From: a virus
Direction: 5' to 3' (one strand)
DNA: 29,879 nucleotides
Virus record (IMG/VR): IMGVR_UViG_3300032116_000966
Location: 1 to 29,879 of that record
Part shown: positions 1 through 29,879 of the stretch, in pieces
Layout: every line of letters begins with the position of its first letter
Numbering within the stretch: position 1 is the first letter of the stretch
The notes under the pieces: model-generated
Databases searched by the model: none
What the model was told of the DNA's origin: nothing
The model's input: only the letters and a program-made list of their open reading frames with translations
Program-made: the position numbers and the translations under genes

Positions 1-714
1 CCGCAGATAAAGGACAGTTACAAGCGGTATCTCACAAAGGATGAAGCAGGCCGCGATGTAATTGCGGAAAACGCACCCCTGGAGGCAAAGTCCGCCCTGG
101 AAGACTGGATGCAGTACCGGGCGGACTTCGCCAGGAAGTTTCTGGAAAACCCCCAGGAAACCCTCGGCCCCATGGTCGAGAAACTCGCCCAGCAGCAGGC
201 CGAGAAGATCGTCCAGGACAGGTTCGAGACAGAGGCCAAGCAGCACTTCGTTACCGATGTCGAACAGTCCAACCGGGACTGGCTGTTTGATTCTGAAACA
301 GGCCAAGTGACACCTGAGGGCATGCTGGTACATAAGTACATTGACGAAGCCAGGAGTCAGGGAATCCAAGGCCCTGAGGCTCGTTGGAAGTACGCAGTGG
401 CGATGACCGAAAGGGACATGCTCGCCGCCGCGTTCGACCAGCAGCAAGCATCGTTTGCACAGCAGCAGCAGCAGTACGCGGCCCAGGCCGCCTACCAGCC
501 GCCGCCGCAGCAGGCGATGCCGGTTGCAGCGGAGCCCCCGCCGCAGCCGAAGCCTGACCTCGCACAGCAAAACATGGAGTACCTGAGACGAGAGGCTTCG
601 AGAAATCCGAGCCGCTCGGCTGGCACCCAACTAACCGACCCGAGAGCCCCGAAACCCAAAAGATCCTTCGAGCAATTCTTCCGCGACCAGGCTTCAGCAG
701 ACGGCCTGATCTAA
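1..714 (+). CDS. Probable capsid scaffolding protein (5' end missing)
   Basis: The frame is open from the first base of the window, so the N-terminus is missing; 237 residues are visible. The first 130 or so are charged and look helical. They are followed by a Gln/Ala/Pro-rich tract (bases about 430-560, with runs such as QQQQQ and PPPQQ) and a short basic tail ending RSFEQFF..GLI. A charged helical protein with a flexible Q/P-rich linker and a small C-terminal segment, directly upstream of the capsid gene, is the usual picture of a phage scaffolding protein, which shapes the prohead and then leaves. No sequence family was recognised, so the call rests on composition and position. Another internal capsid protein is possible. 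Confidence 0.5.
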   Translation, partial: PQIKDSYKRYLTKDEAGRDVIAENAPLEAKSALEDWMQYRADFARKFLENPQETLGPMVEKLAQQQAEKIVQDRFETEAKQHFVTDVEQSNRDWLFDSETGQVTPEGMLVHKYIDEARSQGIQGPEARWKYAVAMTERDMLAAAFDQQQASFAQQQQQYAAQAAYQPPPQQAMPVAAEPPPQPKPDLAQQNMEYLRREASRNPSRSAGTQLTDPRAPKPKRSFEQFFRDQASADGLI

Positions 715-739
715 AGAAGCAACCTGAAAGGGAAAGCAC

Positions 740-1855
740 ATGCCTTCGGCCACGGACTGGGCACGCAGTATTGGCACCACGATCATCAACTACCTCCGTG
801 AGGAGGAGTTGACCACGTTCCGCAAGTTCAAGGTGTTCTCGGCACTTGAGAACAGCGGCAACGTCGTGATGAACCAGGGTGGCCGTGGTCTCGACTGGCA
901 GGTTCGCTATCGCAACCAGCCTGTCACGGGCAACAACGGTGAGACCCCGCGCGTCTTCAGCAGGCAGAACCTCTGGGTCGATGCCCAACTCCCGTACCGT
1001 GGCTACCAAGTTACGGACAGCATCTACAAGAAGGAGATGCTGGAGAACCGTGGCCAGCAGGCCCTTATCAACGTGGCAGGCAAGATGGCCAGCCGCCTTC
1101 AGGAGTCGATGGAGCAGCACCTCGCCAAGGAGATCTACATCGACGGCAACGCCGCCGGTAACGAACTCCGCTTCCATGGCCTGGAGTCGTTCTTCGCCCT
1201 CAACGGTACGGTCAACATCGGTACCGGTGCCCAGCGTGCCGCCAACGCCGCCGACATGTTTGGCTTCCCGGCCGACACCTACGCCGGTATCAACACCGGC
1301 CTCGGTGCCATCGCCGGGTCGCAGGTCGAGGGCGTGTGGCCGAACGGCGTGGCCGACCCCGAGTACGACTTCTACAGCCCCATCGTGGTGAACTACACCT
1401 CGACGGCATTCGCTGGTCTGACCAACACCTGGAAGGACAACTGCGTGGTCGCCACCCGTGAGGCGATCCACCAGACCAAGCGGAATGACACGAAGGAGTC
1501 CGAGATCGACATGGTCCTCTTGGACCGCAAACTCTACATCGAGTACCTGAACAAACTGGACTCGAAGGAGCGTGTCATCGTCACCCGGACAAACGGCCTG
1601 AAGTCCTACGGCTTCAACGATGTGTTCGAGCAGGACGGCGTCGAGATCAGCACCGAGTACGCGGTCCCGTCGGGCTGCGGCTACGGGCTCTCCATCGCCA
1701 ACATGGAACTTCGTTGCATGGAAGGAAGCCTGATGACTGCTGAAGGCCCGTTCTACAACGAAGACCTGCAGTCCTATCGGTATGTCGTGAGCGTACTCGC
1801 CAACCTCAAGTTCCGTTCCCCGCGTAACTTCTTCAAGTTGGCGGCCATCGCCTGA
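740..1855 (+). CDS. Major capsid protein
   Basis: This 371-residue protein would build the icosahedral shell. It starts with an amphipathic helix (SIGTTIINYLREEELTTF), followed by charged and beta-rich segments (VMNQGGRGLDWQVRYRNQP), a helix (AGKMASRLQESMEQHLAKEIYIDGN) described here in parts only by its first and last residues A and N, and a C-terminus with beta strands (YVVSVLANLKF). Length, composition and layout fit HK97-fold coat proteins of tailed phages. The gene follows the scaffold-like gene by 25 bases and precedes a small decoration-like gene, the standard scaffold-coat-decoration order. A purine-rich AAAGGGAAAG lies just before the ATG. No maturation peptidase of the usual HK97 kind was seen nearby. 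Confidence 0.85.
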   Translation: MPSATDWARSIGTTIINYLREEELTTFRKFKVFSALENSGNVVMNQGGRGLDWQVRYRNQPVTGNNGETPRVFSRQNLWVDAQLPYRGYQVTDSIYKKEMLENRGQQALINVAGKMASRLQESMEQHLAKEIYIDGNAAGNELRFHGLESFFALNGTVNIGTGAQRAANAADMFGFPADTYAGINTGLGAIAGSQVEGVWPNGVADPEYDFYSPIVVNYTSTAFAGLTNTWKDNCVVATREAIHQTKRNDTKESEIDMVLLDRKLYIEYLNKLDSKERVIVTRTNGLKSYGFNDVFEQDGVEISTEYAVPSGCGYGLSIANMELRCMEGSLMTAEGPFYNEDLQSYRYVVSVLANLKFRSPRNFFKLAAIA

Positions 1856-1885
1856 ACCCAAAGCCCATAAGGAAAGACCAGACCC

Positions 1886-2413
1886 ATGAGCAATATCGAC
1901 TCCGATCCGTGGTTCAGCCGAGGCCAGACGCTGGGTGTCAGTTCGACCAGCGACGGCACGCACATCGTCGGCACCCCGAAGTGGTTCGTGGACGTTCACC
2001 CCCGGACTGGCGTTGTGAACAGCAACGCCCCGGTGAAGTGCATCGCCATGCGGAACACCTCGGGCGGTGCGATCCTCCCGGGTGCGGCCGTCAAGGCCAA
2101 GGCGTCGGCCCTGCTGTCCGAGGTGGACGGCTCGGCTGGCGTGAACGACATGGTGGTCGGCATCGCGGACGAGTACCTGCCTGCCGCTGGCGTGGCCAAC
2201 AACGACATCTTCTGGGTGGTCGTTGAGGGCCCGACGACGGCGACCACGGCTGCGACTTTCGCTGCGGCTGACCTGATCTCGTTCACGGGCGGTGCTGCTG
2301 TGGCCGCTGTGGCGAACAAGACGGCGGGGATCGCCCTGGCTGCTACGGCCAGCGGCAAGGTTCGGGTCCTGGTCGGCCTCGCCGGTCGGTCGGCCCGCGT
2401 CTCGTCTCCGTGA
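1886..2413 (+). CDS. Probable capsid decoration (head) protein
   Basis: A 175-residue protein rich in Ala, Gly, Val and Thr with many predicted short beta strands and almost no lysine after the first third. Segments such as GGAILPGAAVKAKA, MVVGIADEYLPA and WVVVEGPTTATTAAT look like the strand-turn pattern of small head-decoration proteins that cap the capsid lattice. It begins 30 bases after the capsid gene, with AAGGAAAG about 9 bases ahead of the ATG, and is followed by a strong hairpin, so capsid and decoration genes would be abundant co-transcribed products. The role is inferred from position and composition; no catalytic motif is present. Confidence 0.55.
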   Translation: MSNIDSDPWFSRGQTLGVSSTSDGTHIVGTPKWFVDVHPRTGVVNSNAPVKCIAMRNTSGGAILPGAAVKAKASALLSEVDGSAGVNDMVVGIADEYLPAAGVANNDIFWVVVEGPTTATTAATFAAADLISFTGGAAVAAVANKTAGIALAATASGKVRVLVGLAGRSARVSSP

Positions 2414-2439
2414 TCGTAAGAAGAATCAGAGGGACCACA

Positions 2440-2482
2440 CTGGCACCGTATTGGTGACGAGCCGTCATCAGTACGGTGCCAG
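2440..2482 (+). terminator. Long hairpin, probable Rho-independent terminator
   Basis: An almost perfect inverted repeat: CTGGCACCGTA (2440-2450) pairs with TACGGTGCCAG (2472-2482), and the inner arms TGGTGACG and CGTCATCA pair with one wobble around an AGC loop. A-T pairing can add one more pair outside. It is followed by TTTGTTTG. It sits just after the decoration gene and ends 9 bases before the Shine-Dalgarno of the next gene. The U tract is interrupted, so it may be a partial terminator or an RNA processing/stability hairpin that sets capsid mRNA apart from downstream message. Confidence 0.75.
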
Positions 2483-2501
2483 TTTGTTTGAGGAGGGCAG
2501 C

Positions 2502-2873
2502 ATGTACTCGGAACCATGTGTCGCCGCCAGCACCCCGATGGACTCCCTGGCCGCCAAGGTCAAGGCGTTCGTCATCGTCGCCAGCCTGAAGGCACATGGC
2601 GGCCTGACGCTGGTGGAGTTCGGGGAACTGTTCCTGGCCCTGATGCGGCTGGCCATCGAGACCGTTGATACGCTCGATACCGCCGGGCCGCTGAAGAAGG
2701 AGATGGTTCTTGAGGCCCTCGGTCACCTGTTTGACGAGGTGGCTGACAAGGCAGTGCCGATCTGGTTCTGGCCCTTCTGGGTCATCGCCAAGCCTGCCGT
2801 CAGGGCTTCGCTCCTGGCTGCTGCCTCTGGTGCTATCGAGGTGGTCCTGCAACTGGTGAGGAAGAACTCGTGA
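2502..2873 (+). CDS. Small protein with hydrophobic C-terminal half, function unknown
   Basis: The start at 2502 was chosen because AGGAGG lies 5 bases ahead of it and because upstream in-frame codons run through the hairpin and the previous gene. The product has 123 residues. The first half is helical and mixed in charge; the second half contains IWFWPFWVIAKPAV followed by a hydrophobic helix (SLLAAASGAIEVVLQLV) and ends in RKNS. This suggests membrane association or a hydrophobic packing surface. It opens a run of membrane or exported small proteins ahead of a papain-like peptidase, so a holin-like role is conceivable, but there is no family match to support it. Confidence 0.7.
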   Translation: MYSEPCVAASTPMDSLAAKVKAFVIVASLKAHGGLTLVEFGELFLALMRLAIETVDTLDTAGPLKKEMVLEALGHLFDEVADKAVPIWFWPFWVIAKPAVRASLLAAASGAIEVVLQLVRKNS

Positions 2874-3010
2874 TCGCCATCATCTGCATCGTCGCCGCCG
2901 CCGCCCTGCTTCTGTGGCCGGTCAAGCCCGAGGTGACGGAGGTTGTGCAGGAAGAGCCCAAGAAGCCAGCGGCCAAGAAGCCCAGGCCGCGTAAGGAGAA
3001 GAAGCCGTGA
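2870..3010 (+). CDS. 46-residue single-span membrane protein (GTG start)
   Basis: A small gene starting with GTG that overlaps the previous stop by 4 bases (GTGA) and whose own stop overlaps the next GTG in the same way. The product begins IAIICIVAAAALLLW, one clear transmembrane helix, followed by an acidic hinge (EVTEVVQEE) and a lysine/proline-rich tail (KKPAAKKPRPRKEKKP). The tight coupling on both sides and the clean helix-plus-basic-tail design support a real gene. Such small one-helix proteins occur as pinholins, spanin parts or membrane adaptors in phage lysis regions; which applies here cannot be told from sequence. Confidence 0.6.
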   Translation: MIAIICIVAAAALLLWPVKPEVTEVVQEEPKKPAAKKPRPRKEKKP

Positions 3011-3468
3011 GCGAGAAGGCCAGGCACTACGCTGCTGCCGTCCTGGGTGCGATTGCCGTCCTGTCTCTGGCGACACGCTCCCGGGCTCCGACCCCGGCCC
3101 CCGACGACAAGCCCGCTCGCCTGGTGCTGGCTGGCAAGTTCATCGGCCCCACGGCCTCAAGCGACGCCGCCGCCGTTTCAGCCCTGTGTGATGAGTTGGC
3201 TCGGATCATCCAGGAGGACGGCCAGAGCAAAGAACCCCGTCTGAAGACCGGCATCCAGTTCGATGACCTGCGGATCACCGCCCGTGACATGCGGATGCAG
3301 GGCGAGTCCATTGGCGACAGGCAGCCCAAGGCACGCGACGAGATCTGCCACTTCTTGAACGAGGCCGTGGGCATCAGCGGCGGGCCAATCAGCCCCGAGC
3401 AGCGGGCCAAGTGGGTGGACGCATTCTTCGAGATCGCGGGGGCTGCCAGCCGTGCCTCAGGAAAGTAA
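3007..3468 (+). CDS. Exported or membrane-anchored small protein, function unknown
   Basis: GTG start inside a GTGA overlap with the gene before; 153 residues. The N-terminus reads as a signal or anchor: basic start (MSEKARH), hydrophobic core (YAAAVLGAIAVLSLA) and a possible cleavage region near SRA. The rest is a soluble, mostly helical domain with several charged helices, e.g. ALCDELARIIQEDG, ITARDMRMQGESIG and ISPEQRAKWVDAFFEIAG. No catalytic motif was recognised. Its end overlaps the start of the papain-like peptidase gene by 17 bases, so the two are probably translationally coupled; it might be a partner, inhibitor or chaperone of that peptidase (inference only). Confidence 0.75.
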   Translation: MSEKARHYAAAVLGAIAVLSLATRSRAPTPAPDDKPARLVLAGKFIGPTASSDAAAVSALCDELARIIQEDGQSKEPRLKTGIQFDDLRITARDMRMQGESIGDRQPKARDEICHFLNEAVGISGGPISPEQRAKWVDAFFEIAGAASRASGK

Positions 3469-4507
3469 GAGCCTGTTCACAGCGAAGTCCGTTGCCACCT
3501 GGCTGCTGCTGATAGCAGTCGGGATGGCCGTCGCTGCATTCCTGTCGCAGCCAGCCCCGCAGCGTTTCGGCTACACCCCGAACCCGGACGGCACCAGGCA
3601 GTTCCTGTCCGAACTGGACAAGCCTCTGTTCTCGCAGGCAGGCGAGGAAGCCATCCGTGAGGCCAAGGGCAAAGACACGTTCTTGTACCGGTCAGCCTAC
3701 AAGGCCCATCAGGCAGTCTACGGACAGCCGTGGGTCGTAGGCCGACAGGGCATAGGTGACTGCGTGTCCTGGGGCTTCGCTCATTCAGCATGGATCGCCC
3801 AATGCGTGGACTGGGAGACTGGACGCCTGGCTAATCCCCCGCCATTCCCCAGCACCGAGAGCATCTATGGCGGAAGCAGGGTCGAAGCCAGGGGCAAGAA
3901 GCAGGCCGGGTACTCCGATGGCAGTTACGGAGGGGCCGCCGCCAAGTGGCTCCGGGACTGGGGTCTTATATATAGACAGCAGTATCCGGGGCACGACCTG
4001 ACCAAATACTCCCCGGAACGTGCAAGAGACTGGGGAAATTGGGGGAATGGCGGCCAAAACGACCAGGGCAAACTGGACCTGATCGCCAAGACCCACCCCG
4101 CCAAGCATGTGGCCCTGGTCAAGAACTTCCGGGAGGCTGCGGCGGCCATTGAGTCGGGTTTTCCGGTGGCCGTCTGTTCAGGTTATGGGTTCCGGTCTGT
4201 CAGGGACGAGCAGGCGTTCTGTGCCCCATCTGGGACATGGCAACACTGCATGGCCCTGGTCTCGGTGAGGTACGACCGGCCTGGTCTTTTGTGCTTGAAC
4301 TCCTGGGGTCCGTCCTGGGTGTCCGGGCCTAAGTTTCCGTCCGACATGCCCGAGGGCTCCTTCTGGATCGACGCCAAGGTGATTGACGGAATGCTCGCAG
4401 GAGAAGACTCGTTCGCCGTCGGCAGCATCGACGGCTTTGGGTGGCGAGACCTGCATCATGGGAACTGGCTCTCGCCCGCACCTCTTGCCTTCTCTGTCGC
4501 CCCGTAA
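3452..4507 (+). CDS. Membrane-anchored papain-like (C1-type) cysteine peptidase
   Basis: A 351-residue protein. Residues 13-31 (SVATWLLLIAVGMAVAAFL) form a transmembrane or signal-anchor helix. The catalytic pattern of papain-type peptidases is visible: Q99 and C104 in RQGIGDCVSWGFAHSA (papain has QGxCGSCWAF), H265 in TWQHCMALVSVRYD, and N283 in CLNSWGPSW, the classic NSWG..W signature. The order Gln-Cys-His-Asn and the spacing fit the papain fold. Seen in sequence: the motifs and the anchor. Inferred: peptidase activity on the outer or periplasmic face. The GTG start overlaps the upstream gene by 17 bases. Its neighbours are small membrane proteins, suggesting host lysis or envelope breakdown; virion maturation is the main alternative. 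A non-catalytic papain-fold protein is less likely because all key residues are kept. Confidence 0.85.
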   Translation: MPQESKSLFTAKSVATWLLLIAVGMAVAAFLSQPAPQRFGYTPNPDGTRQFLSELDKPLFSQAGEEAIREAKGKDTFLYRSAYKAHQAVYGQPWVVGRQGIGDCVSWGFAHSAWIAQCVDWETGRLANPPPFPSTESIYGGSRVEARGKKQAGYSDGSYGGAAAKWLRDWGLIYRQQYPGHDLTKYSPERARDWGNWGNGGQNDQGKLDLIAKTHPAKHVALVKNFREAAAAIESGFPVAVCSGYGFRSVRDEQAFCAPSGTWQHCMALVSVRYDRPGLLCLNSWGPSWVSGPKFPSDMPEGSFWIDAKVIDGMLAGEDSFAVGSIDGFGWRDLHHGNWLSPAPLAFSVAP

Positions 4508-4515
4508 GGAGTCCG

Positions 4516-4776
4516 ATGATGGTCACGCTCTCGAAGCAATCCCTGGCAATCGTCTGCGTGGTCTGCTTGTTGATCGGCTACCGGGCGGCCAATGAGGTCA
4601 CGCCGAGCCCGCACGAATCGCGGCCGATCCTGGCGGCCATCGTGAAGTTCGCCAAGACAGCCCTGTGGTTCGCGGCCTTTGCCGAGCCTGCCCCGAGGGA
4701 CCAGAGCCATCAGATCCAGTCCGTGCTTGTGGACGAGCAGGGGTACGCACACCTCAATCACGCAAGGGGGTGGTGA
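4516..4776 (+). CDS. Small membrane protein, function unknown
   Basis: The start was placed at the first of two tandem ATGs (4516, 4519), which follow AAGGAG at 4506-4511; the open frame extends further upstream but there it lies inside the peptidase gene. The second ATG has the better spacing (7 bases) and may be the one used. The product has 86 residues: an N-terminal hydrophobic helix (LAIVCVVCLLIGY), a second hydrophobic stretch (ILAAIVKFAKTALWFAAFAE) and a polar tail ending LNHARGW. It abuts the cysteine-rich gene downstream with no gap. Two hydrophobic segments in 86 residues would fit a small holin, but this is speculation. Confidence 0.7.
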   Translation: MMVTLSKQSLAIVCVVCLLIGYRAANEVTPSPHESRPILAAIVKFAKTALWFAAFAEPAPRDQSHQIQSVLVDEQGYAHLNHARGW

Positions 4777-5058
4777 ATGTGGGAGTTCCTGATTTGGGTG
4801 CTGACCTGGATGTCGTCTGACCCCAAGGCCATCGACACTGAGCAGCCCCGGGCCGCCGCCGCTGTGCGTGCCGCCTACGCCACCTTTGCCACCGAGCCGC
4901 CCCCGGCCCCAAAGCCTGCCGAGTGCGTCTGTGGCGGAACATGCAAGGACGGCTACTGGAAGCCAGACGGCAGAATCGTGCAGAAGTGCCCCTGCCCCGT
5001 GACCTGTAAGTGCAAGTCCGCCGGGAAGTGCCCGGACGGCCAGTGCCCAAAGAAGTGA
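4777..5058 (+). CDS. Cysteine-rich small protein, possible metal-binding or disulfide-rich
   Basis: 93 residues; the ATG directly follows the preceding TGA, with AAGGGGGTGG upstream. The first 12 residues are hydrophobic (MWEFLIWVLTWM), a possible membrane contact. A Pro/Ala linker (EPPPAPKPAE) leads to nine cysteines at residues 50, 52, 56, 71, 73, 77, 79, 85 and 90, in CxCxxxC, CxCxxxCxC and CPDGQC patterns rich in Gly, Lys and Pro. This could bind two zinc ions or fold by disulfides if exported. It closes the membrane-protein block that holds the peptidase. No named family was recognised. Confidence 0.75.
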   Translation: MWEFLIWVLTWMSSDPKAIDTEQPRAAAAVRAAYATFATEPPPAPKPAECVCGGTCKDGYWKPDGRIVQKCPCPVTCKCKSAGKCPDGQCPKK

Positions 5059-5085
5059 CGTAACGACGCCAAGGAACTTCAGATC

Positions 5086-5598
5086 ATGCCCTACCCAGAG
5101 AAATACCAGAACTACAAGAGTTTCGGGCCCCAGGACATGCCGCCCTTTCGGGAGGTCCCCCAGCAGCCGCAGGCCGCCCCGGAGAACGATGAGCAGCGAC
5201 TGGCATTCCTGTTCAGGATGCACTCGCAGACTCCGGGTTGGGGCAACCGTGCCGCCATGGAGATGCGGAATCGGGCGGGAGCCCAGGAGGTCCCCCAGCA
5301 GCCGCAGGCCGCCCCGGGGCCGGACATGCTCTCGTCAGAGGACCGTATCCGCAGGCTGCAGCAGGATGTGCGTGACTCTATGTACTCGCCCCCGGATCCG
5401 ATGCTGGAGGGCGTGCCGCAGTCCACGATGTCGGATGCAAGAGAAATGCTCGTGCCGCCGCCCAACCACATCAAAGTCCCGGATCTTCTGACGGGCGAGG
5501 AAGTGTGGCATCCCACTAAGAAGCGACAGCCATTGGCACGGGCCAATCCGAAGAAGTCTGCGCCGCCCAAGCGGAAGCCCGGGTACACGCTCGACTGA
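5086..5598 (+). CDS. Small proline/glutamine-rich protein with a duplicated motif
   Basis: 170 residues; AAGGAA lies 9-10 bases ahead of the ATG. Residues 34-67, starting NDEQRLAFL and containing GWGN.AAMEMRN.AGAQ, are nearly the same at protein and DNA level as residues 435-470 of the 642-residue protein at 25256. In this gene the motif sits between two copies of EVPQQPQAAP (residues 23-32 and 68-77), encoded by identical 32-base repeats. The C-terminal part is basic (KKRQPLARANPKKSAPPKRKPGY). The shared motif suggests both proteins bind the same partner, perhaps in the virion. Function unknown. Confidence 0.75.
   Translation: MPYPEKYQNYKSFGPQDMPPFREVPQQPQAAPENDEQRLAFLFRMHSQTPGWGNRAAMEMRNRAGAQEVPQQPQAAPGPDMLSSEDRIRRLQQDVRDSMYSPPDPMLEGVPQSTMSDAREMLVPPPNHIKVPDLLTGEEVWHPTKKRQPLARANPKKSAPPKRKPGYTLD
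5151..5182 (+). repeat. 32-base direct repeat, copy 1
   Basis: Perfect direct repeat beginning GGAGGTCCCCCAGCAG and ending GCCGCCCCGG, identical to 5286-5317. Both copies are in the same frame of the same gene and encode EVPQQPQAAP. They bracket the motif segment that has a near-identical copy at 26558-26665. Confidence 0.95.
5185..5286 (+). repeat. Motif cassette shared with the gene at 25256 (copy A)
   Basis: 102 bases starting AACGATGAGCAGCGACTGGC and ending GGGAGCCCAG. Apart from a two-codon indel and a small number of substitutions clustered in the middle, it matches 26558-26665. The first 27 bases are identical. The match includes third codon positions, so it reflects recent DNA duplication or gene conversion, not only protein conservation. 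Confidence 0.9.
5286..5317 (+). repeat. 32-base direct repeat, copy 2
   Basis: Second perfect copy of the repeat at 5151-5182, on the downstream side of the 103-base motif segment. The copies are 135 bases apart start to start, a multiple of three, so loss or gain of one repeat plus the segment by recombination would keep the frame. Confidence 0.95.
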
Positions 5599-5611
5599 CG
5601 CATGCACGCGA

Positions 5612-5634
5612 CCAGGGGGCAAGGAGGCCCCCGG
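5612..5634 (+). other. GC-rich hairpin with AAGGAG in its loop
   Basis: GGGGGC (5615-5620) pairs with GCCCCC (5627-5632), leaving the Shine-Dalgarno-like AAGGAG as the loop. It lies between two genes. The loop is about 22 bases from the ATG at 5649, too far to serve directly, and no T run follows, so it is neither a standard ribosome site nor a standard terminator. A small regulatory or stabilising role is possible. Confidence 0.4.
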
Positions 5635-5648
5635 CGCTCAACACTCCT

Positions 5649-5981
5649 ATGTCATCCATCATCCGGCAACTGCGACAGCAACTGGCCATGCAGCAAGAGA
5701 TTGCTCGCAGGCTCAATCGCCCCATCGACCTTGAGCAGATGGCGATGGACAACGAGGACTACGCCCGCAGCATGATCGAGCAGAACGAGAACTCCCTCGT
5801 GCCTCTCGACCCGCAGATGATAAAGGAACTCTACGGCTTCATGGACGAGCCCATGCCTGCCGACATGGCCATGGACGACATGTACCGAAAGGGCATCCAG
5901 GAGAAGTTGAAGGCCGCCAGGGAAGGCGGCGGAGTCGCCTCGGCCCCCATGATTCGATCTATCATGCAGTTAGACAGGTGA
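5649..5981 (+). CDS. Small helical protein, function unknown
   Basis: 110 residues, Met- and Gln-rich. The N-terminal half is a probable helix (IIRQLRQQLAMQQEIARRLN), and the middle holds acidic Met-rich stretches (LYGFMDEPMPADMAMDDMY). No other in-frame start exists between the preceding stop and 5649, and no good Shine-Dalgarno is at normal distance. It lies just before the zinc-finger/terminase pair. Composition resembles small phage assembly factors, but nothing specific can be assigned. Confidence 0.65.
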   Translation: MSSIIRQLRQQLAMQQEIARRLNRPIDLEQMAMDNEDYARSMIEQNENSLVPLDPQMIKELYGFMDEPMPADMAMDDMYRKGIQEKLKAAREGGGVASAPMIRSIMQLDR

Positions 5982-5984
5982 CGC

Positions 5985-6680
5985 ATGATCGCTGCCAGCA
6001 AGGATCGGCAGTGCATTGTCTGCCAGCATGTCAAAACGCTGAACGAGAAGAACTTCCAGCGATACGGCGGCAAGGACGGTGACTGGAAGACGGTCTGCCG
6101 GTCCTGCCAGGGGAAGGCCCGTCGGCAGCGGCGGATGGACCGGATCGAGAAGAAGGCCGTGTCCCACATGCTGGACGCGGCGGCCATCGGCGGGGCCAAC
6201 ATCCCGCACACGGCGGAGTTGCTGGAAGCCATCCTGCACTACTTCGGCGGCACCAACGGCTTCGCCGCACTGCTGCTGAAGCAGTACTTCGAGTCCCCTC
6301 CGGGAAGCAGGATTCGGACCTCGGTGCTGGAGATGATCGTCCGGCTCGCATCCAAGAACACCGAGCAGGGAGGGGCCAAGAAGCCCATCCAACTTTACTC
6401 CGAAGAGGAGTTGGAACAGGAGATCGACGCTCGCATCCGTCAGGTTGCCAGCATGACGCGAGTATCAGGGAGGATCGTAGATGCCCAAGAAGACACCGCC
6501 GCCGCAGCAACCGCTGCCGACCATCAAGAACTTCTCGACGTTCCAGCAGGACGAACTGCGGGCACTGCAGGGAGAATTGAAGTCGAGGCGGCTAGAAGCC
6601 TTGAGGCTCTACAGGCCGACGCCCCTGCAGTGGGAGTACCACCAGTGCATGGCGAGCGAAACCCTGGTGATCGGGGGTAA
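5985..6680 (+). CDS. Zinc-finger protein, candidate small terminase subunit
   Basis: 231 residues. Residues 10-41 hold C10-x2-C13 and C38-x2-C41 with an intervening K.L.EKNFQRY pattern, a zinc-binding knuckle of the type seen at the start of many phage HNH/endonuclease VII-like and DNA-binding proteins; a basic stretch (KARRQRR) follows. The rest is helical with an acidic segment (YSEEELEQEIDARI). Position directly before the large terminase suggests the DNA-recognition (small) terminase subunit, but the fold was not confirmed. The last 66 codons overlap the terminase gene in another frame and turn into a low-complexity Ala/Glu/Asp/Val tail, which may be unstructured. Confidence 0.6.
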   Translation: MIAASKDRQCIVCQHVKTLNEKNFQRYGGKDGDWKTVCRSCQGKARRQRRMDRIEKKAVSHMLDAAAIGGANIPHTAELLEAILHYFGGTNGFAALLLKQYFESPPGSRIRTSVLEMIVRLASKNTEQGGAKKPIQLYSEEELEQEIDARIRQVASMTRVSGRIVDAQEDTAAAATAADHQELLDVPAGRTAGTAGRIEVEAARSLEALQADAPAVGVPPVHGERNPGDRG

Positions 6681-8166
6681 TCGGTCAGGCAAGAGTCTCT
6701 GCACGTTCATCGAGGACGCATGGGCCGCAACTGGTACCCATCCCATCGAAGGCAAGTACCCAAAAGAAGGCGGGAATCTCGTCATCGTCGGGGCGAATTG
6801 GAAGCATGTAGGGCTCGTGATAGTGCCCTATCTGTTTCGTGCCGGGGCCTTCAAGATCATCAAGGATCGGACCAGCGGCGAGTGGCGGGCCTTCGATCCG
6901 ATGCTGCTGGGGGACAAGGAACGCGAGGCCCAGGCCAAGCCAGCCCCGCCGCTGATCCCGCCCCGGATGATAAAGAGCATGTCCTGGCTCCTGAAGTCGG
7001 CTGGGTATCTGAACTCCTGCGAGTTGACTAACGGCTGGACCATCTACTGCTTCTCGTCCGAGGGCGATCCCCCGCAAGGGTTTCAGGCCAATAGGGTCCA
7101 CCTTGATGAGGACCTGAATAACGAGCAGTGGGTCCCCGAGATGCAGGCCAGACTTGCTGATCGCCGTGGTAGGTTCACATGGTCGGCCATGCCGCACTCG
7201 AAAAATGAAGCCCTAATTGGGCTCAACGAGCGGTCGGAAAAGGCGGAGAGCATCGGCAACACCACGGACATACGCCGGTTCGTGCTGCGGTTCCTAGACA
7301 ACCCGCACATCGACGCCGACGAGAAGCGGAAGATGCTTGAGCGGTGGGCCGCCCTGGGCGAGGACGTTCTGCGTCAGCGGTCAGAGGGCGAGTTTATGAC
7401 CGACAGCGTGTTGGTCTACCCCTCGTTCAACATGAGCGTCCACGGCTACAACCGGGAGGAAATGCCCTCTGGGCAGGTGCCGGACGACTGGTGCCGCTAT
7501 GCCATCGTGGACCCGGGCCACTCGGTCACGGCCGTTCTGTTCGCCGCCGTGCCGCCCCAGGGAAACATGATCCTGTGCTACGACGAACTCTACATCCGAG
7601 AGTGCAACGCCATAAAGTTCGCCAAGGAGTTTCACGACAAGGTCGGCAGGCAGCAGTTCTACGCCTTCCTGATCGACGCACACGGCGGTCGCATCACTGA
7701 CATCGGCTCCGGCCGCACCGCCCAGGAGCAGTATTCGCAAGAGTTGCGAAACCTCGGGACCGCCTCCGAGGTGACGGGGCACAGTTTCATCCCCGGCTGC
7801 GACGACATTCAGGCTGGCCTGCAGGCCGTGCGGAACATGCTCTACATCCGGCCAGAGGGCACCTCCAAACTCAGGTTCCTGAGAGGGGCCCTTCCGAACC
7901 TTGAGCGGGAGATGAAGAGGTACAAGAAGAAGGTTCAATATGTAGCCGGAACCACCATAGTCACAGATGAGCCCAGCAAGCGAGGTGAGTTCCATCTCGT
8001 GGACTGCCTCCGGTACCTCTGTGCCTACGGCCCCATCTGGCACGAGCCGCCCAAGCAGTTGGCAGAGCAGCCCTGGTGGGTGAAGTGGGCGGAGGAGCGA
8101 CGCAAGAAAAAAGGCAAGGGCGCAATCTACCTTGCCCCAGTCACCGCGACGGGCAACTACGGCTAA
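6481..8166 (+). CDS. terL: Terminase large subunit (packaging ATPase and nuclease)
   Basis: 561 residues. The ATPase half has Walker A GGNRSGKS (residues 65-72, K71) and Walker B VHLDE (206-210), then TWSAMP (233-238) as a likely coupling motif. The RNase H-like nuclease half shows AIVDPG (D344), LIDAHGG (D399) and HLVDCLRY (D508) as probable metal-binding acidic sites. It drives DNA into proheads through the portal and cuts the concatemer. The start at 6481 is fixed by GGGAGGA 6 bases upstream and by an in-frame TAG directly before it. A lysine-rich tail (RRKKKGKG) closes the protein. Overlap with the zinc-finger gene is 200 bases. Confidence 0.96.
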   Translation: MPKKTPPPQQPLPTIKNFSTFQQDELRALQGELKSRRLEALRLYRPTPLQWEYHQCMASETLVIGGNRSGKSLCTFIEDAWAATGTHPIEGKYPKEGGNLVIVGANWKHVGLVIVPYLFRAGAFKIIKDRTSGEWRAFDPMLLGDKEREAQAKPAPPLIPPRMIKSMSWLLKSAGYLNSCELTNGWTIYCFSSEGDPPQGFQANRVHLDEDLNNEQWVPEMQARLADRRGRFTWSAMPHSKNEALIGLNERSEKAESIGNTTDIRRFVLRFLDNPHIDADEKRKMLERWAALGEDVLRQRSEGEFMTDSVLVYPSFNMSVHGYNREEMPSGQVPDDWCRYAIVDPGHSVTAVLFAAVPPQGNMILCYDELYIRECNAIKFAKEFHDKVGRQQFYAFLIDAHGGRITDIGSGRTAQEQYSQELRNLGTASEVTGHSFIPGCDDIQAGLQAVRNMLYIRPEGTSKLRFLRGALPNLEREMKRYKKKVQYVAGTTIVTDEPSKRGEFHLVDCLRYLCAYGPIWHEPPKQLAEQPWWVKWAEERRKKKGKGAIYLAPVTATGNYG

Positions 8167-8213
8167 TACCGTTTTGTACGCCTGTTCATCGGCAATACAC
8201 TTCCGGCGGTTTG

Positions 8214-8241
8214 CGGACATAAACCCCCTGGAGGATGCGAG
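8214..8241 (+). promoter_or_regulatory. Repeated leader with ribosome binding site (copy 1)
   Basis: GACATAAACCCCCTGGAG (8216-8233) is identical to 19156-19173 and includes the Shine-Dalgarno GGAGG, 7-8 bases before the ATG at 8242. The preceding 8167-8213 is AT-richer than the genes (GTTTTGTACG, CAATACAC) but no convincing sigma70 promoter was found. The conserved block may be a phage promoter, a translation enhancer or a processing site. Confidence 0.55.
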
Positions 8242-8589
8242 ATGAGCGACGTTTTCAAGATGCCGGAACTGGCCGTCGGGGACATGGTCCTTTGGTATTC
8301 GGACCCGATCAACCCCCAGGAACCGTCCATGGGCTGGGTCGCCCGTCGCCCAGGCGTCCAGACCATCAGCATCCTGATCTGGGCCGAGGACGCTGGCCTT
8401 ATCGAAAAGCCCTCGGTGCGGCATGTGGACGACCCGTTCTGGACCGAGAACCCCAGTGCCGCCGCCTGGACCAAGTGGGGCGGCTTCCGCCTGCACCCCA
8501 GCACCCAGGCCCTGAAGCAGGTGGCGGACATCGCTAAGAGCCTGAAGTTGCAGGCCGCTCGTCTGGCCAAGCCTAAGGACGCCGCATGA
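8242..8589 (+). CDS. Small conserved-looking phage protein, possible SH3-like barrel
   Basis: 115 residues. The first 80 have the rhythm of a small beta barrel: LAVGDMVLWYSDP, MGWVARRPG, ISILIWAEDAG and VRHVDDPFW, with Gly/Pro turns. The C-terminal 35 residues form a helix (ALKQVADIAKSLKLQAARLA). It starts after the repeated leader and its stop overlaps the portal ATG by 4 bases, so it is translationally coupled to portal synthesis. A role in head or connector assembly is an inference from position; no catalytic residues are evident. Confidence 0.75.
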   Translation: MSDVFKMPELAVGDMVLWYSDPINPQEPSMGWVARRPGVQTISILIWAEDAGLIEKPSVRHVDDPFWTENPSAAAWTKWGGFRLHPSTQALKQVADIAKSLKLQAARLAKPKDAA

Positions 8590-10730
8590 TCGAGCCCCAG
8601 GCGGACGTTTCCGGCGGGAACTCCGCCGAACTCCCGGACATCCCGCCGGACATGGCTGGGCCCAAGCGGGTCGAGGATGCCCTGCGTGCGGTGGCTAAGT
8701 CCTGGCTGGCCAAGTTGCAGCAGGCCGAGAAGCACAAGAGGCCGTTCACCGAAGACGCCAAGGAGGCGATGAACTTCTTCGACGGAACCAACAACTGGTT
8801 CTGGAAGGACGCCACCAAGGGGGAATCGGGGTACAGCAGGCTGTCTCCCCCGGCCTTCAGAATCACTATCAACCGTGTTTTCGAGGCCGTGAAGTTATTC
8901 GGGGCAGTCATCTACCACCGAAACCCGGTGCGGAACGTGACCCCGAAGACTTTCCCGGTCATCTCGCCCATGGCCGTGGGCATCGACATGGACCAGCCGC
9001 CGTCCATGGATCCTGCCACCGGGCAGCCGATCCCAAACCCGGCCGTAGATGAGTTCATCCAGGTCTCTCGCCAGGTCGGATGGATGGAGCAGATTCGCAG
9101 GACCGTGAGCGAACTGCTTGAGACATACCTGAACTACACCCCGAACGAACTGAATCTCCGAGAGAACTCCCGGAAGGTCGTGGACGAGGCCATCATCAAG
9201 GGCCTTGGGGTGTGGTGGACCGAACTCGTCACCATCCCCGAGACGGAGGTGTCGATGGTCGGGTCCTTCATGGACTCGTGCGACAACGTCCTCTGGGACC
9301 CTGACGCAGACGAGCAGGAGGACATCCTCTGGGCGGCCCGTAGGTGCATTCACCCTGTCGATGTTGTGGCCAAGAAGTACGGCCTGAAGCGGGAGGACCT
9401 GAAGGGTCACCTGGAGAGTTACGTCGCCCGCTCGAAGGAAGAGGAGCGGGACTACCGCAATAAGAAGCGGAACGGCAAGACCAACGACCTCTGCGTCTAC
9501 TGGAAGATCTACAGCAAGACCGGCTTCGGGCACACGCTCAAGGACGCCCCCAAGGACAGTGCCGACCTGTTCCAGGACCTCGGGGACAACTGCTACATCG
9601 TGGTGTGCGAGGGCGTGGATTTCCCGCTCAATGTGCCGAAGGAACTGGCGGCCGAGCAGCCCGATGAGCAGGCAATGCAGGAAGGGACTCCGAGCCCGAT
9701 GTTCCTGCGAACCCGGTGGCCGATCCCGTTCTACGCCGATCACAACGGCTGGCCATTCACCCCGCTGCAGTTCCATCGCAAGCCGGGGTACTCATGGCCT
9801 ATCTCCCATTTGAAGCCTGGTGTGGCGGAACTCAAGTTCCTGAACTGGGCGATGTCCTACCTGGCGACTCGCATAGCCACAAGTTGCAACACCCTGATCG
9901 GAGTCAGCAAAGCAGCAGACTCTGACATAAAGGACCAGATCACTGCCCAGTCCGAGAACGGGTTCAACCTCGTAGAACTCTCGGAGACTCTGGGGAAATC
10001 GGTCAATGACATCATTTCGGTCTTCCAATTGCCTCAGGTCACTCCAGACATCTGGAATATCGTGTCGGCTGTGGCGGAAATGTTCGACCGCCGCGTTGGG
10101 CTGACGGAACTCGTGTACGGCATGACGCGGAACCAATTCCGGTCTGCCGCCGAGGCCCAGGTCAAAAGCGAGCAGATCTCGGTCAGGCCGGACGACATGG
10201 CTGAAACCCTCGAAAGTGCCATGAGTGAACTGGCACGCAAGGAAGCCCTGGCTGCACGCTGGCTATTGAGCCCCAACGACGTAGCCTCAGTCCTGGGTCC
10301 GCTCGGGGCCAAAGCCTGGGAAATGCACGTTCAGAGCCTGGACATCTATCAGGTAGCCAGGGAGTACGACTACAGAGTAGAGGCGGGCTCGGCACGGAAG
10401 CCCAACAAGGCAAGCCGCGTCGAGCAGATGCAGATGGCCCTGCAGACGCTCGGGCCTGTTCTCCAGGGTCTCATTCCGCAGGGGATTGTGGACCCCTTCA
10501 ATGCTCTCGTTACGGACTGGGCGAAGTCCCTCGACATCGACCCGTCACGCTACCTGCTACCTCCACCGCCGCCCCCGCCGCCGCCACAGCCGCAGCCCCC
10601 GGGCGCTCCCGCCTCCCCTCCGGGCGGTGAGCCGCAACCCCCGGGTGGTGGCGGCGGCGGGGCACCTCCTCCCGAAGAGCCTCCGCCCCAGGAGCCCCCG
10701 CCCCAGGTCCCGCAGGAGTTGCAGCCGTGA
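8586..10730 (+). CDS. Portal protein
   Basis: 714 residues, the size of P22-type portals. It would form the dodecameric ring at one capsid vertex through which DNA passes. Sequence support: an N-terminal helix-rich region, the NRVFEAVKLFGAVIY segment followed by RNPVRNVTP, a central beta-rich part with DSCDNVLWDPDADEQED, and a long helix region rich in Glu/Arg (FRSAAEAQVKSEQI, AETLESAMSELARKEAL). Residues from about 659 on are a Pro/Gly/Gln-rich disordered tail starting with nine prolines, which is unusual and may be exposed to the tail or capsid interior. ATGA overlap with the previous gene, GTGA overlap with the next. Position after the large terminase is typical. Confidence 0.88.
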   Translation: MIEPQADVSGGNSAELPDIPPDMAGPKRVEDALRAVAKSWLAKLQQAEKHKRPFTEDAKEAMNFFDGTNNWFWKDATKGESGYSRLSPPAFRITINRVFEAVKLFGAVIYHRNPVRNVTPKTFPVISPMAVGIDMDQPPSMDPATGQPIPNPAVDEFIQVSRQVGWMEQIRRTVSELLETYLNYTPNELNLRENSRKVVDEAIIKGLGVWWTELVTIPETEVSMVGSFMDSCDNVLWDPDADEQEDILWAARRCIHPVDVVAKKYGLKREDLKGHLESYVARSKEEERDYRNKKRNGKTNDLCVYWKIYSKTGFGHTLKDAPKDSADLFQDLGDNCYIVVCEGVDFPLNVPKELAAEQPDEQAMQEGTPSPMFLRTRWPIPFYADHNGWPFTPLQFHRKPGYSWPISHLKPGVAELKFLNWAMSYLATRIATSCNTLIGVSKAADSDIKDQITAQSENGFNLVELSETLGKSVNDIISVFQLPQVTPDIWNIVSAVAEMFDRRVGLTELVYGMTRNQFRSAAEAQVKSEQISVRPDDMAETLESAMSELARKEALAARWLLSPNDVASVLGPLGAKAWEMHVQSLDIYQVAREYDYRVEAGSARKPNKASRVEQMQMALQTLGPVLQGLIPQGIVDPFNALVTDWAKSLDIDPSRYLLPPPPPPPPPQPQPPGAPASPPGGEPQPPGGGGGGAPPPEEPPPQEPPPQVPQELQP

Positions 10731-11266
10731 CCACGCTCCCTCCCGAGATCGCCGCCGCCTCATACGAGGTCCAGCAGCACTACCTCAGGATGATCGAGGA
10801 CGGCCAGTCCGAGAGGTTCGCCCTGATGTGCAGCCTCCAGCAGGCCCCCGGCACCAAGGCCGCCGACCGCACCTTCATGGAGGGCCGGTACAGCGGTAAC
10901 TGGCTGGACTCGCTCCCCAAGAAGCAGGCCGCCCGGATTGTTCGAGAGGCACGGGCTTCCGGGATCAACCCGACCGGGAAGTTCTATCTAAGCGGCCTGG
11001 CCGACAAGCGGGGGCACATGGACCCCATGGCATGGGTGGACTCAGTGGACGACATCAAGCGGGTCGCCAAAGCCCGTAACCTAAACGTCCAAGGCATCGT
11101 GAACATAGAGGGGTCTCATGAAGGCCCCAAGAACGTGCCCCTGAACCCCCGTATCGCCAAAGAACTCGCCAAGAAGGAGATCTCGAAGGACCCCAAACTC
11201 TCCATGCGGGACGCCCTGGCCAAGGTCCACGAGAAGCATTTGCCCCGGTGGAAGAAGAAAAAGTGA
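10727..11266 (+). CDS. Basic protein downstream of portal, function unknown
   Basis: GTG start overlapping the portal stop (GTGA); 179 residues. The N-terminal half is helical (PEIAAASYEVQQHYLRMIEDG). The middle has a compact-looking segment (GKFYLSGLADKRGHMDPMAWV, cited only to W) followed by VDDIKRVAKARNLNVQGIV, and the C-terminus is strongly basic (HLPRWKKKK). It ends just before a small hairpin. The basic tail suggests nucleic acid or capsid contact. Co-translation with portal suggests a head or connector function. No named family was recognised. Confidence 0.75.
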   Translation: MTTLPPEIAAASYEVQQHYLRMIEDGQSERFALMCSLQQAPGTKAADRTFMEGRYSGNWLDSLPKKQAARIVREARASGINPTGKFYLSGLADKRGHMDPMAWVDSVDDIKRVAKARNLNVQGIVNIEGSHEGPKNVPLNPRIAKELAKKEISKDPKLSMRDALAKVHEKHLPRWKKKK

Positions 11267-11286
11267 CTTCTAGCCCGTGCTAGAGG
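11267..11286 (+). other. Small intergenic hairpin
   Basis: CTTCTAGC (11267-11274) and GCTAGAGG (11279-11286) can form an 8-pair stem with one G-U pair around the loop CCGT. No T run follows, so it is a weak terminator at best. It overlaps by one base the GACATAAACC block that resembles the first half of the repeated leader at 8216 and 19156. Confidence 0.4.
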
Positions 11287-11346
11287 ACATAAACCAGGGT
11301 GACGCCATCTACCAGCGGGAAACGCTAGAGAACCAAGGACCAACCG
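11286..11346 (+). promoter_or_regulatory. Leader of fibre genes with partial copy of repeated motif
   Basis: GACATAAACC at 11286-11295 matches the first ten bases of the 18-base leader seen before 8242 and 19181, but here the sequence then diverges to AGGGTGACG and the working Shine-Dalgarno is a separate AAGGA at 11335-11339. The position, 61 bases before the ATG, fits a promoter or processing element better than a ribosome site, hinting that the ACATAAACC part is the functional core (inference). Confidence 0.35.
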
Positions 11347-11844
11347 ATGGACAGGTCGATTTCGCCCCTGATCGTCAGCAAGACGGCCGCCCAGTGGACC
11401 GCCGAGGACCCGTACCTGGCTCGCGGCGACTACGGGGTGGAGTCGGACACGGGCAAGGAGAAGGTCGGCGTCGGCTCCCGCTGGACTGTCACGGGCTACA
11501 AGCCTGACGACAGCGGCCTGAACCCTGGCGTGGTGGCCCTGACCTACGCCTCCACCGTGACGACCGACGCCTCGCAGGGCTCGATCTTCGACCTGACTCT
11601 CACTGGCAACGTGACTCTCGCGAACCCAACGAATCCCGTTGACGGCAAGACCATCCGGTGGAGGATCAGGCAGGACGGCACCGGCAGTCGCACCGTGACG
11701 CTAGGCAACAAGTTCGTCATCCCGTCAAGTGCGACCAGCCCGCTGCCGTTCTCCACAGCCGCGAACAAGATGGACATCCTGGCTGCGACGTATCACGCGG
11801 GCAGGGACAAGTGGGACATCGTCGCATTCGTACCGGGATACTAA
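11347..11844 (+). CDS. Tail fibre-type structural protein
   Basis: 165 residues. The N-terminal 50 residues (TAAQWTAEDPYLARGDYGVE then SDTGKEKVGVGSRW) match the short domain common at the start of phage receptor-binding and fibre proteins, in which a K/A..W..NP.L..GE.G.E.DTGK.K.GDG.. pattern is typical. The remainder is beta-rich with FDLTLTGNVTLANPTNP, DGKTIRWRIRQDGTGSRTVT and KWDIVAFVPGY, a pattern frequent in distal fibre domains. It would be a virion protein at or near the tail tip. It directly precedes a second, more repetitive fibre gene, 1 base away, so the two may form one fibre. Confidence 0.65.
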   Translation: MDRSISPLIVSKTAAQWTAEDPYLARGDYGVESDTGKEKVGVGSRWTVTGYKPDDSGLNPGVVALTYASTVTTDASQGSIFDLTLTGNVTLANPTNPVDGKTIRWRIRQDGTGSRTVTLGNKFVIPSSATSPLPFSTAANKMDILAATYHAGRDKWDIVAFVPGY

Positions 11845-11845
11845 A

Positions 11846-12715
11846 ATGGCAATTCTTTATTTCAACGACACGGCGGCAGTTGGCGGTGCGGAGGATGTTG
11901 ACTGGGACACCATCGACAACTGGTGGACGAACGAAGCCTGCACCACGCAGGCATCAAATCTGCCGACGAGCAGCGACAGCGTTGTGATCGTTGGCCTCAG
12001 TGTCTACCTGATGGTCAATAGCGGCAGCCAGCCGACAATCGTCAACTTTACCGACAACTTAGGATATGCAGTAATCGGGTTTGATATTACGGCCACCGGG
12101 CTTGTTCAGGCTGAAAGCATTGACGCTGGTTATACGCTTACCGGCGATGGGATTTTGTTGTACTTATATGGCGCGCACGTCACTGGAGATGCCACCCTAC
12201 GGTATATGGATGGTGGAGGAAGCATTGGGGGAACTGCCACATTCGGCTCCATTGAGCCTGGTCATGGCCTATTAGACGGAATCGTTGACAGTGCCGTCTT
12301 CTACAACAACACGCAGTACTCTGGCGGGACTGTGACTAACAACGCCGCGTTCAACGACGTCTCAGATTGCTACGGCTCCGTTGGCGGTGACGCCACATTC
12401 AACGACGACGCAATTGGGGACAACGGGTCTATCGTCGGCAACGGAACTTTCAACGACCGCACATTCTGCATAGACATGGTCGTTGACGGATACGTTGGAA
12501 TGTACGATTACAGCCATGCGCAATACGGCGCAGGAGCGTCCATCATGGGCGGAATCACATTTCATGACCAATCCACCTGCTCAAGTGCAAATCTGGACGC
12601 CACAGTCTACGTCGTAGGGCCGCCCATCGTTCTGACAGACGGATGGGGCGGCGGGCAAGTGTATTTCGTCCGTCGCAGCGGTATCAACGGTTCCAGCATT
12701 CTAGGAGTAGCCTGA
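11846..12715 (+). CDS. Beta-solenoid-like fibre protein, lower GC
   Basis: The start at 11846 follows the previous stop by one base; an upstream extension would lie in the preceding gene. 289 residues. Between about residues 108 and 245 there are imperfect repeats of about 17 residues with a GDATF/GNGTFND core (GDATL, GTATF, NNAAFND, GDATFND, GNGTFND, GGITFHD), suggesting a beta-solenoid or trimeric fibre shaft. Gly, Asn, Asp and Thr are frequent. Third positions use clearly more A/T than in neighbouring genes (for example GGATATGCAGTAATCGG), a sign of recent transfer. Receptor binding is the likely role (inference). No strong Shine-Dalgarno is present. Confidence 0.65.
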   Translation: MAILYFNDTAAVGGAEDVDWDTIDNWWTNEACTTQASNLPTSSDSVVIVGLSVYLMVNSGSQPTIVNFTDNLGYAVIGFDITATGLVQAESIDAGYTLTGDGILLYLYGAHVTGDATLRYMDGGGSIGGTATFGSIEPGHGLLDGIVDSAVFYNNTQYSGGTVTNNAAFNDVSDCYGSVGGDATFNDDAIGDNGSIVGNGTFNDRTFCIDMVVDGYVGMYDYSHAQYGAGASIMGGITFHDQSTCSSANLDATVYVVGPPIVLTDGWGGGQVYFVRRSGINGSSILGVA

Positions 12716-12716
12716 C

Positions 12717-13022
12717 ATGATTCTGCCCAGCCCCATCACCATCCAGCCGCCGCCGTTTGTCAACAGCAAGGGTCAGTCGAAGCCGTTCCCGGAGATGAAG
12801 TTCGCGGAGTTGGATTTCACAATCTCGGACAACGCTACCAGGAAGATCGCCCGTGCTGGCATCCGCCGATGCCCGTTCGCTGTGACGCTGTGGGATGGCG
12901 CAGCCTACGATGCTGCCGGTGACTACACGCAGGCCCAAGCGGAGGCCAGGCTGCTGGAGGTGCTGGGGCCAGATGTCAAGGCGGGTCTGGAAGCACTGTT
13001 CGTGCCGCCGGTGCGGAAGTAG
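12717..13022 (+). CDS. Small protein between fibre and adaptor genes, function unknown
   Basis: 101 residues, starting one base after the fibre stop. Begins MILPSPITIQPPPFVNSKG, has a beta-rich middle (FAELDFTISDNATRKIARAG, RRCPFAVTLWDGAAYD) and ends with a helix (AQAEARLLEVLGPDVKAGLEALF). Codon use returns to the high-GC style of the main phage genes, so it belongs to the core block and not with the lower-GC fibre. The position suggests a minor tail component; no motif supports a more precise call. Confidence 0.7.
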   Translation: MILPSPITIQPPPFVNSKGQSKPFPEMKFAELDFTISDNATRKIARAGIRRCPFAVTLWDGAAYDAAGDYTQAQAEARLLEVLGPDVKAGLEALFVPPVRK

Positions 13023-13052
13023 TCGCGGTGGCACGGGCGGCACGGAGGGTTC

Positions 13053-14270
13053 ATGTACACGGCCTATGACGCCATCGAATACCTTCTGTCCAGCACGGGG
13101 GGCGGTGCCCAGGACCAAGAGCATCGCGTCTTGCGGCAGGGGCTGTTTCACGCCTACCGTGACCTGATCTCCGCCCGGGACTGGAAGTGGTACCACTCGA
13201 CCGAGCAGGTGCCGATTGTCGCTGCGGACCTCATCAAGACGGTGAGGCTTCCCTGGGGCGTCTCCAGCGTAGACGCGGTCTACATCCCGCAACTGCGGAT
13301 CGTGGCTGAGTACGTCTCTCAGGCCGACTGGGCCAGGATCGAGACCTCGCCCTTCCAGCAACTGGTCCGGCTGGCCTGGACCGTCATGCCATCGGCAGAG
13401 CGAGACGGCTACTACGACCTGAAACTCTACAACGGCTATCGCTACAACGAGACCGTAACCCTGACCTACAGGCGTCGCCCAAGGGACCTTCGCCTGACCG
13501 GGTGGGAGCCCACGAGCCGGGCTGGCACTATCACGACATCGTCCACTTCTGCCCCGGCCTCGCAGGCCACGGCAACTGCCACTGTTGCTGGCGGGAATGT
13601 GACGGCTATCTCGGTGACCGCTGGCGGCAACGGCTACTTTATGAACCCCACCGTCACCATCACTGGCGGCGGCGGATCGGGGGCTGTCGCTGCGTCCACG
13701 ATAAGCAACGGCGTCGTGACTGGCATCACCGTAGCCAGCGGCGGGACTGGGTACGTCAGCACGCCAACCGTCACCCTGGCGGCACCTCCTTCTACGCCGC
13801 CCGGGAGTTACTTCACGGTTGCTGGCACAAGCACGCAATTCCACAGCCGCATGGCCGGTTCCGTTCTGCGGGCCTCCGGTGACGCCACCTACCACCCAGA
13901 GGGCCTGGCTGGCATGCGGCCGTATGTGTTCGAGGCGTACATCACAGCCCCGCCATCCAGCACCACTGCGATGACGGTCCACTCGCCAGAGCCTGCGTCC
14001 ACGGTCAGTGGCAGCAAGTACATCGTGACTGACCTGCTGGACATCGCCCCTACCATGTACACGGCCCTGCTGTCTGGGGCCGAGGTATGGGTCTCCCGGC
14101 TGTTGGGCAAGAACATCGAGGGAGCCACTGCGGTCCACTACAGAGACCTGCGGCTCGCCTTTGAGCAGGACACGCTGGCCCCGATCTCGGGCCGGAGGCT
14201 CACGACCGGCGGCTACTTCTCGTTCTGGTATCTGCGGCCTGGCGTGGATCAGGGGGTTCAGAATCCATGA
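13053..14270 (+). CDS. Head-tail adaptor (tail tubular A-like) with inserted Gly-x-Gly-Tyr module
   Basis: 405 residues, preceded by GGAGG. The N-terminal part (AYDAIEYLLSS, VLRQGLFHAYRDLISARDW, KWYHSTEQVPI, IKTVRLPWGVSSVDAVYIP) resembles the podovirus adaptor/gatekeeper type (T7 gp11, P22 gp4 role), which binds under the portal. Helical C-terminal residues 325-370 fit the same. Residues about 165-248 are an inserted domain with two GNGY/GTGY..P.VT.. units and a GGGGSGA turn, the same type of repeat as in the next large protein. Order portal, fibre, adaptor, nozzle supports the call. The family match is by eye only. Confidence 0.65.
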   Translation: MYTAYDAIEYLLSSTGGGAQDQEHRVLRQGLFHAYRDLISARDWKWYHSTEQVPIVAADLIKTVRLPWGVSSVDAVYIPQLRIVAEYVSQADWARIETSPFQQLVRLAWTVMPSAERDGYYDLKLYNGYRYNETVTLTYRRRPRDLRLTGWEPTSRAGTITTSSTSAPASQATATATVAGGNVTAISVTAGGNGYFMNPTVTITGGGGSGAVAASTISNGVVTGITVASGGTGYVSTPTVTLAAPPSTPPGSYFTVAGTSTQFHSRMAGSVLRASGDATYHPEGLAGMRPYVFEAYITAPPSSTTAMTVHSPEPASTVSGSKYIVTDLLDIAPTMYTALLSGAEVWVSRLLGKNIEGATAVHYRDLRLAFEQDTLAPISGRRLTTGGYFSFWYLRPGVDQGVQNP

Positions 14271-14542
14271 TCCGAATCTCCAAGTGGTCCGGCCTCGTGA
14301 CCGCAGCCAGCCCGTACATCCTTCCGGCTGGCGGGGCCGTCGAGCAGACAAACGCCCAGAGCCTGATCCCCGGCCAACTGACCGTGCGTGGCGGCATGGG
14401 GAACGTCACGGCCACCGGAACCGCTGGCGGGGCCCTGATCGAACTCTGGGGATACAGCGTCGGCAGCGGCCAGTCGGAGATCATCTTCGGCTTCAATGAC
14501 GCCGGAAACATCGTGAAGTTCACCAACCCCACGGTGTCCTAA
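14267..14542 (+). CDS. Small tail protein, function unknown
   Basis: 91 residues, ATGA overlap with the adaptor and a one-base TAATG overlap with the nozzle gene. Beta-rich with Gly/Thr turns: YILPAGGAVEQTNAQSLIPG, LTVRGGMGNVTATGTAGG, ELWGYSVGSGQSEIIFGF. The GGMGNVTA segment recalls the first blade of podovirus nozzle proteins, so this could be a split-off N-terminal part of the nozzle or a small partner. Tight coupling to both tail genes shows that it is part of the tail module. Confidence 0.75.
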   Translation: MIRISKWSGLVTAASPYILPAGGAVEQTNAQSLIPGQLTVRGGMGNVTATGTAGGALIELWGYSVGSGQSEIIFGFNDAGNIVKFTNPTVS

Positions 14543-17478
14543 TGCCCTTCAGCGGCAACAAACCCGTCGCGTTCTCCCAGGGCCGCAGGGGAGAAGTGTA
14601 CGTCTATCAGGGCCACAACAATCGGGGCCAGGTCTACAGCCCCAGCCTGGATGCCTGGCGTGACGTAGGCGTGAACGCCCCGACCGTCGCCCCGACCGTC
14701 ACCAAGAGCGGTACGGTCCTGTACTACGTCGCTCGGATCGACATCGAGAATGAAGGGGGTGGGTACAACCGGCCTCCCGCTGTGACCATTACGCACAACG
14801 GCACTGCCCCGACAACCGTCGCCACTGCCGTGTCTCGGATTCAGGACGGCGGCCTCAGGTCGATTGACGTTACCGGCTACGGCAAGGGGTACAGCCAGGC
14901 TCCCAGCGTCACCCTTTCCGACAGCGGTGCCATCGGCAGCGGCCTGTCGTTCACCGCCAACCTGGAATCAGGATCCCCCTCCGGTACTCCAGCCACCGGG
15001 ATCGTGTACTGGGAGGTCGAGAGCCAGCCTCCAGCCGGATCGCTGGAGTTGTTCGGCAACGTGCAGGCATACCTCTGCACCGCCGAAAGCACCGCGATGG
15101 CCGAGGTTACAGAGGACGGGTTCACCTGCTGGGTTGCAGACGCCCAGGGTGGCGGCGGCGGGAGCGGGGCAAAGGTTCGCCTGGAACTGCTCGGCATGAA
15201 GACGACCGTCGATACGGCGACGCCGTGCTGCACTCAACAGCAAGTGGATGACATCACCTCCAGAAGCGGCGTGGGCGTGCAGGCTTTCGGCTCGGGTTAC
15301 TCCTCGACCGCCGAGGTGTCGGTGAAGATCGCCTTCACCTCCGTGTCTGCCCTGGGCACTCCCGACTGCACGGACGCCAACCTTGTCTGCCCCATGATTG
15401 TAAAGGGGTATGGCAGGAACCACCCCAAGACGCCCAAGACCCTCCAGGAACTGTCGGACGCCAGTCGGTTCAAGTCCCGCAAGATAACGTCGTACACCAT
15501 CTCGAACGGCGGCTCGATGTACCTGCGGGCTCCGACCTGCGAACTTCTGCCGTACACGGGATCGGCCAAGGACGGGGCCACCCAAGTTTCGACCACGACT
15601 TCTTCTGCGGGTGTCGTGACCGCCATTGACCCGAACGGAGAGTTGCGGGACCAGCGGTTCCTGTGGCCTCCCACGCAGGGAGATCTGCTGGCCAACAGCG
15701 GCGGCGGCAAGGCTACGGCGGTGATTCGTGCCCACCTGCGTGGCAAGTATCAGTGCTACTACCGCTACGTCAACGACTCTGTGCCGACGGCTGAAGGCGG
15801 GCCCTTGTACTCAAACCTCTCTCCGCTGACTGAAGTGGACTGCGGCGACGGGGCCTCGCACATTACCTGGACCTACACCGCAGCGTCTGGCCGAAGCGTG
15901 GAACTCTGGCGGACAACCTCCAACCAGGCCACCACGCTGTTCCGGGTGGCCAAGATCGGCGGCACAGGGGCCTTCGGGTCCACGACCGACAACATCACGG
16001 ACTGGGAGTTGGTGGACCCGAACCGCACCGGCTTCATGGCCATGCCGATTCTTTTGCCGAACGGGGAACTAAACGCAAACAGGTTTGGCGTTCCGCCTGA
16101 TGACTTCGCGGTCGGGGTGATGTTTCAGGACCGGATGTGGATGGGGGTCGATACCACGGGGTCTTCGCCAAACGTGCTGCGGTTCAGTGAGGCGGACGAG
16201 CCGGAGTCCATGCCCGATGTGAACGAAGTCGTCCTGCAGACCAACCTGCGGTCTACAGACTTCGTTACGGCCCTCATCCCCTATGCCGGGGCTCTAATCG
16301 TGGCCCAGTCTCGGCACTGCCATCGACTCACCTACGTCGCCCAGCCACTGGTAGACCTGGGCGTTTACATGCTGGCCTACCGTGGCTGCTACAACCAGCG
16401 GTGCTGGGACATCTTCGACGGCAAGATCTACGCCATGGACGACCAGGGGGTGTACTCCATGGACGCCCAGGGGAACGTCGAGGACCTGTCTCTCGGGATC
16501 TTCGACTACTGGGTCAACAAAATCGACGCCTCGCTGCGGCAGTGGTTCTACGTCCGGGCCGACAAGCGACTTGGTGTGTTGCGGGCTGGCGTCGCAGTAT
16601 TGGGAGACGGCTCTACGAAGTACCCGTCCCGACAACTGGTGTACTCCTTCGACTTCAAGACATGGTGGGAGGAGCGGTACCCCGCAGAGTTGTCTTCGGC
16701 AACCGAGGTCCGAACTGACGACGGCGGCGTAAGGTTGGTGTTTGGGACGAGCGGCGGCTACCTGCGTCAACTGAACCAGGGGCTGACCGACCTGGCGGAG
16801 TCGTCCATCGCAACCGTCACCATCACCAACCCCGGCCGTGGCTACCGGCAGCCCCCGACCATTACGGCTGGAGGAGGCCACGGTGCGCAGTTCGAGTGTG
16901 CCCTGAACAGCGACGGCTCGATCACCGGCATCGTCATCAAAAGCCCAGGAACCAAGTACACCAACGGCAGCCTGACGATCAGTGCCCCGCCCACTGGAGG
17001 CGTGCAGGCTACTGCGACCTACACCGTTTCCTCGTCCACCAGGCCGGTTCACTGGTCCTTCAAGTCTGGGTGCTTTGAGTACACGACCGACTCCCAGGAC
17101 AAGCGGGGCGGCGAAGCCCAGAACCGCCAATGCTCGGTCACCTACCAGCCAACGACCAGCCAGTGCATTCTGAACCTGCAGACGTACTACAACAACTCCC
17201 GATACCCACGCAGCAACGTCGTCCGCCGGGATCGCGGGACTGGCTTCGTCCACTCCGACGAGGTGCCAGCGGCGATCCTGGACATGCAGGCCACTCCGCT
17301 GCAGGAAGCAGAGTCCCATGCTGTGGCCCGTGCCGTGTTCTCCGGCCGGGTGCTTGACGACATGATGGGGTCTGACCGCCATGTGAGCGTGGCACTGTCG
17401 GGTAAGCAGGACGCAGCCGGGTCTGTGTCAATCCACAACCTGGACATCTACGGCGTCAACGACAAGTCTGGAGGCTAG
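14542..17478 (+). CDS. Probable beta-propeller tail nozzle protein with Gly-x-Gly-Tyr modules
   Basis: 978 residues, larger than T7 gp12 or P22 gp10. A central region of about residues 450-760 has the nozzle style: NRFGVPPDDFAVGVMFQDRM then WMGVD, LRFSEADEPESMP, TDFVTALIPYAGALIVAQSR, IYAMDDQGVYSMD, LVYSFDFKTWWEERYP, typical of repeated propeller blades. GxGY..P modules sit at the N-terminus (Y75, Y117), around residues 255-265, and near residues 754-825 (GRGYRQPPTITAGGGHGAQ), where the adaptor-type repeat returns. It would close the tail and release DNA on infection. The start overlaps the preceding stop by one base (TAATG). Six or so cysteines near residues 165-240 are unusual. Confidence 0.75.
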   Translation: MPFSGNKPVAFSQGRRGEVYVYQGHNNRGQVYSPSLDAWRDVGVNAPTVAPTVTKSGTVLYYVARIDIENEGGGYNRPPAVTITHNGTAPTTVATAVSRIQDGGLRSIDVTGYGKGYSQAPSVTLSDSGAIGSGLSFTANLESGSPSGTPATGIVYWEVESQPPAGSLELFGNVQAYLCTAESTAMAEVTEDGFTCWVADAQGGGGGSGAKVRLELLGMKTTVDTATPCCTQQQVDDITSRSGVGVQAFGSGYSSTAEVSVKIAFTSVSALGTPDCTDANLVCPMIVKGYGRNHPKTPKTLQELSDASRFKSRKITSYTISNGGSMYLRAPTCELLPYTGSAKDGATQVSTTTSSAGVVTAIDPNGELRDQRFLWPPTQGDLLANSGGGKATAVIRAHLRGKYQCYYRYVNDSVPTAEGGPLYSNLSPLTEVDCGDGASHITWTYTAASGRSVELWRTTSNQATTLFRVAKIGGTGAFGSTTDNITDWELVDPNRTGFMAMPILLPNGELNANRFGVPPDDFAVGVMFQDRMWMGVDTTGSSPNVLRFSEADEPESMPDVNEVVLQTNLRSTDFVTALIPYAGALIVAQSRHCHRLTYVAQPLVDLGVYMLAYRGCYNQRCWDIFDGKIYAMDDQGVYSMDAQGNVEDLSLGIFDYWVNKIDASLRQWFYVRADKRLGVLRAGVAVLGDGSTKYPSRQLVYSFDFKTWWEERYPAELSSATEVRTDDGGVRLVFGTSGGYLRQLNQGLTDLAESSIATVTITNPGRGYRQPPTITAGGGHGAQFECALNSDGSITGIVIKSPGTKYTNGSLTISAPPTGGVQATATYTVSSSTRPVHWSFKSGCFEYTTDSQDKRGGEAQNRQCSVTYQPTTSQCILNLQTYYNNSRYPRSNVVRRDRGTGFVHSDEVPAAILDMQATPLQEAESHAVARAVFSGRVLDDMMGSDRHVSVALSGKQDAAGSVSIHNLDIYGVNDKSGG

Positions 17479-17480
17479 GC

Positions 17481-18197
17481 GTGTTCACAAGGCAGGCACC
17501 ACTGCTTGGCCAGTCGTTGTTCCTGGGTGGCCTCGCCCCTCCATTGGCCAGCACCGTGCAGAACCTGCTCGGCCAGTGCAGGGCTCCGCTCGTGCATCGC
17601 GGCCCAGTGACCATTGACTACACCCGGCCCGACATGCGGCTCATAACGCCCGACACGGCCCGCTACTCGTACCCGGACCTATCGCTCCCGCAGCCAACCA
17701 AGTTTGAGCCACCTGCCCCAGAACCCGACGAAGACCCCGATCCGCCAGTCGGGCCCGGCAGCCCGAATCCAGGGGGCGGAGACACGGTCAACATCATCAA
17801 CAACACCTTCTTAGGCGGGTCGGTCTTCCCGGGCAGGTACATCGACGTAGATGAGTCAGGCACCGTCTCGCTCCGACACAACGACATCCGCCGTCACTGC
17901 ACGTTCCCCGACGGTAAGACCCCGCCGAACGTCGTGCATAGCGTGGACTTCAAGGCTGCGGGGAACCAGGAAGACTACATTCGGCTCAAGATTACAGAGG
18001 AGCAAAACGCAACCAAGTTCTACATAGATGTCAGCGAACTTGAGGAAATCACTTTCGTGACAGATGTCGAATTGGACTTAGATGCAGGCAAACTCTGGGT
18101 GAGAAAGGGCTCGGCTTACGTCTTTGGGCCTTGGTACAGCCCCGGCCTTGATACCGAAATAGACCTCACGGTTTGCGACGAGCCGCCGCCGGAGTGA
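17481..18197 (+). CDS. Tail-associated structural protein, function unknown
   Basis: GTG start with GGAGG at about 9 bases; 238 residues. The first 80 residues are Pro/Leu-rich (LGGLAPPLASTVQNLLGQC), then there is a Pro/Asp/Glu linker (EPPAPEPDEDPDPPVGPGSP), then a beta-rich C-terminal domain (FPGRYIDVDESGTVSLRHND, LKITEEQNATKFYIDVSELE, DLDAGKLWVRKGSAYVF). The C-terminal domain resembles fibre-attachment domains. Codon use shifts towards A/T in the last third, from about 17950, and stays so in the next gene, suggesting a transferred segment. Confidence 0.65.
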   Translation: MFTRQAPLLGQSLFLGGLAPPLASTVQNLLGQCRAPLVHRGPVTIDYTRPDMRLITPDTARYSYPDLSLPQPTKFEPPAPEPDEDPDPPVGPGSPNPGGGDTVNIINNTFLGGSVFPGRYIDVDESGTVSLRHNDIRRHCTFPDGKTPPNVVHSVDFKAAGNQEDYIRLKITEEQNATKFYIDVSELEEITFVTDVELDLDAGKLWVRKGSAYVFGPWYSPGLDTEIDLTVCDEPPPE

Positions 18198-18200
18198 TCC

Positions 18201-18734
18201 ATGCCGCTTGTCATCAAGAACAACGGCATCTTGGTGAATGGCTCTGGGCTTGTCGCCAAGTCGGGGCCAGTCACACAATATGACGGCTGCTGCTGCGAGG
18301 CATGCGAACGATGCACGACGTTCTCGGGCCTAGCCAATCGCTTTGTCTTGCCCGGCACATGCGATGCCGCGCCGTATTTCGAGACCACGATTTGCGTTCC
18401 GCCAGGCTGCCCACTGCCTGCACTGGTCACTATCCGGGGCTGGGTGGACGACGAACTCATCATCAACGGCTCGATAATCGAAGAGGGCGAATACGTTATC
18501 GACCCGTCTGACCCGCTGTGCAGCGTAGATGGGTACTGCGACTGCAATGTCGCCCACTGCGTCGGGTCCGACGATTACACGGTCGGCGGACCATATTTCG
18601 GTGCCTGTGACGCCTATTCGTATTCGTTCCAGATAGAGGAGAGGTGTTTCACGCTGGCCATCGGAGACAACCATGGCGTGGTTGCGGAGGCGTACCTCGA
18701 CATCTGCTTCTACGACGCGACCCCATTCCCATGA
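18201..18734 (+). CDS. Cysteine-rich structural protein, function unknown
   Basis: 177 residues with a cluster CCCEACERC near residues 30-38 and further cysteines through the chain (GTCDAAPYF, TICVPPGCPLP, DPLCSVDGYCDCNVAHC, GACDAYS, ERCF, DICFYD). The N-terminus PLVIKNNGILVNGSGLVAKSG (cited to K) looks like strands that could pack on a tail. The rest is beta-rich with acidic turns. So many cysteines suggest disulfides in an extracellular virion protein or metal binding. It lies between tail genes and overlaps the next gene by 4 bases. No family recognised. Less GC-rich than its neighbours. Confidence 0.7.
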   Translation: MPLVIKNNGILVNGSGLVAKSGPVTQYDGCCCEACERCTTFSGLANRFVLPGTCDAAPYFETTICVPPGCPLPALVTIRGWVDDELIINGSIIEEGEYVIDPSDPLCSVDGYCDCNVAHCVGSDDYTVGGPYFGACDAYSYSFQIEERCFTLAIGDNHGVVAEAYLDICFYDATPFP

Positions 18735-19162
18735 TTACCGGCCCTAGATCCGTCTTTGAGGCTCTGTGCCAGGCCCGGGGTTACTCCCTGGAAGATGTGC
18801 GTCCCTGCATTGTCCAGCAGGGAGAACACTCGGTCACAGTGGACGAGACCCACCCCAGTTATCCCAAAAAGCGAGAGCCCGAGAAGCCTCAGGCAGGCCC
18901 TGGGTCCGAACTGAAGCGGCTGCTGGGGCGGATTGGCATCAAGGCCAGACCAGGCTGTGCCTGCAACAGAAGGGCAAAGCACATGGACAAGATGGGGGCC
19001 CGGTGGTGCAGGGACAACATACAGACCATTTGCCAATGGCTGAAGGAAGAGGCCACCGGCCGGGGCCTGCCTTTCTTGGAGTCCGCCGCCAGGGCCCTGG
19101 TTCTTTTGGCCATCAGGAGGGCCGAAAAGAAGGGGCCACGCCAGGCCGCTGGGCAGACATAA
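18731..19162 (+). CDS. Small basic protein with cysteine motif, function unknown
   Basis: Start 18731 chosen from the ATGA overlap with the preceding stop; a longer frame extends back into that gene but looks like a shadow. 143 residues. After a variable N-terminus and a Pro/Lys linker comes a conserved-looking block: GSELKRLLGRIGIKA, then GCACNRRAKHMDKMG, WCRDNIQTICQWLKEEA and a helix LESAARALVLLAIRRAEKKG. CAC plus two later cysteines in a basic helical domain could bind a metal or nucleic acid. Its stop codon TAA lies inside the repeated leader of the next gene. Function unknown. Confidence 0.7.
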   Translation: MITGPRSVFEALCQARGYSLEDVRPCIVQQGEHSVTVDETHPSYPKKREPEKPQAGPGSELKRLLGRIGIKARPGCACNRRAKHMDKMGARWCRDNIQTICQWLKEEATGRGLPFLESAARALVLLAIRRAEKKGPRQAAGQT

Positions 19163-19180
19163 ACCCCCTGGAGAACCCGA
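19156..19180 (+). promoter_or_regulatory. Repeated leader with ribosome binding site (copy 2)
   Basis: GACATAAACCCCCTGGAG, identical to 8216-8233, ending in GGAG 7 bases before the ATG at 19181. It contains the stop codon of the preceding gene, so sequence identity across a coding/non-coding boundary points to a functional or recently copied element. Confidence 0.55.
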
Positions 19181-19462
19181 ATGGCACTTCAGTCTTCAAC
19201 GAACTACTCGCTCGACCTCTCGTCCGGGCCGGAGATCGCCCACCGACTGGGCCAGGAGCGGTCTCAGACTGAGTCTGGCGTGATTGGAAGCCTGTGGGGC
19301 GGCGACCTCAAGTCCGCTCTGGCATCGCACAATCGGATTCGGGAACTCAAGAAGTACCTCAGGGACCTCGGCTACTACGACGGAAGCATTCCGGCAATCC
19401 CGAGCGTTCGACCTAACGGTGTATCCATTTCCGTGTCTCAGTCCATGCCATCCGAGTACTAG
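19181..19462 (+). CDS. Small protein opening the internal-protein block, function unknown
   Basis: 93 residues. Polar N-terminus (SSTNYSLDLSSGPEIAHRLG), a middle with GVIGSLWGGDLKSALASHN, a basic helix (RIRELKKYLRDLGYYDG) and a Ser/Pro-rich tail. It follows the repeated leader, so it may head a transcription or translation unit that runs through the internal proteins. No family recognised. Confidence 0.7.
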   Translation: MALQSSTNYSLDLSSGPEIAHRLGQERSQTESGVIGSLWGGDLKSALASHNRIRELKKYLRDLGYYDGSIPAIPSVRPNGVSISVSQSMPSEY

Positions 19463-19465
19463 GCC

Positions 19466-19894
19466 ATGTCGCAAGTCTATATCGCAGAAGAGCGGAATCG
19501 TGTTCTTGCCCAGGAGGCCGCGAACGCCCGGAACCAGCGAGCCCGTGCCGCCTGGGAGCAGATGATGTGGGATCGCCAGCGTCAGGCATTCCAGGAGTCC
19601 ATCATCGCCAAGGAGCAGGCCAGGCGTAACTCCGAAACCGCTCAAGCACAGCAGATTCAGCAGGAAAAACTCAAGGCCGTCAGGGAAATGTTCAACGGCC
19701 TCAATGGGTTCGGCTCTGGGTTCGGGAACATGATGCAGCCGGTCCCGATGGAGCCAGCCACGGTGAACCTGCACGACAACGACGGCAAGCGGATCGGCGG
19801 CTCTTTCGCTGCGAGCCAGAACCAGATGCGGGGCCCCGTGCCCCAGAAGCGCCGTGGCGGGTTCGACAGTTTTGCCAAGAGCCTCTTCGGTTAG
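19466..19894 (+). CDS. Coiled-coil Gln-rich protein, possible internal virion protein
   Basis: 142 residues. Residues 5-80 are one long charged helix rich in Arg, Gln, Glu and Ala (EERNRVLAQEAANARNQRAR, QARRNSETAQAQQIQQEKLK), a likely coiled coil. The C-terminus is Gly/Met/Pro-rich and ends in a basic RRGGFDSFAKSLFG. The small size, helix and placement ahead of the large proteins recall small ejection proteins of podoviruses (T7 gp14-type role), an inference without sequence homology. Confidence 0.7.
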   Translation: MSQVYIAEERNRVLAQEAANARNQRARAAWEQMMWDRQRQAFQESIIAKEQARRNSETAQAQQIQQEKLKAVREMFNGLNGFGSGFGNMMQPVPMEPATVNLHDNDGKRIGGSFAASQNQMRGPVPQKRRGGFDSFAKSLFG

Positions 19895-19900
19895 ACGCCC

Positions 19901-20497
19901 ATGCCCCCCACAGCCACCGGCACCGGAATGCAGCCGTATGAGGCCCTGCTGGGTCAAAACAGCAGCACATACCGGCAGTATTCCTCGCCGCAGCACAACG
20001 CCTTCTGGGACCAAAACCCGAACGGCACCGGCCAGGATGTGGTGAATGCCCAGATGAAGGCCCGCACGGACCTCATCAACAAGAACCAGCCGCAACCAGT
20101 CCAGAGCGCTGGGCAGCAGGGCTTCGGGTATCAGGCGGGGTTCAACGCCAACCGCCAGGCCGTGAACACCGGCAACGTCATGGACCGGCTTGGCAAAGAG
20201 GGCCAATACCAGGCCACAGGATCTCCCACGGGCGTGCAGGCAGCCAATGACCTGAGTCGCTCTCTGTCCATGAACGATGCGGCACAGTTGCGTCGCGGCA
20301 TCGAGAAGACCAACGCCCAGCAGAACATGGAAGATCAGGTTACCCGCAGCGAACTGATGCAGAGCGGGCTCTCCAATCAGGCCAAGATCTACGGCGACAT
20401 GGCCCAGCGGTCGGTCGATCAGGTTAGCCTGGCCGCCAAGTTGCAGGAGTCCATGATCCGCAATCGCATGGCATTCGCTCAGGCACTTCTCTCATAG
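19901..20497 (+). CDS. Gln/Asn-rich helical protein, possible internal virion protein
   Basis: 198 residues, starting 6 bases after the previous stop. The N-terminal half is polar and low in structure (Gln, Asn, Gly, Ser), the C-terminal half helical (DAAQLRRGIEKTNAQQNMED, DQVSLAAKLQESMIRNRMAF, ending AQALLS). The hydrophobic C-terminal helix with Met and Leu is like that of the next gene (ending LQLMMALMG), so the two may be distant relatives or partners. Role in DNA ejection inferred from position. Confidence 0.7.
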   Translation: MPPTATGTGMQPYEALLGQNSSTYRQYSSPQHNAFWDQNPNGTGQDVVNAQMKARTDLINKNQPQPVQSAGQQGFGYQAGFNANRQAVNTGNVMDRLGKEGQYQATGSPTGVQAANDLSRSLSMNDAAQLRRGIEKTNAQQNMEDQVTRSELMQSGLSNQAKIYGDMAQRSVDQVSLAAKLQESMIRNRMAFAQALLS

Positions 20498-20510
20498 ACG
20501 TAGGCCAACA

Positions 20511-21104
20511 ATGCTGGGTAGCGACATGTCTGTTGGCGGGAAAGGCGGGGTGTACAGCCCAGGCTTTCGGTCGGGCTCTGCACCCAAGATGCCAGGCATG
20601 ACCATGGCCCCGCAGCCGGGCGGTGGCACCTACAGTCCCGGGTTCCCGAGCCAGGGCGGGTCAAAACCCCCGTACTCCGGGCAGTCCACGATCAAGAAAC
20701 CGCAGTACATCGACATCAACACCACCGAGGACGCCGTCAATAACGTGATGGCCCAGGGGTTCCAGCACGCCGACCAGCGGTACCAGACCAAGCAACTGGA
20801 CCGTGCCGGTCTTTCTCGCGGCAGGGGCCAGCAGTTCATCGCGGGGCAGGAGGGTGCCCAGGCCATGTCGAAGGCCGCCGAGGGTGCTGCCCAGATTCGC
20901 ACGGAAGACCAGTTGGCCAACTCCAAGATGCGGTCTGACTACGAGAAGGCCCGCGAACTGGAGGCCCAGAACCTGGCCATGGTGCAGCACGCCCGAGGTC
21001 AGGCCGACTGGTCTCGCAACTTCGGCCACATGTCCGCAGCGGCCCAACTCCGTATGGCCATGCAGCAGTCCCAACTCCAACTAATGATGGCCCTAATGGG
21101 CTAG
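20511..21104 (+). CDS. Gly-rich N-terminus and helical C-terminus, possible internal virion protein
   Basis: 197 residues. The N-terminus is Gly/Pro/Ser-rich with a repeated unit (GGVYSPGFRSGS and GGTYSPGFPSQGG). The C-terminal 120 residues are helical with many Gln, Ala and Arg (AGQEGAQAMSKAAEGAAQIR, SDYEKARELEAQNLAMVQHA) and end in a Met-rich amphipathic helix. The layout is like the gene before it. No catalytic motif. Likely a virion component of the ejection set, by position. The region just before the ATG has only a weak AGG. Confidence 0.7.
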   Translation: MLGSDMSVGGKGGVYSPGFRSGSAPKMPGMTMAPQPGGGTYSPGFPSQGGSKPPYSGQSTIKKPQYIDINTTEDAVNNVMAQGFQHADQRYQTKQLDRAGLSRGRGQQFIAGQEGAQAMSKAAEGAAQIRTEDQLANSKMRSDYEKARELEAQNLAMVQHARGQADWSRNFGHMSAAAQLRMAMQQSQLQLMMALMG

Positions 21105-21132
21105 GTCCCCTGACGGTTTCAAAGGAATCGCC

Positions 21133-21474
21133 ATGTCGTCCCACAAAGCGTCTGAAGTCGCCTCTCTCATCACCCTCGAACCCGAGGAACTGACCAGGGG
21201 CCAACTACTCAAGGTCCTGAGGCACATCGGCCGCAGGGGCTCGTGGCGTGGTGCGTCCGAGGAGGACCTGGAGAAGGCCCTCAAGGAGAACGACGACGTA
21301 GTCAATCTCCATGAGGAGAAGAAGGGCGACAGCAAGCCGCCCAAGGTCAAGGAAGACGATCTGCCCATCGCTGAAAACGACCTCGACCCGCCTCCCGAGG
21401 AGGACGACGAGGAGATGATCGCCAAGAAGTCGAACAAGAAGCGTCTCAACGGGAAGGCACGGGCAGATGGCTGA
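21133..21474 (+). CDS. Small acidic protein, function unknown
   Basis: 113 residues with AAAGGA ahead of the ATG. The N-terminal half has a compact helical domain (ASLITLEPEELTRGQLLKVL, RHIGRRGSWRGASEEDLEKA); the second half is charged and disordered, with an acidic stretch (DPPPEEDDEEM) and a basic end (KKSNKKRLNGKARADG). Its last 8 bases overlap the start of the 1261-residue protein gene, so it is coupled to it and may act as its chaperone or assembly partner (inference). Confidence 0.7.
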   Translation: MSSHKASEVASLITLEPEELTRGQLLKVLRHIGRRGSWRGASEEDLEKALKENDDVVNLHEEKKGDSKPPKVKEDDLPIAENDLDPPPEEDDEEMIAKKSNKKRLNGKARADG

Positions 21475-24400
21475 TCCACGCAAGGCTGCCGCCAAGTTGT
21501 TTGAGGTGAACCCCGAGGCTATCGGGCGTTCGTGGGATCAGACTCCGTCTGGCGGTAAGGTCGCTGGCCGGGCTGGCAAAGACATTCGCGGCGGCACCCT
21601 TCGGGACGTTCTGCAGCAGGCCCTCGAAAACCCCCAGGCGACGGGCGGAGACCGCACCAAGTACATCACCGATGTCGCCGCCCTGCTTCGGCAGTATGTG
21701 TTCAGCGACAGTCTCAGCAAGAGGATCGAGGCACAGAGCGCCTACGCCGATTTGAGCCCCGAGGCCCGGCAGCAGGTTGATGCCCTGATTGTTGCCGCCA
21801 ATCCAAACCCCCGGGGCAAGCGAGGCTTGTCGGAGTCCGCCAGGGAACTGCTAGAGACCCTGCAGGGGCAGCCGATGTCTGCTGAAAGGCGGGCTGCGGT
21901 TGAGGCCGCATCGCAGTTTGAGGGCTTCTCGGCGGAACAGCGGAAGCCTGATGCCCCGTTCTCTCGGGAGGCACCTGCAGAACTTCCTCCCCCTGGCCAG
22001 AGCGAGAACCTCATACTGCGTGGCCTGTATGCAGAGGCCAGAAGCAAGGGGCTGACAACGAGTGCCTCCGTGGGCGACTACGTCAGCAAGCGATACAAGG
22101 AGATTCAGGCGCAGACCGCTGGCCGTCCGGTCACTGCCCCGGAGACTCGGCCACGGTTTCGAGGTGGCCCCGAAACTATCTCTGTACCGGCACAGCCTAC
22201 CCCAGAGCAGTTTGAGATGGCTCGGCAGAGGTTTCCTGCTCTGTACGAGAAAAAGCGCGCTGCGAATCCCAGCCTGCCGCCTCTCGAAAGCCTCATGCCC
22301 GATGAAATTGACGCACAGATTCTCCGGGCCTGGAGGCGATCTTCCGAGGACGACTTCGGTCGCACTCGCTCCGCTGATCCTCGCAAGTGGTCCATTCCGA
22401 ACGATGACAGTGCTGCACTGGCTGCCGCCAGGAAACTGGAGCGAGGAGAGAGGCTGACTGCGGGCGAGAGGAAGGCCCTTAGCGGATCTGAGCCCAGCAG
22501 CAGCATGACCCGCCGGGATCTCGGAGAAGGGTCGCCGCTCCAGACCTACTCCAAGAACTTCGTGTCTGTCGTAGGGTTTGACCCCTGGATGCCTGCGGAC
22601 GAGTTCAACGCCATCGCCAGCCGTGGCAGGCCGTCGTCTCGCCCAGAAAACATCGTGGGCCTCGGCGGCAAACAGCCTCAAGCCGGTGAGTTGGGCGTTG
22701 ATGACGACTCGTCTGTTATCGACGGCATCTCCCGAGGCAGCCTGCCTGGCGAACTCAAGGCGGAAACGCGACCGCTACAGTCCAAGCCAGGCCGGGCACC
22801 CAGCGCAGGGCGAATCAAGGGGCTATCCAAGCGAGCCGTGGAGCATCTTTACACCGAGATCCTGCGGGCTGCCGGTGTCGAGAAGTCCATTCGAGATGCG
22901 GGCGGGAACATCAAGGATGTGCAGTCTGCATTCCTGAAGCCACCAGCACGATACGGCTTCAAGACTCCAGACGAGATGGCGGACTTCGCCATCCGAGTCT
23001 TGGAGAAGGACAAGCCGATCCCGGAGGCGATGCTGGACGCTGTTCGGGAGCCGCTTCGTCGCCAGTTCGCGGAGACATGGGGCGAGGACATGGGGCTTTC
23101 GAGCCTGCCGAAGGCCGAGGGCCAGCAGGTTGCTCGCCCGATTAGCGTCGATGACATGCGTGCCCGCCTGCTTGGTCGGCCGGGTGCGGCTCGTCCTGCT
23201 GTGCAGGGGGCACAAGCCGCCCCGCAAGCCCCGGCTCGCCCGGCCCTCGACCCCGACTGGGACAACCCCGAGATTCAGAGGCAAAAGCGGATCGAGGCCG
23301 CCCAGCAGCGTGCAGAGGAACTGGCACGGCAGGTGGAGTCGCTTCCTGATGATGTCGAGTCGCTCGAAGTTCCGCCCACATCGGATGCCCTGCTGCGCGG
23401 GGACCAAGACGCTCTCGGAATGGCGGACGAGATTGACGAGTTTGGGGAACTGTTCAGAAATCCCCAGGCCCCCGAGACGCCACCCCAGGCCGCACCCCAG
23501 AAGCCTACCCAGACTCAAGTAGGCCAGGACGACGCTCCTGTCCTGCAGCCTGGAGCCACGACCGACGATGTCAACGCCGCCCTGAGTGCCGCATCGGCAG
23601 GTGACATTGACGCCCCGCCGCCGGGTGCTTTCTCAGAGCAGGGCCGTCAGAGGCTGGCTGGCAAGCAGGCGGCCAAGCAGCAGGCACAGGCCAAGCCGGT
23701 TCAGCAAGGGCCCGCTGCACCGAAGCCGCCGCCACGCGGAGGCGGACGAGGCCCGAACGACCGGCTGGCGACATACGTCAAAGACGCTCAGAAGTTTGCG
23801 AACCATATCGCCAACGCCCCAGAAGATAGCCCAGCGTTCCGCAGTGCGTTGGCCCGCTATCAGGAAATGCGTGGCATGGCTGGGCAGTTCCCCAACGATC
23901 CGCAGGCCCAGACCATCGCTGCCAGGTGGGCCTCTGAGGTCATTGGCCCCATGGAGCAGGCTCTCAGCAAGAGGTTCCCCAACGGCGTTCCTGCCAGGTC
24001 AGGGCCGTCCGCCCCAGGGGCCCCAATCGACCCGCTGGCGAGTGCATCCACGACTCAGGTCGGCACGCCCGCAGATACGCCCTCAGTTGGAGCGGCTGGA
24101 TCCAGTACTCCGAGCCCAACTGTGACTCCAGATCCGGCGGCAACTCCGGCACCGGCAACTCCAGCCCCGGACTCCGGGTTCACGCAGCCGCCCCGTCCGG
24201 TGACGGCGGATCAGATGGCTAGGGGCGTGCGGGCCTTCCGGGGACGAAACGGCCGAAATCCCACTCCTGCAGAGATGCGGCAGATCGAACAGGCCCTGCA
24301 GGTGGGCACCATGGGCGATCCCGCTATCAAGCCGTGGACTGACAAGATCAACGACTTCAGCACCACTGCGCTGGATGACCAGCGGGCCGCACGACGGTCG

Positions 24401-25252
24401 CAGCAGGAGATGGAGATCGACGCTTTCATGCGGCAGAGGCAGACCCAGCCAGTCCTCGATGACCTGCCGCTCCCCGAGAGTTCAGGTCGATCCGCAAACC
24501 CAGGCCAGGTCGTCCAGGACGCCGAACAAGCAGCGGCCAACGTGGACGCCGCCAAGGCCACTAAGGACGTTGAGTCCGACAAGGCGGTTGCGGTTGCCAC
24601 GGATGCAGCCAGGACTGCTGACGCTGAGTCCGCAGCCAAGAAGGCCGAGGACGCCGCCAACGCTCAGACCAACCCGCAGCCCCAGCGGGCTGGGGAGTCC
24701 GGGAAGCCTGGCCTGCGATCACGAGAGTGGGAAAGGCTCAAGCGGGAGGAACTGGACTACTTCGTCAAACTGCCGTTCCGGGCTGGCTACAGCGCCATTG
24801 GTGCTGGGGTCAACCAACTCTGGAGGAACAAACTCGCACTCACGGCTGCTGGTGCAGGTCTGTATGCCGCCAGTGCCAATCGGGAAAACCTCCCCGAATG
24901 GATGCTTCCAGTCGCAGATGCTGGCGACAAGATGCGGGAACTGCCAGGGCGAGCCTACGACGCCGCCAAGGCTGCTGCCCGACGGATACTCCCGGACGGC
25001 GGGAACGGCTCTGGCCCTGGCGGAACACCGGGCGGAATGCCTGGCGGGGCCGGAATCTTCCCGGTCGGGCTGTCGGAAGATGGCCCTTTCCCCGGCGACG
25101 AGGGCATAAACATGGTGCCGCCAGAGATGATGGTGCCAGCGGAGTACGACACCAACGACTCCCTGGACCGAATCCGCCGGATCATCTCGACCACTCGGCC
25201 CGGTGGCCGGATCCCAACGGGCACGATGCAAAGGCCCACAACCTACTACTGA
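21467..25252 (+). CDS. Very large internal/ejection protein candidate (1261 residues)
   Basis: The N-terminal 500 residues alternate helical segments (DVLQQALENPQATGGDRTKY, LSPEARQQVDALIVAANP) with polar linkers; the middle is long, Pro/Ala/Gln-rich and probably disordered (APQAPARPALDPDW, TPSPTVTPDPAATPAPATPA). A helical Ala/Lys/Asp region (DAAKATKDVESDKAVAVATD) leads to a more hydrophobic patch at about residues 1098-1150 (LPFRAGYSAIGAGVNQLW, LALTAAGAGLYAASA), which could contact or cross a membrane during ejection. The tail is Gly-rich. No enzymatic motif was identified. Size and position beside two other giants fit podovirus ejection proteins. Confidence 0.7.
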   Translation: MADPRKAAAKLFEVNPEAIGRSWDQTPSGGKVAGRAGKDIRGGTLRDVLQQALENPQATGGDRTKYITDVAALLRQYVFSDSLSKRIEAQSAYADLSPEARQQVDALIVAANPNPRGKRGLSESARELLETLQGQPMSAERRAAVEAASQFEGFSAEQRKPDAPFSREAPAELPPPGQSENLILRGLYAEARSKGLTTSASVGDYVSKRYKEIQAQTAGRPVTAPETRPRFRGGPETISVPAQPTPEQFEMARQRFPALYEKKRAANPSLPPLESLMPDEIDAQILRAWRRSSEDDFGRTRSADPRKWSIPNDDSAALAAARKLERGERLTAGERKALSGSEPSSSMTRRDLGEGSPLQTYSKNFVSVVGFDPWMPADEFNAIASRGRPSSRPENIVGLGGKQPQAGELGVDDDSSVIDGISRGSLPGELKAETRPLQSKPGRAPSAGRIKGLSKRAVEHLYTEILRAAGVEKSIRDAGGNIKDVQSAFLKPPARYGFKTPDEMADFAIRVLEKDKPIPEAMLDAVREPLRRQFAETWGEDMGLSSLPKAEGQQVARPISVDDMRARLLGRPGAARPAVQGAQAAPQAPARPALDPDWDNPEIQRQKRIEAAQQRAEELARQVESLPDDVESLEVPPTSDALLRGDQDALGMADEIDEFGELFRNPQAPETPPQAAPQKPTQTQVGQDDAPVLQPGATTDDVNAALSAASAGDIDAPPPGAFSEQGRQRLAGKQAAKQQAQAKPVQQGPAAPKPPPRGGGRGPNDRLATYVKDAQKFANHIANAPEDSPAFRSALARYQEMRGMAGQFPNDPQAQTIAARWASEVIGPMEQALSKRFPNGVPARSGPSAPGAPIDPLASASTTQVGTPADTPSVGAAGSSTPSPTVTPDPAATPAPATPAPDSGFTQPPRPVTADQMARGVRAFRGRNGRNPTPAEMRQIEQALQVGTMGDPAIKPWTDKINDFSTTALDDQRAARRSQQEMEIDAFMRQRQTQPVLDDLPLPESSGRSANPGQVVQDAEQAAANVDAAKATKDVESDKAVAVATDAARTADAESAAKKAEDAANAQTNPQPQRAGESGKPGLRSREWERLKREELDYFVKLPFRAGYSAIGAGVNQLWRNKLALTAAGAGLYAASANRENLPEWMLPVADAGDKMRELPGRAYDAAKAAARRILPDGGNGSGPGGTPGGMPGGAGIFPVGLSEDGPFPGDEGINMVPPEMMVPAEYDTNDSLDRIRRIISTTRPGGRIPTGTMQRPTTYY

Positions 25253-25255
25253 GCC

Positions 25256-27184
25256 ATGAGCAATATCATTCGAGATCAGCAGCGTAGGCGACTTGGGCTA
25301 CCCGACCCGAACGAGGTGCCGTTCCCGGAACAGGCCCGTGACGTCAAGAACTGGATGGAGCGAAGGACCTCGGCGGACATCGAGCCAAGGCCGGTGCCCG
25401 CCATCCCAGGTCAGGTCGGCGGTGGTCCGCCCGATGGCTATGGCTCGGTCAGCCTAGATGGCGATCCGGCGGACGCATACAACTCGCCCGATCTTCATGT
25501 GGCCATGGACGGCATGATGGCCGGGATGTTCCCGCAGCAGCCGGACATGGTCCCGGAAGATCCCCCGATGGCTCCGCCGGACCTGCCTACGCACTACGAT
25601 CCCGCCGAAGAAGCCAAGCGAAAGCAGAGTTACTGGGCCAACTCCCCGGCGGCCAGGGACTTCGAGCATCGGTACCCCAAGAACGAGTACTCGGATGTCA
25701 GCCCTCGTCCTCAGGGCCCTTTCCCCACCCAGCAGGCAGCGGCACAGTCACTTCGGCCAGTCGGCAGCCCGCCTCCTGCCCCGGAGCCTACCCGCATCGC
25801 CACGCCAGCAGAGGCTGACGAGATGATGAAGGAGGCCGGTGCCGTCCAGATGCCGCCCTACAGGCGGTGGGTGGACTCGACCGGCCGGTACGCCGTTGTC
25901 GGACGAGCCGTGGGGTACGAGAACGGGGATGTCATCATCCAACGCCAAGACGGCAGCACCGTGGCGGTCGCCATGGACAAACTCAATCCCTACGACCAAG
26001 GGTACACCCAAAGCGTCCTCCCGCAGTCTCGGGTGGCACGGCAGCCGACGCCCGCAGCCCCTGTTGCTGCTGCCGCTCCGGCACCTGCCGCTGCTCCGAC
26101 TGTAGCAGCCACGCCGCCCGCCCCACGCAACGCTGGCCCTGAGTCGCTTGTGCCTGGCCCAGGCGAGGAGTTGGAGGCCGACGCCCCTGCCGCCGCAGAG
26201 AACCGGGCCAGGCCCGTCCCCATGCCTGGAACACCAGAGAATCGTGAGCGGTTCCTGGCCAGAACCTGGCCACAGATCGGACATGCGGCCGAGAGCCATG
26301 GGCTGTTCCTCGAAGATCGCCAGACCAAGAACGGGGATCGCATCCCCGGGCTGCGCTCGATCTACAACAATGCCGCACAGCAGGGTGGCCACGAGGCCGG
26401 AGTGCGGGCTATCAACATGGCCCTCATGGCTGTCCGCACCGAAATGCGTGCCGCCAGAGAACAGGAAAAGCAGCAGAGAATCGCGGAGTTCAAGCAAGCC
26501 AGGATGATGGGCGTCGCTCCGCAGGCATATCAGCAGTACCGCAGCATGTCGTTTGCCAACGATGAGCAGCGACTGGCATTCCTGACCATGATGCACTCGC
26601 AGAATCCCTATATGGGTTGGGGCAACCTTGCCGCCATGGAGATGCGGAATCAGGCGGGAGCCCAGCAGGCCGGGGCCTTGGGCGGCGATGACCAGCCCCT
26701 GCCCGCCGCGAGGGAGGCCCAGAACCTGGCTATCATCAACGCCGCCCCCGTCGGGCCAGGGACGCTGGCTGCGTTCACCAACCACTACCAAAGCACACAG
26801 GCTGGCAGGGCCAACCCGAATGGTGCCAAGCCGTACCTCAAGACCGCTGGGTCGGTGAAGTACAAGGAGTTGCACGGCAACCCGAACCTGACGCCTGAGC
26901 AGGACGCATTCGTCCGCGAGTATTTGCAACTGTACCCCACCTATCAGGCGTTCCGCGCTCAGTTGGGAATCCCGGACACCCCCGCCAATCGGCAGTGGTG
27001 GGAGTCCAAGACCGACAAGAAGGCTGAAGGGCTTGGAGAGCGAGCCTTGAACGCCGTCACTCAAGGGGCGAGTGCGGCCGGTGCTGCCGGTCAGCAACTT
27101 TGGAACTATGCGTTTCCGCCGAAGCCGGAGGATAACGCTGTCGCTGACGGCAAGAAGCCCGGACGAAGGCCCTTCGACAAGTAG
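25256..27184 (+). CDS. Large virion protein candidate carrying an SHD1-like domain
   Basis: 642 residues. Residues about 203-250 read as an SHD1 (SLA1 homology domain 1): RRWVDSTGRYAVVGRAVGY, then NGDVIIQRQDGSTVAVAMDK, then LNPYDQGY; the family pattern is R.W.D..G...V.A..V....G.V.L...DG..V.V....L...D..Y. SHD1 is a small beta-rich domain common in planctomycete proteins. Residues 435-470 hold the motif shared with the gene at 5086. Flanks are Pro/Ala/Met-rich linkers; residues 325-430 are helical. The C-terminus is helical with a Gly/Ala patch (ALNAVTQGASAAGAAGQQLW). Its place among giant proteins suggests a virion or ejected protein that meets host components (inference). Confidence 0.75.
   Translation: MSNIIRDQQRRRLGLPDPNEVPFPEQARDVKNWMERRTSADIEPRPVPAIPGQVGGGPPDGYGSVSLDGDPADAYNSPDLHVAMDGMMAGMFPQQPDMVPEDPPMAPPDLPTHYDPAEEAKRKQSYWANSPAARDFEHRYPKNEYSDVSPRPQGPFPTQQAAAQSLRPVGSPPPAPEPTRIATPAEADEMMKEAGAVQMPPYRRWVDSTGRYAVVGRAVGYENGDVIIQRQDGSTVAVAMDKLNPYDQGYTQSVLPQSRVARQPTPAAPVAAAAPAPAAAPTVAATPPAPRNAGPESLVPGPGEELEADAPAAAENRARPVPMPGTPENRERFLARTWPQIGHAAESHGLFLEDRQTKNGDRIPGLRSIYNNAAQQGGHEAGVRAINMALMAVRTEMRAAREQEKQQRIAEFKQARMMGVAPQAYQQYRSMSFANDEQRLAFLTMMHSQNPYMGWGNLAAMEMRNQAGAQQAGALGGDDQPLPAAREAQNLAIINAAPVGPGTLAAFTNHYQSTQAGRANPNGAKPYLKTAGSVKYKELHGNPNLTPEQDAFVREYLQLYPTYQAFRAQLGIPDTPANRQWWESKTDKKAEGLGERALNAVTQGASAAGAAGQQLWNYAFPPKPEDNAVADGKKPGRRPFDK
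26558..26665 (+). repeat. Motif cassette shared with the gene at 5086 (copy B)
   Basis: 108 bases inside the 642-residue protein gene, matching 5185-5286 with two extra codons (NPYMGWGN against TPGWGN). This copy lacks the flanking 32-base repeats found around copy A, so it is more likely the older or donor copy (inference). Confidence 0.9.
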
Positions 27185-27186
27185 AG

Positions 27187-29879
27187 ATGGATCTTCTGCA
27201 GCCCGAGTCCCCGAGGCGAACACGACGGAAGCCTATCGGGATTGGGCTTTACGGAGAAGGATCTCTCTACACAGACGATCCCGTTGAGCAGGAGTCTCTG
27301 GACCCTGCTATCCGGGACGAGATGCTGGACAATCTGTCCCAGTCTTCTGGCCAGGGCATCTCTGCCGCCCTGCAGGCCATCGACACGCCGCGTGCCTACT
27401 TCCAAGGCTGGCTGGCGGGCAAGCCTGGAGAGCGGGTCTCTGGCGAAGAACTGCTCGACACATACGGGCTGCTGCCCAGCGAGCATGCGATGGGCGGCTG
27501 GGGCAGGCCGCTGGCGGGGTTCGCAGCCGAGGCACTGGGCGACCCGCTCAATATCTTCACGCTGGGTGGATCGGCCCTCTCCAAGGCCGGGCGGGCCGCC
27601 AAAGCCGCCGGGATGCTGGACGACGCGACTCGTGTAGCCAGCCGCGAACTGCTCTCTAGCGGCGGGGAACTCGGGGCGTTCGGCAGAAACGCTGCCCGGT
27701 CGTGGCAGGACAACTTCGGCAAGGGCCTAGCGGACCTCACGGACGCAGACCTGGCAGCCCGGCCGCTCGTTGGAAGGCGGATGGCCCAGCGGAGCCTGAC
27801 GCTCGAAGACCTCATCGACGCCCAGCCCAACAGGGCCGATGCCATCCAGAAGATCGAGAACTGGGCAGGAGCCGGGCAGTACAACAACCTGCGAGGTCGG
27901 AGGCTGGGCGGCGACATCGGGATCGGACTGCCATTCCGCAGCCCAGCCATCACCGGCAACATCCCAGTGCTAGGCGAGTACCTGAGTGGCGGCCTCGACC
28001 GGCTCGGTCAGATGGCCCGGTGGTCAGGCCCAGGTCGGTTTGCCACATCGCTGTTCGACAACTCCGTGGCTGGCAACACCGAGGAGGGCGGGCAGATCCT
28101 CGCCAAGCAGGTGTCTGCAGCCAGGCAGCAGGGAGAGGAGGCCGGTCGCCGGATCGCAGCCGACGCCCTGCAGAAACTGCCCGAGAACGCCTTCACGCCC
28201 GACACGCAGCAACTGCTCCGCCGTGTGCTGGCCGGGCCCAACGTCGCATCAGCCAGCGACATGCAGTTCGTGGCTCGCAGGCCCGAGTTGCAAGAGTTCG
28301 TGGATCGCTGGAAGTCCATGGCCCCTGACTACATTCAGCGCAGCAAGGCCGCTGGCATCGGCAGTGCGGAACTGAAGGATCCGTTCGGCACAGACTACTT
28401 CCCGCGTCACGCCAACAAGAACCTGTTCCCCGGAATGAAATCCGGCCCAGGCAAGGGCAACCTGGACTTCTCCACGCTGACTGGGGACCAACTCGCACGG
28501 GCCGACGAACTCAAGATGCCGGGCGGAGAGGCCACCCTGCAGCGGTTGAGCCTTGATCCCAACGTGGCTGGGTTCAATCGCACGGCTGCCAATGACCTGG
28601 AGGCAGCCAAGTACATCAAGGCCGAGGCCGACAAGGAGATTCGCCGGATCTTCCCCACGGGGGCGACACCGACCGGAGGCCCAGTCCCGACCTACAGCAT
28701 GCAGCAGGCCATGGAGGCGGCCCGGACACTGCACCGCATTGACCCCGAGGCCATCAAGAAGGGGTTCCCGTTGTTCGGCTCCAGCGTGGGGGAGGACCTT
28801 ACCCGCTACGTCACCGGCAGGGAGCGGTCGATCCGGGTTGCGAATACCCTGTATGACGCCATCGCCAGCAGTGCCGTGCCGCAGAACTACGGGACGATCT
28901 CGACGCAGGTGCCAGGAGGGGGCTACCGCTCATACACCACAGCCGCCGAGGCCCTGCAGAAACTGGGGCTCCAGTCCACTCCAGACGCCGCAGGAAACCT
29001 GGAGGGTGCCGCCAAGCAACTCCTCGACAGGCTGGAGAAGCGGTTCGGCCCTGGTGCCATCAGCGATCTGAGCAACGTCGCCATAGACGAACGACTGCTG
29101 GAGAGGCTCACGAGGATCAGCGACTTCTACGCCAGCCCGGAGGCCCAGGGGAAACTGATGACTTTCCTCGATGACCTCACTCGGATGTTCAAGGCGAACA
29201 TCTTGGCTTGGCCCGCACGATTTGTTCGTGACTGGTACTCATCCATAGTGTCCAACTTCTACGAAGTCCGCAATCCGATGGACCTTAGGAAGGGCTACCA
29301 GGGGGCGAAGTACCTAATCCAGGGGCAGTACGAGAGGCTGGATCCGATCCTGAGATCCATCTCCCGCTATCAGTCCCTGGGCGACGCAACTGCCAGACGG
29401 CAGGCTTTCCTCTCGGACCTCGCCGCCTCGCAGATTCTGACCGGACGAGGTCTGGCGGATGTTGGCGACGAGTTGGTCAGCGACATGGCTGGCACCGGGC
29501 TCATGTCGGAACTGGTCCCTGGATCTACGCCACGCACCACGCTGGGCTATCAGGTCGGTGACCTGCTGTCCGGCCGCATGCCTCTGTCATCTAGCCGGGC
29601 GTCTTATGCCGAACTGCTCAACGCTGGCAACTGGGCCACGGCAGCCAGGAAACTGCCGGGACAACTGGACCCACGGAATCTCAGCACGACGCTGGCCGAC
29701 AAGGATGTGGTCAATCCAGTGTTGCGATGGAGCAACAAACTCGGGGACACGACGGACGCCATCAACCGGGCAGCAGGCTACATCGCCCTGCTTCGGCAAG
29801 GGCTCGACCCTATGGAGGCGGCCCGCAGGATCAAAGCCTCACAGGTGGACTACAACTCGCTCACCAAGTTTGAACGCAA
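27187..29879 (+). CDS. Giant internal virion/ejection protein (3' end missing)
   Basis: The frame starts at ATG 27187, two bases after the preceding stop, and is open to the window end: 897 codons visible. It is mostly helical with many Arg, Ala, Leu and Gly. Around residues 670-700, MFKANILAWPARFVRDWYSS followed by IVSNFYEVRNP resembles the F.VRN..SN segment of large phage virion proteins. Near the end, DTTDAINRAAGYIALLRQGL and ASQVDYNSLTKFER continue that pattern (D..NR.A....L..G...A......DY..LT.FE). DNA ejection or inner-core assembly is the probable role. No lytic transglycosylase, polymerase or nuclease motif was recognised in the visible part. Confidence 0.75.
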   Translation, partial: MDLLQPESPRRTRRKPIGIGLYGEGSLYTDDPVEQESLDPAIRDEMLDNLSQSSGQGISAALQAIDTPRAYFQGWLAGKPGERVSGEELLDTYGLLPSEHAMGGWGRPLAGFAAEALGDPLNIFTLGGSALSKAGRAAKAAGMLDDATRVASRELLSSGGELGAFGRNAARSWQDNFGKGLADLTDADLAARPLVGRRMAQRSLTLEDLIDAQPNRADAIQKIENWAGAGQYNNLRGRRLGGDIGIGLPFRSPAITGNIPVLGEYLSGGLDRLGQMARWSGPGRFATSLFDNSVAGNTEEGGQILAKQVSAARQQGEEAGRRIAADALQKLPENAFTPDTQQLLRRVLAGPNVASASDMQFVARRPELQEFVDRWKSMAPDYIQRSKAAGIGSAELKDPFGTDYFPRHANKNLFPGMKSGPGKGNLDFSTLTGDQLARADELKMPGGEATLQRLSLDPNVAGFNRTAANDLEAAKYIKAEADKEIRRIFPTGATPTGGPVPTYSMQQAMEAARTLHRIDPEAIKKGFPLFGSSVGEDLTRYVTGRERSIRVANTLYDAIASSAVPQNYGTISTQVPGGGYRSYTTAAEALQKLGLQSTPDAAGNLEGAAKQLLDRLEKRFGPGAISDLSNVAIDERLLERLTRISDFYASPEAQGKLMTFLDDLTRMFKANILAWPARFVRDWYSSIVSNFYEVRNPMDLRKGYQGAKYLIQGQYERLDPILRSISRYQSLGDATARRQAFLSDLAASQILTGRGLADVGDELVSDMAGTGLMSELVPGSTPRTTLGYQVGDLLSGRMPLSSSRASYAELLNAGNWATAARKLPGQLDPRNLSTTLADKDVVNPVLRWSNKLGDTTDAINRAAGYIALLRQGLDPMEAARRIKASQVDYNSLTKFER

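Follow-up and report, generated by a model that had tools for sequence, protein, structure and literature searches.

A predicted papain-type cysteine peptidase with an N-terminal membrane anchor is encoded in the 29,879-base IMG/VR virus record that was analysed here at its full length (the window). With a probability of roughly 0.6, we consider that phages of Planctomycetota lyse the host, or breach its envelope, by means of a protease-based cassette in which this peptidase is the effector; such a cassette would suit a protein- and disulfide-rich envelope. Sequence comparison showed the conservation of the cassette, its mobility and its replacement by other protease classes, and pointed to the likely host phylum.

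An earlier note on this DNA had assigned Gln99, Cys104, His265 and Asn283 to papain-type motifs, and the four residues were found at those positions. Together with Ser284, Trp285 and Gly286 they are invariant in an alignment of 25 representatives, and they are near-invariant among 143 distinct homologues collected with a wider profile (gaps set aside: Q 131/131, C 133/133, H 140/141, N 137/140). Gln99 and Cys104 were still invariant in 17 very divergent members, with identity down to 22%. The Gln/Cys/His/Asn order of family C1 is present in the window peptidase and its relatives, and the conservation of the catalytic residues ruled out over-reading of a chance motif. Because sequence searches gave nothing usable (no Pfam family up to E 1, no match in PHROGs, nothing among PDB sequences with the family profile, and mexicain at E 0.39 with phmmer), fold and family context were used instead. 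An AlphaFold2 model built with the family alignment as input (pLDDT 83, pTM 0.81) placed Cys104 at the start of a long central helix (104–122), His265 within a strand (256–273) and Asn283 just after another (278–282). In a Foldseek search of the PDB, this model gave 179 matches at E ≤ 0.001; xylellain was the best (E 1.5e-10), followed among the 50 matches listed by cathepsins B, K and L, cruzain and papain. The model thus supports the papain fold that had been proposed. With papain, the cathepsins and xylellain (3OIS) the peptidase shares the predicted fold, the order and identity of the four catalytic residues and the NSWG motif, whereas it differs from family C1 in having no Pfam C1 match, only ~16% of residues identical when structurally aligned with xylellain, an N-terminal membrane anchor instead of any propeptide that could be recognised, and a phage cassette as its context. 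We conclude that it is C1-like by fold and active site, yet outside the reach of the family profile. The proposed N-terminal membrane helix was likewise borne out, since a hydrophobic segment was present in 25/25 representatives (19-residue Kyte-Doolittle score 2.34 on average, 1.79 at the lowest).

The peptidase gene is the fourth of six tightly packed genes spanning 2502–5058, in the order c4, a 1-TM protein, c2, peptidase, c5 and Cys-rich c33, and the first four overlap at their ends (Table 1). The small membrane and Cys-rich neighbours described earlier are real: among related loci whose flanks are long enough, the share in which they accompany the peptidase ranges, by partner, from 75/76 to 86/86.

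Table 1. Features of the cassette region, in window coordinates.
Feature	Position	Strand	Remarks
Long hairpin with T-rich tail, between cement gene and cassette	2439..2483	+	Terminator-like
c4, 123 aa, partly hydrophobic, first cassette gene	2502..2873	+	Homologues in 75/76 loci upstream of peptidase
46-aa single-TM protein, c24-like position	2870..3010	+	Start overlaps preceding stop; TM at residue 1
c2, 153 aa: N-terminal membrane segment, Pro-rich linker, helical bundle	3007..3468	+	With peptidase in 76/76 loci
Papain-type (C1-like) cysteine peptidase, predicted, membrane-anchored	3452..4507	+	GTG start; 351 aa; Q99, C104, H265, N283; TM ~ residues 8–31
c5, 86 aa, one or two TM segments	4516..4776	+	c5 or equivalent in 86/86 loci
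c33: N-terminal hydrophobic segment, Ala-rich helix, Pro-rich linker, Cys-rich domain	4777..5058	+	c33 or c64 in 86/86 loci

The hairpin ahead of c4 contains an inverted repeat (2436–2459/2463–2486; 24 nt, 88% complementary) and has 20 pairs; a scan of the region found nine terminator-like structures against 2.8 in shuffled sequences. We infer that this hairpin may keep transcription of the cassette apart from that of the capsid genes. The first gene product, c4, had no match in PHROGs or Pfam; it was considered as a holin candidate by its position only, and the claim was dropped for want of family support. Proteins similar by eye to the 46-aa protein occupy the same position in relatives, including those with non-papain genes in the slot. 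The c2 protein has a homologue in Blastopirellula marina (E 9.5e-24), and its AlphaFold2 model (pLDDT 88.6) consists of a membrane helix and a helical bundle for which a fold search against the PDB found no relative. In c5, the C-terminal tail is conserved as an HxxGW pattern, mostly HARGW or HGRGW, that fits 37 of 47 distinct sequences, while the rest varies; the tail could be a docking or cleavage site. In many members, the Cys-rich part of c33 resembles by eye the zinc finger of DnaJ. In prophage cassettes, thioredoxin domains take the place of c33 or are fused to it: the B. marina prophage and MAG RI_54 have at this position secreted proteins that match Thioredoxin in Pfam, and prophages G338 and G428 have a Cys-rich part ahead of a CxxC segment, for which Pfam confirmed thioredoxin in G338 and not in G428. 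No window cassette gene matched known holin or spanin families, and a related cassette gave only a weak holin match (L338, 7388–7612; phrog_1296, E 0.0022) and a weak Rz-like spanin match (E 0.027). Two further arrangements were noted: a 3-TM protein resembling the GlsB/transglycosylase-associated family within the cassette of a planctomycete MAG contig (L108, 2988–3236), and an array of eight paralogous multi-TM proteins adjoining the cassette at the contig end of RI_54 (L122–L123, 57063–65272).

Between the cassette and the terminase gene, three more window proteins were observed. A 170-aa protein (5086–5598) shares the stretch NDEQRLAF..MHSQ..GWGN.AAMEMRN.AGAQ with a large protein at 25256–27184, which by sequence is a partial duplication within the genome. 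The small protein upstream of the terminase (5649–5981) ends in ..IRSIMQLDR; among the slots of 71 relatives, 25 encode small proteins with LDR-type tails, which suggests a conserved C-terminal interaction motif. Ahead of the terminase, 5985–6680 encodes an Endonuclease VII-like N-terminus (PHROG 1035, E 1.3e-04) at the place where a small terminase subunit might be expected, and similar proteins stand there in several window-type relatives.

We asked whether these phages carry another lysin. In agreement with the earlier note, which had seen no muramidase, amidase or endopeptidase lysin, no known peptidoglycan hydrolase was found in the window, which covers about half a genome (relatives, 60–64 kb), so that the other half may encode an endolysin; one window protein gave a marginal match to PG_binding_1 (E 0.0084), which is not catalytic. 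Pfam scans of genes called within single sequence pieces of four near-complete related genomes, G029, G027, G002 and G010, likewise found no peptidoglycan hydrolase family; the families seen were those of capsid, portal, terminase, tail, integrase, replication and protease proteins. Completeness of these records was inferred from gene order and end overlap (G029, 60.7 kb with both ends in one gene; G027, 61.9 kb with a 55-base end repeat; G002, 44.0 kb; G010, 43.6 kb), and the results for G002, G010 and G027 comprise the best 25 families, the listed matches reaching about 3e-5, 4e-3 and 5e-4, respectively. Phage_lysozyme was found in 0/14 records and Amidase_2 in 0/20, with control genomes positive; very divergent peptidoglycan hydrolases would be missed by such scans.

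The lack of another peptidoglycan hydrolase in the related near-complete genomes could also mean that the peptidase is an ordinary endolysin, a papain-fold enzyme cutting the peptide cross-links of planctomycete peptidoglycan as NlpC/P60 or CHAP lysins do, and its position and membrane setting are those of an endolysin. The statement in the earlier note that planctomycetes have little peptidoglycan was too strong, because they do possess it, and lysozyme attacks it and disrupts the cells (PMC4432640). The enzyme could therefore cut peptidoglycan peptides, and proteolysis alone may not suffice. We nevertheless consider an endolysin of this kind unlikely, since xylellain, cathepsins and papain, all of them true C1 peptidases, head the structural matches, the oxyanion Gln and NSWG are not those of CHAP or NlpC enzymes, and the cassette swaps or pairs with subtilisin and trypsin-like proteins, which are proteases of proteins. 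Lysis or envelope breaching, the reading that the earlier note had favoured, remains the best supported, given the predicted papain fold, the lack of a standard endolysin in near-complete genomes and the independence of the cassette from capsid and tail genes (see below).

The cassette was found in at least four unrelated phage backbones. In the window lineage it lies between the cement and terminase genes; it is carried by the integrase phages G002, G003, G009 and G010 (32–44 kb records); in type II phages it lies directly upstream of the capsid gene in 32/33 loci with enough flank; and in the B. marina prophage it has regulator-like genes on one side and, on the other, TerL/portal genes of a different kind. 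Record G017 was left out, as gene calls there did not show its own peptidase. Movement as a block between unrelated backbones is a feature of lysis cassettes, and this spread makes it unlikely that the function depends on one particular capsid or tail. The same evidence bears on a virion or assembly protease, either for capsid or tail maturation, which the earlier note had offered as its alternative, or as a virion-borne entry enzyme. The cassette does adjoin capsid genes in the window and in type II phages. It stands away from them, however, in the 44-kb phages and the papain/subtilisin 60-kb phages, and it travels among phages with unrelated capsid, terminase and tail genes. Prohead proteases are cytoplasmic and co-inherited with one capsid type; most members here have an N-terminal membrane anchor, and their partners are membrane proteins. 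Maturation of capsid or tail was rejected, since the cassette follows no capsid type and moves independently of capsid and tail genes, and we consider a virion protease in general very improbable.

Next, the content of the cassette slot was compared among 80 relatives of the window capsid protein. In those with at least 92% identity, the papain cassette follows the cement gene wherever the record extends far enough to show it. Other window-type relatives have in the slot a membrane-anchored CAP-domain protein and a 1-TM protein resembling c24, sometimes with an added protein of 220–260 aa containing HExxH-type motifs (HEMQHG, HELTHG, HEMNHG) that had no match in Pfam; these HExxH and CAP proteins are at most candidate proteases. 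Alternatively, the slot contains a divergent papain without a membrane helix beside c2-like and DnaJ-type Cys-rich proteins. More distant relatives (~60 kb) have no such genes in the slot, and elsewhere in the genome have an operon of c4-like, subtilisin (PF00082), 1-TM, c2-like, papain, c33-homologous and small TM/coiled-coil proteins. Among 14 long records, papain was present in eight, CAP in five, both in none and neither in one (Fisher p = 0.003, relatedness of the records ignored); subtilisin was present in five, always near papain. In L329, the one exception among type II phages, the slot contains a divergent papain-like protein that Pfam does not recognise, together with a secreted protein that combines a Cys-rich and a trypsin-like part (Trypsin_2, E 8.7e-20). 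These papain, subtilisin and trypsin-like swaps indicate that the slot or cassette is occupied time and again by proteases that differ in class but are secreted or linked to the membrane.

A mobile cassette of anchored and secreted proteins, which prophages carry too, might instead serve envelope remodelling other than lysis, such as superinfection exclusion, removal of receptors or defence proteins, or another accessory role, and two chromosomal copies (G400, G191; see below) could be domesticated. Against such a role, the cassette is present in nearly all members of whole lineages (32/33 loci; partners 76/76 and 86/86), it is replaced rather than lost in other relatives, as for an essential gene, and the same phages have no other recognisable lysis enzyme. 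We regard remodelling as quite improbable.

The guess of a planctomycete host was supported: the same cassette with close peptidase homologues was found in prophages of Blastopirellula marina and other Planctomycetota. The peptidase family was detected in 5 of 84,980 species genomes scanned, namely B. marina DSM 3645 (an isolate), two planctomycete MAGs, one further MAG and one alphaproteobacterial MAG, in which the copy is on one short contig and may be misbinned. Among sampled Planctomycetota genomes, 11/392 carry the family, with several copies in clear prophages beside terminase and portal genes. The window capsid protein matched one distant prophage without the cassette in planctomycete genomes (G408; 26% identity, E 4.5e-34), and the window TerL matched none, B. 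marina included. By these comparisons a planctomycete host is likely at the level of the phylum. One window protein, probably that of 25256–27184, contains an SHD1 domain (E 4.3e-07); SHD1 domains are frequent in planctomycete proteins and would fit such a host. Papain copies in G400 (L256, 9478–10886) and G191 (L257, 9141–11051), both in reversed coordinates, lie in chromosomal-looking surroundings outside obvious prophages, next to a c2-like protein that is also lipoprotein-like and to thioredoxin or Cys-rich proteins; the G400 match has one in-frame TGA. This papain block is possibly a domesticated module. The rarity of C1 peptidases in phages, as claimed in the earlier note, has to be qualified. 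No relative of the window peptidase was detected by tblastn in 50,697 INPHARED records, but IMG/VR contained 137 confirmed loci with the window protein as query and at least 466 pattern-confirmed loci with the family alignment as query, and other C1 proteins are present in uncultured Caudovirales.

Phage lysis of Gram-negative-type cells is described as the work of a holin, a peptidoglycan hydrolase and a spanin. With the canonical cassette of Gram-negative phages the present one shares a compact block of small membrane proteins with a hydrolase, a variable place in the genome and modular exchange; it differs in that the hydrolase is a predicted protease, no holin or spanin match is convincing, and there is an extra Cys-rich/thioredoxin component. 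Since a peptidoglycan hydrolase was sought and not found in the near-complete genomes, and the holin match was only weak, we place the cassette outside the canonical kind. SAR endolysins such as Mu gp22 and P1 Lyz (PMC9239132) likewise have an N-terminal hydrophobic helix, a short basic tail and a block of small membrane proteins, and P1 Lyz is also under thiol control. The catalytic domain here has a predicted papain fold and matches no peptidoglycan hydrolase family; it is not the peptidoglycan-degrading lysozyme domain of SAR endolysins, and anchor-less relatives exist; the coexistence of anchored and anchor-less papains parallels that of SAR and holin-dependent endolysins. The helix resembles a SAR domain only loosely, with an Ala/Gly/Ser/Thr share of 39% on average (n = 25; 42% in the window protein) against 50% in Mu gp22 (PMC9239132). 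By analogy, the nearest functional parallel is provided by PeiW and PeiP, pseudomurein endoisopeptidases of methanogen phages (PMC4592898), which are also phage peptidases and lysins fitted to a non-murein wall; they differ in cutting pseudomurein isopeptide bonds, in showing no sequence relation and in having no cassette of proteases.

Several features together led us to read the block as a lysis block: the small membrane proteins, one or two hydrolases, anchored and anchor-less enzymes, replacement instead of loss, and no other lysin. In the protease-based lysis proposed here, we infer export topology, timing, triggering, the role of thiols, the substrate and lysis itself as follows. The cassette would be expressed late in infection. 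The N-terminal helix would serve the peptidase as signal anchor for Sec-dependent insertion, placing the papain domain outside the cytoplasmic membrane; anchor-less relatives would, like ordinary endolysins, depend on a holin for their exit. At least one of c4, the 1-TM protein and c5 may trigger release or access. Thiols may be the target of the Cys-rich c33 or its thioredoxin counterpart, which would maintain the catalytic Cys in its reduced state or else open up wall proteins joined by disulfides. Cleavage of structural envelope proteins by the protease would then burst the cell; alternatively, given the peptidoglycan, loss of its protein anchors may be enough for the wall to give way. Consistently, the SDS-resistant envelope of planctomycetes has been described as Pro- and Cys-rich protein stabilised by disulfides (PMC3035269).

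More tentatively, planctomycete phages may possess a separate kind of lysis without a peptidoglycan hydrolase, in which a protein wall joined by disulfides is taken apart by exchangeable proteases (papain, subtilisin, trypsin-like and probably zinc-dependent) with the help of a secreted redox partner, either thioredoxin or a Cys-rich protein. A prior description was not found in the literature on planctomycete phage lysis or papain-like phage lysis, and planctomycetes, papain and subtilisin all go unmentioned in the main text of a survey from 2025 that deals with the lytic proteins of prokaryotic viruses (PMC12596118). Protease lysis is testable in cultured hosts, for example B. marina. If true, it would help annotate hundreds of uncultivated phage fragments now without a lysis gene, provide the first candidate lysins and genetic tools for Planctomycetota, and give an independent sign of the load-bearing material in the disputed planctomycete envelope, protein wall or peptidoglycan.
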